A DNA stretch of 64,000 bases, taken from assembly GCA_903900155.1 (NCBI GenBank), contig CAIUMD010000062.1, forward strand, positions 124,001-188,000, read 5' to 3'. This document shows, in pieces, positions 1-64,000 of this stretch. The position numbers were made by a program, and so were the translations under genes. Origin of the DNA: an uncultured Caulobacterales bacterium (lineage in GTDB: Bacteria > Pseudomonadota > Alphaproteobacteria > Caulobacterales > Caulobacteraceae). The first letter of the stretch is position 1. Every line of letters begins with the position of its first letter. The notes under the pieces were generated by a model. It ran no database searches, had not been told where the DNA came from, and saw only the letters and a list, made by a program, of their open reading frames with translations.

Positions 1-196
1 TGGGCGGCAGATTCCGACGCCGAGCACGGCGGTGGGCGCGGTTCTGGGCGGTCCGCTGGACATGCGCCTTCCGAGCGTCGGCGAACGCGTCCGCGGCGGC
101 CTTGTACGCACTGCCGGGGGCGCCAACGACCTGATGCGCCAAACGTCGCACAGGAATTGGCAGGCCACGCCAGAGCGCAAGGAGGGAAGACTTCAT
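1..196 (-). CDS. hypothetical protein, N-terminal part, truncated by window edge
   Basis: Open frame on minus strand from ATG (194-196) to window edge without a stop: MKSSLLALWRGLPIPVRRLAHQVVGAPGSAYKAAADAF... Confidence 0.4.
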   Translation of the reverse strand, partial: MKSSLLALWRGLPIPVRRLAHQVVGAPGSAYKAAADAFADARKAHVQRTAQNRAHRRARRRNLPP

Positions 197-364
197 GGCG
201 TGTGCGTACAGTATCTGATCACCGTCTGGGTGGACCTATAGCGGTTCGCGGCGCGAACGCGCCACGGGAAAGGCGTTTGTTTCAAATTGTGGTGGCAACT
301 TGTCAGCGACGACGTTTCGGTGCAGCAATCGGTTTGTTCGGGAAGGCTCGGCAGCGAGGGATGC

Positions 365-1900
365 GTGTCGACTGAGTGGAACGCTGGCTACGTCACTGAC
401 GTGAATTACACCTTTGGCTACTACGGTGAGCTCAATCCTCTCCGTTGTCGCCTGCCATTACTGTTGGTCGGGCGCCACGCGCCGAAGATCGAAAATGCTT
501 GCGAGCTGGGCTTTGGCCAGGGTTTGTCGGTCTCGATCCATGCCGCGGCTCAGCCCGGCATCAATTGGTACGGCACCGACTTTAATCCTTCGCAGGCCGC
601 TTTCGCCTCGGAAATGGTCCGGTTGTCCGGGGCCGAGGCCAAGCTCTATGACGAGGCCTTCGCCGATTTCTGCGCGCGTCCGGATCTGCCGGACTTCGAC
701 TTTATCGGCCTGCACGGCATCTGGACCTGGATCTCGGACGCCAACCGCGCCGTGTTGGTGGATTTCATTCGCCGCAAGCTGCGCCCGGGTGGCGTGCTCT
801 ATATCTCCTACAACACCCTGCCGGGCTGGTCGGGCTCTGCGCCGATCCGTCACCTGATGAAGCGCCATGCTGACGTGATGGGCGCGCCCGGCCAGGGCAT
901 TATCGGCCAGACCGACGCGGCGCTGAACTTCATCGATCAGTTCGTGGCGCTGGATCCCCTCTATTCCAAGACCAACCCGGCCGCTGTCGAGCGCCTCAAG
1001 CAGGTCAGGAACCAGGACCGCAAGTATCTGGCCCATGAGTACATGAACCGCGACTGGCACCCCATGTACTTCGCCGACCTGGAAAATTGGTTGAGCGACG
1101 CCAAGGTCGGCTTCGCAGGGTCCGCGCACTCGCTCGATAACCTGCAGGAGGTGAACCTGACGCCGCAGCAGGCGGAGTTCATACGCAACATTCCTGACGT
1201 CTCGTTGCGCGAGACGATCCGCGACTATTGCGTCAATCAGCAGTTCCGGCGGGACTACTGGATCCGCGGCGTGCGCAATCTGGTCGGCCACGAGCAAGTG
1301 GCGGCGTTGCGTGAGGAGCGGATCGTGTTGACCTCGGCGCGCGAAGACCTGCCGACCAAGGTGCGCGGCGTGCTGGGCGAGGCGTCGCTGATCGACACGA
1401 TCTACGGCCCGATCTTCGAACTGTTGCTGGACCACAAGCCGCACACGATCGAGGAGATCGAGGCCCATGTCGCGCTCAGGGGCGTCAACTTCGCTCAGCT
1501 GATGTCCGCCCTGACGATCTTGTTTGGGCTGAACGCGCTCAGCCCCGCCGCCCCGGGACAGGATATCTCCAAGGCCAAAACCCGCACGAACGCTTTCAAC
1601 AAGGCGATCGCGCGTCGATCGCTCGCGGCGGGCGACATCGGCGTGCTGGCCTCGCCAGTGACAGGCGGCGGCATTTCCGCCTCGCGGTTCCAGCAGCTGT
1701 TCTGGCTGTCCAAGCAGAGCGGCGGCAAGACGCCCGCCGATTGGGCCCAGTTCGCGTGGTCGGTGCTGCAGGCGCAAGGGCAGGCGATCATCAAGGATGG
1801 TGTTGCGCTGCAGGGCGACGCCAATCTGACCGAGCTAAGGGCCCAGGCCGATGCGTGGAACTCCAAGGCCCTGCCTGTCTGGAGCGCTTTGGGCGTCTGA
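365..1900 (+). CDS. class I SAM-dependent methyltransferase with C-terminal methyltransferase regulatory domain
   Basis: CELGFGQGLSVSIHAAAQP SAM motif; DVSLRETIRDYCVNQQFRRDYWIRGV resembles MethyTransf_Reg; GTG start (VSTEWNAGYV) preferred over ATG 287. Confidence 0.8.
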   Translation: MSTEWNAGYVTDVNYTFGYYGELNPLRCRLPLLLVGRHAPKIENACELGFGQGLSVSIHAAAQPGINWYGTDFNPSQAAFASEMVRLSGAEAKLYDEAFADFCARPDLPDFDFIGLHGIWTWISDANRAVLVDFIRRKLRPGGVLYISYNTLPGWSGSAPIRHLMKRHADVMGAPGQGIIGQTDAALNFIDQFVALDPLYSKTNPAAVERLKQVRNQDRKYLAHEYMNRDWHPMYFADLENWLSDAKVGFAGSAHSLDNLQEVNLTPQQAEFIRNIPDVSLRETIRDYCVNQQFRRDYWIRGVRNLVGHEQVAALREERIVLTSAREDLPTKVRGVLGEASLIDTIYGPIFELLLDHKPHTIEEIEAHVALRGVNFAQLMSALTILFGLNALSPAAPGQDISKAKTRTNAFNKAIARRSLAAGDIGVLASPVTGGGISASRFQQLFWLSKQSGGKTPADWAQFAWSVLQAQGQAIIKDGVALQGDANLTELRAQADAWNSKALPVWSALGV

Positions 1901-2356
1901 TCATTCTCGTTAGGCGAGAGTTCTTGCCGCCAGAGCCGGGAATGATCTGTCGGCGTCGCCTCGCAAAAGGCGCGCCGAGTTCGCCTAGCTGGAGAATGGT
2001 CGCAAAACCTTCAAGCGATTTCACCTCCAACGGAAGCGTTTGGAAGTAAAGTTCAGCATCGATCTCAGGGCATGGTCATTCTTGTAGTGTTTATCCTTCA
2101 ATGTTGGATAAGAGCATTGTTGAGTAAACCTTTCTTGCAGAACTTAATAAATTGAATGGCTGGGGAGGCCTTCGTCGGCGGTTGGCGGCTGGCGCTCGAT
2201 ATTGTGGGCTCGGCTGCGGGAATCTCGTCGGAGCGTTGCAATAGCGGAAGTTGCAACACGAATTCACGACGAAATGTCGGTTTCCCGTAGCTAGGTGGTT
2301 GCGAAACCCCTCGGGTTAAGGTATGAAGAACTTGTCTACCCACAAGACTTCCCATT

Positions 2357-2389
2357 AGCCCCGCCGGAGACCAAGTCACCGGCGGGGCT
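2357..2389. terminator. intrinsic terminator-like hairpin, probably bidirectional
   Basis: 11-bp stem AGCCCCGCCGG / CCGGCGGGGCT, 3' of the DUF599 gene on the minus strand. Confidence 0.6.
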
Positions 2390-2487
2390 TATTGCATTCG
2401 GGGTCTTGGTGTTCGCGGCCAATTGAACGCCGCGCCCAGGGCGACGTTCCTCCGGCCACGCTTTCGTGTCCCTAAATCCGGTTTGGT

Positions 2488-3237
2488 CTAGATCCGGTCT
2501 TCGGGCGGCGGCGGGTTCAGGCGCGTCAGGTGCGGGCCATGGACGACCGGCTGGCGCTCCAGGATCTGGCGCACCTTGCGCACCGCCGTCGAGGCGCGGC
2601 TCCGACGCTGGCGCCAGAGCAGCAGGGTCATGGCCCCCACGGTGGCGCACAGAAAGGGCAAGGGGCCCAGCAGCCACACGGCGGCCGCCAGGGCGAAGTA
2701 GTAGGCCCGGACGCCGGCGTTGAAGGCCGACAGGGCGGGGTTGAGGATGCCGCCTGCCGCTTCCGCATATTCGGCCTGCACGGCCGGCGGCGCCCACATC
2801 GGCGCGGCGCCGATCGCGGCCAGGCAGTAGTTCATCTGGCGGATCGACCAGATGAAGTCGAGCAGGCCACGCGCCAGGGCGATCAAAACCAAACCGAGCT
2901 TGATCTGGAACATCATCGGCGTGGTCTTGGCCAGCACGGCCAGGCCCTCGACGCTCTTCCAGGCGGTGTCGCCGCCGAACAGCACGCCGGCCGCCGCGGC
3001 GATCAGGATCAGGTTCGACGAGGCGAAGAAGCTGGCCGAGTTGATCGCGTGGCCCAAGAGCTGGCCGTCCAGCAGGGCGATCTCGCGCACCGCCATCTCC
3101 TGCATCCACCGGCGGCGGATCACGGTCATGTCGGTGTTCAGCACGCCGCCGCCTTCGCCCAGGCGCTTGAGCATGGGCTCGTACAGCAGCCAGCAGGCGG
3201 CGAAGACGGTCAGGACGATGGTATCAAGCACGTGCAT
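2488..3237 (-). CDS. DUF599 family membrane protein
   Basis: 249 aa, MHVLDTIVLTVFAACWLLYEPMLKRL..., multiple TM segments, DUF599-like. Confidence 0.75.
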   Translation of the reverse strand: MHVLDTIVLTVFAACWLLYEPMLKRLGEGGGVLNTDMTVIRRRWMQEMAVREIALLDGQLLGHAINSASFFASSNLILIAAAAGVLFGGDTAWKSVEGLAVLAKTTPMMFQIKLGLVLIALARGLLDFIWSIRQMNYCLAAIGAAPMWAPPAVQAEYAEAAGGILNPALSAFNAGVRAYYFALAAAVWLLGPLPFLCATVGAMTLLLWRQRRSRASTAVRKVRQILERQPVVHGPHLTRLNPPPPEDRI

Positions 3238-3291
3238 GACGGTTTTCTAGCCCGACAAACAGAGTCGGAAAACGGGGTTCAGTCCCAGTGA

Positions 3292-4731
3292 TCAGTCCTC
3301 GTGGATCAGGCTGTGATGCCGGGTGTCCTTCAGGATGACGGAGCAGATCAGGCCCAGGGTCATCACCCCGGCGACATAGAGGTAGAAGGTGCTCTCCAGC
3401 CCGCCGTGCTTGAAGGCCAGGGCGACCATCTCGGCCGTGCCGCCAAACAGCACATTGGCCAGGGCGTAGGGCAGAGCCACGCCCAAGGCGCGGATTTCGG
3501 CCGGGAACATCTCGGCCTTCACCACCGCGCTGATCGAGGTGTAGCAGGACTGGAAGGTCATGCCGGCCAGGATCAGGACGAGGGCCGTGGTCACCGAGGC
3601 GGTCTGGCTGACGCCGGTCATGATCGGCCAGATGGTCAGGGCGCCGCCGCCGAAGGCCAGGATCAGCATCGGCCTGCGCCCGAAGCGGTCCGACAGCCAG
3701 CCGGCCAGGGGCTGCAGCAGCATGAAGCCGATCATCGACAGGGCGCTGATCTCGGACGCCTGGCCCTTGGAAAAACCGGCTGTGTTGACCAGGAACTTCT
3801 GCATGTAGGTGGTGTAGACATAGAAGGTCAGCGAGCCGCCGGCCGTCAGGCCCATGATCAGCAGGCTTTCGCGCGGATGGCGGCGCACCAGCGGCACGAT
3901 CAGCGACACGAAGAACAGCACCAGGAACACCGCGCCCAGGATCTGGCCCGGCCGGGCCAGCGGGCCAGTGGTGACACCCAGGACGCCCGAGATCACGGTC
4001 AGGACCAGAAACACCGCCGCGCTGATCACCTGGCCGCGCGACAGGGTTTCGCGCTGGGCCGGGCGCTTGAAGGCGATGCTCTCTTCCAGCCCGCGCCGGA
4101 TCCAGAACACCACCACGGCCAGCAGGGCGCCGATGACAAACGGCACGCGCCAGGCCCAGGCTTTCAACTCGGCCTCGCCCAGGAAACGCTGCAAGATGAT
4201 CAGCACGGCCAAGGCCAGCAGTTGCCCGGCGATCAGGGTCACGTAGTGGAAGCTGGACCAGAAGCCCCGGCGGGCCTTGCCGGCCATCTCGCTCATATAG
4301 GTGGCGCTGGCGCCGTACTCGCCGCCGACCGACAGGCCTTGCAGCACGCGCGCGAACAGCAGGATAGCGGGCGCCCACAGGCCAATGGTCTTGAAGCCGG
4401 GGGTGATGGCGATGATCAGCGCCCCGCCGCACATCAGGGCCACCGAGACCGACAGGGCCGCGCGGCGGCCAGCATGGTCGGCATAGAGCCCCATCAGCCA
4501 GGCGCCGATCGGGCGCGCGACAAAGCCCAGGAAGAACACCGCCGCCGCCTGCAGCAACTGCACGGTCTGGTCGCCCTTGGGAAAGAAGGCGGGCGCGAAG
4601 TACAGCGTGAAGGCGGCGTAGGCGAACCAGTCGTACCACTCGACCAGATTGCCGGCCGAGCCGCCCAGGATGGCCTTGGCGCGGGCCAGCGGCGAGAGGC
4701 GCGTGCTGGCCGCTTCGGCGGTCGCCGTCAT
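3292..4731 (-). CDS. MFS transporter (metabolite:H+ symporter, KgtP/ProP-like)
   Basis: GNLVEWYDWFAYAAFTLYFAPAFFP and DRFGRRP signature; start at MTATAEAAS within ORF 3292..4776. Confidence 0.85.
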   Translation of the reverse strand: MTATAEAASTRLSPLARAKAILGGSAGNLVEWYDWFAYAAFTLYFAPAFFPKGDQTVQLLQAAAVFFLGFVARPIGAWLMGLYADHAGRRAALSVSVALMCGGALIIAITPGFKTIGLWAPAILLFARVLQGLSVGGEYGASATYMSEMAGKARRGFWSSFHYVTLIAGQLLALAVLIILQRFLGEAELKAWAWRVPFVIGALLAVVVFWIRRGLEESIAFKRPAQRETLSRGQVISAAVFLVLTVISGVLGVTTGPLARPGQILGAVFLVLFFVSLIVPLVRRHPRESLLIMGLTAGGSLTFYVYTTYMQKFLVNTAGFSKGQASEISALSMIGFMLLQPLAGWLSDRFGRRPMLILAFGGGALTIWPIMTGVSQTASVTTALVLILAGMTFQSCYTSISAVVKAEMFPAEIRALGVALPYALANVLFGGTAEMVALAFKHGGLESTFYLYVAGVMTLGLICSVILKDTRHHSLIHED

Positions 4732-4795
4732 GTGGATCTCCCCTCGCGTTGCGAAGGGGAGATTAGGCGAACCCAAGTTTAGGGCAAGACGCTCG

Positions 4796-4951
4796 CTAGA
4801 TCCTGCCCAGCAGGACCAGGATAATCAGAATAACCAGGATCAGGCCCAGGCCGCCGCTGGGGAAATAGCCCCACGAACGGCTGTGGCCCCAGGTCGGCAG
4901 CGCGCCGATCAGGGCCAGGATCAGGATGATGATGAGGATCGTGCCAAGCAT
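4796..4951 (-). CDS. DUF3309-like small membrane protein (51 aa)
   Basis: MLGTILIIILILALIGALPTWGHSRSWGYFPSGGLGLILVILIILVLLGRI; absent from supplied ORF track because it is short. Confidence 0.8.
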   Translation of the reverse strand: MLGTILIIILILALIGALPTWGHSRSWGYFPSGGLGLILVILIILVLLGRI

Positions 4952-5057
4952 GGTCCGAAGTTTCCCTCCAATCCCGCGTCAGCCACCGTGGCGACGCTGG
5001 GTTCAGAACTTCGGAATTCTTGGCGTCGCTTGTCGGTTCCGCGCCAAAAGGTTCCCG

Positions 5058-5441
5058 TCAGGCGGGGGTGTCTTCGGCCTTTCTCAGCTTGATGGCCCAC
5101 AGGGCGCCGATCACGCCGCCCTTCACGCGCGGCAGCAGCAGCAAGGTGAGGGCCGCCAGCGGGATCAGGGTCAGCGGCGCGACCAGCCATGGCGAGGCTT
5201 CCCAGATCCAGGGGAAGAACAGCAGCGGCGCGACCAGCAGGTGGCCGACCAGCAGGATGGTGAAATAGGCCGGACCGTCATCGGCCGGATAGCGGCCCAG
5301 TTCGTGCCCGCAGGCTTCGCACTCGGGATCGACCTTCAGGTAGCGCATGTACAGGCGACCGTCACCGCAGTTGGGGCAACGGTGCATCAGGCCGCGCTTG
5401 AGGCCGGTCAGAAGGGACGGGGAGGGCTGGGACTCTGACAT
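5058..5441 (-). CDS. DUF983 family protein
   Basis: GLMHRCPNCGDGRLYMRYLKVDPECEACGHEL zinc-ribbon-like motif plus two TM segments. Confidence 0.85.
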   Translation of the reverse strand: MSESQPSPSLLTGLKRGLMHRCPNCGDGRLYMRYLKVDPECEACGHELGRYPADDGPAYFTILLVGHLLVAPLLFFPWIWEASPWLVAPLTLIPLAALTLLLLPRVKGGVIGALWAIKLRKAEDTPA

Positions 5442-5667
5442 GGGCGCTCATATGCGCCTTCGGGCGCGGCGAGAAAAGGGCGACCAGCCGTCGCACGGCG
5501 ACGATTTGTCCAGGATCTACGTAAGTATCGGTGAACTTGTTCCTGGATCTTATCGCGACAACGTCATGCAAACGATGCCGCGGTGATCTTTCGATCTGGT
5601 CCTGGTTAATGAAGAATAGTTTCCGGACCGGTGTTCCTGGAATTGGAGTCCTCGATCCGGGGTCTTT

Positions 5668-5692
5668 GGAACTGTGACGACGCGCTGACGTT
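5668..5692 (+). promoter_or_regulatory. candidate EcfG/SigT (general stress response) promoter
   Basis: GGAAC-N16-CGTT (GGAACTGTGACGACGCGCTGACGTT), 31 bp upstream of small ORF 5723. Confidence 0.6.
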
Positions 5693-5722
5693 GATCGCCT
5701 GTTCTGAAAAGTGGAGGCGAGC

Positions 5723-5890
5723 ATGACGCCCGACCCGCGAAAACCCACCGATTCGGGCGCTGAGCCGCCTCGCAGGGGCGAGGCGGCTTCCAAGGCCGAA
5801 CACGCCGTCCGCCACGCGCCGCAAGGCGCCGTCGCTCCGCACGAGAAGCGGACGATCGGCGCTGAAACCTCGCGTGAGGAAGACGCGTGA
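5723..5890 (+). CDS. small hypothetical protein (55 aa), putative stress-regulated
   Basis: MTPDPRKPTDSGAEPPRRGEAASKAEHAVRHAPQGAVAPHEKRTIGAETSREEDA; RBS-like GTGGAGGCGA upstream; EcfG-type promoter. Confidence 0.6.
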   Translation: MTPDPRKPTDSGAEPPRRGEAASKAEHAVRHAPQGAVAPHEKRTIGAETSREEDA

Positions 5891-5897
5891 GCCTGAC

Positions 5898-6035
5898 TTA
5901 GTGCTTGGCTTCGCGGGCGGCGCCGGCGACGGCCTTGCCCGCCGACGAGACGTCGCGACCGGCGCCTTCGATGGTGTTGCAGGCCGAGACCAGCAGGGCG
6001 GCCGCGGCGGCGGCCAGGACGACGATCTTACGCAT
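5898..6035 (-). CDS. entericidin A/B-like small lipoprotein (45 aa)
   Basis: MRKIVVLAAAAAALLVSACNTIEGAGRDVSSAGKAVAGAAREAKH: lipobox VSAC, entericidin NTIEGAG motif. Confidence 0.85.
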   Translation of the reverse strand: MRKIVVLAAAAAALLVSACNTIEGAGRDVSSAGKAVAGAAREAKH

Positions 6036-6118
6036 GAATTGAAGCTCCAGCTTGGAAGGCGCGGGACCTTAAGCTTAGGCCGCACCAAGCTTCAAGAGGG
6101 CCCGGCGCGGCTTTGGCT

Positions 6119-6718
6119 TTAGCGAACGCGGCGGACCGAGCTGATCTGGTCGTTCCACTCGCGGGGCAGGATGGCCTGGTCGGCGTCGAGACGGCTGCAG
6201 CGGCCCTGGTAGTTGGCGTGCTCGCAGATCTCCCAGCGACCGCCGGTGCGGCCGATCTGGATCGACGAGGCCTTGTCGTTGAACTTGACCGCGCCCAGGT
6301 CGGGCATGTCGCCGTTCACCTCGAAGGCGCGGCCCTGGTACTGCGGATCCTCGAACAGCACGACGCCGCCGCGACCACCGCCGCCATTGTTCCAGCCGCC
6401 GCCATTGTTGCCGCCGCCACCGTTCCAGCCGCCATTGCCGCCACCGCCGTAGCCGACGCATTGCAGGCGGCCGTCGCGGTTCTCCAGGCCCTGGCCGCCG
6501 CAGTCGCGGGTGCGGGCGCTGGACCATTCGAAGCCGCCGCGGCTGGTCTGGCATCGCGCCCAGACCTGGCCGTTGAAGGCGGTGATGTCACGGCACGACT
6601 GGGTATAGGAGCCGCGCGGCGGATCGTCGTAGCGGCCGTTCCAGCTGGGCGCCTGGGCCGAAGCCGCGCCAGCCAGCAGGAGGGTGGAAAGGACCGCGAG
6701 GCCGAGGGTCTTGTGCAT
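6119..6718 (-). CDS. secreted beta/gamma-crystallin-fold protein with Gly-rich linker
   Basis: Signal peptide; C-terminal VVLFEDPQYQGRAFEVNGDMPDL and WEICEHANYQGRCSRLD; central GGGGNGGWNGGGGNN linker. Confidence 0.75.
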   Translation of the reverse strand: MHKTLGLAVLSTLLLAGAASAQAPSWNGRYDDPPRGSYTQSCRDITAFNGQVWARCQTSRGGFEWSSARTRDCGGQGLENRDGRLQCVGYGGGGNGGWNGGGGNNGGGWNNGGGGRGGVVLFEDPQYQGRAFEVNGDMPDLGAVKFNDKASSIQIGRTGGRWEICEHANYQGRCSRLDADQAILPREWNDQISSVRRVR

Positions 6719-6805
6719 ATCGGTTTCCCCACCGAAAGGCGTCGTTGTTGACGCCAGCTAGCCGTCCCCCAACTGAACGGCGGCTGAACGGCGAAGTTTT
6801 AGCCC

Positions 6806-8923
6806 TCAGCGGTCCTGTGGGCGATAGTCAGCCTGGACGCGCCCTTTCAGCTGGGCCTCGGTGAACCGGACGGGCTTGGTCTTCATGGCCACGAACAGCG
6901 GTGTCTGGTCGGCATAGTGGGGCGACCGGGCGTCCAGCGTGGCCGAGCCGAACTGGTGGATGCTCTCCGAATGGAGCTGGCCGGCTTTGTCCCAGGTGAC
7001 GAACATGATGAAGGTGTCGCCGCCGTCGGCGGTGGTGGTGCCGTCCTTCTGGGGCTTGCCCCACACCGAGCGATAGGTATCGGCCGCGCCGTCGATGGCC
7101 AGGTTCACGGTCCCACGCCGGATGCGGTTGACCTGGCCCCACTCCGGATCCAGGCGGCCGAAGTGGGTCTTCAACTGAGTGATCGCCGCGCGCAGGCTGT
7201 CGACCGGCGCCGGGGCGGGATCGCCGTTGTTGCGGGCGAAGAGGATCGGCTGGGTCATCAGCGCCGCCAGGGCCGCGCCGCGATTGTGCACATCGGCCCG
7301 CTTGTCCCAGGCGCGCAGGATCTGCTGAGCCTTGGCCAGATCGGCGTCGCCCTTGGGATCGATGGCGGTGACCTCGCGGACCATCTGCATCACCGACGAT
7401 CGATCGCTGAAGGCGATGTCGAACTTGTGGGCCCGGAAACTCTCGTCGGTGATCGCCTGGTCGGTCCCGAAGGTCTCCAGAGCCCGCCAGGCGCGGTTGG
7501 TCATGTTAGTCTGCAGGCCCATCGAGGCGGGGAAGGCCTCGGACTTCAGATTATCGGCCGCCTCGCTGGCCTGGAACGGCGTGTTGTTGGAGTTGAAGAC
7601 TAGGCCCGACTTCGGATTCCACAGCTGCGGGGTCTGGTCGACAGGGCGGTAGCCCTGCCAGATCAGGTCCGAGCGATCGCCGGGCACGATGCCGCTCCAG
7701 TCGGCTTGCACCGTGCGGTTCGGATACTGGCCGTTGTGCACGAAGCCGATGTTCCCGGCCGCGTCGCCATAGACATAGTTCAGGCTGGGGATGGCGTGGG
7801 TGGCGATCGCGGCGCGCCATTCGTCCATCGTGCGCGCCCGGTTCAGCCGCCAATACTGCAAGGGCTGGCGCCACTCGCCCATGCCGGCGTAGCGGATGGC
7901 GAAGACGCCGTGATCGGTCTCCAGCACCGGCCCATGCACCGAGCGCAGCACGGCCTTCTTAACCGGCAGGACGATGGGGCCCAGGAGCTTGACGCGCAGG
8001 GTGACGGTGCGCCGGTCGAAGTCCTTCCACTGGCCGTCCAGGCGGTACTGGTTCTTGTTCGCCGGGTTGAGGGTCAGGCGGTAGATGTCCACCAGGTCGG
8101 GCTTGGAGACCGTATTGGCCCAGCCCAGCGTGGCGTTGTGCCCGTGCAGCATGAACGGCGAGCCGGGGAAGAAGCCGCCGGCCACGTGCCAGCCCTGGCC
8201 GCTCTCGATCACCGCCTCGTACCACGCCACCGGGCCGGTATAGGGCTGGTGCGAATTGACCAGCAGCCGGGTGGCGCCGTCAGCGCTGCGGGTTGGCGCG
8301 GTCGCCAAGCCGTTGGAGCCTTTCGGCGGCGGGCTCTTCTCGGCCCCATCTTTGTTTTGGGGCGCGGTCAGGTGCTTCAGCTCGGTGTCCAGGCCGTAGA
8401 AGAACGGCTGCTTGAAGATGAAGCCGGCCTCAATGTCCTGGCCGGTCAGGGGAAGTAGGCCTGCCTTCACCTTCTCAGGGTGCTTGGCGGCATAGACGCT
8501 GACCCCGTCGGCATAGGCCTCCATGATCTTGCGCAGGTCGGCGGGCAACTGGGCGTAGTGGTCGTTGGTGGTCTTCCAGACGTCCAGCAGGGCGACGACA
8601 TAGTCGGTCGGCGCGGCCTTGGCGCCCTTGTCGCGGGCCAGCACGCCGCGCGTGGCCAGCACCACGTCCTGCAAGGTGTCGAAATCGTCCTCGCTCTGGG
8701 CGAAGCCCAGGCCGAAGGCCGCGTCGGCGTCGGTCTTGCCCAGCACGTGCGGCACGCCCCATTCGTCGCGGCGGATGCGGACATCGTACGCCTTGGCCTT
8801 GTCCAGCAAAGCCTGGCGGGAAGGCGCCTTGGGCAGGCTGGCCTGGTCGATGACGATCAGCGCCGCGCCGGCCAGCACGACGAGCGCCAGCAGGGCGCCG
8901 ACCCCGCGCAGGATCCACTTCAT
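6806..8923 (-). CDS. penicillin acylase family protein (Ntn hydrolase; acyl-homoserine-lactone/aculeacin acylase-like)
   Basis: DEWGVPHVLGKTDADAAFGLGFAQSEDDF and GSNGLATAPTRSADGATRLLVNSHQPY (catalytic GSN motif); start at MKWILRG. Confidence 0.88.
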   Translation of the reverse strand: MKWILRGVGALLALVVLAGAALIVIDQASLPKAPSRQALLDKAKAYDVRIRRDEWGVPHVLGKTDADAAFGLGFAQSEDDFDTLQDVVLATRGVLARDKGAKAAPTDYVVALLDVWKTTNDHYAQLPADLRKIMEAYADGVSVYAAKHPEKVKAGLLPLTGQDIEAGFIFKQPFFYGLDTELKHLTAPQNKDGAEKSPPPKGSNGLATAPTRSADGATRLLVNSHQPYTGPVAWYEAVIESGQGWHVAGGFFPGSPFMLHGHNATLGWANTVSKPDLVDIYRLTLNPANKNQYRLDGQWKDFDRRTVTLRVKLLGPIVLPVKKAVLRSVHGPVLETDHGVFAIRYAGMGEWRQPLQYWRLNRARTMDEWRAAIATHAIPSLNYVYGDAAGNIGFVHNGQYPNRTVQADWSGIVPGDRSDLIWQGYRPVDQTPQLWNPKSGLVFNSNNTPFQASEAADNLKSEAFPASMGLQTNMTNRAWRALETFGTDQAITDESFRAHKFDIAFSDRSSVMQMVREVTAIDPKGDADLAKAQQILRAWDKRADVHNRGAALAALMTQPILFARNNGDPAPAPVDSLRAAITQLKTHFGRLDPEWGQVNRIRRGTVNLAIDGAADTYRSVWGKPQKDGTTTADGGDTFIMFVTWDKAGQLHSESIHQFGSATLDARSPHYADQTPLFVAMKTKPVRFTEAQLKGRVQADYRPQDR

Positions 8924-9084
8924 CCGAGCCTCCCCCATCCAGGCCTATGAGGCCCCTTGTTGATTACCGCTGATCATGAAGGGCGGCTTTCGTCGACGGA
9001 AGAGCCGGTTTCGACGAAAGCTGGTCGAAACCTCTGGATAACGTCGTTCGTCGTTCCTGGCTGTGCTGCCAGGTTCCACCGCCC

Positions 9085-9353
9085 GATGGTCGGTCTCGAT
9101 CTGCCCGACAACGTCGACGCGGTGATCACCCTCCAGAACTACCACGACATGCACTTAAAGCCGTTCCCCGGACGCCCTGCACCGCATCGACATTGCCCAG
9201 GTGAAGAGCGAGGTCGAGGCCGCCGGCTTCAAGCTGGAAAGCGAAAGCCCGCTGCTGGCCGACAAGGCCGACACCCACACGGTCAGCGTCTTCGACCTGT
9301 CGATCCGGGGGAAGACCGATCAGTTCATCCTGAAGTTCAGGAAGCCCAAATAG
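9085..9353 (+). pseudogene. remnant of class I SAM-dependent methyltransferase with internal deletion
   Basis: GLDLPDNVDAVITLQNYHDMHLKPFP in one frame joined near 9165-9172 to DALHRIDIAQVKSEVEAAGFKLESESPLLADKADTHTVSVFDLSIRGKTDQFILKFRKPK* in another. Confidence 0.7.
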
Positions 9354-9370
9354 GTCACCTCTGAGGGGTC

Positions 9371-9460
9371 GTCCTCGCCCTTCGACAGGCTCAGGGTGAG
9401 GACGACTTCAAGCGACTGTTCCAGTAGAAAACCTCATCCTGTGCTTGTCGAAGGACGAGG
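9371..9460. repeat. palindromic intergenic repeat, family A (copy 1)
   Basis: GTCCTCGCCCTTCGACAGGCTCAGGGTGAGGAC ... CCTCATCCTGTGCTTGTCGAAGGACGAGG inverted arms; recurs at 38904 and 40928. Confidence 0.85.
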
Positions 9461-9469
9461 TTTTCGGGC

Positions 9470-10564
9470 CTACGAAGCCCGGGCCTCCGCGCCCATGAAG
9501 ATCACCTTGGCGCCCTTGTTCACGGCCGAGCCCAACTCGGCCGCGTCCCAGTTGGTCAGCCTCACGCAGCCGTGCGAGGCGCGCTTGTTGACTAGCTTGG
9601 GATCGGGCGTGCCGTGGATGCCGTAGGTGTCCTTGGTCAGGTCGATCCAGGTCGAGCCGACCGGATTGTTTGGTCCCGCCTTGATGGTCAGCTTGGCCTT
9701 GGGCTTGCCGAAGGTCAGGCGCGAGGGGTCATAGGTATAGGTCGGGGCGGGGGCCAGGGTGCGCACGGCCCATTCGCCCGACGGGGCGGGGCGCTCGGTG
9801 CTGCCGACCGTGGCCGGATAGACCGCCAGCTCGGCGCCGTCCTTGTCGAAGGCGCGGACCTGGCCCAGGGCCTTGTCGATCTCGATGCGGTCGACCTTGC
9901 GATCCAGGGTGTCGGCGCCAGCCGCCGCGACCACGATCGTCGCGCCCGCCACGCCGAAGTCGACGCCGGGATTGAGGGCCTGCAGCAAGGCTTCGTCCAT
10001 GTGGAAGCGTTCGGCCAGCAGCTCCAACGGCGTGTGGTAGTTCATGGCCGGCAGCTTGGCCATCGCCTCGTAGTCTTCCTTGGGAAGCACGGGCGAGAAC
10101 GGGCCGGCGACGTCTTGCGGGGTAATCTGGTAGTCGACCAGCACTTGGCCCGCGTCGCCGGCGACCAGGGTGTCGACCAGCTCCTTGGTGATCTGACCGT
10201 CGGCGGTGAGGTTGCGTGAACCCTGGAAGGCCTTGATCGCCAGGGTCAGGTTCGTGCCGTCACGACCATCAATGACGCCGGGCGAGAAGTGGGCGCGGTC
10301 CAGCAGGGTCTGCACGCGAACCAGCAGGTTGCGATGGGCGCCGGCGTCGGTCGCGGCCGGATCGACGGTCGCGCCATTGATCGCCTGGGCGATCGGCGAG
10401 CCCGCCGCCACGGCCGGCGGTGCGGGAACGACGGGCGGCGGCGTCGTCTTCTGGACCGTCTTGCCAGGATTTTGGGTAGGCGCGGGCTTGGCCGGAGGCT
10501 TGTCGTCGCAGGCCGACAGGGCCAGGACGGCGATCAGGGCGAAACGGGAAACCAGGCCGGTCAT
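9470..10564 (-). CDS. L,D-transpeptidase (YkuD) lipoprotein with peptidoglycan-binding domain
   Basis: Lipobox LALSAC, PG_binding_1-like region, IHGTPDPKLVNKRASHGCVRLTNWDA catalytic motif; true start at MTGLVSRFA. Confidence 0.88.
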   Translation of the reverse strand: MTGLVSRFALIAVLALSACDDKPPAKPAPTQNPGKTVQKTTPPPVVPAPPAVAAGSPIAQAINGATVDPAATDAGAHRNLLVRVQTLLDRAHFSPGVIDGRDGTNLTLAIKAFQGSRNLTADGQITKELVDTLVAGDAGQVLVDYQITPQDVAGPFSPVLPKEDYEAMAKLPAMNYHTPLELLAERFHMDEALLQALNPGVDFGVAGATIVVAAAGADTLDRKVDRIEIDKALGQVRAFDKDGAELAVYPATVGSTERPAPSGEWAVRTLAPAPTYTYDPSRLTFGKPKAKLTIKAGPNNPVGSTWIDLTKDTYGIHGTPDPKLVNKRASHGCVRLTNWDAAELGSAVNKGAKVIFMGAEARAS

Positions 10565-10639
10565 AGATACTCCAGGGGCCAAAGCCAGGGAACGACTCCC
10601 TGGTCTCAAGCCTTGAGCCATGGCGAAGTTCCACCCGTG

Positions 10640-11746
10640 ATGAGGATCGGCTTGAGGGCGCTGCGACGTCTGCTGTGGGGTCTGGGCCTGCTGCTTCTGG
10701 CGGTCGGCGGCTTCTGGACGTGGGTCTATTGGCCTTCGGGGCAGTCCTCGCCGAAGCCAGCGCCTCCGATCGACGAGGCTGGCTACCTGCCCCCTCAGCA
10801 CGTGCCTTCGATCGACCCGCCGCCACTGGCCGGAGCCGTGCCGCTCGCCGGCGCGCCCGAGGCCTGTGACGGCAACGACGCCCCCGACAGCGCCGCCGCC
10901 GTCAACGCCGCCTCGCTGTCGACCCTGGCCTGGACCCCGTTCGGCAAGCCCGAGACGGGCTGGGAGATCTACGCCCCGCGCATCGCCGCCGAGATCGGCA
11001 CGACCTGCGGCCCCGGCTCGAACGGTTTCGCCTCGGCCCTGGCGCGTTGGCAGGGGGCGCATGGCCTGCAGAAGACCGGCGTGGTCGACCCGACGGTGTT
11101 TTCGGCCATGCTGGTGCGCTGGCGCCTGGCCCGGCCCTTTGTACGCACCAATCGCGAAGGGGTCTGCCCCGGCGCGCCGCCCGAGGCCAACCTCGAGCTG
11201 GCCAAGCCCGAGGAGAGCTATGGCGGCAAGGTCATCCGAATGCGCCCCGGCGCGCTGGCGGCCTATCGGAACATGGTGGCCGAGGCCAAGTCGGCCGGCG
11301 TGCTGCCGCGCCCGGAAGCCTTGCGCATCTTCTCCGGCTTCCGCGCCCCGGACGCCGACGCCCAGCGCTGCGCGCGGGACAAGAACTGCCAGGGCCTGAT
11401 CCGCACCATCTGCTCGGCCCACCGCACGGGCCTGGCCATGGACGTGGTCATCGACGCCGCGCCGGGCTTTGGCCCCGACAGCTCGGCCGACGCCAACCGG
11501 CTGGTGATGGCGCGGTCGGCGCTGTTCAAATGGATGGTCGTCAACGCGCCGCGCTTCGGCTTCGTCAACTACGCCTACGAGCCCTGGCACTGGGAATGGA
11601 CCGGCGAGCCGCTGCTGCCCGGCGTGCCGATCTCCAGCCTGCCCCGGGAGGGCTCGGAGCCGGTTACGGAACCGCCTAAGGAACCTCAGCCAGGCTCCAT
11701 TTCTGGAAAGCCGGCCGCTGCCGCAGGCGCTCGTAATAGGCGTTGA
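10640..11746 (+). CDS. D-alanyl-D-alanine carboxypeptidase (VanY/M15-like) with N-terminal TM and PG-binding-like region
   Basis: SAHRTGLAMDVVIDAAP and EPWHWEWTGE motifs; start ATG MRIGLRALRR. Confidence 0.8.
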   Translation: MRIGLRALRRLLWGLGLLLLAVGGFWTWVYWPSGQSSPKPAPPIDEAGYLPPQHVPSIDPPPLAGAVPLAGAPEACDGNDAPDSAAAVNAASLSTLAWTPFGKPETGWEIYAPRIAAEIGTTCGPGSNGFASALARWQGAHGLQKTGVVDPTVFSAMLVRWRLARPFVRTNREGVCPGAPPEANLELAKPEESYGGKVIRMRPGALAAYRNMVAEAKSAGVLPRPEALRIFSGFRAPDADAQRCARDKNCQGLIRTICSAHRTGLAMDVVIDAAPGFGPDSSADANRLVMARSALFKWMVVNAPRFGFVNYAYEPWHWEWTGEPLLPGVPISSLPREGSEPVTEPPKEPQPGSISGKPAAAAGARNRR

Positions 11747-12296
11747 GCGTCGGCCAATCCTCGCGCTCGATCGGCGAGTACAGCCAGCGGTGCACTGACA
11801 GACCCAGGACGATGTCGGCCAGGGTGAAGTGGTCGCCGGCCACATGGGCCCCGGTATCCACCAGGCGCGCGCTGAGAAGGCCCATAGCCGTGTTCCAGGC
11901 CGTGACGCTGGTCGCGATCCGGCGTTTGTCGCCAAAACCGGGCGTCTTGCGCACCAGCCCTGCGAAGGCGAAGCGCCAGGCGGTATTCAGCTCGGCGCTC
12001 TGCCAGTCCATCCACTGATCGACCAGCGCCCGCTGGCGGCGGTCCTCCGGGAACAGTGGCGTGCCGGCCGCCACGTAGCGGCAGATGGCGTTGCTCTCCC
12101 ACACCGGCCCGTGCTCGTCGACCAGGACGGGCACCAGAGCGTTGGGGTTCAACTGCAGGAATTTCGGATCGTTCGTGGGCGAGAAGCCCTGGCCCCAGTC
12201 CTCGCGCTCATAGGCGACGCCCAACTCGTCCAAGGTCCACAACACCTTGCGGACATTGATCGACGTGGTGCGGCCGAGGACCTTGGGGATCGTCAC
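11676..12296 (-). CDS. glutathione S-transferase family protein
   Basis: TSINVRKVLWTLDELGVAYE..., NPNALVPVLVDEHGPVWESNAICRYV thioredoxin-like N-domain. Confidence 0.88.
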   Translation of the reverse strand: MTIPKVLGRTTSINVRKVLWTLDELGVAYEREDWGQGFSPTNDPKFLQLNPNALVPVLVDEHGPVWESNAICRYVAAGTPLFPEDRRQRALVDQWMDWQSAELNTAWRFAFAGLVRKTPGFGDKRRIATSVTAWNTAMGLLSARLVDTGAHVAGDHFTLADIVLGLSVHRWLYSPIEREDWPTLNAYYERLRQRPAFQKWSLAEVP

Positions 12297-12466
12297 CGGG
12301 TCATCCAGGGCTTGGATTTGCCGGTGGGGGCGGCGGCGTTGGCGCGATCGACCTTGCCGGTCGAGGCCTTGGCGCCGTGGCCATGCTTGCCCTGGGCGGC
12401 CTTCTTCAGGCGCAAGGCGCGCTGCATCGGCGTTTCATCGGCGGGGACGTCGGCTTTATCGGTCAT
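12293..12466 (-). CDS. small basic hypothetical protein (57 aa)
   Basis: MTDKADVPADETPMQRALRLKKAAQGKHGHGAKASTGKVDRANAAAPTGKSKPWMTR; stop overlaps GST start (ATGA). Confidence 0.6.
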   Translation of the reverse strand: MTDKADVPADETPMQRALRLKKAAQGKHGHGAKASTGKVDRANAAAPTGKSKPWMTR

Positions 12467-12529
12467 CAGGGCGATGTAGGCCTCGAATGGCGCCTTGAGA
12501 AGGCCGCGCTTGCAGGTCAGTCTGGAAAG

Positions 12530-13081
12530 ATGTCGTCGCCCCGTTCGGTTCCCGTCCTGATCGCGTTCGCCGTCTTGACGGCGGGGGGCGCCCACGCTCA
12601 GGTCAAGGGCGACCCCAACGAGGTCTCGCCGGTCCTGATCCTGCCGCCGACCCTGCCGCCGAACGTCACCGCGACCTATCCGGCCCAGGACCAGACGGTG
12701 GCGCCCGGCGTGCTGATCCTGAAGGTCGTCTTCGATCAGCAGATGTCGCCGACCGCGTGGAACTACGCTCCGGCCCAGGGCGCCGAGCCGATGGACTGCG
12801 TGAAGACGCCGCGTCTGCTGCCCGACCAGAAGACCTTCGTCCTGCTGTGCCGGGTGCTGTCCAACAAGACCTATGGCGTGACCTTCAACGCCGCCCGCGA
12901 CGGCGGCTTCGCCAATCTCGGCGACAACCCGGCCCACACGGCGGCCCTGACCTTCAAGGTCGACGCCGAATATCCGATCACGACGGTTCGCCAAGCGATG
13001 GAGAAGGCCAAGCTGCTGCCCGACCAGATGCCGGTGCAGGACGCGCCTATGGCGGTCGCGTCCGGAGCGAGCGGTCGCTAG
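12530..13081 (+). CDS. secreted hypothetical protein (Ig-like domain)
   Basis: Signal peptide; TYPAQDQTVAPGVLILKVVFDQQM SbsA_Ig-like pattern. Confidence 0.65.
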   Translation: MSSPRSVPVLIAFAVLTAGGAHAQVKGDPNEVSPVLILPPTLPPNVTATYPAQDQTVAPGVLILKVVFDQQMSPTAWNYAPAQGAEPMDCVKTPRLLPDQKTFVLLCRVLSNKTYGVTFNAARDGGFANLGDNPAHTAALTFKVDAEYPITTVRQAMEKAKLLPDQMPVQDAPMAVASGASGR

Positions 13082-13098
13082 CCTTCTAACTGAAGCGT

Positions 13099-13911
13099 GT
13101 GGCGCGCGCGCCGCGACTCCCTCATCATCATGAGATGATGGGGGAATCGGGGCGCGAGTGGACGGGGGCTGACCTCGCTGTGGTGGTGGGCGACTATGTG
13201 GCCCAGCTGGAGAAGACGCTCGCCGGGAAACCACTCGACCGGGCTGCGCATGACCGCACGGTGCGCTTCGTCACCGGCAAGTCGGACATGCCGATCACCT
13301 GGAAGCAGGGCGAGATCTCGGCGGTGCTGTCGCTGATCGGCCTGCCGATCCTCAAGGACATGCCGCCGCGGTGGTCCTATGACGAGGCGCTGCTGGACGC
13401 CGTCGAGGACCAGTTGGCCATGAAGCCGACCCTGCTGGCCTCGGCCGTCCGGCCCGCCGCCCTGTTCACGGCGCCGTCGGCCATTCCGCTGATCGAGACC
13501 GCGCCGCCCAAGCCGATGCCGATGGACGATCGCCTGATCCGCGCCATCCAGCGCTTCGACATGTCGGGCCGCGAGGCCGACGACCGGTTCCTGAAAGGCC
13601 TGGGCGTGGCCAGCGTCGTGGCGCATGAGGCCCGCCGCCTGTCGGACCGTGGCCGCCCGGACTTGGCCGGCCGCATCCGCCCCGCCCGCGACGGCGACGC
13701 CGAAGGCTGCGACGTGATCAGCTTCGGCCTGGACGAGATCCCGCGCCTGATCGTGGTCAAGGCCACCCTGGCCGGCGAGGTGGCTCCGTTCGGCCTCAGC
13801 CACGCCGAGTTCGAACTGGCGAAGGCCCAGCCCGGCGCCTTCCGCATCCGCCGCGTCTACGACCTCTTGGGCGACGCGCGCTTCTACCGGATGAAGCCGC
13901 CGTTCCACTGA
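13099..13911 (+). CDS. DUF3883-like C-terminal domain protein (start uncertain: GTG 13099 or ATG 13135/13138)
   Basis: IVVKATLAGEVAPFGLSHAEFELAKAQPGAFRIRRVYDL resembles the DUF3883 (restriction-like) fold pattern. Confidence 0.6.
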   Translation: MARAPRLPHHHEMMGESGREWTGADLAVVVGDYVAQLEKTLAGKPLDRAAHDRTVRFVTGKSDMPITWKQGEISAVLSLIGLPILKDMPPRWSYDEALLDAVEDQLAMKPTLLASAVRPAALFTAPSAIPLIETAPPKPMPMDDRLIRAIQRFDMSGREADDRFLKGLGVASVVAHEARRLSDRGRPDLAGRIRPARDGDAEGCDVISFGLDEIPRLIVVKATLAGEVAPFGLSHAEFELAKAQPGAFRIRRVYDLLGDARFYRMKPPFH

Positions 13912-13918
13912 GGCGTAC

Positions 13919-14479
13919 TCAGGCCTTGAACACGTGGGCCGCCATCACCGCCAGCCCGCCCAGTGTCCGGCCGCGGTTCAATTCGCCGGGCAGCCTCATC
14001 AACGTCTCATAGAAGCCCAGTGGAGGCAGGGCGGTCATCACCGTGACGATCTGTTTGCGCGACAGGCCCTTGGACACCCGCCCGCCGCTGGCGTCGACCC
14101 AGTCGGCCTTGCGCACGGCGTTGACGACCTCGGCGTTCGGACCTCGGAACGGGGTGATCTTGTGATGCCAGTGGATCAAGTCGCGGACCAGCTGGGCGTC
14201 CAGCGCCGGCGCGCGGGCCTGGCGGGCCAGTTCGGCATGGTGCTCGGACGGCTCGAGATAGGCCAGCGCCCGGTCAGTCCATAGTCCGACATCGTGATGC
14301 GCCAGGGCGAAGGCGATCGGCGCGCGCCATTGCTGAGCCCGACCCAGGAAGTGCAGCGCGTAGGTCAGGACCCGATAGACATGGTTGCGATAGCCGGGAA
14401 AATCCGCGCCGACCCGATCGCGCACCAGGGCCAGCTCGCGCTCGATGATGTCGTCGTGATCGATGATGACGATGGACAT
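13919..14479 (-). CDS. HD-domain-like protein
   Basis: NHVYRVLTYALHFLG...IAFALAHHDVGLWTD HD-like arrangement. Confidence 0.65.
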   Translation of the reverse strand: MSIVIIDHDDIIERELALVRDRVGADFPGYRNHVYRVLTYALHFLGRAQQWRAPIAFALAHHDVGLWTDRALAYLEPSEHHAELARQARAPALDAQLVRDLIHWHHKITPFRGPNAEVVNAVRKADWVDASGGRVSKGLSRKQIVTVMTALPPLGFYETLMRLPGELNRGRTLGGLAVMAAHVFKA

Positions 14480-14624
14480 GGCGCCACGAGAGCGCAGGGG
14501 CGGCTCCGAGTCTAGAACGGAACCGCCCTACAAAGTTCAGGCGCTGGCGGTCGTAAGGTTACGGCTGCGGGCTTCCAGCGACGTCAGCACGGCGACGGGG
14601 GTCTTTTGAAGTCGAGAGGGACGA

Positions 14625-16433
14625 TCAATCCTCGTCCATCTTGAGCGCCGCGATGAAGGCTTCCTGCGGGATTTCGACCTTGCCGAACTGGCGCATGCGC
14701 TTCTTGCCGGCCTTCTGCTTGTCGAGCAGCTTGCGCTTACGCGAGGCGTCGCCGCCGTAGCACTTGGCGGTCACGTCCTTGCGCAGGGCGCGGACGGTTT
14801 CGCGGGCGATGATCCGGCCGCCGATGGCCGCCTGGATGGGGATGACGAACATGTGCTGGGGGATGAGTTCCTTCATCTTCTCGCACATGCCGCGGCCGCG
14901 GCTCTCGGCGCGGTCGCGGTGGACCAGCATGGAGAGGGCGTCGACCGGCTCGGCATTGACCAGGATCGACATCTTCACCAGGTCGCCGACGCGGTAGTCC
15001 TCAAGCTGGTAGTCGAAGCTGGCATAGCCCTTCGAGATCGACTTCAAGCGGTCGTAGAAGTCGAAGACGACCTCGTTCAGCGGCAGGTCGTAGATGACCA
15101 TGGCGCGGCTGCCGACATAGCTGAGCTCGCGCTGCACCCCGCGACGGTCCTGGCACAGCTTAATGACGCCGCCCAGATAGTCGTCGGGGGTGAAGATCGT
15201 GGCCTTGATCCAGGGCTCGGCGATGTTCTCGATCTGCATCACGTCCGGCAGGTCGGCCGGGTTGTGCAGCTCGATCTCGTCGCCGTTGCGCATGTGGATC
15301 TTGTAGACGACCGACGGGGCCGTCGCGATCAGGTCGAGGTCGAACTCGCGCGACAGGCGCTCCTGGATGATCTCCAGGTGGAGCAGGCCCAGGAACCCGC
15401 AGCGGAAGCCGAAGCCCAGCGCGGCCGAGCTTTCCATCTCGTAGGTGAAGCTGGCGTCGTTCAGGCGCAGCTTGCCGACGGCGGCGCGCAGATCCTCGAA
15501 ATCGGCGGCGTCGACCGGGAACAGGCCGCAGAACACCACCGGCACGACTTCCTTGAAGCCCTTCAGCGGTTCGGCGGTGGGTTTCTTGTCGTCGGTGATG
15601 GTGTCGCCGACGGCGGCGTCGGCCACTTCCTTGATCGAGGCGGTGAAGAAGCCGACCTCGCCGGGGCCAAGCTCGGCCACGTCGGTGGCCTTGGGCGTGA
15701 ACACGCCGACCTTGTCGATGCGGTGGGTGGCGCCGGTCTGCATCATGCGGACCTGCTGGCCGGCCTTCAGCGTGCCGTCGAAGATGCGCACCAGCACGAC
15801 GACGCCCAGATAGGCGTCGTACCAGGCGTCGACCAGCAGCGCCTTCAGCGGCGCGTCGCGGTCGCCCTTGGGGGCGGGCAGGCGGGTGACGATGGCTTCC
15901 AGCACGTCGTGGATGCCCAGGCCCGACTTGGCGCTGGCCAGCACGGCGTCGCTGGCGTCCAGGCCGATCAGGTCCTCGATCTGGGCGCGCACCCGGTCGG
16001 GTTCGGCGGCCGGCAGGTCGATCTTGTTCAGGACCGGGACGATCTCGTGGTTGTTGTCGATGGCCTGGTAGACATTGGCCAGGGTCTGGGCTTCCACGCC
16101 TTGCGAGGCGTCGACGACTAGGATCGAGCCTTCGCAGGCGGCCAGCGAGCGGCTGACCTCGTAGGCGAAGTCGACGTGCCCGGGGGTGTCCATCAGGTTG
16201 AGGATGTAGTCCTCGCCGTCATCGGCCTTGTACTTCAGGCGCACGGTCTGCGCCTTGATGGTGATGCCGCGCTCTTTCTCGATGTCCATGTTGTCCAGGA
16301 CCTGGGCGCTCATCTCGCGCGCGGTCAGGCCGCCGGTCTCCTGGATCAGGCGGTCCGACAGCGTGGACTTGCCGTGGTCGATGTGGGCCACGATGGAAAA
16401 GTTGCGGATCTTGTCGAGAGGCGTCGAAGTCAT
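14625..16433 (-). CDS. lepA: translation elongation factor 4 (LepA)
   Basis: [63 protein letters not shown]-terminal [36 protein letters not shown]. Confidence 0.97.
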
Positions 16434-16446
16434 GGGCGTGCGCATA

Positions 16447-16496
16447 TCACATTTGGATCGCTCCGCGAGGGTCACATTTGGCCCGCTCCGCGAGGG
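16447..16496. repeat. 25-bp imperfect tandem duplication upstream of lepA
   Basis: TCACATTTGGATCGCTCCGCGAGGG followed by TCACATTTGGCCCGCTCCGCGAGGG. Confidence 0.85.
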
Positions 16497-16534
16497 CCGT
16501 TACTGAACACAGTGCGGCGACGCGTCGCGCATGC

Positions 16535-16549
16535 TTAACCGGTCGTTAA
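16535..16549. promoter_or_regulatory. CtrA-type box
   Basis: TTAA-CCGGTCG-TTAA, 70 bp upstream of the DUF1134 gene. Confidence 0.6.
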
Positions 16550-16618
16550 GTTTGGAGCCGCAAACCGGTCTCAATGGCTTGCAACAGTGTTGCAATCAAA
16601 TCGATCCGGAGGGCTCCC

Positions 16619-17374
16619 ATGGACCGTCGCAAGCTGATCCTCTCGGGCGCCGCCGCCGGCCTGAGCGCCGCCGCGACGCAGGCCTTGGCCCGTCAGAGCA
16701 ACTACAGCGAACAACTGCCGCCGCCGCAGCCGATCGGACCTGCGCGGCCGGCTTCGGCCGATCCCTATGCGTCCTCGTCGCCTCAGCCTGTGGCGCAGGA
16801 CCAGTACAACGCTGCGCCGCCCCCTTCTTCGTATCCTGGGCCGGCGCCCGCCTCGAACGGTTCGCAGCCGGTCTACGACACCGGCCGCGCCCAGACCTAT
16901 TCGGCCGACGAGATGATCCGCGCCACGTCCGACTTCCTGGGCGTGACGGCCGAGAGCGCCGGTTCGGCGATCGAGCGGATCTTCAAGGATAAGGGCCAGC
17001 CCACCGCCTACATCGCCGGCGAAGAGGGCTCGGGCGCTTTCGTGGCCGGCCTGCGCTATGGCCGCGGCCTGCTGTACATGAAGGGGCGCCCGACCATGGA
17101 AGTCTTCTGGCAGGGCCCGACCATCGGTTGGGACTGGGGCGGCAACGCCAGCCGCACCTTCACCCTCTGTTATAACCTGCAGTACCCGGACGCCATCTTC
17201 CGCCGTTTCCCCGGCGTGGAGGGCAGCGCCTACCTGATCGGCGGCCTGGGCGTGAACTACCAGAAGGCCGACGAGATCACCTTGGCGCCGATCCGCGCGG
17301 GCGTGGGCCTGCGCCTGGGGGCCAATGTCGGCTACCTGGGCTACAGCCGCCAGCGGCGGTGGATGCCGTTCTAG
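16619..17374 (+). CDS. DUF1134 (EipA-like) periplasmic protein
   Basis: MDRRKLILSGAAAGLSAAATQALA signal; DFLGVTAESAGSAIERIFKDKGQPTAYIAGEEGSGAFVAGLRYGRG DUF1134 signature. Confidence 0.85.
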   Translation: MDRRKLILSGAAAGLSAAATQALARQSNYSEQLPPPQPIGPARPASADPYASSSPQPVAQDQYNAAPPPSSYPGPAPASNGSQPVYDTGRAQTYSADEMIRATSDFLGVTAESAGSAIERIFKDKGQPTAYIAGEEGSGAFVAGLRYGRGLLYMKGRPTMEVFWQGPTIGWDWGGNASRTFTLCYNLQYPDAIFRRFPGVEGSAYLIGGLGVNYQKADEITLAPIRAGVGLRLGANVGYLGYSRQRRWMPF

Positions 17375-17385
17375 GATGCTAACGA

Positions 17386-17503
17386 GATCCTCCCCCTAGC
17401 GGGGGAGGTAGCGCGAAGCGCCGGAGGGGGAAGTGCTGCTGAGCCTGCCTCTTCCCCCTCCGTCGTCGCTGCGCGCCGACACCTCCCCCGCTAGGGGGAG
17501 GAT
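17386..17503. repeat. palindromic intergenic repeat, family B
   Basis: GATCCTCCCCCTAGCGGGGGAGGT ... ACCTCCCCCGCTAGGGGGAGGATC inverted arms. Confidence 0.85.
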
Positions 17504-17511
17504 CTGATGGT

Positions 17512-18117
17512 TTAGCCGCCCCAAACCTCCTTCAGCCGCGCGTCACGGCCACACCCCGTGCGGTAGGCGAAGTAGTTCAGCTTGTTCCGCTTGGCGTAGT
17601 CGCGGTGATATTCCTCGGCCGGGTAGAAGGTCTGCAACGGCAGGATCTGGGTCTTCATCGTGCCGGTCTTCAGGCGCTTGGCGGCCTCGGCGCGGGACTT
17701 TTCGGCGATCGGGCGCTGGGCCGGGGTGACGAAGACCGCCGGGCGGTAGGACGGGCCGCGGTCGCAGAACTGGCCGCCGTCGTCGGTGGGGTCGACCAGC
17801 TTCCAGTAGCGATACGGCAGGAACCCGTAGTCCAGCTTGGCTGGATCATAGGTGACGCGCACCGACTCGTAGTGGCCTGAGGTCTCGCTGGTGACGTCGC
17901 GATAGGTCGGGTTGTTCAGGTGGCCGCCGGTATAGCCGCTCTCGACCTTGATGACGCCCGGCACGCCCTGCATGTCGTGCTCCATGCACCAGAAGCAGCC
18001 GCCGGCGAACACGGCGGTCTCGGTCTTCCCAGAGCCCTTAGGAGAGAGGGCGGCGGCGGAAGCGCTGACCCCGAACAGGGCAAACGCGGTGGCCAAAAGG
18101 GCGAGTAAGCGGCGCAT
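17512..18117 (-). CDS. msrA: peptide-methionine (S)-S-oxide reductase with signal peptide
   Basis: TAVFAGGCFWCMEHDMQGVPGVIKVESGYTGG; AEEYHRDYAKRN. Confidence 0.92.
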   Translation of the reverse strand: MRRLLALLATAFALFGVSASAAALSPKGSGKTETAVFAGGCFWCMEHDMQGVPGVIKVESGYTGGHLNNPTYRDVTSETSGHYESVRVTYDPAKLDYGFLPYRYWKLVDPTDDGGQFCDRGPSYRPAVFVTPAQRPIAEKSRAEAAKRLKTGTMKTQILPLQTFYPAEEYHRDYAKRNKLNYFAYRTGCGRDARLKEVWGG

Positions 18118-18174
18118 CTCAAGTCTCTCCAGAAAGCGGACTCGAACTCAGATACGCACGGAAGCAGGCGAAGG

Positions 18175-18462
18175 TTACAGCCGCCAGCCGAAACCCACGC
18201 CGCGCACGCTGGGACACGCGGCCAGGCGCGAGGCCAGGACCTGCGCCCGGTCGTCGCCCTGGTCGTCGATCTCGAGCCTAATGGTCATGTGCTGACCCTC
18301 GGGAGCGGCGGACAGGGCGCGCAGGCGGGCCTGCTGCACGGAAGCCACGCCCAGCACCCGCATGAGGGCGTCGGGGGTGTCTTCGGCGGTTACCAGGAAG
18401 AGACGACGTTTCTCGTCTTCCGGTTTGGCGGCGTCTACGAGGTCGCTCACGGGCGCAGCCAC
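18175..18462 (-). CDS. ACT-like domain hypothetical protein
   Basis: RRLFLVTAEDTPDALMRVLGVASVQQARLRALSAAPEGQHMTIRLEIDDQGDDRAQVLASRLAACPSV ACT-like layout; overlaps upstream ORF. Confidence 0.5.
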   Translation of the reverse strand: MAAPVSDLVDAAKPEDEKRRLFLVTAEDTPDALMRVLGVASVQQARLRALSAAPEGQHMTIRLEIDDQGDDRAQVLASRLAACPSVRGVGFGWRL

Positions 18463-18761
18463 TGGTGTTCGACCGAGGCCGAATTGACGCCGGGCCAGGC
18501 GGCCAGGTCACGGGCCAGCAGGCGGGCGGCCTGGTCGCCCAGGTGGCGCACCTTCAGCGAGGCTTCGACGATCTGGCCGACCGGACGCATGGTCAGGCCG
18601 CACAGCTCGGCGCCGCTGTCGGCCAGGCCCTGGCGGACGGCTTCCAGCGCGCTGGGGGCGTCCTGGGCGGCCAGCAGCAGCTGGTGGACGGTGACGCCTT
18701 CCTGGTCGCTATGGAAGGCTGGTGGGGAGGGCAGGTAGCTCACTGGGGTGGTCCTTTGCAT
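18447..18761 (-). CDS. ACT-like domain hypothetical protein (tandem relative of 18175..18462)
   Basis: VHQLLLAAQDAPSALEAVRQGLADSGAELCGLTMRPVGQIVEASLKVRHLGDQAARLLARDLAAWPGV; same layout as following ORF. Confidence 0.5.
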   Translation of the reverse strand: MQRTTPVSYLPSPPAFHSDQEGVTVHQLLLAAQDAPSALEAVRQGLADSGAELCGLTMRPVGQIVEASLKVRHLGDQAARLLARDLAAWPGVNSASVEHQWLRP

Positions 18762-18793
18762 GAGAGGCTTGAAGGACCGAGGGAGCGCGCAAC

Positions 18794-18824
18794 AAAAAAC
18801 CCCGCTCGTGGGAGCGGGGCTTTT
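18794..18824. terminator. intrinsic terminator
   Basis: CCCCGCTC-GTGG-GAGCGGGG, T-tract on minus strand (GGGGTTTTTTG). Confidence 0.8.
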
Positions 18825-18866
18825 GGAGATCTTGCGATCCTTCGGCTTTGGTTTTGGTAGGTTTTC

Positions 18867-19019
18867 CTACCGCTGCTTGCGCCGATTTTGCCCCGTCCGA
18901 ATGGGAACGGTTTTAATCTGGGTGTTAATCATATTCCACATCGCCACGGCGCACGACATCGCAGCCACGGCGGCGAGGCCGGTGGTCACGAAGGCGGCGA
19001 AGGCGAAGGTCGATTGCAT
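18867..19019 (-). CDS. small single-TM hypothetical protein (50 aa)
   Basis: MQSTFAFAAFVTTGLAAVAAMSCAVAMWNMINTQIKTVPIRTGQNRRKQR, followed by a terminator. Confidence 0.5.
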   Translation of the reverse strand: MQSTFAFAAFVTTGLAAVAAMSCAVAMWNMINTQIKTVPIRTGQNRRKQR

Positions 19020-19170
19020 GTGGAAGCGATGAGTCCCGTTAGCGCCTAATACAGGTAGCGTGACAGCGGGGCGTGCGCAAGGTCTTGCCTGCGGAAGAGG
19101 CGATCGGTCGCGGGAGGGGCGGGTTTTGCCTGTTTCAGAGCGCGCTGATCAAAGCCTGAGCAGATCGGTT

Positions 19171-19314
19171 TCCTTCTCCCCTTGCGGGAGAAGGTGGCGC
19201 GAAGCGCCGGATGAGGGGTTGAATGCCCTGTCCGCTACGAAAAAGGGGCCGCCGGAGCGACCCCTCATCCGTCAGCCTACGGCTGCCACCTTCTCCCGCA
19301 AGGGGAGAAGGAGA
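19171..19314. repeat. palindromic intergenic repeat, family B (longer variant)
   Basis: TCCTTCTCCCCTTGCGGGAGAAGGTGGCGCGAAGCGCCGGATGAGGGG ... CCCCTCATCCG...CCACCTTCTCCCGCAAGGGGAGAAGGA. Confidence 0.85.
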
Positions 19315-19315
19315 A

Positions 19316-21754
19316 CTATGACCGCAGCTTGCCGCCGGCCTTCTCGGCCGCCGCAACCACCTTCGCCGACAACGCTTCGATATCCGCGTCCGTCAGCGTC
19401 GCCTCGCGCGGCTGCACCACGACCTCGATGGCGACCGACTTGAAGCCCTCCGGCACGCCGGGGCCTTCATAGACGTCGAACACGCGCGCGGCGGTGATCA
19501 GGGCCTTGTCGGCGCCGCCGGCGGCCTTCACCAGGTCGCCGGCGGCCTTGGTCTTCTCGACCAGGAACGCGAAGTCGCGGGTCAGCGGCATCAGGGCCGA
19601 GGGCGAGAAGGCCGGACGGGTCTTGATCGCCTTCTTCTTCGGCTCGGGGATCGCCTCAAGGGTGATCTCGAAGCCGTAGACCGGGCCGGCCACGTCCAGG
19701 GCCTTCAGCACCGCCGGGTGGATCTCGCCGAACTCGGCCATCACCGCCTTGGGACCCAGCTGCAGGCGCGCCGAGCGGCCCGGATGCCACCAGGACGAGG
19801 CCGAGCCTTGCGCCGTCTGCAGCGAGGCCACCGGCGCGCCCAGCTCTTCCAGCAGGGCCAGCAGGTCAGCCTTGACGGTGAAGACGTCGCCTTGCGGAGC
19901 CTTGTCCCAGCCGCGCGGCGCCTTCGGGACCAGGATGGCCGCGACGACGTTGCGCTGGTCGCTGGGGCGCTCGCCATGGAAGGTCGGGCCGATCTCGAAC
20001 AGGGCGGCGTCCGGGAAGCCTTGGCGGGCGTTGCGGCCGGCCGCGTCGATCAGGTTGGGCAGCAGCGACGGGCGCATGCAGTCCAGTTCCGAGGCGATCG
20101 GGTTGGCCAGCATCAGTTCGGGCTGACCGCCGCCGAACAGCGCGGCCGTCGTGTGGTGGGTGAAGCTGAAGGTCACCGCTTCGGCATAGCCGGCGGCGGC
20201 CAGGGCGCGGCGGGCCGTGCGGGCGCGAGCCTGCTTGGCCGTCAGGATGCCGCCCACCGCGCGCGCTGCTTCGGGAAGCGGCGTCGAGGGCAGGGCGCCG
20301 TAGCCGGCGATGCGGGCGACTTCTTCCACCAGGTCGGCCTTGCCTTCCACGTCGCGGCGGAAGGTCGGCGGGGTGACGCAGACCAGGCTCTCGGCATGGG
20401 TGACGAAGTCGGCGGCCGAGACGTCCTTGGGCGGCTCGATCGTGAAGCCCAGGTCGCGCAGGATCTGCAACGACTTCTGCGGTTCGATCTCCAGGCCCGA
20501 CAACTGGCCGACATAGGCCGGATCGAACAGGATCGGCTTGGGCGCGGGCAACACCTCGCCTACGAACAGGACCTCCGACGGCTCGCCGCCGCACAGCTCC
20601 AGGATCAGCTTGGTGGCCAGCTCGACGCCGTCGACCAGCGAGCCGGTGTCGACCGTGCGGGCGAAGCGGTACTGGGCGTCGCTGGCGATGCCGGTCGCGC
20701 GGCCGGTCTGGGCCGTGCGGATCGGGTCGAACCAGGCGCTCTCGACGAAGACGTCGACCGTCTCGTCCGAGCAGCCGGTGCTCTCGCCGCCCATCACGCC
20801 GCCCAGGCCGATCGGACGTTCCCCGCTCGCGTCGGCGATCACCGACATCTCCGGGGTCAGCTCGTAGGTCTTGCCGTCCAGCGCGATCAGGTGCTCGTCG
20901 CCGTGGACGCCATGGCGCCCCAGGCGGGTCGAGATCACCGTGCCCGACAGCTTGGCGGCGTCATAGACGTGCAGCGGGCGGGCGCGGTCGTACGAGATCA
21001 GGTTGGTGACATCGACCAGGGCGTTGATCGGGCGCAGGCCGATGGCGGTCAGGCGGTCGGCCAGCCACTTGGGCGAGGGACCGTTCTTGACGCCGCGGAT
21101 GTAGCGGCCGGCGAAGGCCGGGCAGGCCTCGCCGTCGACCGTCACGGTGATCGGGCTCGGATAAGAACCAGGGATCGCCGCGATCGAGACGTCCTTCAGC
21201 TTGCCGACGCCGGCGGCGGCCAGGTCGCGGGCGATGCCGACGACGCCCAGCCAGTCGGGGCGGTTGGGGGTGACTTCGAAGTCGATGACGGCTTCCAGGC
21301 CCAGGGCGTCGACGGCGGGCGTGCCGACCGGCAGGGCGTCCGGCAGCTCCATGATGCCGTCGCTCTCGCTGGCGTATTCCAGCTCGGCGGCCGAGCAGAG
21401 CATGCCGTTCGAGACGACGCCGCGCACGGGCTTCTCGACCAGGGTCACGTCCAGGCCGGGCACATAGGCGCCGATCGGGGCGTAGATGGTGGTCAGGCCC
21501 GGACGGGCGTTCGGCGCGCCGCAGACGATCTCCTTGCGGCCGTCGACGGTGTCGACCTGGCAGACCTGGAGGCGGTCGGCGTTCGGGTGGCGGGCGGCCT
21601 CGACGATCTTGCAGACCGTGAACGGCGCCAGCTTGGTCGCCGGATCGGTGACGTGCTCGACCTCGAGCCCGGCCATGGTCATGGCCGCGACGATCTCGGG
21701 GACGGTGGCGGTGGCCTCAAGGTGATCCTTGAGCCAGGAGAGGGTGAATTTCAT
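19316..21754 (-). CDS. pheT: phenylalanyl-tRNA synthetase beta subunit
   Basis: [53 protein letters not shown]-terminus. Confidence 0.97.
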
Positions 21755-21764
21755 TGCTCTAGTC

Positions 21765-22862
21765 TCAGCTCAGGCCCGAGGCGGCGTTCGGCGCGGCGAA
21801 GGCGCTGAAGCCGTAGTGCGACAGCCAGCGGACGTCCGACGACCACATGTCGCGCAGGTCCGGCATGCCGTATTTCAGCATGCCCAGGCGATCGACGCCC
21901 ATGCCGAAGGCGAAGCCCTGGTACTCGTCCGGATCGATGCCGCAGGCGCGCAGGACGTTCGGGTGAACCATCCCGCAGCCCAGGATCTCGAGCCACGACG
22001 CGCCCTGGCCGATCTTGATCTCACCACCCGAGCGGTCGCACTGCACGTCCATCTCGGCCGACGGCTCGGTGAACGGGAAGTGGTGCGGGCGGAACTGGGT
22101 GGTGACCGCGTCGGTCTCGAAGAACCGGGCCAGGAAGGTCTCCAGGGTCCACTTCAGGTGGCCCATGTGGATGCCCTTGTCGATCACCAGCCCCTCGACC
22201 TGGTGGAACACCGGCGTGTGGGTGGCGTCGTTGTCCACGCGATAGGTGCGGCCCGGCGCGATGATGCGGATCGGCGGCTTCTGGCTGACCATGGTCCGCA
22301 CCTGCACGGGGCTGGTGTGCGTGCGCAGCAGCATGCGCTCGCCGGTCGACCCATCTTCTTGCTGGCGAGCGTTGAAGAAGAAGGTGTCGTGCATCTCGCG
22401 GGCCGGGTGCTTTTCGGGGAAGTTCAGGGCCGTGAAGTTGTGGAAGTCGTCCTCGATGTCCGGACCTTCGGCCACGGCGAAGCCCATCTCGGCGAAGATG
22501 GCGACCATCTCGTCCATGGTCTGCATGGTCGGGTGGACGCTGCCCTTGCGGCGGTGCGGGGCGGGCAGGGACAGGTCCAGCGTCTCGCTGGCCAGGCGCG
22601 CGTCGAGCTCGGCGGCTTCGAGGCCGGCCTTCTTCTCGGCGATGGCGTCCGCGACCTTGTCGCGCAAGGCGTTGATCGCCGCGCCCTGGGTCTTGCGCTC
22701 CTCGGGGCTCATCGCGCCCAGGGTCTTGAGCAGGCCCGAGATCGAGCCGGTTTTGCCCACAGCGGCCACACGGACGGCGTCGAGCGCTTGGAGGTCCGTC
22801 GCGCCGGCCACCTGGGCCAGGACGTCGGATTCGAGGGTGTTGAGATCGGTCATGACGGGCAT
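21765..22862 (-). CDS. pheS: phenylalanyl-tRNA synthetase alpha subunit
   Basis: HPARDMHDTFF-like [61 protein letters not shown]. Confidence 0.97.
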
Positions 22863-22886
22863 CCGTCTAGGCGGTTAAACTCGCGT

Positions 22887-22987
22887 TGTCATCCCGGCCG
22901 CAGCGAAGCGGAGAGCCGGGACCGCAACAAACGCCGGCGCTTCCGGCGGTCCCGGCTCGGCGCGCTACGCGCTTGGCCGGGATGACA
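22887..22987. repeat. palindromic intergenic repeat, family C (complete, arms adjacent)
   Basis: TGTCATCCCGGCCGCAGCGAAGCGGAGAGCCGGGACCGC ... GCGGTCCCGGCTCGGCGCGCTACGCGCTTGGCCGGGATGACA. Confidence 0.85.
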
Positions 22988-23004
22988 GCTTTTCCGGACA
23001 GCAA

Positions 23005-23035
23005 AAAGCCCTCCGGCTCGCGCCGAAGGGCTTTT
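23005..23035 (-). terminator. intrinsic terminator between rplT and pheS
   Basis: AAAAAGCCCTCCGGCTCGCGCCGAAGGGCTTTT. Confidence 0.75.
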
Positions 23036-23070
23036 CAGGATCGATAGAGCTCGACAGAGCTCAGATATCC

Positions 23071-23427
23071 TTAGGCCAGGGCAGCGCGGACCTTGTCAGC
23101 GATAGCCTTGAACGCAGCCGGGTCGTTGCCCGCGATATCGGCCAGGACCTTACGGTCCATCTCGATACCCGCCACGTCCAGGCCGTGGATAAATTGCGAG
23201 TAGGTGAAGCCTTCGATGCGCGCACCGGCGTTGATGCGTTGGATCCACAGCGAACGGAAGGCGCGCTTGCGCACCTTGCGGTCGCGATAGGCGTACTGGC
23301 CGGCCTTGTCGACCGCGGCCTTGGCCGTGCGGATGGTGTTCTTGCGGCGCCCGTAGAAGCCCTTGGCTTGCTCGAGAACCTTCTTGTGCTTGGCGTGGGC
23401 GACGACGCCACGTTTAACGCGAGCCAT
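23071..23427 (-). CDS. rplT: 50S ribosomal protein L20
   Basis: [55 protein letters not shown]. Confidence 0.98.
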
Positions 23428-23442
23428 GTGTCAGCGCTCCTC

Positions 23443-23643
23443 TTACAGGCCGTAGGGCAGGTACGTACGGATGATCTTGGCGTCAGCCTCGCTCATCACC
23501 TTGGTGCCGCGGTTTTGGCGGATGTACTTACCGTTGTGGCCGATAAGGCGGTGGCGCTTGCCGGCGACGCCGGCCTTCAGCTTGCCCGTAGCGGTCAGTT
23601 TGAAGCGCTTTTTAGCGCCCGACTTGGTCTTCAACTTCGGCAT
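23443..23643 (-). CDS. rpmI: 50S ribosomal protein L35
   Basis: [47 protein letters not shown]. Confidence 0.98.
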
Positions 23644-23764
23644 TTCGCGTCGGAGCTTGCGCCCCGTCCTCTAGAAGCATGACGAACCGCCATGGCATGC
23701 CAATTGGCCAGGCGGTTCCGGAAAGGCGGCGTTGCTACAGGAAAGACTCGGTTCTGGCAAGCAC

Positions 23765-24955
23765 TTAGGCGGCGGCCTTGGTGCGCTGGACGATCACCAG
23801 GGCAAAGCCGATGGCCGGAACCATCAAGGCCGCGCCGAACCAGTAGGGCCCGCCGATGTGCAGACCGAACAGCGGACCGGCCAGCAGCGGGCCGCCGATG
23901 CGGGCCAGCGAGCCGGCGGCCATGTTCAGGCCCAGCATCTGCCCCTGGCGGTCGGTCGGGCTGGCGCGCGAGATCAGGGCGGCCACGCAGGGGAAGACCA
24001 GCGATTGGCCAAAGGCGGTGCAGGCCACGGCGACGACGGCCACCGGCGGGCTCGGGATGAACGGCGTGATCAGCAGGGTCAGGGCGATGATCGACAGGCC
24101 CGTGGTCAGCACCCGGCCTTCGCCGTACCGGCGCGCCAGGCGTCCGGTCAGAAGGCCCTGGCCTAGCGAGGCGATGACGCCGATGATCGCGAAGCACGCG
24201 GCCACCTGGCTCGGCCCCCAGTGGAACCGCACGTCGGCATAGAGGCCGAACACCGCCTCCATGCCCGCGAAGGCGCCGGTCGAGATCAGGGTGACCAGCA
24301 GCACGCGCGAGAGAATCGGATGGGCGGCCGCGGCGGCCAGAGCTTCGCGGCGGTTGGGTTGCACCGTGCCCGGCGCGGAGGGGGCGCGGCTTTCGGCCAC
24401 GAACAGGACGACGCCCAGGGCGGCGGTCCCGGCCATGGCGGCGGCCAGGAACAGCGGCAGCTGGTAGCCCAGGTGTCCCGCGCCGGGACGGATCACCATC
24501 ACCAGGGCGGGGCCGATCACGAAGCCGGCTCCGAAGGCCGCGCCCAGGAGACCCATGCGCCCGGCGCGCTTCTCGGGCGGGGTGACATCGGCCATGTAGC
24601 CCTGGATCGTCGAGATGTTGCCGCTGCCGAAACCGCCGACCAGGCGCACGGCCATGGCGATCCAGATGTTTGGGGCAAACGCGAGAGCCAGATAGGCCAG
24701 GGTGTTGGCGACGATGGTGACGATCAGCACCGGCCGCCGGCCGATCCGGTCGGACATCCGCCCCCAGAACGGCTCGCCGAAGAACTGGCCTAGGCTGTAG
24801 GCGGCGAACATCGTCGTCACCTGCCACGGGGCGGCGTTCATCGACTTGGCGTAGAACGGCAGCAGCGGAATGACCACGCCAAAGCCCACCAGGTTGATGA
24901 AGACCACCAGGAGCAGGACGACCAGGGCGCGGGCGCTGTGAGACTGTTCGGACAT
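23765..24955 (-). CDS. MFS transporter, TetA-like
   Basis: GFGVVIPLLPFYAKSMNAAPWQVTTMFAAYSLGQFFGEPFWGRMSDRIGRRPVL signature. Confidence 0.88.
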   Translation of the reverse strand: MSEQSHSARALVVLLLVVFINLVGFGVVIPLLPFYAKSMNAAPWQVTTMFAAYSLGQFFGEPFWGRMSDRIGRRPVLIVTIVANTLAYLALAFAPNIWIAMAVRLVGGFGSGNISTIQGYMADVTPPEKRAGRMGLLGAAFGAGFVIGPALVMVIRPGAGHLGYQLPLFLAAAMAGTAALGVVLFVAESRAPSAPGTVQPNRREALAAAAAHPILSRVLLVTLISTGAFAGMEAVFGLYADVRFHWGPSQVAACFAIIGVIASLGQGLLTGRLARRYGEGRVLTTGLSIIALTLLITPFIPSPPVAVVAVACTAFGQSLVFPCVAALISRASPTDRQGQMLGLNMAAGSLARIGGPLLAGPLFGLHIGGPYWFGAALMVPAIGFALVIVQRTKAAA

Positions 24956-24996
24956 CAGGACGCGCGGTTTACGCCTGAACCTTGGGCTTGGCGACC

Positions 24997-26940
24997 TCAG
25001 TTCGGCGGGTTGTGCTTTTCCAGGAAGGCGACGGCGGTGGTCAGCATTTGGAGCCGGGTCTGACTGCGCGACAGCCAGTGGTCCTCGCCGTCCAGGGTGA
25101 CGAACTCATAGGGCTTGCCGGCGGCCTTCAGGGCCGAAGCCATCTTCTGGCTTTCGCTGTAGGGCACGACGGTGTCGTCCTTGCCGTGGATCAGCAGGAT
25201 CGGCGCCTCGACGGCGCCGGCATGGGCGGCGGGCGAGATTTCGCGCAGCTTTGGATCACGTTCGCCGGTCACGCCATAGAACCGCTTGCGATAACGGATG
25301 CGCGCGCTTTGCTCACCATAGCGCAGGATCTCGTCATGCAGGCGGCCGGGCAGGTCGCTGGGGCCGGCCAGCGAGACGGCGCAGCGATAGACGCCCTTCT
25401 GCAAGGTCACGCCGGCCAGGGCCGCGTAGCCGCCATAGCTGCCGCCGAAGATGCACACGCGCTTGGAGTCTACAACGCCCTGTTTGGCCAGGAACGCCAC
25501 GCCGTCCGATAGGTCGGTCTGCATCTTGCGCCCCCACTCGCCGTAGCCCGCCGTCTTGAAGGCGTGGCCGCGGTTGGTCGAACCGCGGAAATTGGGCTGC
25601 AGCACGGCGTAACCACGCGAGGCCAGCGCCTGGGCCCACCAGTCGAAGGCGGTGGTGTCATAGGCCTCCGGCCCGCCGTGCGGCAGGACGATCAGCGGCA
25701 GGTTCTTTTCCCCACGCCCCTTGGGCATGGTCAGGATCGCGTCGATCTCAAGGCCATCGCCGGCCGGATAGCGGATCTCGCGGACCCGGGCGATGTCGGC
25801 AGGGCCGATCTTGGAATAGGCCACGCCGATCGGGTCCACGCGCTTGGTCGTGGTGTCGGCCACATAGTAGGCGCCGGCGCTGTTCTCGCCCTCGACATAG
25901 AGGATCAGCTTCTTGAAGTCGGGCGTCCACGAGGTCAGCGCCACCAACTGGCCCTTGAAGGCGCCGCGGAACGCCGGCCACAGCGCTTTCAGCCGCGGCT
26001 CGATGAAATCGTATTCGATGAAGTTGTCGTGATAGCTGAAGCCCAGCACCACGCCATCGGGACCGATGACCGGCGAGAGGCTGCGAGCCGGACCAACGAA
26101 GCCGCCGGCCTTGCCGTCGGCCAGCCCGATGGGCGTGGGCCGCCACAGGCTGGTTTCCTTGTCCCAGGTGTCGATGATCACCGCCTGGCCATCCGGCGAG
26201 ACGCCCCACAGGGACGGCGTTTCGGCCGCTTCGGTGGTCGAGAACACGGTCTGCCAGCCGCCGCCCTTGCGCAGGGACATGGTCCAGGTGGCGTTGTTCT
26301 GAGCCTGGTTCTCCTTGTAGCTGGCCTTGGCCAGGACCTTGCCGTCGGCGCTGGCCAGATAGTCGTAGGTGTCGGCGTCGCCCATCTGCACCACCGTGGC
26401 CTGGCCGCTTTCCAGATCGACCTTGAACAGGTCCAGGTGGCTGCCCTTGGACTGCATGTTGCGGGCTTCGGTGGTCATCAGCGGCGCCAGAAGCACGGGC
26501 TTCTGGCCGTCCCGGGCGGGCTGGATGCGGCCGGCAATGACGTTGACCACGGTGTCCATGGCCTTGGTCGGCAGCTGCACGAAATCGCCGGTCCGAACGT
26601 TCAGGCTGACGGCCTGGTAGTTCTCGCGAAAATAGCTGACGCCGTCGATCACCGCGGTGTTGGAGACCTCGATGACGATGTGGTCGCCGTCGGCCCACTG
26701 CACGCTGCGCACCTTGCGGAAGCCGATCTTGGTCGAGGCCAGGACCGGGCCGGCCAACGATTTGACGATGACCTGGCTCTCGTCATTGACGGTGACGATC
26801 AGCGCCAGGGCGGAGCCGTCCGGCGAGACATCCACGCTGTTGATGGTGGGCAGGCGACCATAGGCCTCGAGCGGCGCGCCCTGCGCGGGCGCAACGGACA
26901 GAAGCGCAGCCATCGACGCGGCCGCCATCAGCTTCAACAT
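24997..26940 (-). CDS. S9 family peptidase (prolyl oligopeptidase-like), secreted
   Basis: Signal peptide MLKLMAAASMAALLSVAPAQG; HGGPEAYD; CIFGGSYGGYAAL nucleophile; LIHGKDDTVVPYSQS-like. Confidence 0.9.
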   Translation of the reverse strand: MLKLMAAASMAALLSVAPAQGAPLEAYGRLPTINSVDVSPDGSALALIVTVNDESQVIVKSLAGPVLASTKIGFRKVRSVQWADGDHIVIEVSNTAVIDGVSYFRENYQAVSLNVRTGDFVQLPTKAMDTVVNVIAGRIQPARDGQKPVLLAPLMTTEARNMQSKGSHLDLFKVDLESGQATVVQMGDADTYDYLASADGKVLAKASYKENQAQNNATWTMSLRKGGGWQTVFSTTEAAETPSLWGVSPDGQAVIIDTWDKETSLWRPTPIGLADGKAGGFVGPARSLSPVIGPDGVVLGFSYHDNFIEYDFIEPRLKALWPAFRGAFKGQLVALTSWTPDFKKLILYVEGENSAGAYYVADTTTKRVDPIGVAYSKIGPADIARVREIRYPAGDGLEIDAILTMPKGRGEKNLPLIVLPHGGPEAYDTTAFDWWAQALASRGYAVLQPNFRGSTNRGHAFKTAGYGEWGRKMQTDLSDGVAFLAKQGVVDSKRVCIFGGSYGGYAALAGVTLQKGVYRCAVSLAGPSDLPGRLHDEILRYGEQSARIRYRKRFYGVTGERDPKLREISPAAHAGAVEAPILLIHGKDDTVVPYSESQKMASALKAAGKPYEFVTLDGEDHWLSRSQTRLQMLTTAVAFLEKHNPPN

Positions 26941-27087
26941 GCTGGTCCTCGAAAACAAGCGTTCAGGCGCAAGTCGATGAGCGCGCTGAATCCCCCTCAA
27001 CGGCCAAAGCTCTACCATGGGCTGCGCGATTGTCGAGCGCGCGAGCGAGGCGGAGGGGGCGTGCTGGGAAAGGTGTTTCGCAAAAAC

Positions 27088-27117
27088 AAAACGCCCCGGC
27101 GCGGAACCGGGGCGTTT
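27088..27117 (-). terminator. intrinsic terminator of infC
   Basis: AAACGCCCCGG ... CCGGGGCGTTT stem-loop directly 3' of infC. Confidence 0.8.
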
Positions 27118-27141
27118 CGGTGTCTACTCAGTGATCCGATC

Positions 27142-27663
27142 TTAGCGCGGGGCCAGGATCATGATCATCTGCCGGCCTTCCATGCGCGGCTCGTATTCGA
27201 CCTTGGCGACTTCGTCGAAGTCGGCCTTGACCTTGAGCAGCAGCTTCATGCCCAGCTCCGGGTGCGCCATTTCACGACCGCGGAAGCGCAGGGTCACCTT
27301 GACCTTGTCGCCTTCCTCGAAGAAGCGAGTCATGGCTTTCGCCTTCACTTCGTAGTCGTGGATGTCGATGTTCGGACGGAGCTTGATTTCCTTGAGCTCG
27401 ACGACCTTCTGCCGCTTGCGCGCCTCGTTCTTCTTCTTCTGCTCCTGGAACTTGAACTTGCCGTAGTCCAGGATCTTGCAGACGGGAGGATTGGCGTTCG
27501 GAACGATTTCCACCAGGTCCAGGCCGGCTTCCTCGGCCGCTTCCATAGCGGACGCGGTCGGCATCTCGCCTTGCTTTTCGCCGTGTTGGTCGATCAGCAG
27601 GACGCGCGGGACGCGGATGTCTTCGTTGATACGCGGTCCGTCTTTGACGGGCGGCGTTTGCAT
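27142..27663 (-). CDS. infC: translation initiation factor IF-3
   Basis: [54 protein letters not shown]. Confidence 0.97.
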
Positions 27664-27916
27664 AGGACGGCGAATAGGGACGGCTCCGAGACTGTTGATA
27701 AGATAGGAGTTGATAAGGGTACAGTTGAACGCATGCGCGCCGCGCTGGGCGCGCCGCGAGAAAGTGATATATGACGCGCCCGCTGCCGCGTATCAAGCGA
27801 CGGCGGACAAAGAGACGCCGCGCAGGTCCAGTTTTTTCTGGTCTAGCGGCCAATAGGGCGGAAACGGCGGGATGGGGACGAGTTTTCCCTGATCTGAGAC
27901 GCTTGTTCCGACCTTC

Positions 27917-28516
27917 ATGACCCAGCATCGCCACACCGCCCTGGAGGACGTCCACGCCCTCCTGATCGGCTCCAGTTTCATCGCCGTGGGCCTGACCCTG
28001 CTGAAGGCCGCCGGCCTGGTCACGGGCGGCGTCGCCGGGGTAGCGCTGATCATCTCGTATCTGACGAATTGGCAGGTGGGGACGGTGTTCTTCCTGCTGA
28101 ACCTGCCGTTCTACGTGCTGGCCCAGCGGACCCTGGGCTGGGCGTTCACCTTCAAGACCCTGGCGACCAACCTGCTGCTGGCGGGCCTGGCCTTCGGCAT
28201 GCCGTACTGGCTGAAGGTCGGCCACGTGGACCCGATCTTCTCGGCCGTGTTCGGCGGCACGATCATCGGCATGGGCATTCTGGCCCTGGCGCGACATCGC
28301 TCCAGCGTCGGCGGCACGGGCGTGCTGGCGCTGTGGCTGCACGAGCGGCGCGGCGTCAGCGCCGGCAAGGTGCAGATGACCGCCGACTGCCTGGTCATCG
28401 CCGCGGCCTTCTTCACGATCAGCTTCGACAAGCTCTTGTTGTCCATCGCCAGCGCCGTGGCGCTGAGCGCGGTGATCATCGCCAACCACAAGCCGGGGCG
28501 GTATGCGGGGTACTAG
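27917..28516 (+). CDS. YitT family membrane protein
   Basis: LIGSSFIAVGLTLLKAAGLVTGGVAGVALIISYLTNWQVGTVFFLLNLPFYVLA. Confidence 0.85.
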   Translation: MTQHRHTALEDVHALLIGSSFIAVGLTLLKAAGLVTGGVAGVALIISYLTNWQVGTVFFLLNLPFYVLAQRTLGWAFTFKTLATNLLLAGLAFGMPYWLKVGHVDPIFSAVFGGTIIGMGILALARHRSSVGGTGVLALWLHERRGVSAGKVQMTADCLVIAAAFFTISFDKLLLSIASAVALSAVIIANHKPGRYAGY

Positions 28517-28527
28517 GCAGCGCGCGC

Positions 28528-28917
28528 CTACCCTTCTTTGTCATCCCGGCCGAAGCATAGCGTAGAGCCGGGACCGCCAAGCCCCGGAACGGCGGACGGT
28601 TCGTACCAAGGATACTCAGCCTCGCCCATGAGCGCCGGATAGAGGTCAGCCCAATCGGGATTGCGCGCCTCAACCAATTCGAACTTCCATTCGCGTCGCC
28701 AGCGTTTGATCAGTTTCTCGCGATGGATCGCGCCTTCGATGTGCGTGTGATCTTCGAACCAGACGAGGCGCGTGCAGCCGTAGCGGTTGGTAAAGCCCGG
28801 CAGCAAATGTTCACGGTGCTGTTGGGCGCGATAGGGCAGGTTCGAAGTGACGCCGACGTAGAGAACTCCGCGCCGCGTGTTCGTCATCAGATAGGCGGCG
28901 TAAGCGTGCTCGCGCAT
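28528..28917 (-). CDS. GIY-YIG nuclease family protein (URI domain)
   Basis: AYLMTNTRRGVLYVGVTSNLPYRAQQHREHLLPGFTNRYGCTRLVWFEDHTHIEGAIHREKLIKRWRREWKFELVEARNPDWADL; C-terminal GGPGSTLCFGRDDKEG encoded by a repeat arm. Confidence 0.93.
   Translation of the reverse strand: MREHAYAAYLMTNTRRGVLYVGVTSNLPYRAQQHREHLLPGFTNRYGCTRLVWFEDHTHIEGAIHREKLIKRWRREWKFELVEARNPDWADLYPALMGEAEYPWYEPSAVPGLGGPGSTLCFGRDDKEG
28539..28578. repeat. family C repeat, left arm
   Basis: TGTCATCCCGGCCGAAGCATAGCGTAGAGCCGGGACCGCC; near-identical to arm at 22887. Confidence 0.85.
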
Positions 28918-28963
28918 GGCGTGAACATATCGCGAACATTTTTAGTTGGCGATAGTGCTTCCT

Positions 28964-29002
28964 GCGGTCCCGGGTCTTCGCTCCGCTTCGCCCGGGATGA
29001 CA
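28964..29002. repeat. family C repeat, right (inverted) arm
   Basis: GCGGTCCCGGGTCTTCGCTCCGCTTCGCCCGGGATGACA. Confidence 0.85.
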
Positions 29003-29027
29003 GGTTTTGATCGGCGGTTCGCGCCGT

Positions 29028-29999
29028 CTAGTGCGGCAGCAGGGCCATCGCCGCGCTGGCCACCGTGCTGACGGGCAGGGCCTGGAGGTCCGGCGAGCGG
29101 ATAACCGCCACGTGGCCGCGCGGGCCGCACAGGTCGGGGTCCGAGGCGTCCGAGAACAGCACGATGGTCGGCGCGCCGGCGGCGGCCAGGAGGTGCGTCG
29201 GACCCGTGTCGTTGCCGACGGCCAGGGCGGCCTTGGCGCCCAGCACGGCCAGCTGGGCGAAGTCGGTGCGGCCGGTCAGGTCGCGCGCGCCGCCGACGGC
29301 CTTCTGGATGTGGCGGGCCATGGCGCTTTCCTGCGGACCGCCGATGATCACGATGTCCAGCCCGCGCGCCTTCAGCAGCGAGCCCAACTGGGCGTAGTAT
29401 TCGACCGGCCAGCGTTTCTCGGGCCGATGGGCCGAGCCGCCGGGCACGAACAGGACATAGGGCTTGGGCGTGGCGGCGCCGGCGACGGGGCGCGGCTCCT
29501 TGTGCTTGCGCAGGATCCACGACAGGTCCGGCGGCGGGGCGCTGCCAGGCTCGGTCGGAGCGTCGGGCCAGATGCCCGCGGCGCGCAACTGGTCGGCCTG
29601 GCGCTCCAGCGTGTGCATGCGCAGGCGGGCCTTGCCCTTCTGCGGCAGCTGGGCGCCGACGGCGATGCCGTTCCACTGCGGCGGGAAGGGGCGCAGCAGC
29701 TGGAAATACCAGTTGGTGCGGCTGTTGGTCTGCAGGTCGTAGATCCGGTCGTAGCGCGCCTTGCGGATGCGGCCGATCATGGCCAGCGTCTCGCCGACAT
29801 CGCTGGGACGCCCGTCGGTCTCGACATGGTTGAAGTAGGGGCTGAGCTTGGCCAGGCCCTCGAACGGCGGCGTGGTCAAGAGGGTGATCTTGGCCTTGGG
29901 ATGCGCCTCGCGGATCTTCTTCATCGCGGCGAGCGACAGGACGAAGTCGCCCAGGGCGCCCAGCTTGATCACCAGGACCTTCTTGATCTCCTTGCTCAA
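29028..29999 (-). CDS. glycosyltransferase family 9 (heptosyltransferase-like)
   Basis: KKVLVIKLGALGDFVLSLAAMKKIREAHPKAKITLLTTPPF; GNDTGPTHLLAAAGAPTIVLF; TTG start overlapping preceding TGA. Confidence 0.85.
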   Translation of the reverse strand: MSKEIKKVLVIKLGALGDFVLSLAAMKKIREAHPKAKITLLTTPPFEGLAKLSPYFNHVETDGRPSDVGETLAMIGRIRKARYDRIYDLQTNSRTNWYFQLLRPFPPQWNGIAVGAQLPQKGKARLRMHTLERQADQLRAAGIWPDAPTEPGSAPPPDLSWILRKHKEPRPVAGAATPKPYVLFVPGGSAHRPEKRWPVEYYAQLGSLLKARGLDIVIIGGPQESAMARHIQKAVGGARDLTGRTDFAQLAVLGAKAALAVGNDTGPTHLLAAAGAPTIVLFSDASDPDLCGPRGHVAVIRSPDLQALPVSTVASAAMALLPH

Positions 30000-31183
30000 G
30001 CCGAACGCTCCAAACCCAATACGCGCGCCCCCAGGATACGGGCATAGACCTTGAGGGTCGCTTCGCACATAGCGTCCACCGAATACAACCGCCGCGCACG
30101 TGTTCTCGCGGCCAGGCCCATGGTCTGGCGACCGGCCGCCCCGATCTCGCAAGCGTGCAGCAGGGCCTCGGCCCAGGCCTGGGCGTCGCCGGGGGGCGCC
30201 AGCCAGCCCGTTTCGGCGGGCGAAACCGTCTCGCGCGTGGCGCCATGGTCCGAAGCCAGGACCGGGCGGCCCATCACCTGCGGCTCGACGGCGGTGCGGC
30301 CGAAGGCCTCCGGCTCCAGCGAGGGGGCGATGGCCAGGTCCGCCAGCAGATAGGCGGCCGGCATGTCGTCGCAGTGGCCCACCAGCTTGACCGCGTCCTG
30401 CAGGCCAGCGGCGGCGATGGCGGCCTCCAGCTCGGCGCGATAGCCCTTGCGGCCCTGGTCGTCGCCGGCCAGCAGCAGCAGGATGCGGTTCTCGCCGCGA
30501 TCCTTGAGGATCTTCATCGCCTCGACCATCAGGCCCTGGCCCTTCCAGCGCGTCAGGCGGCCGGCCAGCAGCACCTTCAGGCGGCGCTCATCCGGCGCGA
30601 CGCCCCAGGCCTTGCGCAGGGCCTCGATCCGCGAGGCCGGCACGACGCCCGGTTCGAAGCGCGACAGGTCGACGCCGCGCGGGATGGCCACCACCTTCTC
30701 AGGCGCGACGCCGTGTTCCTTGATCACGTGCTGGCGGGTGTATTCGGAATTGGCGATGACCAGGTCGCCCTTGGTCATGACCGCGTTGTACCAGCGCTTG
30801 AGGTCGGACTTGGCGTTGTAGACGCCGTGGTAAGTGGCCACGAACGGCACCTTGGTCGCGTGCGCGGCCCACAGGGCGCTGAAGGCCGGAGCGCGCGAGC
30901 GGGCGTGCACCAAGCTCACCTTCTCGCGCTTGATCAGGTCGATCAGGCGGGCGGCGTTGCCCAGCATGACCAGCGGGTTCTTGGACTGGGCCGGCATCTG
31001 GGCCAGGCGGCCGCCGTCGGCCTCCAGGCGCGCGGCCATGCGGCCGCCCTTGGTCGCGACCAGGGCCTTGCCGCCTTGCGCCACCACCGCATGGGCGACA
31101 TCAATCGTCGTCTGCTCCGCCCCGCCCGTTTCCAGCTCGGGCGTGACTTGCAGCAGGGTGAAATCGGCGGGTAGGTCGGGCAC
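29996..31183 (-). CDS. glycosyltransferase family 4
   Basis: LETGGAEQTTIDVA; NSEYTRQHVIKEHGVAPEKVVAIPRGVDLSRFEP; PSLEPEAFGRTAVEPQVMGRPVLAS. Confidence 0.9.
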   Translation of the reverse strand: MPDLPADFTLLQVTPELETGGAEQTTIDVAHAVVAQGGKALVATKGGRMAARLEADGGRLAQMPAQSKNPLVMLGNAARLIDLIKREKVSLVHARSRAPAFSALWAAHATKVPFVATYHGVYNAKSDLKRWYNAVMTKGDLVIANSEYTRQHVIKEHGVAPEKVVAIPRGVDLSRFEPGVVPASRIEALRKAWGVAPDERRLKVLLAGRLTRWKGQGLMVEAMKILKDRGENRILLLLAGDDQGRKGYRAELEAAIAAAGLQDAVKLVGHCDDMPAAYLLADLAIAPSLEPEAFGRTAVEPQVMGRPVLASDHGATRETVSPAETGWLAPPGDAQAWAEALLHACEIGAAGRQTMGLAARTRARRLYSVDAMCEATLKVYARILGARVLGLERSA

Positions 31184-31239
31184 GCGACTCTCGACAAAAA
31201 CGAGCGGATTTTAGTTAGCGAAAGGATCGAGGCGACGCC

Positions 31240-32112
31240 ATGACCGAATCCCGGGGCGCGCTTTTGCGCGAAGACGGCTCGAAGATCGCCTTTCGTCGCG
31301 TGGAGGGCGAAGGGCCAACGGTCGTGTGGCTGGGTGGTTTCCACTCGGACATGACGGGGACCAAGGCCGAGGTCCTGGCCGAGCAGGCCAAGGCGACCGG
31401 CGGCAACTACATCCGCTTCGACTATTTCGGCCACGGCGAGTCGGAGGGGCAGTTCAAGGACGGAACCATCAGCCGTTGGCGCGCGGACGCCCTGGCGGTG
31501 ATCGACGAGCTGACGACGGGGCCGCTGGTGCTGGTCGGCTCGTCCATGGGCGGCTGGCTGTCGTGCCTGGCGGCGATCGCGCGGCCCGATCGGGTCAAGG
31601 CCATGGTGCTCATCGCCCCCGCGCCGGACTTCACCGAGAAGCTGATGGAGCCCGAACTCTCCGCCGAGGCCAAGGCGGCGATCGCCCGCGACGGCTTCTG
31701 GATCCGGCCTTCGGACTATGACGACAGCGGTTACGCCATCACCCGCGCGCTGCTGGAGGACGGGGCGCGGTGGTCGATCCTCCCGGGCCCGGCGCCGATC
31801 GACGTTCCGGTGCGCGTGCTGCAGGGCGGCGCTGATCCAGACGTGCCGTGGACCCACGCCCTGGAGCTGGCCAACGCCCTGAAGTCCGACGATGTTGTCT
31901 TCAGCCTGATCAAGGACGGCGACCATCGCCTGTCGCGTCCTCAGGACCTGGAACGCCTGGTGGCGGCCGTCGCCGAGATGAAGGGCCAGGCCGAACCGGA
32001 AGAGGGCGACCTCGTCAGCCGCCGCCTGGCCCGTGCGGCGCGGCTGCGCAACGCGGCGGGCCTGGACGCGGTGGGGATCACGCCGCGCATGCCGGCGATC
32101 GACGACGAGTAG
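31240..32112 (+). CDS. alpha/beta hydrolase
   Basis: TVVWLGGFHSDMTGTKAEVL; DYFGHGES; VLVGSSMGGWLS nucleophile elbow. Confidence 0.88.
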   Translation: MTESRGALLREDGSKIAFRRVEGEGPTVVWLGGFHSDMTGTKAEVLAEQAKATGGNYIRFDYFGHGESEGQFKDGTISRWRADALAVIDELTTGPLVLVGSSMGGWLSCLAAIARPDRVKAMVLIAPAPDFTEKLMEPELSAEAKAAIARDGFWIRPSDYDDSGYAITRALLEDGARWSILPGPAPIDVPVRVLQGGADPDVPWTHALELANALKSDDVVFSLIKDGDHRLSRPQDLERLVAAVAEMKGQAEPEEGDLVSRRLARAARLRNAAGLDAVGITPRMPAIDDE

Positions 32113-32168
32113 CTGGACTCTTTCAGCGATCGATGTAGTGTGTTCTTGAATTGTTCCGGATTGGGCGA

Positions 32169-32438
32169 ATGACCAAAGCGGCTTCTCTCAGCATAGAGCT
32201 TGATGACGACTTGGATCGGCGGCTTTCAGAGGTCGCCGACGAGATGGAACAGCCCAGGGCGGCGGTTGTCGAGCAGGCCCTGCGCAATTTCCTCGAACTC
32301 CGTGATTGGCAGGACAGGGCTATAGACGAAGGCCTGAAAGCCGCCGAGGAGGGGCGCGTCTTCGAGCACGACGAAGTCGCCAGGTGGGTGGAGTCGTGGG
32401 GGCAGCCGAACGAGCTACCCAGGCCTGGCCGCAAATAG
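32169..32438 (+). CDS. ribbon-helix-helix (CopG/ParD-like) antitoxin
   Basis: MTKAASLSIELDDDLDRRLSEVADEMEQPRAAVVEQALRNFLEL RHH; adjacent to ParE-like toxin. Confidence 0.85.
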   Translation: MTKAASLSIELDDDLDRRLSEVADEMEQPRAAVVEQALRNFLELRDWQDRAIDEGLKAAEEGRVFEHDEVARWVESWGQPNELPRPGRK

Positions 32439-32441
32439 CCT

Positions 32442-32726
32442 GTGCGGGTTCGCTGGACCGATCCTGCGCTAGACGACCTTGAGTACGCCCAAGCGTCGAT
32501 CGAGCAGGATCGGCCGATGGCCGCTCTGGACCAAGTCAGCAAAATCCTACGGGCCTCGAGAGGGCTGAGCGACTTCCCGAATCTGGGGCGGCCGGGCCGT
32601 CGCCGCGGAACGCGTGAGCTTGTTGTCCACGGCGGCCCTTTCATCGTCGCCTACAAGGTCAGGGGCGATGTGATCGAAATCCTTCGCGTATTCCACGGTT
32701 CTCGCCGCTGGCCGGACAGTCTCTAG
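32442..32726 (+). CDS. RelE/ParE family toxin
   Basis: VRWTDPALDDLEYAQASIEQDRP...NLGRPGRRRGTRELVVHGGPFIVAYKVRGDVIEILRVFHGSRRWP; GTG start. Confidence 0.9.
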   Translation: MRVRWTDPALDDLEYAQASIEQDRPMAALDQVSKILRASRGLSDFPNLGRPGRRRGTRELVVHGGPFIVAYKVRGDVIEILRVFHGSRRWPDSL

Positions 32727-33583
32727 CCGCCTGCTCTCAAAATCCCCGCCAGGCCTTCGCGATAGGTCGGGTGCAGTGGTCGCCACCCCAGCTCGGCCTT
32801 GGCCAGCGCGTTCGAGACGCGCTTGTTCTCGGCGTAGAACCGGCGCGTGGTTGGCGACATGCCCAGTTCGTTGAAAGGCAGGTCTGGCGGGACCGCGACG
32901 CCCAGCAGGTGGGCGGCGTGTTCCATGACGTCCTGCGGCGGGGCCGGGGCGTCGTCGACCAGGTTGTAGACGCCGCCGGCGCGAGGACGCTCCAGTGAGG
33001 CTAGGAGGCCCGTGACGATGTCGTCCAGGTGGATGCGGCTGAACACCTGGCCGGGTTTGACGATGCGGCGGCCTTCGCCGGCGCGCAGGCGGTCCAGGGC
33101 GCTGCGGCCGGGACCATAGATACCGGGGAGGCGGAAGGTCGTGACCGTCAGGCCCATGCCGCGCCCGACCTGGCGCCAGTCGCGCTCGGCCCCGACACGG
33201 CGGGCGCCCTCGACCGATTGGGCCTTGAGCGGAGAGGTCTCGAACACCCAGCGGCCTTCGAAATCGCCATAGACGCCCGTGGTCGACAGGTAGCCGATCC
33301 AGTCGGGGAAGGCCTGGGCTTGCGCTAGGGCGGGAATGATCGCCTCGAGCGCCGGGCAACCGTCGGGGCCGGGCGGCGCGGTGACCAGTATGGCGCGCAC
33401 GCCTGTAAGCGCTGCGGCCATGGCGTCGCGGTCATCCGGATCGGCGGGCGTGATTCCCTGGGCGCGCAGCCGGTCGGCCTGATCCGCGTCCCGCGCCGTG
33501 GCGGCGATTTCCCAACCGCGAGCTCGCAAGGCGCGGGAAAACGCCGCGCCGACATAACCCAGACCGAACACAAACAGACGCAA
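32723..33583 (-). CDS. NAD(P)-dependent epimerase/dehydratase family (SDR, YeeZ-like)
   Basis: MRLFVFGLGYVGAAFSRALRARGWEIAATARD; YLSTTGVYGDFEGRWV. Confidence 0.85.
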   Translation of the reverse strand: MRLFVFGLGYVGAAFSRALRARGWEIAATARDADQADRLRAQGITPADPDDRDAMAAALTGVRAILVTAPPGPDGCPALEAIIPALAQAQAFPDWIGYLSTTGVYGDFEGRWVFETSPLKAQSVEGARRVGAERDWRQVGRGMGLTVTTFRLPGIYGPGRSALDRLRAGEGRRIVKPGQVFSRIHLDDIVTGLLASLERPRAGGVYNLVDDAPAPPQDVMEHAAHLLGVAVPPDLPFNELGMSPTTRRFYAENKRVSNALAKAELGWRPLHPTYREGLAGILRAGG

Positions 33584-33732
33584 CGCTTGGAACTCCGCCC
33601 CCGGAAAACCCGGCTGAAACTAGCCTCTGAAAAAACCTGCTTCGCAACCCCTCAAAGGGCGCTTGCCAAGCGCGAAGGCCTCTGCCATAAGCCGCCTCCT
33701 CGTCGCGGGACGCTCTTTCGAGCCCCTCCGAT

Positions 33733-33807
33733 GCGGGCGTAGCTCAGTGGTAGAGCGCAACCTTGCCAAGGTTGATGTCGAGAGTTCGAATCTCTTCGCC
33801 CGCTCCA
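33733..33807 (+). tRNA. tRNA-Gly(GCC)
   Basis: GCGGGCGTAGCTCAGTGGTAGAGC...CTTGCCAAG...GTTCGAATC...CGCCCGCTCCA; cloverleaf pairs, CCA encoded. Confidence 0.97.
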
Positions 33808-33856
33808 TTCTCCCGGTTTTCGGGTAGTGTGGATTGAGACCATATCTCGCGAATGG

Positions 33857-33931
33857 GCGGGCGTAGCTCAGTGGTAGAGCACAACCTTGCCAAGGTTGGG
33901 GTCGAGAGTTCGAATCTCTTCGCCCGCTCCA
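33857..33931 (+). tRNA. tRNA-Gly(GCC), second copy
   Basis: Same 75-nt gene with a few substitutions; CCA encoded. Confidence 0.97.
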
Positions 33932-34031
33932 TTCTCGAAGATCTTCCGGACAACTAGACGAACATGACAGCCCTGACTGGGGGCGGCGATTCGCGTGTCC
34001 CTGCGCGGCGGCTTGGCCTAAGCTCCGCCGC

Positions 34032-35807
34032 ATGACTCGCATCGCATCATGCCTGGCTGGTGTCTGCCTCGCCGCGCTGACGGTCTCGGCCGCCTGGGCC
34101 GCTCCCGCGTCCGTCAACCTGACCAAGTTGGTCATCCGCTACGAGGCCTTGGGTGATCCGGGCGAGGACCCCGATTCCGGCGGTTCGACCGATGCGCGCT
34201 GGAAGCTGCCCGACGTCTCGCCGGCCGCCGACGCCGACCGCACTGCCAAGCTCAAGCAGATTCAGACCGAGCTGAAGACCTTGGGCGACAAGGGCCTGGC
34301 CGACGACGAGCGCCTGACCCGCGACTTGCTGCTGTTCAGCCTGCGCGACCGGATCGAGGCGGCCAGCTTTGACGAGGCCCGCATGCCGTTCAGCAGCGAC
34401 GGCGGCTTCGATGTGATGATGCTGTACCGCGCCAGCGGCGCGACCTTGCGCAACGCCGACGAGGCCCGCCGCTGGATCGTGCTGCTGAACGGCATGCCCG
34501 GCTGGTACGCGACGAATATCGACAACGCTCGGCGCGGCGTCGCCAGCGGCTTTGTCCAGGCCGTTCCCACCGCCCAGGCTGTGCTGGAACGGGCTCAGCG
34601 CGCGGCCGCAACGCCGTTGCCTAAGGATCCGCTGCTGGTCCCGCTGCGGGCGCTGCCCGACAGCATTCCCGATCGCGCGGCCCTGATCGCCGAGGGCGAG
34701 AAGGCCGTCACCGACAAGGTCGCGCCCGCCCGCGCCAGCTTCGTCAAGTTCATGGCCGAGGAGTACGTCCCGCACGCCGCCAGGAGCCTGGCGGCCTCGG
34801 ACCTGCCCGACGGCAAGCGCTACTACGCGTTCCTGGCCCGTCGACACACGACCACCGACCTGACGCCGGACCAGATCCACGACATCGGCCAGGCCGAGGT
34901 GGCCCGCATCCGCGCCCGCATGCAGCAGGCCATGCAGGCCGCCGGTTTCCAGGGCGACTTGACCGCCTTCATCGCCATGCTGCGCCAGGATCCGCGCTTC
35001 TACGCCACCAGCCGCCAGCAGCTGCTGGAGAAATCCAGCGAGATCGCCAAGCGCGCCGACGACCAGCTGCCGGCCCATTTCGGCGTCCTGCCGCGCCTGA
35101 CCTATGGCGTGCGGCCGGTGCCCGCCAGCATCGAGAAGGGCTACACCACGGGCCGCTACTTCGGGGGCGACCCCAAGGTCGGCCGGGCCGGCGGGCTGAT
35201 GATCAACACCTCCGAGCTGGACCAGCGGCCGCTGTACGAACTGCCGGCCCTGGTGCTGCACGAAGGCGCGCCGGGCCACCACATCCAGACCTCTCTGGCC
35301 CAGGAGCAGGTCGGCGCGCCCGAGTTCCGCAAGAACCTCTACTTCACCGCCTATGGCGAGGGCTGGGGTCTGTATTCGGAATGGCTGGGCGAGGAGATGG
35401 GGATCTATCGCGATCCCTATGAGCTGTTCGGGCGCCTGTCCTACGAGATGTGGCGCGCCTGCCGGCTGGTGGCCGACACGGGCATGCACTGGAAAGGCTG
35501 GACCCTGGACCAGGCCCGCGCCTGCTTCACCGACAACACCGCCCTGTCGCCGGTGAACATCGAGGTCGAGCTCAAGCGCTACGTCTCCTGGCCCGGCCAG
35601 GCCCTGGCCTACAAGATCGGCGAGCTGAAGCTGCTGGAACTGCGCCAGAAGGCCGAGAAGGCGTTGGGCGATCGTTTCGACGAGCGCGGCTTCCACGACG
35701 CGGTGCTATTGCACGGCTCGCTGCCGCTGTCGGTGCTGGAGACCCGCGTCGACGCCTGGATCAACGATCAGGCCAAGTCTGGGCAGAACCACAAGAAGAA
35801 GGGCTGA
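34032..35807 (+). CDS. DUF885 family protein, secreted (putative zinc peptidase)
   Basis: Signal peptide; ALVLHEGAPGHHIQTSLAQEQ; AYGEGWGLYSEWLGEEMGIYRDPYELFGRLSYEMWRACRLV. Confidence 0.9.
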   Translation: MTRIASCLAGVCLAALTVSAAWAAPASVNLTKLVIRYEALGDPGEDPDSGGSTDARWKLPDVSPAADADRTAKLKQIQTELKTLGDKGLADDERLTRDLLLFSLRDRIEAASFDEARMPFSSDGGFDVMMLYRASGATLRNADEARRWIVLLNGMPGWYATNIDNARRGVASGFVQAVPTAQAVLERAQRAAATPLPKDPLLVPLRALPDSIPDRAALIAEGEKAVTDKVAPARASFVKFMAEEYVPHAARSLAASDLPDGKRYYAFLARRHTTTDLTPDQIHDIGQAEVARIRARMQQAMQAAGFQGDLTAFIAMLRQDPRFYATSRQQLLEKSSEIAKRADDQLPAHFGVLPRLTYGVRPVPASIEKGYTTGRYFGGDPKVGRAGGLMINTSELDQRPLYELPALVLHEGAPGHHIQTSLAQEQVGAPEFRKNLYFTAYGEGWGLYSEWLGEEMGIYRDPYELFGRLSYEMWRACRLVADTGMHWKGWTLDQARACFTDNTALSPVNIEVELKRYVSWPGQALAYKIGELKLLELRQKAEKALGDRFDERGFHDAVLLHGSLPLSVLETRVDAWINDQAKSGQNHKKKG

Positions 35808-35808
35808 C

Positions 35809-36741
35809 ATGGCCAAGATCACCGTCCTCGGCGAATGCATGGTCGAGCTGTCGCCGGAAGCGTCTGATGGCGGCGCGCCGCTGTACCGGATGGGCTATGC
35901 CGGCGACACCTTCAACACGGCGATCTACATGGCCCGCCTGGGCGACCAGGTCGCCTACTGCACGGCGCTAGGGCAGGGGGACCCCTTCAGCGAGGGCGTG
36001 CTGTCGACCATGCGCCGCGAGGCCATGGACACCCGCCTGGTCCGCCAGGTCGAGAACCGCCTGCCGGGCCTCTACGCCATCGTCCTGGACGAGCACGGCG
36101 AGCGCAAGTTCCACTACTGGCGCGAGCGGGCGCCCATCCGCGACCTGTTCTCGGCCCACACCGCCGACCAGCTGATCGAGGCGGCCAAGGCCAGCGACCT
36201 CGTCTATCTGTCGGGCGTGACCCTGGCGGTGGTCGGCGACATCGGCCGGGCGCGCCTGAAGGACATGCTGGCCTATGTCCATTCGCGCGGCGTGGCCGTG
36301 GCCCTGGACTTCAACTATCGCCCGGCCCTGTGGCCCAGCGCGGAAGCCGCCCGCGAGGCGCTGGACGGCGTGGTGCCGTCGTGCCGCTACGTCTCGCTGA
36401 GCAGCGAGGACAGCCGTCCGCTGTACGATCGCGAGGCCGAGGGCCTGGCCGGGGAGTGGGCCGCGGCGGGCGCCGAGGTGGTGGCCCGCGACGAGAGCCA
36501 TTGCGTCAACGTCCATCGTCCCGACGGCCGCACCGCGACGCCGGCGCCGGGCCGGGTGAAGGCGGTCGACACCACCGGGGCGGGGGACGGCTTCAACGCC
36601 GCATACCTGTCGTCGCGTCTGGCTGGGCTGCCGATTCCGGAGGCCGTCGCACGGGCTCACGCCCTGGCCGCGCTGGTGGTTTCGCACCGGGGCGCGATCC
36701 TGCCGCATGGTTTGGCGCTGAACGTCGCTCGAGCGTCCTGA
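35809..36741 (+). CDS. PfkB-family sugar kinase, 2-dehydro-3-deoxygluconate kinase-like
   Basis: ITVLGECMVELSPE; GYAGDTFNTAIYMARLG; VDTTGAGDGFNAAYLSSRLAG. Confidence 0.88.
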   Translation: MAKITVLGECMVELSPEASDGGAPLYRMGYAGDTFNTAIYMARLGDQVAYCTALGQGDPFSEGVLSTMRREAMDTRLVRQVENRLPGLYAIVLDEHGERKFHYWRERAPIRDLFSAHTADQLIEAAKASDLVYLSGVTLAVVGDIGRARLKDMLAYVHSRGVAVALDFNYRPALWPSAEAAREALDGVVPSCRYVSLSSEDSRPLYDREAEGLAGEWAAAGAEVVARDESHCVNVHRPDGRTATPAPGRVKAVDTTGAGDGFNAAYLSSRLAGLPIPEAVARAHALAALVVSHRGAILPHGLALNVARAS

Positions 36742-36748
36742 GCCGCTC

Positions 36749-37012
36749 ATGATCTCACCACCTGACGCGCTTGCGCCGAGCCCCCTCTGGCCGCCCGATA
36801 TCCTGGCCCTTGGCCCTCTCGCGGGCCGTGAGGCGGCGATCGAGATGTGCCGCGCCCTGCGCGCGGGCGCCGTCGGCGACAAGGCGTGGCTGGACGAATG
36901 TGCGCGATTCTCGAGCGCATCCCGGTCGCGAGCCTTCAGGACGCGAATGCCCGTCTCGAGGCGGGAATTGCGCGGACCTCGAGTCAATGAAATCAATACC
37001 TTGGTTTCATGA
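36749..37012 (+). CDS. hypothetical small protein; only the first ~50 codons look coding
   Basis: MISPPDALAPSPLWPPDILALGPLAGREAAIEMCRALRAGAVGDKAWLDECARFSS... Confidence 0.35.
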   Translation: MISPPDALAPSPLWPPDILALGPLAGREAAIEMCRALRAGAVGDKAWLDECARFSSASRSRAFRTRMPVSRRELRGPRVNEINTLVS

Positions 37013-37107
37013 AGCTTGAGCGCAATAGGAATATCTTCCTCTCTATGGGAAAATAAACCTATAGTCGTATCCATCGGTCGTGCTCGCGGCCGAGAGGAGA
37101 GGACGCC

Positions 37108-37476
37108 ATGCTGGTTCAAGCCCTTGAGGACATCTGGGCGATCACGCCTGATCCCCGTCGCGACCGCCTGACGGTCGGCTTCGTCACCCATCTCGTTTCC
37201 CTGGCCACCGGCGTTCCGGCGGCCGAGATCTCTACGCCCAAGCGGGCCTCACACGCGGCTGTTCGCGCCCGGCAGCTGGCCATCTACCTGACCCATATCA
37301 CCTTCCACTGGCCGTTGGCGCGGGTGGCCTTCGCCTTCGGCCGCGACCGGACCACCTGCGGCCATGCCTGCCGCAAGATCGAGGACCTGCGCGACGACGT
37401 CGCCTTCGACCGCCGGCTCGCCGCGCTGGAAGCCTGCCTGCGTCAGGCCCCGGCCCATGCCGAGGAGATGCCGTGA
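37108..37476 (+). CDS. stand-alone DnaA domain-IV-like (Bac_DnaA_C) DNA-binding protein
   Basis: VRARQLAIYLTHITFHWPLARVAFAFGRDRTTCGHACRKIEDLRDD matches the DnaA domain IV signature; no AAA+ domain in the ORF. Confidence 0.85.
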   Translation: MLVQALEDIWAITPDPRRDRLTVGFVTHLVSLATGVPAAEISTPKRASHAAVRARQLAIYLTHITFHWPLARVAFAFGRDRTTCGHACRKIEDLRDDVAFDRRLAALEACLRQAPAHAEEMP

Positions 37477-38204
37477 TGGGCGTTGACGAGCTCTTCGAAG
37501 TCGAGCTGGAGGCTCGCCGGTTGGCCGAGCGCGCCATGCGGCTGCTGGCCCGTCCCGGCGCGGTGATCGAGGCGCAGGGCGTCGGCTACGGCGTGCGCCT
37601 GGGCGCCAGCCGGCGGCGCAGCGTGATGCTGGTGCTGGACGAAGCCGCGTTCCAGGTCCTGGCGCGCGAGGCGACCTTGAAGGTCCGTCCGCAGGGCGGC
37701 TGGTCGATGATGGCGCGGCCAGAGCCCGATGTCCCGCCGCCTGGACGGCCGGGCGTGATCGAGGCGGTGGTCAAGACGCCCGACGGCGGCAAGGTGCGGC
37801 GCAATCTGGGGGAGTCGCCGATCGCTTGGCTGGCCGCGCGTCGCGACGGGGCAGGGCGGGCGTGGCTGTCGCCGGTCGAGGCCGCCGCCGGCGAGCGCCT
37901 GCGTGAGGAGTTCGAGAGCCTGGGGACGCAAGGGCGCACGACCATGCGCTGGGACCTGACGCCCCGGGTCTCCGGCGGCCGTCCGGGTCTGGCGCCCGCC
38001 GAACGCGACCACGCCGCCCGCGAGCGGATCGCCAAGGCGCTGGCGGCGGTTGGTCCCGGCCTGCGCGAGATCCTGGAGACGGTGTGCCTGATGGGCTCGG
38101 CCCTGGAGCAGGCGGAAGCCGAGCTGAAGCTGCCGCGCCGGGCGGGCAAGACGGTCCTGAAACTCGCCCTGCAGCGCCTGGCGCAGCATTACAGAATGGC
38201 CTGA
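37473..38204 (+). CDS. DUF6456-like protein
   Basis: 243 aa; start overlaps stop of 37108..37476; C-terminal helical DNA-binding-like RAGKTVLKLALQRLAQHYRM. Confidence 0.7.
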   Translation: MMGVDELFEVELEARRLAERAMRLLARPGAVIEAQGVGYGVRLGASRRRSVMLVLDEAAFQVLAREATLKVRPQGGWSMMARPEPDVPPPGRPGVIEAVVKTPDGGKVRRNLGESPIAWLAARRDGAGRAWLSPVEAAAGERLREEFESLGTQGRTTMRWDLTPRVSGGRPGLAPAERDHAARERIAKALAAVGPGLREILETVCLMGSALEQAEAELKLPRRAGKTVLKLALQRLAQHYRMA

Positions 38205-38207
38205 GCC

Positions 38208-38660
38208 CTAGCGGTTGCCGCCTGCGACCGCGATGATCTCGCCGGTGATCCAGTAGCTGTCGGGCGAGGCCAGGAAGGTCGCCACCGGGGCGATGTCCGA
38301 CGGCTGGCCCATACGGCCGAGCGGGGTCTGGGCGACCATCTGGGTTTCCAGCTCGCTGCCGATGATGCCTATGGCGTGGGCGCCTTCGGTCTCGACCGCG
38401 CCGGGCGAGATGGCGTTGACGCGGATCTTGCGCGGACCCAGCTCCTTGGCGAGCACGCGGGTGATCGAGTCCACGGCGGCCTTGGCGACGTCGCCCTGGA
38501 CGGCGATGGCCTTGCCGCCGGCGGCGGTGATCTCGGCCACGACCTTGTCGGCGCCCTCTCGGCTGGAGGCGTAGTTGACGGCCACGGCCGCGCCTTCGGC
38601 GGCCAGGGCCTTGGCGATCGCGGCCCCGATGCCCTTCGACGTTCCCGTGAGACGACGGCC
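38208..38660 (-). pseudogene. SDR oxidoreductase remnant: N-terminus and catalytic centre deleted
   Basis: TGTSKGIGAAIAKALAAEGAAVAVNYASSREGADKVVAEITAAGGKAIAVQGDVAKA | AVDSITRVLAKELGPRKIRVNAISPGAVETEG; NNAG and YxxxK missing. Confidence 0.8.
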
Positions 38661-38863
38661 GTCTCCAGTTCCTTCATATGGTGCGAGAGGGTGGCGGCGG
38701 TGACGGGCACGTGCTGGGCCATCGCGCCGCACGGGAAGGGCTCGCTGGCCGCGCCGACCTCCTTGAGGATCTGGCGACGGCGCGGATCGGCCAGGGCCTT
38801 GGCGATCAGGTTCACCTGGCGTTCGTCCAGAGCGGTGCGCGACGCGACTTCCATGGCTCTCAT
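38655..38863 (-). pseudogene. ArsR-family HTH regulator, truncated and fused to the SDR remnant
   Basis: VNLIAKALADPRRRQILKEVGAASEPFPCGAMAQHVPVTAATLSHHMKELETA, then non-homologous tail. Confidence 0.75.
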
Positions 38864-38903
38864 ATGCGGTGGGACGCGCCGGGAAGCAAACAGGGGTGCG
38901 AAG

Positions 38904-38990
38904 ACCTCGCCCTTCGACAGGCTCAGGGTGAGGTTTTCGACTGAACGGCCCTGACCGTCGTCCTCATCCTGAGCCTGTCGAAGGACGAGG
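38904..38990. repeat. palindromic intergenic repeat, family A (copy 2)
   Basis: CCTCGCCCTTCGACAGGCTCAGGGTGAGG ... TCCTCATCCTGAGCCTGTCGAAGGACGAGG. Confidence 0.85.
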
Positions 38991-39004
38991 ACGGGCCAAG
39001 GGCC

Positions 39005-39454
39005 TTAGTGCTTCAGCATGTGCTTGATATCGCGCATCTGGTCATGACCGGACTTCACCGAGGTCCAGGCCTTTTCGATCGCCGCGCGGGTCTGGGGATC
39101 GACGTCGGTGTCCTGCAGGGCCTTTTCGTACTTGGCCTTGATGTGGTCCTCGCCGGCCTCGACCTCGGTGACGACGGCTTCGTCGCCCTTGGTCACGGCG
39201 TCCTTCAGGTTCAGGAAGGCGCGATGGGCGGCGGCCAGGATGGTGCCGTCGTCCTTGGGCTCGCCGCCCAGGCGCCGGACCTCGTCCTGCAGCTCCGAGG
39301 CGACCGTGCGGCGCTCCTGGGCGCGGCGCTCGAACAGGTCCTTGTAGCGCGAGTTATCGGCGTCCTTGGCGGCCTCGGCATAACCGTCGGCGCTGTCGAT
39401 CGTGGTCTCGACCAGGCCGTTGACGAGCTTGATGTGGTCTTCGTTGGTGTGCAT
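39005..39454 (-). CDS. PA2169/DUF2383-family four-helix-bundle protein
   Basis: HIKLVNGLVETTIDSADGYAEAAKDADNSRYKDLFERRAQERRTVASELQDEVRRLGGEP. Confidence 0.88.
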   Translation of the reverse strand: MHTNEDHIKLVNGLVETTIDSADGYAEAAKDADNSRYKDLFERRAQERRTVASELQDEVRRLGGEPKDDGTILAAAHRAFLNLKDAVTKGDEAVVTEVEAGEDHIKAKYEKALQDTDVDPQTRAAIEKAWTSVKSGHDQMRDIKHMLKH

Positions 39455-39512
39455 CGGGCGGCTCCTCGCTGGGGTAGGGGAGCCGGGTCAACGCGGGGCG
39501 GCGGCGAAGCGT

Positions 39513-40469
39513 TCAGCTTGGCTTTGCGGGAAAAGTCGCGCCGACGTGGTCGATGCCCAGGGTCTCGCAATGCAGGGCCTGGCGATGGCGTTCGGCGGCG
39601 CGGGCCTTCTGGTCGTCCGTGCGCTGATCGTGACAGGCAGGGCAGGAGACACCCTCGACATACAGCGGCGAGGCCTTGGCCTGCGGGCTCACCGGCATGC
39701 GGCAGCCCCGGCACAGGGCGTGGGTTCCTGGCGACAGGCCGTGACCGACCGCGACCCGCTCGTCGAACACGAAGCACTCGCCGCGCCAGAGGCTCTCCGG
39801 CTCGGGCACCTGCTCCAGATAGTCCAGGATGCCACCTTGCAGGTGGAAGACTTCGCTGACGCCCTCGGCCTTGAGGAACGCCGTCGACTTCTCGCAGCGG
39901 ATGCCGCCGGTGCAGTACATGGCGATCTTCTTGGGCGGGGTTTGCAGCCCCTGGCGCCAGTCGCGGAACCAGGCGGGGAAATCCGAGAAGCTGGCCGTCT
40001 TCGGATCCAGCGCGCCTTCGAACTGGCCGACGGCGACCTCGTAGTCGTTGCGGGTGTCGATCACCACGACGTCGGGATCGCTGATCAGGGCGTTCCAATC
40101 GGCGGGCGCGACATAGGTCCCGGCGTCGGTGGGGTCGAGGTCAGGCTCGCCCAGGGTGACGATCTCATTCTTGAGGCGGACCTTCATCCGGTAGAACGGC
40201 ATGCGTTCGGCCCAGGCGGTCTTGGGCGCCAGGCCTTCGCAGCCGGGCAGGGCGCGGATGTGATTGAGCACCGCCTCGATGGCGGCGTCCTCGCCGGCGA
40301 TAGTGCCGTTGACGCCTTCGCGGGCCAGCAGCAAGGTGCCCTTGACGCTCAGGCCGCAGCACAGCGCCGCCAGCGGCCCCTGGATCGCCGCCGGGTCTTC
40401 GAACCGCGTGAAGCGGTACAGCGCCGCGACGCGGTATTTAGGCGAGCCTCGTTTATCCAAGACTGGCAT
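39513..40469 (-). CDS. trhO: tRNA uridine(34) hydroxylase / rhodanese-related protein TrhO
   Basis: AREGVNGTIAGEDAAIEAVL; VVVIDTRNDYEVAVGQFEGA; IAMYCTGGIRCEKSTAFLK. Confidence 0.92.
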   Translation of the reverse strand: MPVLDKRGSPKYRVAALYRFTRFEDPAAIQGPLAALCCGLSVKGTLLLAREGVNGTIAGEDAAIEAVLNHIRALPGCEGLAPKTAWAERMPFYRMKVRLKNEIVTLGEPDLDPTDAGTYVAPADWNALISDPDVVVIDTRNDYEVAVGQFEGALDPKTASFSDFPAWFRDWRQGLQTPPKKIAMYCTGGIRCEKSTAFLKAEGVSEVFHLQGGILDYLEQVPEPESLWRGECFVFDERVAVGHGLSPGTHALCRGCRMPVSPQAKASPLYVEGVSCPACHDQRTDDQKARAAERHRQALHCETLGIDHVGATFPAKPS

Positions 40470-40878
40470 GGGCGTCGTGCTGGATGCGGGCGACCATCGA
40501 CTTCAGGCCATTGGAGCGCTGCGAGGACAGAGCGCCCGACAGGCCCAGCTTGTCCATCGCGCCCTTGGCGTCGAAGGCGGCGATGTCGGCGGGCATGCGG
40601 CCCGAATAGAGGCGCAGCATGATGGCCACCAGGCCGCTGACGATATGGGCGTCGCTGTCGCCGCGAAACTTCAGGGAGCCGTCGGCCTGGGGCTCGGTGA
40701 CCAGCCACACCTGGCTGGCGCAGCCGCGCACCTTGTTCACTTCCGAGCGCTCGGCGTCGGTCAGGGGCTCCAGCGCCTTGCCCAGCTCGATCACGTAGCG
40801 ATAGCGCTCCTCCCAGTCGCCGAGGAGTTCGAACTCGTCGGCGAGGTCGTTGAGGGCGGTGTCGATCGGGCTGGTCAT
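40453..40878 (-). CDS. sufE: SufE family Fe-S assembly protein
   Basis: LGDWEERYRYVIELGKALEPL; NKVRGCASQVWLV catalytic Cys motif. Confidence 0.92.
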   Translation of the reverse strand: MTSPIDTALNDLADEFELLGDWEERYRYVIELGKALEPLTDAERSEVNKVRGCASQVWLVTEPQADGSLKFRGDSDAHIVSGLVAIMLRLYSGRMPADIAAFDAKGAMDKLGLSGALSSQRSNGLKSMVARIQHDAHASLG

Positions 40879-40927
40879 GGCGGGCCAATTAGGGGGCTGG
40901 CTGCTGCATGGCAAGCGCAGCGGGACC

Positions 40928-41018
40928 GTCCTCGCCCTTCGACAGGCTCACGGTGAGGACTACTGGATAAGGCGTTTCAGTAGAAAACCTCATCCTGAGC
41001 TTGTCGAAGGACGAGGTT
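40928..41018. repeat. palindromic intergenic repeat, family A (copy 3)
   Basis: GTCCTCGCCCTTCGACAGGCTCACGGTGAGGAC ... CAGTAGAAAACCTCATCCTGAGCTTGTCGAAGGACGAGG; shares spacer text with copy 1. Confidence 0.85.
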
Positions 41019-41027
41019 TGCGGCCCC

Positions 41028-41822
41028 TCAGGCCGCAGGCAGGATCAGCCGCGCCAGGAAGCCCGCGCCCAGGCTGGAGGACAGCTTCAGCGAGCCGCCC
41101 ATGGCCCGCGACAACAGGTCGACGATCGGCAGGCCCAGGCCGACGCCCTCGGCGGTGCGGGTCAGGGTCGAGCCGCCTTGCTCGAACGGTTGCAGCAGGC
41201 GGGGCAGTTCGGCGCTTTCCACGCCGGGACCCTGGTCGCGGATGGTGATCTCGACCTCGCGGCCGATCCTGGCCGCCGCCACATGCACGACTCCCCCGGC
41301 AGGCGAGTGCGTAACGGCGTTCTGCAAGAGATTGGTCAGCATGGTCCGCAGGCCGCGGCTGTCGGCCAGGACCGCCGGCAGGGAGCGTTCGCCGACCACG
41401 TGGACGATCACGTCGCGGCGGCGGATCTCCGACCCCAGGGCGTCGATGACGTCCTCGATCGCCTCGTCCAGGCTCTCGGGCGTCATCTCGATATCGGTGA
41501 CGTGGCCTTCGAGGCGGGCGATCTCGACGATCTGGTTGACCAGCTTCAGCAGCTTCAAGCCGCTCTCATGGACGATGCCCGCATATTCCTTGTACTGCGG
41601 GCTTCCCAGCGGGCCGTAGAGCTCCTGTGAGAGGATCTCGGAGAAGCCGATCACGGCGTTCAGCGGGGTGCGCAGTTCGTGGCTGACCATGCGCAGGAAC
41701 GACCGCTTGCGGTCGTCGAGGGCCAGACGTCGACGCTCGATTGCGGCCGCCCGGCGCTCGGCCGAGGTCGGGTCCGCGAAGGCGGAGACGATCGAAGCGT
41801 CCAGGGACGCCGGTTCTGGCAT
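41028..41822 (-). CDS. soluble sensor histidine kinase (HisKA/HATPase)
   Basis: RMVSHELRTPLNAVIGFSEILSQELYGPLG; NLLQNAVTHSP; GVGLGLPIVDLLSRAMGG. Confidence 0.92.
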   Translation of the reverse strand: MPEPASLDASIVSAFADPTSAERRAAAIERRRLALDDRKRSFLRMVSHELRTPLNAVIGFSEILSQELYGPLGSPQYKEYAGIVHESGLKLLKLVNQIVEIARLEGHVTDIEMTPESLDEAIEDVIDALGSEIRRRDVIVHVVGERSLPAVLADSRGLRTMLTNLLQNAVTHSPAGGVVHVAAARIGREVEITIRDQGPGVESAELPRLLQPFEQGGSTLTRTAEGVGLGLPIVDLLSRAMGGSLKLSSSLGAGFLARLILPAA

Positions 41823-42019
41823 GGTAGGCTCCCGGACCTTCTGTCCGTGACGAATTAGGTCGGGACTATGGGGCCGGGCGCTTACGAATCCGTTTCCGTC
41901 CACAACGCGTCCACGAGGAAAGGTCGCTTAACGATTGTGCGGCCTTGGGGGATCGGCGGCTCCGCGTTAAGGTTTGACGACGGTGATCCTTCCCGCACCG
42001 CGCTTGAAGTCGACGGCCT

Positions 42020-43768
42020 TTGGAATTCGAGACGCTTCCAGACCCGATCAGGCGCCCGGCCGCTCGCGCGGCGGGGTTCGATCCCGCGCATGCATGGCGC
42101 CTGGGATGGCTGGCGGCTATCTGTCTGGCGGCCGCGGCCACCCTGTTCACGGACGAGGGCGGCTGGCCCATCTGGGCGGCCTTGAGCGCCGGCGCGGTTC
42201 CGGCCTTGGCCTCGATGATCTTCACCGGTGAGGACGAGCGCAGCCAGTCGATGCTGCTGGTGGTGTGGGCCGTGGGCGGCGCCCTGGCGGCGGTGCTGAC
42301 CGGCGGCGTCTCCGGCGCCATGGCCGCCTGGTGCCTGGCTCCCGTCGCGGCGGCCTCGATCATGAACCAGTCCCGGCGTCTGGCCGAGGGCGCGGCCCTG
42401 GCGCTGATCGGCGGCTGCGTGGCCGCCCTGACCCAGCTGTCCGGCCTGGCCCCGCCCGAGCCCGGCGGCCCGCTGGGCTTTGTGCTCGGCTTCCTGGCTC
42501 TGGTCACCACCGGCCTGGGCCTGGCCGCCGGCCTGCTGATCGGCCGTCGCCGCCAGGGGGCGCGCGATGATCGCAACGCGAGCGAGATCCTGGCGCTGGA
42601 GACCCTGCTGGACGGCCTTCCGCACCTCGCCATCGCCGTGAAGGGGCAGGGCCAGGTGACCGCCGTGCGCGGCGCGCCGCCGCCCGGCGTCACCACGGTC
42701 GACCTGGTCAATCGCGGCCTGACCGGCGCCGCCGCGCCCGGCGACCGCCAGCGCCTGACCGCCGCCATCGCCGCCGCCCACCGCGAAGGCGTGGCCAGCC
42801 TGACCTTCAATCCGGCCCTGGGCGTCGAGCGCATCGTCGCCATCGACCTCGTGCGCGTCTCGCCCAACCAGTTGGTCGGCGTGCTGCGCGACGTCACCGC
42901 CGAGCGGAATCGTGAAAGCGCCTTGGACCAGGCCCGCACCGACGCCGAGGCCCTGGCCGCCGGCCGCGCCCGCTTCCTGGCCAACATGTCCCACGAGCTG
43001 CGCACGCCGCTGAACGCCATCATGGGCTTCTCCGACATCATGCGCGGCCGGATGTTCGGCCCCTTGAGCGACCGCTATGGCGAGTATGCCGAGCTGATCC
43101 ACGAGAGCGGCGGTCACCTGCTGGACCTGATCAACGACGTGCTGGACATGTCCAAGATCGAAGCCGAGCGCTTTGAGCTGCAGCGCGGCGTCTTCGACGC
43201 CCGCGAGGCGGTGCAGGCGGCCATGCGCCTGCTGCGCGTTCAGGCCGACACCGCCAGCGTCCAGCTGCGCGGCGTGCTGCCGCCGGGCGAGCTGGAGGTC
43301 GACGCCGACCGCCGCGCCCTCAAGCAGATCGTGCTGAACCTGGTCTCCAACGCCCTGAAGTTCACCCCGCGCGGCGGTCAGGTGACGGTCACGGCCCACG
43401 GCTATGACGGCGTGCTGGAGATCATCGTCGCCGACACCGGCGTCGGCATTTCGCCTGAGGACCTCGAACGCCTGGGTCGTCCCTACGAGCAAGCCGGCGG
43501 CGTCGAGCAGCGCGCCAAGGGCACGGGCCTGGGCCTGTCCCTGGTCCGCGCCTTCGCCAAGCTGCACGGCGGCGAAATGACGATCGAGAGCCGCCTGGGC
43601 GCGGGCACCAGCGTGTCGGTGCGCCTGCCGGTGCTGCTGACGCCGCTGCGCCCGGCCGCGCCCGAACCGATGGCCGTGGAAGACCTGACCACCCCCGAGG
43701 AAGGCCCGCCCGCGCCGCCGCCCGCCGCGAACCTGGGCGACAACGTCATCGCCTTCGCGCCGCGCTAG
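42020..43768 (+). CDS. divJ: membrane sensor histidine kinase, probable DivJ
   Basis: N-terminal TM array; FLANMSHELRTPLNAIMGFSDIMRGRMFGPL; NLVSNALKFTPRGG; GTGLGLSLVRAFAKLHGG; about 20 kb from cckA. DivJ assignment is from recall of Caulobacter gene order and domain layout. Confidence 0.75.
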   Translation: MEFETLPDPIRRPAARAAGFDPAHAWRLGWLAAICLAAAATLFTDEGGWPIWAALSAGAVPALASMIFTGEDERSQSMLLVVWAVGGALAAVLTGGVSGAMAAWCLAPVAAASIMNQSRRLAEGAALALIGGCVAALTQLSGLAPPEPGGPLGFVLGFLALVTTGLGLAAGLLIGRRRQGARDDRNASEILALETLLDGLPHLAIAVKGQGQVTAVRGAPPPGVTTVDLVNRGLTGAAAPGDRQRLTAAIAAAHREGVASLTFNPALGVERIVAIDLVRVSPNQLVGVLRDVTAERNRESALDQARTDAEALAAGRARFLANMSHELRTPLNAIMGFSDIMRGRMFGPLSDRYGEYAELIHESGGHLLDLINDVLDMSKIEAERFELQRGVFDAREAVQAAMRLLRVQADTASVQLRGVLPPGELEVDADRRALKQIVLNLVSNALKFTPRGGQVTVTAHGYDGVLEIIVADTGVGISPEDLERLGRPYEQAGGVEQRAKGTGLGLSLVRAFAKLHGGEMTIESRLGAGTSVSVRLPVLLTPLRPAAPEPMAVEDLTTPEEGPPAPPPAANLGDNVIAFAPR

Positions 43769-43771
43769 GCG

Positions 43772-44692
43772 TTAGCGCAGGAACGCCCGCCCCGCCGCGA
43801 AGTCGCCGACCTCGACATAGGCCTTGCGGGTCACTTCGTCGCCGCGACCGGTGAAGGCGAACTCCACCGTCACCGCCTCGCGCGGGTCCAACTGCGAGAT
43901 CGCGTCGGCCGCCGCCGTCGGGAAGCGGAAGGCCAGGCCCGTCTTGGCGCCGGTCGGCAGCAGGGTGAGGGGAGCTTCCTCGCGGGTCTCGGCCGTGAAC
44001 ACCAGGCTGGCGTTGCGCGGGGCGACCTTGCCCGAGAGATTGCGGCCGGCGCCAGGGGCGATATAGGGGCCCAGGGTCCGGTTGGTGTCGCGCACGATGA
44101 TCCGCGCGGCATAGGGGCGCTGGCCGTTGTCGAAGGTGGCCACGGCGGTGACGGCCTTGGCGCGGCCGGCCAGGCCGAACATCAGGCGGTCGGGGCCGAA
44201 GCTGGACGGCTGTGACAGCCGCCAGACCGGAATGGTCGCCGAGACCGAGCGCTCGGCCTTCCACGAGGCGACATCGCCCGGATAGACCTGGCTCAGCATC
44301 TGCGAATAGCCTTCGAAGGCCTTCTTCACGCGGCTGGCGGCCAGGGTCAGGTCGCTGGAGTTGCAGGCCGCGCCTGCGGCCTTGGCGCGCGCGCGGCCTT
44401 CCAGGGCTACGACCTGCTGCTCGCTGGCGCCCGAACGCAGGGTCGCGCCGCGCGCCTGGGCGCGGGAGGCGTCGAGAGCCGCCGAAATGGTGGGCGTGAA
44501 CAGCCGGCAGCGCCCGTCGGCCGCCGTCATCAGCGTGCGTTCGTAGAGCTGGTCGGCGGCGTTGGCGGCAAGCAGCGCGCTGGGGACGGCCAAGGCGGCC
44601 ATCCCAATCGACACCCCGATCCATCGCGTCCCGCGACCTTTCTGGTCGGAGAAGCGCGATAGCCGAAAGTGGAAGCCGGTTTCGGCGGCCAT
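43772..44692 (-). CDS. hypothetical membrane-anchored protein
   Basis: 306 aa, one N-terminal TM segment (WIGVSIGMAALAVPSALLAANAA). Confidence 0.65.
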   Translation of the reverse strand: MAAETGFHFRLSRFSDQKGRGTRWIGVSIGMAALAVPSALLAANAADQLYERTLMTAADGRCRLFTPTISAALDASRAQARGATLRSGASEQQVVALEGRARAKAAGAACNSSDLTLAASRVKKAFEGYSQMLSQVYPGDVASWKAERSVSATIPVWRLSQPSSFGPDRLMFGLAGRAKAVTAVATFDNGQRPYAARIIVRDTNRTLGPYIAPGAGRNLSGKVAPRNASLVFTAETREEAPLTLLPTGAKTGLAFRFPTAAADAISQLDPREAVTVEFAFTGRGDEVTRKAYVEVGDFAAGRAFLR

Positions 44693-44814
44693 CGCGCTTC
44701 ACTCCAAGAATTCCGCTCGCCTTTTTAGGCGAGCGGAGGGGCGTCATATTCTCGTATGCTTCGAGACTGGAAAGGCGACCTATAGGGGCGCTGTAGTTGC
44801 GGTTCGGTTAGCGG

Positions 44815-45144
44815 ATGCTTCTTTCGACGGATATCTGGGTGGGCGCGCTGATCCGCCGCGCGGAGCTGGGCGGAGCCTTCGCCATGGTGGCCCGCAAGGG
44901 CGACCAGCGGGCGGGGGCGGTGCTGGTCAAGGTGGTCGACCGCCGGGCCGGGACGGCGCGCCTCTACAGCGAGGCCACGCGCGGCGATGGTGAGCGATTC
45001 TGGATGCAGCCGGTTCGCTCCGAGTTCGAGCCTGATCTCGACGCCTATGCCGAACGCGCCGCCCGCATCGATCCGGACGTGTGGGTGATCGAGATCGAGG
45101 ACCGCGACGGCCGTCACTTCCTGACCGAGCCGGTGGAAGCCTGA
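44815..45144 (+). CDS. DUF1491 family protein
   Basis: STDIWVGALIRRAELGGAFAMVARKGDQRAGAVLVKV. Confidence 0.85.
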   Translation: MLLSTDIWVGALIRRAELGGAFAMVARKGDQRAGAVLVKVVDRRAGTARLYSEATRGDGERFWMQPVRSEFEPDLDAYAERAARIDPDVWVIEIEDRDGRHFLTEPVEA

Positions 45145-45279
45145 AACTTAGGGAATTTGAATCTCTTAGGTGGAGTGTCTGTGGAGAACTCGACTTAGGC
45201 GCAGTGTTAACCCTGCTCCTAAACCGGACCTAAAGCGTGTTTCAGGCATTTTGCGCGGGCCTCCAAAACGCTCTCCCCA

Positions 45280-45669
45280 GTGCCCGCCATGCTTTTCCTG
45301 ATGAACGACGTGATCTTGAGTTTCGACGCGGCCGAACTGACGCCGCCGATGGCTCGCGACCGTTTCGCGGCGCTGTCGCTGACCTATGTCGGGGAACTGG
45401 GCAAAGAGCTGTTCGCCGAGGAGCCGCTGCTGCCGCACAAGGATCGTGAACGCGCTGAGCGCCTGGCGGCCCTGATCGTGGCCAAGGCGCCAGACGTGAA
45501 CGCGGCGCTGTTCATCGCGCCGGGGCGCGGCTGCCGCAAGGAAGACGTCCAGGTGCGTTATGCGCAGCTGAGCATCGAGGTCATGGCCGCACTGCTTCAG
45601 CGCCAGAATTCCGGCGCGCTCACCAATGTCGAAGCCGACCGTCAGGTCTGGCGGCGCCTGGCCGCCTAA
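45280..45669 (+). CDS. hypothetical protein
   Basis: 129 aa ORF with Caulobacter-like codon usage. Confidence 0.65.
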   Translation: MPAMLFLMNDVILSFDAAELTPPMARDRFAALSLTYVGELGKELFAEEPLLPHKDRERAERLAALIVAKAPDVNAALFIAPGRGCRKEDVQVRYAQLSIEVMAALLQRQNSGALTNVEADRQVWRRLAA

Positions 45670-45671
45670 CC

Positions 45672-45809
45672 TTAGAAGCTGATCAGCGTAAACAGCCAGC
45701 TCAGGGTCGTAGCCAGGACGACAAGTCCGGCAATGGTGATCCCAAAGCACAGCGCGCTTCCAGCCGGATGTTGCCGGCCTTGGCGATGCGGATGGTCGAG
45801 CAGGGCCAT
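45672..45809 (-). CDS. small single-TM hypothetical protein (45 aa)
   Basis: MALLDHPHRQGRQHPAGSALCFGITIAGLVVLATTLSWLFTLISF. Confidence 0.55.
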   Translation of the reverse strand: MALLDHPHRQGRQHPAGSALCFGITIAGLVVLATTLSWLFTLISF

Positions 45810-45936
45810 CGTTTGATTTCCTCCAATCGCCCGACGATCTGACGCCGTCGGTGCAGGATGAGGGAAGCATGACTCCAAACCCATTTTTCGAATAGGGGCT
45901 TTTTGTCGCTTCCCTAGGCGAAATGGACAGGGGCGG

Positions 45937-46416
45937 GCTTGGTTGCGCCCAAGGTTTCGGCGAACGTCGTTCCGAGCCTTCGCTGGGGACCTCGGCTACA
46001 TCGAGGTGCTGCGCGACGGCGCCATCCGCCACGAGAACTTCTCGAAGTTCGGCCAGACCACCGACGGCAAGATCGCCGCGCGGTATTAGTTCAACCCGAA
46101 CTTGGCCATTCGCGGCGCTGTCTCGACCGGCTTCCGCGTCGACCGCCGGCCAGATCAACAACACCCGCACCTCGCAGGCCCTGGGCGGCAAGGCCGGCGT
46201 GACGGCGACCTGGAACTGGAGCGACACCAAGCTCACGCGCTCCACAGCGCCAAGCTGAGCGACCAGACCAAGCTGACGGCCGGCGCCGAGAACCTGTTCG
46301 ACACCTATCCGGACCAGGCGACCTTCCAGGCCTCGCGCGGCCTGATCTACTCGCGCAACGCGCCGTACGACACCGATGGCGGCCTCTGGTATGCCCGGAT
46401 TTCGGCGAAGTTCTAG
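45937..46416 (+). pseudogene. TonB-dependent receptor C-terminal remnant (multiple frameshifts, in-frame stop)
   Basis: Fragments across frames: IRHENFSKFGQTTDGKIAARY*FNPNLAIRGAVSTGFR; QINNTRTSQALGGKAGVTATWNWSDTKLT; AKLSDQTKLTAGAENLFDTYPDQATFQ...YDTDGGLWYARISAKF*. Confidence 0.8.
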
Positions 46417-46518
46417 ACAGTCTTCGAGGCGCGGTTTCGGCCGCGCCTCGAACCCCCTTGCACGAGCGCCTCGAACCCGCCTAGCCTCAATCGCAGATTG
46501 CGGGCTGAGGGGTGTGCG

Positions 46519-46858
46519 CATGATGAGGCGCAGGAGCGTGGCGGCGGTCGTAGGCCTGTTGTCGGCGACCGTGCTGGCGGGCAATGCCCGGGCGGAAGAG
46601 GCACCCGCGCCGAGAGCCCGCACTTCACCGTCTATGGCGACGTCACCCCGACCCAGCTGGAAGAGTATGTCGTCAAGCTGGAGCGCTATGACGGCCTGCT
46701 GCGCTACCTGCACGGCAGCGCGAGGCCAGAACGGCGACGCCGTGGCGCTGCTCAAGCCCGTGGCCAACAGCCCGCACGGCGGCAAGACGGCCATGCAGGC
46801 CAAGGCCCTGCTGCAGAAGATCGGCGGCGAAGCGTCGTCCAGCGAGGCTAGTCCATGA
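46519..46858 (+). pseudogene. internally deleted copy of the gluzincin-like paralogue family at 46855 and 48390
   Basis: SPHFTVYGDVTPTQLEEYVVKLERYDGLLRYLHGSA (N-term) then frameshift to NGDAVALLKPVANSPHGGKTAMQAKALLQKIGGE (C-term); HExxH core absent. Confidence 0.8.
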
Positions 46859-48357
46859 TCCGCAAACTGTCCGCCGCGCTGCTGGGCCTGGCCCTGCTGG
46901 CGCCCGCAACGGCCAGCGCCGAATGGCGACGGGCCGAGACCGAGCACTTCGTCGTCTATGGCCGCACCGAGAAGGCGGTGCGCCAGTACGCCTCGATGCT
47001 GGAGGATTTCGACTCCGTCCTGCGCCGGCTGCACAAGCAGCCCGAGGAAGAAGCGCCGCCGATCAAGCTGCCGGTCTATCTGGTCACCGACCTGGGTCAG
47101 TTGCGCCGGGTCCTGCCCTGGGCGCGGGAAGGGACGCAAGGGGTCTATATCCCCGCGACGACCGAGGTGTTCACCGTCGCCATCCGCGACGGCGTGTCGG
47201 CCGACAACGACCCGAACCGCGGCGACGACACGGTGATGCACGAGTACGTGCACCACTTCATGCTGCGCTACTATCCCAGCGCCTATCCGGCATGGCTCGT
47301 AGAGGGCTATGCCGAGTACTACATGACCACCGACCTGGGCTGGAATCGCTTCGTCGTGGGCGGCTACAACAAGGGGCGGGCCTACAGCCTCGTCGCGCCG
47401 GGCTCCAGCTGGGTCTCGATGGCCGACCTGCTGACCAAGCACCCCAGCGCGTTCGGCAAGTGGGAGACCAACAGCTACTACGCCCAGGCCTGGCTGCTGA
47501 CGCACTACATCCTGTCGGATCCCGAGCGCCGCAAGAAGCTGAGCCCGTACCTGGAGGCCGTGCGCACCGGGCAGAAGCCGACCGAAGCCTGGCAGAAGGT
47601 CTACGGCCAGGACATGGACAGCCTGCGCAACGCGTTGAAGTCGTATCTGGACCGTCCGCTGCCGGCCGGGGCCTTGCCGCGCATCACGCCGGCCGAAGCC
47701 CAGATGACCGTCACTAGCCTGCCGGCTTCGGCCGACGTCTTGCTGCTGGACTATCAGCGGCTGAAGCTGGGTGTGGGCAAGGACGACCGGGCCGGCGTGT
47801 TGCAGTCGATCCGCACGTCCGCCGCCCGTTATCCGACCGATCGCTTCGCCCGGCTGGTGCGGGCCCAGGCCGAGACCCAGTTCGGCGACCGCGCGGCGGG
47901 GGAGACGATCCTCAACGAGCTGCTGGTCGCCGATCCCAAGGACAAGGACGCCCTGGTCGTGCTGGGCGAAAGCCGCCTCTCGGTCGCCGACGCCGATAAG
48001 GACCATCGCAAGGAGATCCTGGGTGAGGCCGGCAAGCTGTTCGCCCGCGCTTTCAAGGTCGACGCCGACGATCCGCGCGTGCTGCACGGCTATGCCGAGG
48101 CCAAGCAGCTGGAGCCGCTGACCGACAACATGGTCAACATCCGGGTGCGGGCCATGACCCTGGCGCCCCAGGTCGGCCACCTGCGCCTGGATGCGGGTCG
48201 GGCGCTGGTCGCGTTCAAGGAATTCGACACCGCCCGCACGGTGCTGACGCCTCTGGCCGGCAGCCCGCACGGCGGTCCGGAAGCCGAAGCGGCCCAGGCC
48301 ATGCTGAAGGCGCTCCCCGAAGAGAAGCCGGTCGCCAAGGCGACCGGTGGCCCATAA
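46855..48357 (+). CDS. secreted HExxH metallopeptidase-like protein with TPR-like C-terminus
   Basis: Signal peptide; DTVMHEYVHHFMLRYYPSAYPAWLVEGYAEYYMTT gluzincin-like motif. Confidence 0.75.
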   Translation: MIRKLSAALLGLALLAPATASAEWRRAETEHFVVYGRTEKAVRQYASMLEDFDSVLRRLHKQPEEEAPPIKLPVYLVTDLGQLRRVLPWAREGTQGVYIPATTEVFTVAIRDGVSADNDPNRGDDTVMHEYVHHFMLRYYPSAYPAWLVEGYAEYYMTTDLGWNRFVVGGYNKGRAYSLVAPGSSWVSMADLLTKHPSAFGKWETNSYYAQAWLLTHYILSDPERRKKLSPYLEAVRTGQKPTEAWQKVYGQDMDSLRNALKSYLDRPLPAGALPRITPAEAQMTVTSLPASADVLLLDYQRLKLGVGKDDRAGVLQSIRTSAARYPTDRFARLVRAQAETQFGDRAAGETILNELLVADPKDKDALVVLGESRLSVADADKDHRKEILGEAGKLFARAFKVDADDPRVLHGYAEAKQLEPLTDNMVNIRVRAMTLAPQVGHLRLDAGRALVAFKEFDTARTVLTPLAGSPHGGPEAEAAQAMLKALPEEKPVAKATGGP

Positions 48358-48389
48358 GACAAGCCAGCGACCGACAAGAAGGACTGAGT

Positions 48390-49901
48390 ATGCGTAACCC
48401 GATCTCCCGGCGGACGTTCGCGCTGAGCGCGGCCGTGGCGCCGCTGGCCGCCTCGGGCCTAGCCCGCGCCCAGGCGACCAGCGCTTGGCTGCACACCAGT
48501 ACGCCGTCCTTCTCGCTGTATGGCCATGTCGGCGAGAGGACCCTGGTCCAGATGGCCAAGGACCTCGAGGACTTCGCTGGCCTGCTGCGCAGCCTGCATG
48601 GCGTCGACGCCTCAGCCGGCGAGCGGCCGCTGCCGATCTACATCGTGCCGCGCCAGACAGACCTGAAACGCGTGCGGCCGGGCATCACCAATGTCAGCGG
48701 TTTCTACAGCGCGTCGGTCGGCGACATCTTCGCCATCATCAGCCTGGAGGGCGACGCCGAGCGCGGTCGCCAGGTGCTGTTCCACGAATACACCCACCAC
48801 TTCATGAAGCGGCATGCGCCGGCCGCCTACGCCTCGTGGCTGGTCGAGGGCTATGCCGAGTACTTCTCCACCGCGTTGTTCAAGCCGGACGTTGTAGAGC
48901 TTGGCCGCACCAGTCCGCGTATCGCCTGGCTGCGTGGCGCGGTCTGGACGCCGTTCGACCGGATCCTGGGCCGGCGAGCGCTGACGGGCAACAAGTTCGA
49001 CATCACCGCCTTCTATGCCCAGTCGTGGCTGCTGACCCACTACATGATGTCGGACCCCGCGCGGCTGGCGCGCCTGACGCAGTACGCCACCGCGGTGGCC
49101 GCCGGCGGCGATCCGGTGGCGCTGATGCCGCAGGCGGCCGGCGTCCCGCTCAAGGACCTGGAGCGGGTGCTCAAGCAGTACATGCTGGCCCTGCCGGGAC
49201 GGCGCTTGCCGCGTCCGCCGTCGGCCGCGCAGGCGCTGGCCGTCACCCGCCTGCCGGCCTCGGCCGACGACCTGCTGCTGGAGAACCAGCGGCTGAAGAT
49301 GGGCGTGCCGCCGGCCGAGCGTCCCGGCCTGCTGGCCATGATCCGCGAGCGCGCCGCCCGCTATCCCGGCGACCGCCTGGCCGAGATGACCTTGGCGCGG
49401 GTCGAGAACGACTATGGTGATCGCGCCAAGGCGCAAGGCGTGCTCAAGCAGCTGATCTCGCGGGATTCTCGCGACGTCGAGGCGCTGCAGACCCTGGGCT
49501 GGTCCTGCATGCTGCAGGCGCGCACCGATCCCGCCAACGCGGCGAACTTCATGCGCGAGGCCCGCGAGTGGTTCGGCAAGGGCTTCGCCGTCGATCCCGA
49601 CAATGCGCTGCTGCTGTACGACTACGGGATCAGCCGGCGCGGCGACGCCAACTATCCCAACGACAACACCGTCAACGTGCTGCTGAAGGCTCAGGCCTTG
49701 GCGCCGCAGGTGCCGCAGTTCCGCATCGCCGCCGCCGACGCCCTGATGCGGCGTGACCGCTTCGACGAGGCCGCCGCCCTGGTTGAGCCGGTGTTCAACG
49801 ACCCGCACGCCGGTCCCCAGGCGGCTGAGGCCAAGCGGCGGTTCGACGAGGCCATCGCGCGGCGAAAGCCGGCCGCGACATCCGAGGAAGGTGACAAGTA
49901 G
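48390..49901 (+). CDS. secreted HExxH metallopeptidase-like protein, paralogue of 46855..48357
   Basis: Tat-like RRTFALSAAVAPLAASGLARA signal; VLFHEYTHHFMKRHAPAAYASWLVEGYAEYFST. Confidence 0.75.
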   Translation: MRNPISRRTFALSAAVAPLAASGLARAQATSAWLHTSTPSFSLYGHVGERTLVQMAKDLEDFAGLLRSLHGVDASAGERPLPIYIVPRQTDLKRVRPGITNVSGFYSASVGDIFAIISLEGDAERGRQVLFHEYTHHFMKRHAPAAYASWLVEGYAEYFSTALFKPDVVELGRTSPRIAWLRGAVWTPFDRILGRRALTGNKFDITAFYAQSWLLTHYMMSDPARLARLTQYATAVAAGGDPVALMPQAAGVPLKDLERVLKQYMLALPGRRLPRPPSAAQALAVTRLPASADDLLLENQRLKMGVPPAERPGLLAMIRERAARYPGDRLAEMTLARVENDYGDRAKAQGVLKQLISRDSRDVEALQTLGWSCMLQARTDPANAANFMREAREWFGKGFAVDPDNALLLYDYGISRRGDANYPNDNTVNVLLKAQALAPQVPQFRIAAADALMRRDRFDEAAALVEPVFNDPHAGPQAAEAKRRFDEAIARRKPAATSEEGDK

Positions 49902-49925
49902 GCTCCGGAGCGCTAGTCCCGCGCC

Positions 49926-51524
49926 ATGAGCAAGTCCCCCGCCGCTGAAGCCGCCCGTCGACGCACGTTCGCCATCATCAGCCACCCCGACGCCGGTAAG
50001 ACGACCCTGACGGAAAACCTGCTGCTGGCCGGCGGGGCGATCCGGGCCGCCGGCGCGGTGCGGGCGCGCGGCCAGATCCGCCGCACCCAGTCGGACTGGA
50101 TGAAGATCGAGCGCGAGCGCGGCATTTCGGTCTCGGCCTCGGTGATGACATTCGACCACGACGGCCTGATGTTCAACCTGCTGGACACGCCAGGCCACGA
50201 AGACTTCTCGGAAGACACCTACCGCACCCTGACGGCCGCCGACGCGGCGATCATGGTGCTGGACGCGGCCAAGGGCATCGAGCCCCAGACCCTGAAGCTG
50301 TTCGAGGTGTGCCGCCTGCGCGACATCCCGATCATCACCTTCATCAACAAGATGGACCGCGAGGCCCAGGACCCGTTCGAGCTCTTGGACGAGGTCTCGT
50401 CCAAGCTGGCGCTGGACCCGGCGCCGCTGTACTGGCCGGCCGGTTCGGGCGGCCGTTTCAAGGGCATGCTGGACCTGCGCAACGACAAGTTCATCCCGTA
50501 CGCCAAGAAGAGCTCGACCGACGAGGAGGGCCATCCCGACCCGATCGCCTTCAAGGGCAATGCGGTGGTCCAGTACCTGGACCCCGAGGAGAAGGCCGAG
50601 CTGGAAGACAACGCCATGCTGGTCACCGAAGCCGGCAAGCCGTTCGACGTCCAGAGCTTCCTGGAAGGCCACATGACGCCGGTGTTCTTCGGCTCGGCCC
50701 TGCGCCACTTCGGCGTGTCGGAGCTCTTGGGCGGCATCGGCGCCTACGCCCCGGCCCCGCATCCGGCCAAGGTCAACAAGGCCGGCGTCGACACCCATGT
50801 CGCCCCAGGCGACAACGAGGTCTCGGGCTTCGTGTTCAAGGTCCAGGCGAACATGGACCCCAACCACCGTGACCGGATCGCCTTCCTGCGCCTGACCAGC
50901 GGCCGCTTCACGCGCGGCATGAAGCTGAAGGCCCAGAACACCGGCAAGGCCATGAGCGTCAACGCGCCGATCATGTTCTTCGCCAGCGACCGCGAGCTGG
51001 CCGAGGACGCCTTCGCCGGCGACGTGATCGGCATCCCCAACCATGGCGTCCTGCGGGTGGGCGACAGCCTGTCCGAGACCGGCGCCCTGCGCTTTGCCGG
51101 CCTGCCTAACTTCGCCCCTGAAATCCTGCGCCGCGTGCGCGTCAAGGACCCGCTGAAGGCCAAGCACCTGAAGAAGGCGCTGGAAGGCCTGGCCGAAGAG
51201 GGCGTCACACAGCTGTTCCGTCCGATGATCGGCAGCGACTTCATCGTCGGCGCCGTCGGCCAGCTGCAGTTCGAGGTCATGGCCGACCGCCTGGCCAACG
51301 AATACCAGTTGGAATGCATCTTCGAAGCCAGCCCCTATGCCGAAGCCCGCTGGCTGTCGGGCGATCGGGCCGACGTCGAGGACTTCGTGGGCAAGCACAA
51401 GTCGGCCATGGGCCAGGACATCGACGAACAGCCCGTGTTCCTGGGCAAGTCGGCCTGGGAGATCGGCTATGTCGCCGAGCGCTATCCGAAAGTGCGCTTC
51501 GAGCGGACTAAGGAACGCGCCTAG
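49926..51524 (+). CDS. prfC: peptide chain release factor 3
   Basis: RRTFAIISHPDAGKTTLTENLLLAGGAIRAAGAVRARG; LDTPGHEDFSEDTYRTLTAADAAIMVLDAAKGIEPQT. Confidence 0.97.
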   Translation: MSKSPAAEAARRRTFAIISHPDAGKTTLTENLLLAGGAIRAAGAVRARGQIRRTQSDWMKIERERGISVSASVMTFDHDGLMFNLLDTPGHEDFSEDTYRTLTAADAAIMVLDAAKGIEPQTLKLFEVCRLRDIPIITFINKMDREAQDPFELLDEVSSKLALDPAPLYWPAGSGGRFKGMLDLRNDKFIPYAKKSSTDEEGHPDPIAFKGNAVVQYLDPEEKAELEDNAMLVTEAGKPFDVQSFLEGHMTPVFFGSALRHFGVSELLGGIGAYAPAPHPAKVNKAGVDTHVAPGDNEVSGFVFKVQANMDPNHRDRIAFLRLTSGRFTRGMKLKAQNTGKAMSVNAPIMFFASDRELAEDAFAGDVIGIPNHGVLRVGDSLSETGALRFAGLPNFAPEILRRVRVKDPLKAKHLKKALEGLAEEGVTQLFRPMIGSDFIVGAVGQLQFEVMADRLANEYQLECIFEASPYAEARWLSGDRADVEDFVGKHKSAMGQDIDEQPVFLGKSAWEIGYVAERYPKVRFERTKERA

Positions 51525-52339
51525 CGCCCGCGACGGCTGTCGTCAGGGCCGTCGGCGATCGCCTGCAGGCGCTGGTAGACGGCCTTGATCTCCGGGTCGG
51601 TCGTGTTGATGGCATAGGCCTTGGCGGCCGCGCGGCGGGCTTCGATCAGGTCCGGCGGCGCGCCGCCCTTGCGCTCGAAGCGATCGATCCACGACGCCGC
51701 TTCGACCGTGGCCAGCATGGCGATCTCGGTCTGGGACGCCACGGCCTTCGAAGCCCAGAAGTCCTGCGCCGTCTCGATCGCCCGGTTCGGATGGCCCGCA
51801 TGGCGCTGGAACCAGGCCACGTGCAGGGCGATGTCCGACCACGGCGCGCCTAGGCTATTGGCCAGTTGCCGCCACGACTGAGCCAGTTGCGCGCCCTGAC
51901 GATAGAGCTCGTTGCGCTTCAACGCCCGCACCCACGGCCCGCGCAGGGCGCGCTCGGGCAATATGCCGGCGCGGCGGGCAATCTCGGCGGCGTGGACGGC
52001 TTCCAGGTCGTCGACCGACGCGAAGGGGCGGGGATACTCCTCGCCCAGCTCGGTCTTCATCTGCTGGTGCAGCTTTTCCTGCGGCGAGACGCAGGCCCGG
52101 ACCGCGGCCACGGCCGGATGCTCAGCTGGCGCGACCAGCAGGCAATCGGGCAGACGGGCGAAGGCGATCCGCACGCGGCCGCAAACAATCGCCTGGCGCT
52201 CCAGGTCGACCTGGGTGATCGCCAAAGGCTCATCGCACTCGCCGTCGTCCAGCGCGCAGCCGACCAGCAGACCAGGCTCCGCACCATCGGTCCGCAGCCA
52301 GCGCTGCAGCAGGCGGCCGTCGATCTCGGTTTCGCTCAT
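51521..52339 (-). CDS. hypothetical protein
   Basis: 272 aa ORF; ends overlap prfC stop by 4 bp (convergent). Confidence 0.65.
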   Translation of the reverse strand: MSETEIDGRLLQRWLRTDGAEPGLLVGCALDDGECDEPLAITQVDLERQAIVCGRVRIAFARLPDCLLVAPAEHPAVAAVRACVSPQEKLHQQMKTELGEEYPRPFASVDDLEAVHAAEIARRAGILPERALRGPWVRALKRNELYRQGAQLAQSWRQLANSLGAPWSDIALHVAWFQRHAGHPNRAIETAQDFWASKAVASQTEIAMLATVEAASWIDRFERKGGAPPDLIEARRAAAKAYAINTTDPEIKAVYQRLQAIADGPDDSRRGR

Positions 52340-52501
52340 GAGGGCGGGGATAGCCGGTGAGGGAAGCAGCGTCGACGGCGATATCAGGGTTGGCCGGCTG
52401 AGAAGGCAATGAATCGGCTTTTCGCTCTGGGCGAGTATCAGCCTCTAGCGCGCGTATGTATTGATCTTCTATGGTGAAGTTGTCGGCAGGGCGGGTGCGC
52501 G

Positions 52502-53335
52502 ATGGGCAAGTTCGATCAATTCAAAAATGGTCTGGCGAAATTGGGTCGTGGCGAAAATCTGCCCGCACGGTCGGACGATTCCGCCACCTCAAATCCTCTT
52601 CTCACAGCCGCCAGGCAGTTATCGGCCGATCGATTGCAGGAAAGGGAGATTGATCGTTCCAAGTCTGCACATTTTGCGATCGCGCTGGATGCGACAGGCA
52701 GCATGGCGACGCTACTGCAAAGCGCCAAGGCCTCACTGAGTGAAATCATTCGCCGTGTGACGCATGAGGCGGGGCGACCCATCAAGATCCAGCTCTTTGC
52801 CTACCGCGATTATGATTGCGGCCCGCAGGTGCTGGAGAGCTCGTCGCTGAGCGGTGACGCCAACAATCTGATCGCATGGTTGTCGCGAGTCGAGGCAATG
52901 GGCGGCGGAAGCAATGATGGCGAGGCCATCGAGTTCGCACTGGGTCATATCAAGACCTTGGGCGGCTTTCGCTCGATCATCATCGCCGGCGACGAGCCAC
53001 CGAATGGCCAAGTCTTCTTGGCTTCCCAAGGCAGGGCGCAGAGCCAGACCGCTCAGCAGCTGGCCGCGCGGTTTGGGGCCGACAAGACGCCGATCCATAC
53101 CTTTGTGGTGGGGGATCACGGTCCGACGATCATCGCCTTCCGTGAAATAGCTGACGCGTCTGGTGGCAAGTCCGGCAGGCTGGATGGCTCGGCGGCTATG
53201 ATTGACATGGCCGTTCTGGCGATGCTTGCCACGTTGAAAGGGAAGCAAGGTGTTCGGGACTACGTCGCCCGGACCGCCTTGACCTCCAACGCAGCGGCAT
53301 TTGCCACGCTGCTCTTGGGCGACTCTTCCAAATGA
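52502..53335 (+). CDS. vWA domain protein
   Basis: KSAHFAIALDATGSMATLLQSAKASLSEIIRRV (MIDAS DxTxS), QLFAYRDYDCGPQVLE, GGGSNDGEAIEFALGH. Confidence 0.85.
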   Translation: MGKFDQFKNGLAKLGRGENLPARSDDSATSNPLLTAARQLSADRLQEREIDRSKSAHFAIALDATGSMATLLQSAKASLSEIIRRVTHEAGRPIKIQLFAYRDYDCGPQVLESSSLSGDANNLIAWLSRVEAMGGGSNDGEAIEFALGHIKTLGGFRSIIIAGDEPPNGQVFLASQGRAQSQTAQQLAARFGADKTPIHTFVVGDHGPTIIAFREIADASGGKSGRLDGSAAMIDMAVLAMLATLKGKQGVRDYVARTALTSNAAAFATLLLGDSSK

Positions 53336-54117
53336 GACCCAAGACCTGGTCTTATAGCCGAGTCGCCATGGCGGCTGTCGCTGCGAGCGTATGCGCCAAT
53401 CTCTTCCAGGCCGTCACCGGGACCGAATTGTGGATCCTGGCCATGGCCAATCTGGCATGCTTGGTGATGCTCAGCACGACCGCAGTCCGCTTTCACAAGG
53501 AGAACCGTCCGGGCTTTGACCCGGTGGTCGCGGCCGAGACTATCGTGGCTTTCGGCGTCACCTCGCTGATCCTCAGTCTGGTCAGCGCGGCCTATCCTTT
53601 GCTCACCGGCGACGCCCTAGGCGATGTCTTCAAGAAGGAAGGGGTGATGCGCGTCGTGACCCCCTTCCTGGAGGGGTTGGCGACCGCCGGTCTGGCGCCG
53701 CTGTTCGCGATGGTTCTGCGGAATCGCGTGGCTGAGCTGGATGGCGCCGGCGATGCGGTAGGTGACGTGACGGGCATGACACGGGCCATGGCCGGACTGA
53801 CCCGCGAGATGGAGAGCGCGCGTGCTGGCGTGATGGAGCTGCAGGCGGCGCTGAAGGCCGCGTCAGCTTCGACGAAAAGCTTGGCCGACAATGTTCAGAC
53901 GGAAGGCGAGCGTTTGAAGCTCGTTCTTCTTGAAACACAGGCAGAGTTGAAAGGATTTAGCGGGGCCGCAGGCGCGGGCCGCACGGAGGTCGGCGGCTTG
54001 GCGACCGAAACAGCCAAGCTCAAATCGTCCGTGACGGACACGGGCGTGCTCATGGATGCCTTGGCCAAGTTGATCGAGTCGGTCGAACGCTTTGTGGCGC
54101 CCAGCGGGCGTCGCTGA
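53332..54117 (+). CDS. multi-TM protein with C-terminal coiled coil (MotA/ZorA-like topology)
   Basis: Three to four N-terminal hydrophobic segments, FLEGLATAGLAPLFAMVLRN, then long heptad-rich region; ATGA overlap with vWA gene. Confidence 0.7.
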   Translation: MRPKTWSYSRVAMAAVAASVCANLFQAVTGTELWILAMANLACLVMLSTTAVRFHKENRPGFDPVVAAETIVAFGVTSLILSLVSAAYPLLTGDALGDVFKKEGVMRVVTPFLEGLATAGLAPLFAMVLRNRVAELDGAGDAVGDVTGMTRAMAGLTREMESARAGVMELQAALKAASASTKSLADNVQTEGERLKLVLLETQAELKGFSGAAGAGRTEVGGLATETAKLKSSVTDTGVLMDALAKLIESVERFVAPSGRR

Positions 54118-54119
54118 CC

Positions 54120-54725
54120 ATGAAGATGCGATCGCGCGCCCATAGCAGTCTCCACCTGCAGATGGGACAAGAGACCCTCTATCTGCTGCTGACGTCCGCG
54201 ATCTTCGTGTCGATCCTGCTGATCGCCTACATCGCCTACGAACGGCGCCACTATGAGGATCCGCCGATCGTCACCCTGCGCGAAGCGGACGGCTTCTATT
54301 TCAAGCCCGGATCCTCGCTGGTCAGTAGACAGTTCGACCAGCAGCTAAGCCAGCACGTGGCTCCGAAGCTGCGCGAATTCGCCGATCGCTACGATGCACA
54401 TGTGATCGAGGTCATCGGGCATACCGACGAGGTGGCGGTATCGATGGGCAGTGGAAATCTCGACGCTACTCTAGGGCCGCTGTTCACCGGCCGGCGCGCG
54501 GCAGAGCCCGTGCCCGCCGACAACGCCGGGCTGGGCCTAGCGCGAGCGGTTGCCGTATCGCGCGCGCTGAAGCGGGCGGGTGTCGATCAGGGATATGTCA
54601 TTGTTCCACTGTCGGCCGGTCCGTTTCTAAGACCTGACGATACGGTTTCGGATGGGCGGTCACGCAAGGCGGACAAGGTTCGACGGCGTATCGAGATCCG
54701 ACTTCGTCGACCTCACACCCGATAG
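54120..54725 (+). CDS. single-TM protein with OmpA/MotB-like C-terminal domain (ZorB-like topology)
   Basis: LYLLLTSAIFVSILLIAYIAY TM; FYFKPGSSLVSRQF...VIEVIGHTDEVAVSMGSGNLD...RAVAVSRALKRAGV...DKVRRRIEIRL. Confidence 0.8.
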   Translation: MKMRSRAHSSLHLQMGQETLYLLLTSAIFVSILLIAYIAYERRHYEDPPIVTLREADGFYFKPGSSLVSRQFDQQLSQHVAPKLREFADRYDAHVIEVIGHTDEVAVSMGSGNLDATLGPLFTGRRAAEPVPADNAGLGLARAVAVSRALKRAGVDQGYVIVPLSAGPFLRPDDTVSDGRSRKADKVRRRIEIRLRRPHTR

Positions 54726-55996
54726 CCTTTCCGCAGGATGTCGCGTGCCTGGTTGCCCAGTACGCTGAGAGCTTCACGCCGCTCGCGTTCTTCCTTGGTC
54801 TGCTCGCCCATATCCGGGTGGTGTAGGCGCTGATAGGCGCGGAAAGCCTTGGTCACCATCGCCTCGGTCGGGTCGCTGTCGATCGACAGGCCCAGGACCT
54901 CGAGCGCCCATTTCCTGTCCTTTATCGAGCCAGGATCGCTCTTGCCGCCAGCAGATCCGGACTTGCCCGATCCGCCGCCGTGGCTCCCACCTGTTGCTCC
55001 ACCAGGTCCAGCCGCACGCATGGCTTCGGCGTGGATCGCTTCTAGTTGATGGAGAACCTCTTCCAGGACGCCGAGGCTCTCTGAAACGGCGTCGATCGTC
55101 GTGTCGCGCGTCGTCTGCAGAGTCTCTGTCAGAGAATCGAACAGGCTGGTCTGCTCATCGAACTGAATACGTTCGGGGCCCGTGTCCCAGGCTTCGGGCC
55201 ATAGATCGATCAACGCGTTGTAGAGCACGGCATAGCGAGATCGGGCCGCATCGAACCGCAGCATCAGGTCCTGGAGTTCTCCGGAAGAGGCCGCGGCAGC
55301 TTCTACGTCATCGGCAGCTATGGACAGTGGATCTTCCAGAGCTTCGGCGACGCTATCCAGGAAGACGTTGAAAAGGCCAATGCGGCGGTCTTCGGGCCAG
55401 ATGTCGCCCTGACGGTGGATACGCTGGAAGATCGCGACCGTTCTGGCCGTCTCTCGCACCAGATCGTAGTCGCCGGAAGAAAGGCGGGCCTCGATCCGGG
55501 CCTTTACGTCGGGGCGGAGGTGCTGGAACGCGTCGCCGACCTCGACGAGCAGGTCCAGAACCGTATTGGCGCGCGCTCTGGCGGTTTCATCCCTTGCCCT
55601 CAGCGCCTTGGGCTCGACACCGATCCGATCGAAGAAGACGGAGATGCCGTCCGCGATGTCGTCGGCCTCGTCCGTAAAGCCCCAGACGTGTCCCGGAACG
55701 ACCTCCAGGCCTAGTTGGTCGAAGATATCGAACACCGCCGCGCGGCGCAGTCTGCGCACTTTCAGGTCCAGAAGAGAGCCGGTGAGACCCGGCATAGCAG
55801 TGGCGCGAGCGGAGCGCGGCGAAGCCGGGGCTTCCGTGTGTGGCACGAAGGGGCGGGCAGCTGCTTCGAACGCGGTCTCGAAAACCCCGCCGGGCCGGGG
55901 TGGACTGAACGTGTCGCCATACAGAGGCGTCCGCCAGCTCGCGGCGCCGCGAAACCAAGCGATTAAAGATCTCCAGACCCCAGCGAAATCCAGCAC
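54713..55996 (-). CDS. J-domain protein (C-terminal DnaJ-like domain)
   Basis: C-terminal WALEVLGLSIDSDPTEAMVTKAFRAYQRLHHPDMGEQTKEERERREALSVLGNQARDILRKGY with HPD motif; GSHGGGSGKSGSAGGK linker. Confidence 0.85.
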   Translation of the reverse strand: MLDFAGVWRSLIAWFRGAASWRTPLYGDTFSPPRPGGVFETAFEAAARPFVPHTEAPASPRSARATAMPGLTGSLLDLKVRRLRRAAVFDIFDQLGLEVVPGHVWGFTDEADDIADGISVFFDRIGVEPKALRARDETARARANTVLDLLVEVGDAFQHLRPDVKARIEARLSSGDYDLVRETARTVAIFQRIHRQGDIWPEDRRIGLFNVFLDSVAEALEDPLSIAADDVEAAAASSGELQDLMLRFDAARSRYAVLYNALIDLWPEAWDTGPERIQFDEQTSLFDSLTETLQTTRDTTIDAVSESLGVLEEVLHQLEAIHAEAMRAAGPGGATGGSHGGGSGKSGSAGGKSDPGSIKDRKWALEVLGLSIDSDPTEAMVTKAFRAYQRLHHPDMGEQTKEERERREALSVLGNQARDILRKGYRV

Positions 55997-56144
55997 CTGA
56001 CGTCCTCAATGTCCGCGCGATCAGGCGCGCAGCTTCAGCTGTGGCGGGCGTGATTTCAACCGCTGGATCAATCGTGGCACGTTGCCTCGGGACAAGCCCT
56101 TGATTCGATCAGGTCGGCGCAAAGGGTTTCCATGGAGCTTCCGC

Positions 56145-56525
56145 ATGACCGCCCCTCTCGCCATCGGCCTAGTCGCCCACGATGACAAGAAGGCCGCGCT
56201 GGTCGCGTGGGCGATCGCGCATGAGGACTTCCTGAAGGACAAGGCGCTGTTCGCGACCGGCACCACCGGCGGGCGGATTCTGGAGGCGTTGCCGCATCTC
56301 AACCTGGTGCGGTTGAAGAGCGGGCCGCTGGGCGGTGACCAGCAACTGGGCGCGATGATCGCCGAGGGGCGGCTAGACGTGCTGATCTTCTTCGTCGATC
56401 CGCTGTCGCCGCAGCCGCACGATGTCGACGTCAAGGCGCTGATCCGCCTGGCGACGCTGGCCGATATCCCGTTTGCCTGCAATCCGGCGACGGCGGACCT
56501 GATCGTGGGTTGTCGCGAGGGCTAG
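56145..56525 (+). CDS. mgsA: methylglyoxal synthase
   Basis: [80 protein letters not shown]. Confidence 0.95.
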
Positions 56526-57005
56526 CTAGCCCGGGAACTTCATCAGGTTCGGCTTGGGGATGGCGGCCTTGAAGCTGCCGCGCGACTTGGCTGTGTCCAG
56601 GCCAAATTCCGCCCAGGCGTTGAGGAAGCCCGTCGCCGCGTCGGCGGGCGCGGCGGGAACCAGTTCCAAGGCGGTACGCTTGGCGACCGCGGCGCGGGCG
56701 GCGGCCCAGGCGTCCGGCTCGGCCGTGGCGTAGACGCCGTCCGAGGCCACCAGCTGGCCGGCTAGATCCATATCCAGGAAGCGCAGCGTCACCGCCACGT
56801 CAGCAGGCAGGTCCGAGAGGCCGTCCAGCGCCTCGGCCAGGGCCGCCAGGCTCATGCTGGCGGCGGTCGTCCGCCGTTCGCCGCCGGCCGCGCCCTTGAT
56901 CGCCGCCGCGCCGGTCTCGCCATCGATCCGGCGCACCCAGGCCCAGCCGCCATAACCTGGATCGGTACGGCAGAGGCTGGAGATCCAGACGGTGACGGCG
57001 GCCAT
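56526..57005 (-). CDS. hypothetical protein, possible divergent RNase H-like fold
   Basis: WISSLCRTDPGYGGWAWVRRIDGETGAAAIKGAAGGERRTTAASMSLAALAEALDGL resembles the RNase HI N-terminal pattern. Confidence 0.6.
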   Translation of the reverse strand: MAAVTVWISSLCRTDPGYGGWAWVRRIDGETGAAAIKGAAGGERRTTAASMSLAALAEALDGLSDLPADVAVTLRFLDMDLAGQLVASDGVYATAEPDAWAAARAAVAKRTALELVPAAPADAATGFLNAWAEFGLDTAKSRGSFKAAIPKPNLMKFPG

Positions 57006-57293
57006 GGCGGGGCTCCGGAATCGGCGAGGTTTCCCGCTTTCTAGACCGTTTTGCGCGGCGGAGGGGAGGACGCTTGTGAACGAAAGGTAAACCGCGACTT
57101 AAAACTTAGGGTTAACGTCATTTTTAGTTCAATGAACAAAGTTCTAATAAATCATGTCGCTGCGCGGTCTCGCTTGTATTCGTCAAAGCAAGAAGTGTGC
57201 CAATTCACTACGCCTTCGCCCAATATGGTTGAAATTCGGAACATGGTGTAAAAATATGGAAAATATTTATGGTTAACGCGCGGTATACATTCG

Positions 57294-57308
57294 TTAACCA
57301 CTTGTTAA
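57294..57308. promoter_or_regulatory. CtrA-type box
   Basis: TTAA-CCACTTG-TTAA, 91 bp upstream of the ORF at 57399. Confidence 0.6.
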
Positions 57309-57398
57309 GTGCGTTGGCTCCGGTTTTGCTGATTACGCGTTGAACCTCCGTCGGGCTGTCCCGACGTGGGACGATCCGCAAGCGGAGTGCGCGAAGCG

Positions 57399-58766
57399 AT
57401 GTTCGAGTTCGGACGGGATTTGAAGCGGTTGTTCGGCGTCGAGGCCGACGGCGGTTTCAAGGGGGCGTGGCGTGAGGGGCTCACGGGCGGCGACACGTCG
57501 CTGCTGGAGCTCTTGGATGTTCGTCTCCTGACCAACGAGGCCCGTTCGGCCGACGTGGTCGCCGGCCGTATCGGGTCCAAAGACCGTGGCGCGCGTCTGC
57601 TGGAGGCCGCCGTCGTCTGGCGCGAACTGGCCCGCCGCAGCGGCGACGCCACGGCTCTCAGGAAAGGCGCGGCCCAGGCCGAGGCCGCCGTGAAGATCTT
57701 CGAGACCGAGCGCCGCCAGGACGCCCTGGCCGCCGCCCGCTGCGAGCAGGCGGTGCTGGCCGTGCTGGGCGCGGACCTGTTCGGCGACGAGGGCCTGGTG
57801 GCCGCCGCTTCGGCGACCCTGGAGCGCACGCCGGCGCCGCAACGCTCAGCGCTGTGCGGCGCGCTTGCCGCTGGCCTGGAAGGCCGCGCGGCGCTCTCCG
57901 AGAACAATGTCGACCGCGTCCTGGCCGCGGTCCAGGCTTATGAGGCGCCGCTGCGCGCCCTGGCCGCCGCCAAGCGCGTGAAGGGCGGTCCCGCTCGCCT
58001 GCAGCTGGCCGACCAGCGCGCGGCGCGTATCGAACTGATCCTGGCCTGCGCCGAGCGCTTGAAGGACCGCGCCCTGGCCGAGCTGGCTGCAGCGGAGGCC
58101 AGGACGGCCGCCGCCGTGCTGGATCCCGATTTCGAACCCCTGGCCTGGGCGCGGCTGGAAGGCTTGCGTGGCCAGGCCCTGGTGCTGCTTGGCGAGCTGG
58201 ATGGCGAGCTGTCGCGCATCGCCGACGGCGTCGAGGCGCTGAGCGCCGCCGCCGAGGTTCTGGCCGCCGACCACAGCCCGATGGACTGGGCGCGGGCCCA
58301 GGCTTCGCTGGGCGCGGCCATGCAGGCGATGGGCGAGGCCTCGACCAGCGAGCGCGCCTTCGAGCAGGCCGTGTCGGCCTATGACCGCGCCACCGTGGTG
58401 CTGAAGGTCCAGCCGGCCCTGGCCCTGCGCGCCGTCGTGGCCAACAACCGCGCCCTCAGCCTGGCGCGTTGCGCCGAGCTGACCGCGGATCTGGCCGTGC
58501 TGGACGCCGCCGAGCTGGCCTTCAAGGCCGAGCTGGCCGCCGCCCCGGGCGGATGCGATCCGGCCAGCTGGGCCGTGGCCCAGATGAACCTGGCCCGCCT
58601 GTACGAAGCCCGGGTCGAGATCACCGGCCGCGACGATGGCCGCCTGGCCCGCGCCGGCGCCGCCTTGGCCTGCGCCTTCGACGTCTTCTCGGAACTGGGC
58701 CTGCGCTCGCTGACCGATCTGGCGGCACAAGGCCTGCAACGCCTGAAGCAGGCCCAGGCCGCCTGA
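57399..58766 (+). CDS. TPR-like hypothetical protein
   Basis: 456 aa, Ala-rich helical repeats; MFEFGRDLKRLFGVEADGG start. Confidence 0.7.
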   Translation: MFEFGRDLKRLFGVEADGGFKGAWREGLTGGDTSLLELLDVRLLTNEARSADVVAGRIGSKDRGARLLEAAVVWRELARRSGDATALRKGAAQAEAAVKIFETERRQDALAAARCEQAVLAVLGADLFGDEGLVAAASATLERTPAPQRSALCGALAAGLEGRAALSENNVDRVLAAVQAYEAPLRALAAAKRVKGGPARLQLADQRAARIELILACAERLKDRALAELAAAEARTAAAVLDPDFEPLAWARLEGLRGQALVLLGELDGELSRIADGVEALSAAAEVLAADHSPMDWARAQASLGAAMQAMGEASTSERAFEQAVSAYDRATVVLKVQPALALRAVVANNRALSLARCAELTADLAVLDAAELAFKAELAAAPGGCDPASWAVAQMNLARLYEARVEITGRDDGRLARAGAALACAFDVFSELGLRSLTDLAAQGLQRLKQAQAA

Positions 58767-58828
58767 TCCGAAATAGGACACCGGCAGCCGAGGGGCCGCC
58801 GGAAAAAGATAAAGTAAGGGATGAACTC

Positions 58829-59128
58829 GTGATCGCTTCGCTCGCTCTCGCCGCCGCTCTCGCCAACGCCGCTCCGGCCAAGGCGCCTTCCGAGCTGCTG
58901 ACCCCGGTTTCCGAGCCGCGCGTCGCCGTCGCCCTGCTGAACTGCCTGGTCAAGAACGACGGTCACCTGACCGGCTGCACCGTGCAGGAAGAAAGCCCCA
59001 ATGACCTGGGCGTGGGCCAGGCCGCCCTGTCGATGGCCTCGCAATTCCAGGTCGACCTGCTGGGCCCGGACGGCAAGAGCCGCGCCGGCTCGTACATCCA
59101 GGTCCCGGTGCGCATCCGCATCCGCTAA
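58829..59128 (+). CDS. secreted TonB-C-like small protein
   Basis: GTG start, signal peptide; PRVAVALLNCLVKNDGHLTGCTVQEESPNDLGVGQAALSMASQFQV...VPVRIRIR. Confidence 0.65.
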   Translation: MIASLALAAALANAAPAKAPSELLTPVSEPRVAVALLNCLVKNDGHLTGCTVQEESPNDLGVGQAALSMASQFQVDLLGPDGKSRAGSYIQVPVRIRIR

Positions 59129-59242
59129 GACGATCCCGAGAGGAGCGGGCCTCCGCACCCGCTTCATCCTCGGACAACTTGAAATTGACCTTGTAATTTA
59201 AGATTGTAATCTCGCTCGACGACGCAAGGCGCGAGGGGCGAG

Positions 59243-60061
59243 ATGGCGATGCGAAACCCGGCGATGGCGGCTTGCATGCTGGCTTTCGCGCTAGGCGGGA
59301 CGGCAAGGGCCGAGACGGCCGATGCTGTCGCCACCCGCGTTCGCGGCTGGGTCGAGGCCCAGTGGTCGGCGCTCCCCAAGTCCAAGCCCGAAACCGAGCA
59401 GCGCATCGGCTTCACCGGCCGCTTCACGCCGCGTGGCGGCGCGGAGATCAAGATCCGCTGCGACAGTGGGGCGGTCGGGGTGGTGACCTATACGCGCTTC
59501 GACGGCGGTGGGGTCTGCGCCGTCTATCCCTATCGTCGGCCGGACAATTTCATCTGGACCCAAGTGGCGGTGTCCGCGCCGGACGTTCCAATTGTGGACA
59601 GCGAGTTCGGCAAGAACGGCGGCGGGATGACCGACCGTGGCGGCAACAGCCTGTGGCTGGACGCCAATCCCGAAAACGAGACCCCTGAAGATCGCGCCGA
59701 GGCGGAGAAGTCGCGGGCCATGGCCGCCTGCGCGCCCGCCGACATGACACAAGCGATGGCCTGTCTCGACAAGCACTGGAGCGCCGACACCAAGCAGAGC
59801 TTCGCCGCCCTGCCGGCCAAGCAGGTGATCCTGACCCACATGAGCGTGGGCATGTGGATCCGAAACAACTGGGGCCTGTGGCGCGGCGGCCCGCTGCGCG
59901 AGTTCTTCACGGCGCGCCAGGTGACCCATCCCGACAGCATGTCCAGCGTGATCCTGGACGCCTACTGGCTGCGCGAGCACGGCTGCAAGCTGGACTGGAG
60001 CGACCCGACCGCGGTCAGGGCGCGGTTCGAGCGGGCGGAGAAGGGCGAGGGGTGTTCTTAG
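59243..60061 (+). CDS. secreted hypothetical protein
   Basis: 272 aa with signal peptide MAMRNPAMAACMLAFALGGTARA. Confidence 0.65.
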   Translation: MAMRNPAMAACMLAFALGGTARAETADAVATRVRGWVEAQWSALPKSKPETEQRIGFTGRFTPRGGAEIKIRCDSGAVGVVTYTRFDGGGVCAVYPYRRPDNFIWTQVAVSAPDVPIVDSEFGKNGGGMTDRGGNSLWLDANPENETPEDRAEAEKSRAMAACAPADMTQAMACLDKHWSADTKQSFAALPAKQVILTHMSVGMWIRNNWGLWRGGPLREFFTARQVTHPDSMSSVILDAYWLREHGCKLDWSDPTAVRARFERAEKGEGCS

Positions 60062-60064
60062 GCC

Positions 60065-60466
60065 ATGCTGATCGCCGCCGTTGCCGCCCTGGTCCTGGCC
60101 GAGGTCGCTGACACCAGAATACCGAGAGGAATCGTCGAGCTTCGCGCACCGCAGGGCACGGAGCTGTCGGCTAGCTACCTGTGCCCTGGAACGAATGTGC
60201 GGCTCCACATCTCCGCCGGTTATGACTGGGTGAAGGTCACACGATACAGCGCGATAGAGCGTTCACACCGGGCGACCGACCTGAAGATGTGGAACGACGC
60301 CTTGCAAAAGGTGGCGCTGTTCTCTCATTTCGAGATCTCCTGCCAGGCCGAGAACGAGCAACTGGTCGCGATCCATGGTTGGTCCCGAACCCCGGGCGAG
60401 CGACTGACCTGGGTGGGCGCGCGGTTTTCAGGCGGCCGGCTGGTCGAGGTGCTTGGCCCCAAATGA
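60065..60466 (+). CDS. hypothetical protein
   Basis: 133 aa ORF, 3 bp after the preceding gene. Confidence 0.55.
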   Translation: MLIAAVAALVLAEVADTRIPRGIVELRAPQGTELSASYLCPGTNVRLHISAGYDWVKVTRYSAIERSHRATDLKMWNDALQKVALFSHFEISCQAENEQLVAIHGWSRTPGERLTWVGARFSGGRLVEVLGPK

Positions 60467-60519
60467 TGCCCGCGACCCACCGTCGCGCCCCCCGTTTCTG
60501 ACCGTCCGGGTAACAACTC

Positions 60520-60534
60520 CTAACGCCCTGTTAA
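60520..60534. promoter_or_regulatory. CtrA-type box in fliQ promoter
   Basis: CTAA-CGCCCTG-TTAA, 70 bp upstream of fliQ. Confidence 0.7.
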
Positions 60535-60603
60535 CCATATTCCGAGCATCTTCACGCCTCGAAACAACGCGGCCAGTACGGCCGATTCCCGACGAGGCTG
60601 TGC

Positions 60604-60867
60604 ATGAGTGGCGCCGAGGTTCTTGATGTCGGCCGGGACGCGATCTGGCTGACGCTTCAGCTGTGCGCGCCCTGCCTGATCGTCGGCCTGGTGATCGGCG
60701 TCGCCATCGGCCTGTTCCAGGCCCTGACCCAGATCCAGGAACAGACCCTGGTCTACGCCCCCAAGATCGTCGCCATCTTCGTCTCGCTGCTGATCTTCCT
60801 GCCGATGATGGGCGCGTTGATGAGCGCCTTCATGCGCCAGATCGCCGCCCGCATCGCAGGCATGTAG
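60604..60867 (+). CDS. fliQ: flagellar export protein FliQ
   Basis: LQLCAPCLIVGLVIGVAIGLFQALTQIQEQTLVYAPKIVAIF. Confidence 0.97.
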   Translation: MSGAEVLDVGRDAIWLTLQLCAPCLIVGLVIGVAIGLFQALTQIQEQTLVYAPKIVAIFVSLLIFLPMMGALMSAFMRQIAARIAGM

Positions 60868-60888
60868 GAAAGGGCAGGGGCGCAACCG

Positions 60889-61644
60889 GTGGATTCCTTC
60901 GCCACGGCATTTCAGGTCTATGTCGCCGCCCTCGTGTTCTCGCGGGTGGGCGCCATGGTCATGACCATGCCCGGCATCGGCGACCAGTCGGTGCCGCCGC
61001 GCATCCGCCTGTCGTTCGCCCTGCTGATGGCGCTGGTCTTGGGACCGCTGGTCGCGCCGACCGTTCCGCCGATCCCCAGCACCCTGGGCGGCCTGGTGGG
61101 CGCGGTGATCCACGAGATCCTGATCGGCCTGATGATCGGCTCGGTGCTGCGCCTGTTCATGACCTCGCTGACCACGGCCGGTGAAATCATCTCGATGCAG
61201 ACCACCCTGTCGTTCGCCCAGAGCACCAACCCCTCAATGCAGGGTTCGAGCACGGCGGTGGCCACCTTTCTGTCGATGCTGGGCCTGACCCTGGTGATGG
61301 CCACGGGCCTGCACCACCTGTTCATCGGGGCGATCGTCAAGTCCTACACCCTGTTCCCGTTCACCCGTCCCGTGCCGGTCAATGACGCCGTCACCCTGGC
61401 GGTGCGGACGGTGGCCCAATCGTTCACCCTGGGCGTCCAGCTGGCCGCGCCGGTGATCGTGTTCTCCCTGGTCTTCAATCTCGCTGTGGGCCTGGTCGGC
61501 CGGGTCATGCCCGCCTTTCAGATCTTCTTCGTAGCCTCGCCGCTCAGCGTGATCCTGGGCCTGTCTCTGCTGGCGCTGTCCCTGGGCGGCATCGCCATGG
61601 TCTGGACCGACCGCTACGCCGAACTCCTGCGAATTTTCAGCTAG
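60889..61644 (+). CDS. fliR: flagellar export protein FliR
   Basis: VFSRVGAMVMTMPGIGDQSVPPRIRLSFALLMALVLGPLV. Confidence 0.96.
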   Translation: MDSFATAFQVYVAALVFSRVGAMVMTMPGIGDQSVPPRIRLSFALLMALVLGPLVAPTVPPIPSTLGGLVGAVIHEILIGLMIGSVLRLFMTSLTTAGEIISMQTTLSFAQSTNPSMQGSSTAVATFLSMLGLTLVMATGLHHLFIGAIVKSYTLFPFTRPVPVNDAVTLAVRTVAQSFTLGVQLAAPVIVFSLVFNLAVGLVGRVMPAFQIFFVASPLSVILGLSLLALSLGGIAMVWTDRYAELLRIFS

Positions 61645-61653
61645 GAGGCGCGC

Positions 61654-62751
61654 ATGGCCGACGATTCAGATCCCGAGTCGAAAACAGAAGAACCGTCAGC
61701 CAAGAAGCTTTCGGACGCCCGCGCCAAGGGCGACGTCGTCAAGTCGGCCGACATCCCACAGCTGGCCTCGCTGGCCGGCGCGGTCTCGGTGATCCTGATC
61801 GCCGGCGGCTGGCTGACGCGCGACCTGATGAGCGCGCTCTATCCGTTCATCGCCCATGCGGGCACGATCGAGCTGTCCAGCGGCGGCGTCATGCTGGTGA
61901 TGAAGCAGGCGACCATGGCCGCCCTGCCGCCGCTGGTGCTGGTGATGATCGTCGCCTCGGTGCTGGGCGTGGTAGGCAATGTCGCCCAGACCGGCTTCAT
62001 GCTGACGCCGGACAAGCTGAAGCCCGAATTCAGCAAGCTGGACCCGATGAAGGGCCTAGGCCGCATCTTCGGCATGCAGGGCTTGATCCAGTTCGCCAAG
62101 TCGATCGTGAAGATCGGCGTCACGGCCCTGATCGCCTGGATGGTGCTGAAGCCCAATGTCAATGAGGTGCGCAACCTGGTCGGCATGGATGTGGGCTTGC
62201 TGATCCCCGAGGCGATCAAGCTGATCAAGAAGCTGCTGATCATGGTGATCATCTTCCTGGTCGCCACCGCCGCCTTCGACTGGTTCATCCAGCGCCAGCA
62301 GTTCATGAAGCGCATGCGCATGACGCTCCAGGAGGTCAAGGACGAGTTCAAGCAGTCGGACGGTGACCCCCACATCAAGGGCAAGCGTCGCCAGATCCAG
62401 ATGCAGCGCTCGCGCCAGCGCATGATGCAGGCCGTGCCCAAGGCGACGGTGGTCGTCATGAACCCGACCCACTACGCCGTGGCGCTGAAGTACGAGCCGG
62501 GCGAGACCCCCGCGCCGCTGTGCGTGGCCAAGGGCGTCGACGAATTGGCCCTGAAGATCCGCGCCATCGCCGAGGAGCATGGCGTGCCAGTGCTGGAAGA
62601 TCCGCCCCTGGCGCGCGCCCTGCACGCCAGCGTCGAGGTCGACGAGGAGATCCCCGTCGAGCACTTCGAGGCCGTCGCCAAGGTCATCAGCTTCATCATG
62701 AACGGGAAGAAGCCGCAGGCCCGTCAGCCGACCCGCGCGCGTCCGCTCTGA
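61654..62751 (+). CDS. flhB: flagellar export protein FlhB
   Basis: KTEEPSAKKLSDARAKGDVVKSADIPQ; VVMNPTHYAVALKYEPGE (NPTH cleavage motif). Confidence 0.97.
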   Translation: MADDSDPESKTEEPSAKKLSDARAKGDVVKSADIPQLASLAGAVSVILIAGGWLTRDLMSALYPFIAHAGTIELSSGGVMLVMKQATMAALPPLVLVMIVASVLGVVGNVAQTGFMLTPDKLKPEFSKLDPMKGLGRIFGMQGLIQFAKSIVKIGVTALIAWMVLKPNVNEVRNLVGMDVGLLIPEAIKLIKKLLIMVIIFLVATAAFDWFIQRQQFMKRMRMTLQEVKDEFKQSDGDPHIKGKRRQIQMQRSRQRMMQAVPKATVVVMNPTHYAVALKYEPGETPAPLCVAKGVDELALKIRAIAEEHGVPVLEDPPLARALHASVEVDEEIPVEHFEAVAKVISFIMNGKKPQARQPTRARPL

Positions 62752-62843
62752 AGCAATCTGCAATAAACTGACCTAGCGTGCGGGAAAGGCTATTCTTTCT
62801 CCGATCGCGGGTGAGTCGCAGCCTCACCGTAGCCAGAGTAACA

Positions 62844-64000
62844 ATGCCGCCCATGGCCGATTTTCAGCTCCAGGACAAAGCTTCGACCGGCGCGTCGCGC
62901 CGGCGCTTCGATCCGTGGCTGATCGGTGCGGCTATATTTTTCGTCGCCGCAGCCGCGTTCTCGGCCGCGCCGGCGTTGAAGGCCGGCCCGACCACCCTGG
63001 CGGGCCTGCTGCTGCTGCTGGGCGTGGCCGGCGTCGCGGTGCTGGGCCTGGTGGCCATCCGCGGCTCGGGCGCCAGCAGTGACGATTCCGACCAGGCTGA
63101 AGGCTTCGTCGAGGCCCTGAGCGAGCCGGCCGCTCTGGCCGGCGCCGACGGCCGCGTGCTGCTGGCCAACCCTGCCTGGCGCGACGTCATGGGCGAAAGC
63201 CGCCGCCTGCCCAACGGCGCGGCGGGCTCCAGCCTGTTCGCCGCCCTGGTCCAGGCGCGCAAGGGCCAGATGGCCGAGGGCGTGCTGACCGTCGGGAGCA
63301 ACGACTACACCGCCAAGGTCTCGCGCCTGGTCGGCGGTCGCCTGCTGATCCGCCTGGCGCCGATCTACGTGCCCGAGCCGGTGGCCGAACTGTCGATCCC
63401 CGCGCCGGTGGTCGAACGCGCCGCCGCGCCGCAGAACGCCCTGGACGCCTTCGCCGGCGCCTCGCCGTTCGGCGCGGCCCTGCTGGAGGGCATGGAGCCT
63501 TTCAAGTCGCGGATCTTGGAGACCAACCCGGCCCTGACCGCCATGACCGGCGCCCAAGCCGGCGGCGTGTTCGGCGACCTGATCGATTCCGCTTCGCGCG
63601 CCGAGGCCGAGACGCGCCTGAACGAGGGCCGCGCCGGTCCGTTCGAGGTGCGTCTGGCCCGCGACCCCAGCCGGATCGCGCACCTCTATCTCTACCGCGC
63701 CGACGGCCGCGTCGTGGCCTACATGATCGACGTTTCGGAGCAGAAGCAGGTCGAGCTGCAACTGGCCCAGGCCCAGAAGATGCAGGCCATCGGCCAGCTG
63801 GCCGGCGGCGTCGCCCACGACTTCAACAACCTGCTGACGGCCATCCAGCTGCGCCTGGACGAGCTGCTGCACCGCCACCCGGTCGGGGATCCTTCGTATG
63901 AAGGTCTCAACGAGATCCGCCAGACGGGCGTGCGCGCCGCCGACCTGGTGCGCAAGCTGCTGGCCTTCTCGCGCAAGCAGACCGTCCAGCGCGAGGTGCT
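62844..64000 (+). CDS. cckA: hybrid histidine kinase CckA, truncated by window end
   Basis: No stop before 64000; two TM then PAS-like regions; GQLAGGVAHDFNNLLTAIQLRLDELLHRHPVGDPSYEGLNEIRQTGVRAADLVRKLLAFSRKQ; directly after flhB. Confidence 0.93.
   Translation, partial: MPPMADFQLQDKASTGASRRRFDPWLIGAAIFFVAAAAFSAAPALKAGPTTLAGLLLLLGVAGVAVLGLVAIRGSGASSDDSDQAEGFVEALSEPAALAGADGRVLLANPAWRDVMGESRRLPNGAAGSSLFAALVQARKGQMAEGVLTVGSNDYTAKVSRLVGGRLLIRLAPIYVPEPVAELSIPAPVVERAAAPQNALDAFAGASPFGAALLEGMEPFKSRILETNPALTAMTGAQAGGVFGDLIDSASRAEAETRLNEGRAGPFEVRLARDPSRIAHLYLYRADGRVVAYMIDVSEQKQVELQLAQAQKMQAIGQLAGGVAHDFNNLLTAIQLRLDELLHRHPVGDPSYEGLNEIRQTGVRAADLVRKLLAFSRKQTVQREV

Follow-up and report, generated by a model that had tools for sequence, protein, structure and literature searches.

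A GIY-YIG nuclease gene between inverted CGTC-class REP arms: a REP-bounded mobile unit in an uncultured Caulobacterales bacterium

The nuclease gene and its arms

The window, the whole stretch of 64,000 nucleotides analysed here, comes from an uncultured Caulobacterales bacterium. Between a YitT-like gene and a glycosyltransferase-9 (GT9) gene, it contains a small nuclease gene enclosed by two inverted copies of a repeat. The features of this site, and of a related repeat pair elsewhere in the window, are as follows:

22887-22987, no strand: gene-less head-to-head dimer (REPIN-like) of the arm family of 28539-29002, folding over its whole length
28517-29027, no strand: intergenic stretch from the YitT-like gene to the GT9 gene, containing the unit; 0-28 nt in 15 related species
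28528-28917, minus strand: GIY-YIG nuclease gene, 129 aa, subfamily A, with conserved Y9, Y20, R30, H34 and E67
28538-28579, minus strand: codons for about residues 113-126, the C-terminal part encoded through the left arm and predicted to be disordered
28539-28577, plus strand: left arm, a TGTC-tagged (CGTC-class) REP with the tag at its outer end and the internal hairpin TCCCGGC/GCCGGGA
28630-28902, minus strand: GIY-YIG domain, about residues 6-96, confidently folded
28923-28937, minus strand: candidate LexA (SOS) box, GTTC-N7-GTTC, just upstream of the GIY-YIG start codon
28964-29002, minus strand: right arm, the left-arm REP inverted, tag at its outer end

A preliminary description of this DNA had reported two inverted 39-bp arms around a GIY-YIG open reading frame, and both were borne out: the 39-nt arms are 87% (34/39) complementary and are spaced 386 nt apart with the gene inside, and the ORF at 28528-28917 matched PF01541 over residues 8-78 (E 1.8e-10). 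The complete gene-less element that it placed at 22887-22987 was also as described, a head-to-head pair of the same repeat.

Y9, Y20, R30 and H34 are invariant and E67 is at least 90% conserved; all five are kept in the window protein, which meets the criterion of the GIY-YIG nuclease family (catalytic Tyr, Tyr, Arg and Glu). AlphaFold2 predicted a confident domain at residues 6-96, with pLDDT above 90 across most of it, and a disordered tail at residues 109-129 that includes the arm-encoded part (pLDDT below 50 for 109-125 and 127-129). The left arm had been described as encoding the C-terminus of the nuclease. This read-through is real, but it does not appear to matter; a functional arm-encoded C-terminus was ruled out because the tail is predicted to be disordered and the arrangement is not general, the arms lying outside the GIY-YIG domain in most relatives. 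Judged from the predicted structure, the arm-encoded part looks incidental.

The nearest solved structures, both by sequence and by fold, were UPF0213 proteins (YhbQ; PDB 1zg2 and 1ywl), and the next structural neighbour was the branched-DNA nuclease Slx1, with weak Foldseek E-values. The YhbQ / UPF0213 proteins have the same domain as the window protein and are of similar size, but they belong to another subfamily, for which nesting in REPs is very rare (3/48 in the group outside subfamilies A and B). Searches for the case under study gave no match in PHROGs or NCBIfam, and no Rfam family at the gathering threshold.

Within the 4.94-Mb genome from which the window comes, probably that of a Caulobacter to judge by its relatives, the exact arm pattern TGTCATCCCGG-N10..26-CCGGGACC was found in 62 copies, compared with 0 in the reversed control, indicating that its occurrence is not due to chance. 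These 62 exact arms gave 23 pairs, all of them head-to-head with the tags outward. The gap was 22-27 nt in 22 of the 23 pairs; only the pair at 28539-29002 had a long gap, 390 nt by this pattern, and held a gene. The arm is built as TGTC-ATCCCGGC...GCCGGGAC-CGC, with the stem ATCCCGGC.../...GCCGGGA(C) and the tag at the outer end of the dimer. Three arm families in this genome had 62, 26 and 240 copies, the last count allowing two mismatches.

CGTC-tagged REPs have an unpaired tag, CGTC but also TGTC or CCTC, and a stem starting with AT; they occur mostly as head-to-head dimers and mostly in alphaproteobacteria, with C. crescentus listed as CGTC-positive in 2013, and they "apparently lack a dedicated transposase" (Di Nocera, De Gregorio and Rocco 2013, PMC3733652). 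The window arms met the criteria for this class, namely the tag, AT-initial stem, loop and short tail, and a high copy number with mainly head-to-head dimers. Three differences were found: the tail is CGC, whereas the usual tail is CCA (seen in sister arm types); the loop is longer than the usual 4-5 bp; and a GIY-YIG gene is nested between or beside the arms, whereas the 2013 study (PMC3733652) reports no gene association.

Association of GIY-YIG genes with inverted arms

Eight PF01541 genes were present in the genome, and all six other than UvrC (L006) and a divergent gene (L008) were in or beside palindromic repeats. Three of these were nested (L001, L004 and the window gene) and three were adjacent (L002, L003 and L007). 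The association was also analysed in eighty named loci from relatives, which had flanks of up to 10 kb and were picked regardless of repeats, and in a phylum sample of 200 genomes, in which the loci were the best-scoring matches and not a random selection. The subfamily boundaries are approximate, since the split rests on short motifs and a cut in HMM score. A permissive hairpin scan that required only the tag and a 7-bp stem gave a high background in GC-rich DNA; a stricter tag test was therefore used, together with a tag-free test in which inverted arms had to reach at least 20 nt and 85%.

By the tag-free test, genes of subfamily A were nested between inverted arms at 43 of the 73 named loci and at 20/29 phylum-sample loci, from nine taxonomic families, and those of subfamily B at 8/15. 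The corresponding values were 3/48 for GIY-YIG genes of neither subfamily, mostly YhbQ-like, 1/670 for other ORFs, and 0/28 for ParE toxin genes, which represent small accessory genes drawn from those 200 genomes (p 1e-8). These YhbQ-like, ParE and ORF controls excluded the possibility that GIY-YIG genes as a whole, or small accessory genes, tend to lie at repeats. Outward-tagged arms were present on both sides of 28 of 71 GIY-YIG genes, compared with 6 of 851 ORFs of the same loci (p 2e-28), and the density of tagged hairpins reached 59 per 10 kb within 150 bp of a GIY-YIG gene but was only 1-2 per 10 kb at distances over 600 bp. The enrichment of GIY-YIG genes inside or beside such arms, which had been suggested as a check, was thus found across hundreds of loci, and the outcome that would have refuted it, no statistical association, was rejected. 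Roughly a quarter of the subfamily-A genes had no detectable arms nearby, and some GIY-YIG genes had a REP element on one side only.

CGTC-class arms around nested GIY-YIG genes were also observed in two loci from genomes assigned outside the Proteobacteria, L108 (Omnitrophica) and L104 (Acidobacteriota), which suggests age or horizontal spread.

The arms were matched to the nucleases that they flank. Further copies of a flanking arm were found in the distant flank at 0.54 per 10 kb, compared with 0.056 for arms swapped from other loci. Arm similarity tracked nuclease protein similarity (Mantel r 0.42, 0/2000 permutations), and arm types clustered on the Caulobacter-type tree (24 changes compared with 36.5 when shuffled, 0/200), in which seven CCCAT-tail rows made up one branch (100/97) and the window type joined its sister (98/90). 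Across the 200 genomes, REP load and subfamily-A genes co-occurred, with an odds ratio of 9-13 at most cut-offs (p about 1e-7). The Mantel, tree-clustering and co-occurrence results carry no correction for species phylogeny. Sixteen of the 200 genomes (G037, G140, G156, G165 and others) had ten or more CGTC-REP pattern hits and no subfamily-A gene was found in them; this may be due to gene loss, incomplete assemblies or another mobiliser. Such genomes are to be expected if the genes are lost, but also if another enzyme does the work.

Repeats of this type invite comparison with the RAYT / REPIN (REPtron) systems, in which HUH/Y1 tyrosine transposases are found with GTAG REPs (PMC3116915, PMC2817692, PMC8266576). 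The likeness lies in a single gene flanked by inverted REPs, dispersed gene-less dimers, and a gene clade matched to its repeat type. However, the enzyme here is a GIY-YIG protein, of unrelated fold and chemistry, and the tag is TGTC, whereas that of RAYT REPs is GTAG. Because both tag and enzyme fail the RAYT definition, the GIY-YIG unit works like a REPIN/RAYT system and is not a member. No match to the Y1/RAYT-type transposase (PF01797) was found in the genome, which ruled out a RAYT as the mobiliser.

The second subfamily, B, has the motif 'KGWSRAKKEALI' and arms of the CCTGAGCTTGTCGAAGG kind. Its genes were observed in or beside CCTCATCCTGAGCTTGTCGAAGGACGAGG-type palindromes at L001, L002 and L004 in this genome and at L119, L151, L153, L158 and L167; this palindrome family has about 240 copies in the genome.

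Presence, absence and ends of the unit

Comparison of orthologous loci, also proposed in the preliminary description, showed that the unit was present at some and missing at others. At the window site, only 0-28 nt separate the YitT-like and GT9 genes in 15 other species of the genus, and the full unit was found only here and in the sister G238, in which the upstream gene is 94% identical and the GIY-YIG protein 84%. G227 (L261) had a lone arm of the same kind at this site. The window unit carries about 22-25 extra bp per side that are absent at the empty sites. Other, mostly unrelated palindromic elements were observed at the YitT-GT9 intergenic site in L246, L254-L257, L261 and L262, and this may be a favoured landing site.

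The ends of the unit were seen in g16, a genus of the same class. Copies within and between its genomes aligned from TTCGTCAT to ATGACGAA and ended exactly at the arm tags, and the flanks were unrelated in most pairs. The exceptions were L157 and L164, which have a short piece of an adjacent repeat in common, and L156 and L165, which are orthologous sites. The 512-bp copy in L164 was absent from orthologous sites with ~90% identical flanks, the exact junction being blurred by the surrounding repeat, and the 574-bp subfamily-B unit L001 was absent at its orthologous sites. By eye, no consistent target-site duplication was found in 31 tag-anchored junctions.

In L164, at about 1700-2500, the GIY-YIG unit was observed inside another dispersed palindromic repeat (CCCCCACTCCGTC...GACGGAGTGGGGG), which is present without the unit in L271 and L274.

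The criteria for a mobile element, presence or absence at orthologous sites and discrete ends, were therefore met. Given the empty sites in most related species and the multi-copy relatives that share only arm-gene-arm within unrelated flanks, the arm-gene-arm arrangement is a REP-bounded mobile unit, and the element at 28539-29002 is one of a widespread, evidently mobile kind. The layout of a cargo-carrying REPIN-like element, inferred earlier from this one locus, is now strongly supported by the association, by presence and absence at orthologous sites, and by copies ending exactly at the arms. We lean towards describing the 464-bp unit as a minimal mobile element, consisting of a REP arm, a GIY-YIG nuclease gene and an inverted REP arm, with CGTC-class arms and ~100-bp gene-less pairs as its non-autonomous (MITE/REPIN-like) relatives.

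Mobilisation by the nuclease and competing explanations

The best inference, made without enzymatic or transposition data, is that both this unit and the REP pairs lacking a gene are mobilised by the nuclease. Because GIY-YIG enzymes work by hydrolysis, without becoming covalently joined to DNA, the unit would have to move by another route than the HUH-type RAYTs use, and movement would depend on host repair or replication. Expression of the window locus may rise under SOS control through the candidate LexA box; the nuclease would recognise hairpin or cruciform forms of its cognate arms and cut at the arms or at a target, after which the unit would be copied by the repair or replication machinery of the host. 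Movement could be whole-unit transposition or homing into existing dimers, and the gene-less dimers would be non-autonomous derivatives of the arm-gene-arm unit. At the sites examined, most empty alleles were without any REP, which favours whole-unit transposition over homing.

Homing could also account for the layout without the nuclease having spread the arms. A free-standing GIY-YIG homing endonuclease would cut gene-less REP pairs near their centre and be copied in by recombination, the arms having spread otherwise. GIY-YIG is a classic homing-endonuclease domain, and the unit shares with the free-standing enzymes a GIY-YIG catalytic domain in a selfish, sporadic gene. The gene occupies the middle of a REP dimer, dimers are also the form in which the REP families are dispersed, and REP arms stand alone at some orthologous sites (L261, with arm-like hits in L273 and L282). 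However, no REP is present at most orthologous empty sites (0-28 nt at the window site), and at some loci the gene is flanked on both sides by complete dimers, which homing to a centre does not predict. The unit also differs from free-standing homing endonucleases in being REP-bounded, with matching gene-less dimers, and in that no intron or intein was seen and no fixed homing site is known. Homing remains possible, though rather doubtful.

Two REPs might instead have inserted around an unrelated small nuclease gene, or the gene might have been captured between repeats mobilised by another enzyme. The abundance and intergenic position of REPs would allow this, as would the one-sided REP element at some GIY-YIG genes, but hardly any other GIY-YIG genes, ParE genes or neighbouring ORFs are nested, the arms co-vary with the nuclease clade, the moving unit is arm-gene-arm, and the genome has no RAYT. 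Such a passenger role is already unlikely.

The LexA-type box GTTCGCGATATGTTC at 28923-28937 was found at the same position, with a changed spacer, in the sister G238. The Caulobacter SOS box consensus is GTTC-N7-GTTC (PMC9578287), and C. crescentus COG2827 proteins have been proposed as repair nucleases, with an SOS box at CC3518 (PMC1839093). SOS-like boxes were identified at 9 of 143 subfamily-A genes, the window gene and its sister included, compared with 10 of 799 control ORFs (p 8e-4), so SOS control would apply at most to a subset. That proposal, these boxes and the weakly scored structural kinship to branched-DNA nucleases such as Slx1 are compatible with a UvrC/Cho-like back-up repair enzyme of the host whose repeats are regulatory or incidental, but a housekeeping repair gene would be neither sporadic at orthologous sites nor repeatedly inserted in several copies, and the cognate arms would be left unexplained, making this explanation very improbable.

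Elsewhere in the window, a small ORF (32151-32438) that resembles an antitoxin gene in its position has a GTTC-N7-GTTC box (32142-32156) at its start and is followed by a ParE-family toxin gene (32442-32726), which suggests an SOS-linked toxin-antitoxin pair.

As the inferred mobiliser of its own unit, the GIY-YIG protein is a strong candidate for the enzyme, so far missing, by which a large class of bacterial repeats is spread. No earlier report of a GIY-YIG / REP link was found in the open-licence literature, subscription papers and preprints being outside the scope of the search. The wider proposal is of an unrecognised class of mobile element, in which the CGTC-tagged REPs of alphaproteobacteria and other bacteria arose through the action of a hydrolytic GIY-YIG nuclease on hairpin repeat ends, and subfamily B ('KGWSRAKKEALI') does likewise with CCTGAGCTTGTCGAAGG-type repeats; we regard the case for and against it as evenly balanced. 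How the CGTC-tagged REPs, a major class of repeats, are spread was left unanswered in 2013, and the finding of one small nuclease subfamily, matched to the repeats and inside the moving unit, makes their spread directly testable. If the proposal is true, the enzyme folds known to move bacterial DNA would gain a new member, and several abundant families of genomic hairpins would be explained, as would the poorly annotated "GIY-YIG nuclease family proteins".

What the first reader, a model, noticed from the sequence alone, without database searches (positions are those of the whole stretch)
52502..55996. Candidate undescribed cassette: vWA + ZorA-like coiled-coil membrane protein + OmpA/MotB-like protein, converging on a J-domain protein
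Seen directly: three tightly packed plus-strand genes (ATGA overlap at 53332-53335; 2-nt gap at 54118-54119) encode a vWA protein, a protein with several N-terminal TM segments and a long coiled coil, and a single-TM protein with an OmpA-like peptidoglycan-binding domain. A fourth gene on the other strand overlaps the third by 13 bp at the 3' ends and carries a C-terminal J domain with HPD. Established: MotA/MotB-like pairs such as ZorA/ZorB anchor Zorya anti-phage systems, and vWA and J-domain proteins occur in conflict and chaperone-coupled systems. Inference: this is a discrete module, possibly envelope-sensing or anti-phage, inserted between prfC and mgsA neighbourhoods. No ZorC, ZorD or ZorE effector and no nuclease is visible, so it would not be a canonical Zorya system.
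Basis: partly seen in the sequence, partly recalled or inferred. Interest (0 to 1): 0.78.

Follow-up and report, generated by a model that had tools for sequence, protein, structure and literature searches.

The report
Mobile cell-wall-anchored membrane gene module
Four neighbouring genes form a small, horizontally acquired cassette that probably builds a cell-wall-gripping membrane complex wired to two cytoplasmic partner proteins; its membrane core recurs in unrelated genomic places, twice next to a phosphorylation switch of a type linked to anti-phage systems, but its job is untested.

Summary
In detail: V (vWA), C (four TM helices plus coiled coil) and O (one TM plus OmpA domain) are packed at 52502-54725. 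J (C-terminal J domain) converges on O.

The unit is a discrete accessory insertion. A relative has 59 bp where the window has about 3.76 kb. GC3 is 0.69-0.77 against about 0.9 in most neighbouring genes. C has no orthologue in 36 congeners.

The core C-O-J recurs in four Sphingomonadales loci in three other genomic contexts. V is not in those genomes. Two of the loci instead carry a divergent vWA-PP2C-kinase (TerY-P-like) triad directly upstream of C. A C-O pair also occurs on a contig binned as Patescibacteria. More distant O relatives end a conserved four-gene operon in Hyphomicrobiales, often beside a secreted nuclease.

The MotA/ZorA relation of C is not shown by sequence, and the fold search is only suggestive. 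O keeps peptidoglycan-binding residues and carries a conserved TM Glu where MotB/ZorB have Asp.

It is not Zorya. Best reading: a peptidoglycan-anchored, MotAB/ZorAB-like envelope sensor or motor with swappable cytoplasmic vWA partners and a J-protein. An anti-phage role is plausible but unproven. New variant of a known kind.

The parts
52502..53335 (+). V: vWA-domain protein, 277 aa, predicted cytoplasmic; MIDAS-like DATGS at residues 63-67, middle Thr not conserved
   Evidence: Pfam VWA_4 27.5 bits, cut-off 27; motif and hydropathy; GC3 0.69
53332..54117 (+). C: four TM helices (about 6-29, 34-57, 64-91, 102-137) and a C-terminal coiled coil (143-209, 221-255); putative A subunit of a MotA/ZorA-like complex (inference)
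   Evidence: AlphaFold model m0699957302c2; TM prediction; homologues in L029, L030, L031, L034 and L036
54120..54725 (+). O: single TM with conserved Glu18 at its cytoplasmic edge, then a periplasmic OmpA-like peptidoglycan-binding domain (GHTD Asp103, Arg142)
   Evidence: Pfam OmpA E 1.5e-5; alignments A1 and A3; TM acid, Glu in 82 of 85 by the per-protein count
54713..55996 (-). J: disordered N terminus, helical domain (73-330), Gly/Ser linker, C-terminal J domain with HPD (393-395)
   Evidence: AlphaFold model mb81c5db3926a, pLDDT about 90 over 73-330 and 80-90 over 361-420; weak Pfam DnaJ; relatives aligned
52383..56141 (.). Approximate extent of the insertion: conserved flanks end at 52382 and resume at 56142 against relative G012 (L129), which has 59 bp here; G031 (L128) has 764 unrelated bp
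   Evidence: blastn of flanks; GC dip 0.59-0.64

Best explanation
The four genes are a horizontally acquired accessory module that builds an envelope-spanning complex. C and O form the membrane core, laid out like MotA/MotB or ZorA/ZorB. C gives a multi-helix membrane ring with a cytoplasmic coiled-coil tail. O gives one TM helix with an acidic residue (Glu18) in the position of the ion-carrying Asp of MotB/TolR/ZorB, plus a periplasmic domain that grips peptidoglycan. A perturbation of the envelope, such as phage entry or wall damage, would engage the OmpA domain, open or move the core, and pass the signal down the coiled coil. In the cytoplasm the signal would be read by a vWA protein: V here, or a TerY-type vWA with PP2C phosphatase and kinase in two relatives. 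The J-protein would bring Hsp70 (DnaK) to load, release or reset the vWA/coiled-coil complex. Shown: gene arrangement, recent acquisition, recurrence of C-O-J, swapping of the vWA part, OmpA domain with conserved binding residues, conserved TM Glu, HPD motif. Inferred: C-O complex, ion flow, envelope sensing, vWA as output, Hsp70 recruitment. An anti-phage purpose is a guess.
For: C-O-> <-J is kept in L029, L034, L031 and L030: same order, tight C-O overlap, convergent J (alignments). O is 54-57% identical to these and C 33-40%. The contexts differ: thrB-rnhA (L029, L034), prs/sucC (L030), MerR/prfC (L031) (gene names read from sequence). A C-O pair also lies on L036 (C: E 2.7e-9). L030 and L031 carry vWA, PP2C_2 and kinase genes divergently, about 80-130 bp from C; the L031 kinase ends in a Cys/His cluster typical of a zinc ribbon. 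A vWA or vWA-like gene is also beside the rhizobial C-O pair. O keeps GHTDE in all 85 distinct homologues and the Arg equivalent to OmpA/Pal in 82; the TM acid is Glu alone in 80, with 82 of 85 carrying a Glu there. Topology of C by hydropathy and AlphaFold is N-in, four TM, C-in. In the Foldseek top 50, 28 chains are PomA, MotA, TolQ, ExbB or ZorA. ZorAB is a 5:2 motor that needs peptidoglycan binding, the ZorB Asp and the ZorA tail (PMC11890865). Insertion. Rarity: 1 of 385 alphaproteobacterial genomes with C; 1 of 301 in the family of G454 with O.
Against: No sequence test links C to MotA/TolQ/ZorA: no Pfam or PADLOC hit, and hhalign against 30 TolQ-type sequences does no better than a reversed control. 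Foldseek E-values for this family are 0.17 or worse, and the C model is only moderate (pLDDT about 75 in the TM part). The Thr that could line a pore in TM4 is Ala in L030 and L031. V is not found with C-O-J anywhere else. The J domain of L030 has HPA instead of HPD. The window has no known defence neighbours. C-O-J was seen in only five loci.
Confidence: 0.5

Rival explanations
1. It is an anti-phage (or anti-plasmid) defence cassette, a Zorya analogue whose effector is V/J or, in relatives, the TerY-P triad or the secreted nuclease.
For: Sporadic, mobile distribution. TerY-P-like triad beside C in L030 and L031; related modules are reported as antiphage (PMC11090510). Secreted SNase-like gene in 33 of 90 loci of the O family (Pfam SNase). 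Zorya uses the same kind of C-O pair (PMC11890865).
Against: No nuclease or helicase in the window cassette or found in the C-O-J units of the Sphingomonadales loci; no PADLOC family for V, C or J; housekeeping flanks; occupants of the same site in relatives are metabolic or unknown genes.
Confidence: 0.3
2. It is an envelope or metal stress-response module (Ter-like) that reports cell-wall state to a vWA/kinase switch, unrelated to phages.
For: TerY-P triads are proposed as metal-sensing phosphorylation switches (PMC11090510). vWA and J-domain genes are paired in other alphaproteobacteria (L014, L015).
Against: Very sporadic distribution fits conflict genes better than a physiological stress system; no TerB/C/D/E genes are seen near it.
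Confidence: 0.25
3. C and O are a peptidoglycan-anchored coiled-coil scaffold or trans-envelope force transducer without ion flow, unrelated by descent to MotA.
For: No sequence link of C to MotA/TolQ; Ala at the TM4 Thr position in L030 and L031; Glu18 sits at the edge of the hydrophobic core.
Against: TM acid strongly conserved across O; A-before-B gene order as in other stator-type pairs (PMC12505986); composition of the Foldseek top 50.
Confidence: 0.25
4. Chance neighbours: V-C-O is an operon but J is unrelated, or the gene set is a mosaic with no common function.
For: V is absent elsewhere; J is on the opposite strand.
Against: J is convergent with O in all five loci of the group, in four genomic contexts; shared atypical GC3; single clean insertion.
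Confidence: 0.08

Closest known systems
Zorya (ZorA/ZorB core, types I-III)
   Same: Membrane protein with cytoplasmic coiled-coil tail followed by a single-TM OmpA-domain peptidoglycan binder; accessory, sporadic; rhizobial O matches ZorB at E 8e-6
   Different: No ZorC/D, ZorE or ZorF/G; no ZorA hit; TM acid is Glu, not Asp; shorter tail; vWA and J-domain partners instead of helicase or nuclease
TerY-P triad (vWA, PP2C, Ser/Thr kinase with zinc ribbon; Anantharaman 2012 as cited in PMC11090510)
   Same: A vWA, PP2C_2 and kinase set is directly divergent from C-O-J in L030 and L031
   Different: Absent from the window; V is not detectably related to the L031 vWA; TerY-P neighbours described in PMC11090510 are restriction/DNA-processing (CoCoNuT) and tellurite-resistance genes, not a TM-coiled coil/OmpA pair
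vWA force transducers beside tolQ/tolR-like genes (PMC12204202)
   Same: vWA genes linked to MotA/TolQ-type motor genes, function unknown
   Different: There the vWA is membrane-tethered and is itself the transducer or pore helix; here V is predicted soluble, with a separate OmpA-domain protein and a J-protein
MotAB / TolQR / ExbBD stator family
   Same: Gene order A-B, B subunit with acidic TM residue, peptidoglycan-binding B domain in MotB
   Different: C lacks PF01618 and any profile similarity; no large cytoplasmic loop between TM2 and TM3; coiled-coil tail
vWA plus membrane J-domain gene pair (L014, L015)
   Same: vWA (24% identity to V, E 3e-9) next to a gene with an HPD J domain
   Different: No C or O; J-protein is a small membrane protein with a different body

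Membership tests
Zorya defence system | ZorA (PADLOC models) in C | tested here: not met
   No PADLOC hit for C even at E 1; weak coiled-coil matches only for rhizobial C
Zorya defence system | ZorB (peptidoglycan-binding, single TM) in O | tested here: inconclusive
   O matches ZorB3 at E 0.022 over residues 133-193; rhizobial O matches ZorB1 at 8e-6
Zorya defence system | Effector ZorC+ZorD, ZorE or ZorF+ZorG | tested here: not met
   V and J hit none of the 5027 PADLOC models; no further gene in the insertion
Zorya defence system | Conserved Asp in the ZorB TM helix | tested here: not met
   Glu18 in O; Glu in 82 of 85 homologues by the count; Asp needed in ZorB (PMC11890865)
Zorya defence system | Anti-phage activity | not testable with these tools
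   Needs phage challenge
MotA/TolQ/ExbB (PF01618) for C | Sequence membership in PF01618 or profile similarity | tested here: not met
   No Pfam match; hhalign against 30 TolQ-type sequences no better than reversed control
MotA/TolQ/ExbB (PF01618) for C | Fold of the stator A subunit | tested here: inconclusive
   28 of the top 50 PDB chains are PomA, MotA, TolQ, ExbB or ZorA, but the best E among them is 0.17
MotA/TolQ/ExbB (PF01618) for C | 5:2 assembly with B subunit | not testable with these tools
OmpA-like peptidoglycan-binding domain (PF00691) for O | Domain match with conserved Asp and Arg of the binding site | tested here: met
   E 1.5e-5, 1.5 bits under the cut-off, in the window; relative L020 over the cut-off; GHTDE in 85 and Arg in 82 of 85
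vWA domain for V | Pfam vWA above cut-off and MIDAS | tested here: met
   VWA_4 27.5 bits against 27; DATGS at 63; middle MIDAS Thr not conserved
J-domain protein for J | J domain with HPD between helices II and III | tested here: met
   HPD 393-395, helices 378-392 and 401-426; Pfam under cut-off, 17.8 against 27.8; HPA in L030
TerY-P triad | vWA + PP2C + kinase together | tested here: not met
   Window has no PP2C or kinase in the cassette; triad present at L030 and L031

The most novel reading that the evidence does not exclude
C-O is a divergent ion-driven, peptidoglycan-anchored rotary unit (Glu instead of Asp) that serves as an interchangeable membrane front end for cytoplasmic vWA switches (V with a J-protein, or a TerY-P kinase/phosphatase triad). 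It would be a new class of envelope-triggered conflict system that joins Zorya-like sensing to Ter-type phosphosignalling.
Probability: 0.3. Interest if true: 0.8.

Novelty: new variant of a known kind. Interest (0 to 1): 0.55.

Why it matters
How Zorya-type membrane units sense infection and what they can drive is still open. A related C-O core with other partners (vWA, J-protein, kinase/phosphatase triad, secreted nuclease) would show that a peptidoglycan-gripping membrane sensor is a reusable part, and would give TerY-P switches a physical input at the envelope. The small four-gene window cassette is easy to move and test in laboratory strains.

Tried and rejected
Sequence proof of MotA homology of C: Pfam, PADLOC, PDB profile search and hhalign against TolQ-type sequences, with reversed controls; all negative or coiled-coil noise.

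Homology of window C to rhizobial C: the whole-length hhalign E of 1.5e-4 vanished when only the TM part was compared, so it is rejected as coiled-coil bias.

Homology of V to the rhizobial vWA-like protein, and of J to the rhizobial 480-aa protein: none. V against the TerY-type vWA of L031: none.

Plasmid search with C and J, phage-record search with O: no match. V hits in other alphaproteobacteria have no C-O beside them where inspected.

Defence hotspot at the insertion site: relatives carry a GH53-like glycosidase, a HisC-like aminotransferase or unknown genes there (read from sequence). Fold search of J: no known fold for the helical body. PADLOC on the L030/L031 triads: only weak PD-T4-6 kinase matches.

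Full report
WHAT IS THERE. V is a vWA protein (Pfam VWA_4 above cut-off), O has an OmpA-like domain, J has a weak C-terminal DnaJ match with HPD, and C matches no family. C has four hydrophobic segments, O has one and J none; V's single weak peak falls within its vWA domain. The AlphaFold model of C (five sequences, mean pLDDT 58, about 75 in the first 140 residues) has four helices then a coiled coil. The model of J is good (pLDDT about 90 over residues 73-330, 80-90 over most of 361-420): a helical body of no known fold, a flexible linker, then a J domain.

A DISCRETE INSERTION. Against relative G012 the conserved flanks stop at window 52382 and resume at 56142, with only 59 bp between them there. 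Against G031 (about 92% identical flanks) 764 unrelated bp sit in that place. GC falls to 0.59-0.64, and GC3 of all four genes is 0.69-0.77 against about 0.9 for most other genes of the window. C has no orthologue in 36 genomes of the genus; the one hit is a 23% match within a 1052-aa frame. The four genes therefore most likely came in together, and they are not housekeeping. The site is variable in the genus but is not a defence hotspot.

THE CORE IS C-O-J; THE vWA PART IS SWAPPED. Searching 85,462 species genomes with the O alignment gave 80 loci. The closest group, four Sphingomonadales loci (O 54-57% identical), all have C directly upstream and J convergent downstream. L029 and L034 share one context; L030 and L031 are each elsewhere. 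None of the four genomes has a V relative. In L030 and L031 a vWA, a PP2C phosphatase and a kinase lie divergently right upstream of C. This is the composition of the TerY-P triad described in PMC11090510. A C-O pair without visible J or V lies at the end of contig L036, binned as Patescibacteria (C E 2.7e-9); the binning was not checked. In the family of G454 only 1 of 301 genomes has this O.

A WIDER SISTER SYSTEM. O is also about 38% identical to proteins on rhizobial plasmids. There it ends a conserved four-gene operon: a membrane protein of about 480 aa, a vWA-like protein with an N-terminal TM and two invariant Cys (so probably periplasmic), a TM-coiled coil protein, then O. A signal-peptide-bearing SNase-like gene lies in 33 of 90 loci (counted on the O-containing loci; close relatives are counted singly), often touching the operon and in either orientation. 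The TM-coiled coil protein of this group is not demonstrably homologous to C.

IS IT A MOTOR? O keeps the GHTD Asp in 85 of 85 distinct homologues and the binding Arg in 82. Its TM begins with an acidic residue, Glu in 82 of 85 by the per-protein count. That matches the place of the ion-carrying Asp in MotB/TolR/ZorB, by my recollection of those sequences. C precedes O as A subunits precede B subunits (PMC12505986), and its topology fits. In the Foldseek top 50 for C, 28 chains are PomA, MotA, TolQ, ExbB or ZorA, but none is significant, and several chains come from one entry. Profile comparison with TolQ-type sequences is negative, with a reversed control as yardstick. So 'works like ZorAB/MotAB' is a fair inference and 'is a MotA homologue' is not shown.

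MECHANISM PROPOSED. O grips peptidoglycan; a change in the envelope moves O in the C ring; ion flow or a conformational change runs into the coiled coil; the vWA protein binds or releases; J recruits DnaK to load or reset the assembly. Zorya gives the precedent for peptidoglycan binding, the TM acid and the tail being needed (PMC11890865). The link from vWA to C-O rests on repeated neighbourhood: V in the window, TerY-type in L030 and L031, a vWA-like protein in the rhizobial operon. The role of J rests on HPD and strict linkage; the HPA variant in L030 is a warning.

KNOWN OR NEW. It fails the membership test for Zorya (no effector, no ZorA hit, Glu for Asp) and for TerY-P (no PP2C or kinase in the window cassette). 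Published vWA-motor pairs (PMC12204202) differ in having membrane-tethered vWAs. My literature searches found no description of this combination, within a library that lacks most subscription papers. I call it a new variant of a known kind, with an open chance that it is more.

Noticed in passing
L020, L021, L022, L024-L028 and about 75 loci among L032-L110: Conserved four-gene operon in Hyphomicrobiales, often on plasmids (480-aa membrane protein, vWA-like protein with two invariant Cys, TM-coiled coil protein, OmpA/MotB-like protein), apparently undescribed.
   Followed up: partly
L022:8559-9248, L020:8517-9260, L027:8557-9249 and others: Signal-peptide-bearing SNase-like nuclease gene near this operon in 33 of 90 loci, in different orientations, often directly adjacent: a candidate periplasmic effector.
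   Followed up: partly
L030:5441-7883, L031:5513-7979: TerY-P-like triad (vWA, PP2C_2, kinase) divergent from C-O-J, giving a six-gene unit in two unrelated genomic places.
   Followed up: partly
L036:7944-9471: C-O pair on a contig binned as a Patescibacteria MAG; TM4 has Ser-Ser where the window has Thr-Ala. Contig ends just after O; binning not checked.
   Followed up: partly
L014:6908-8358, L015:6158-7623: Adjacent genes for a vWA protein (24% identical to V) and a membrane-anchored J-domain protein in other alphaproteobacteria.
   Followed up: partly
   Followed up: no
L031:9553-12485; window 49926-51524: prfC lies next to the C-O-J module in L031 and near it in the window; may be coincidence.
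   Followed up: no
window 51524-52339 (-): Uncharacterised 272-aa gene overlapping the prfC stop by 4 nt; in 7 of 46 genomes of the genus, no Pfam family.
   Followed up: partly
L130-L135: The site between the prfC side and mgsA holds different genes in different relatives (GH53-like, HisC-like, unknown), a variable chromosomal spot.
   Followed up: partly
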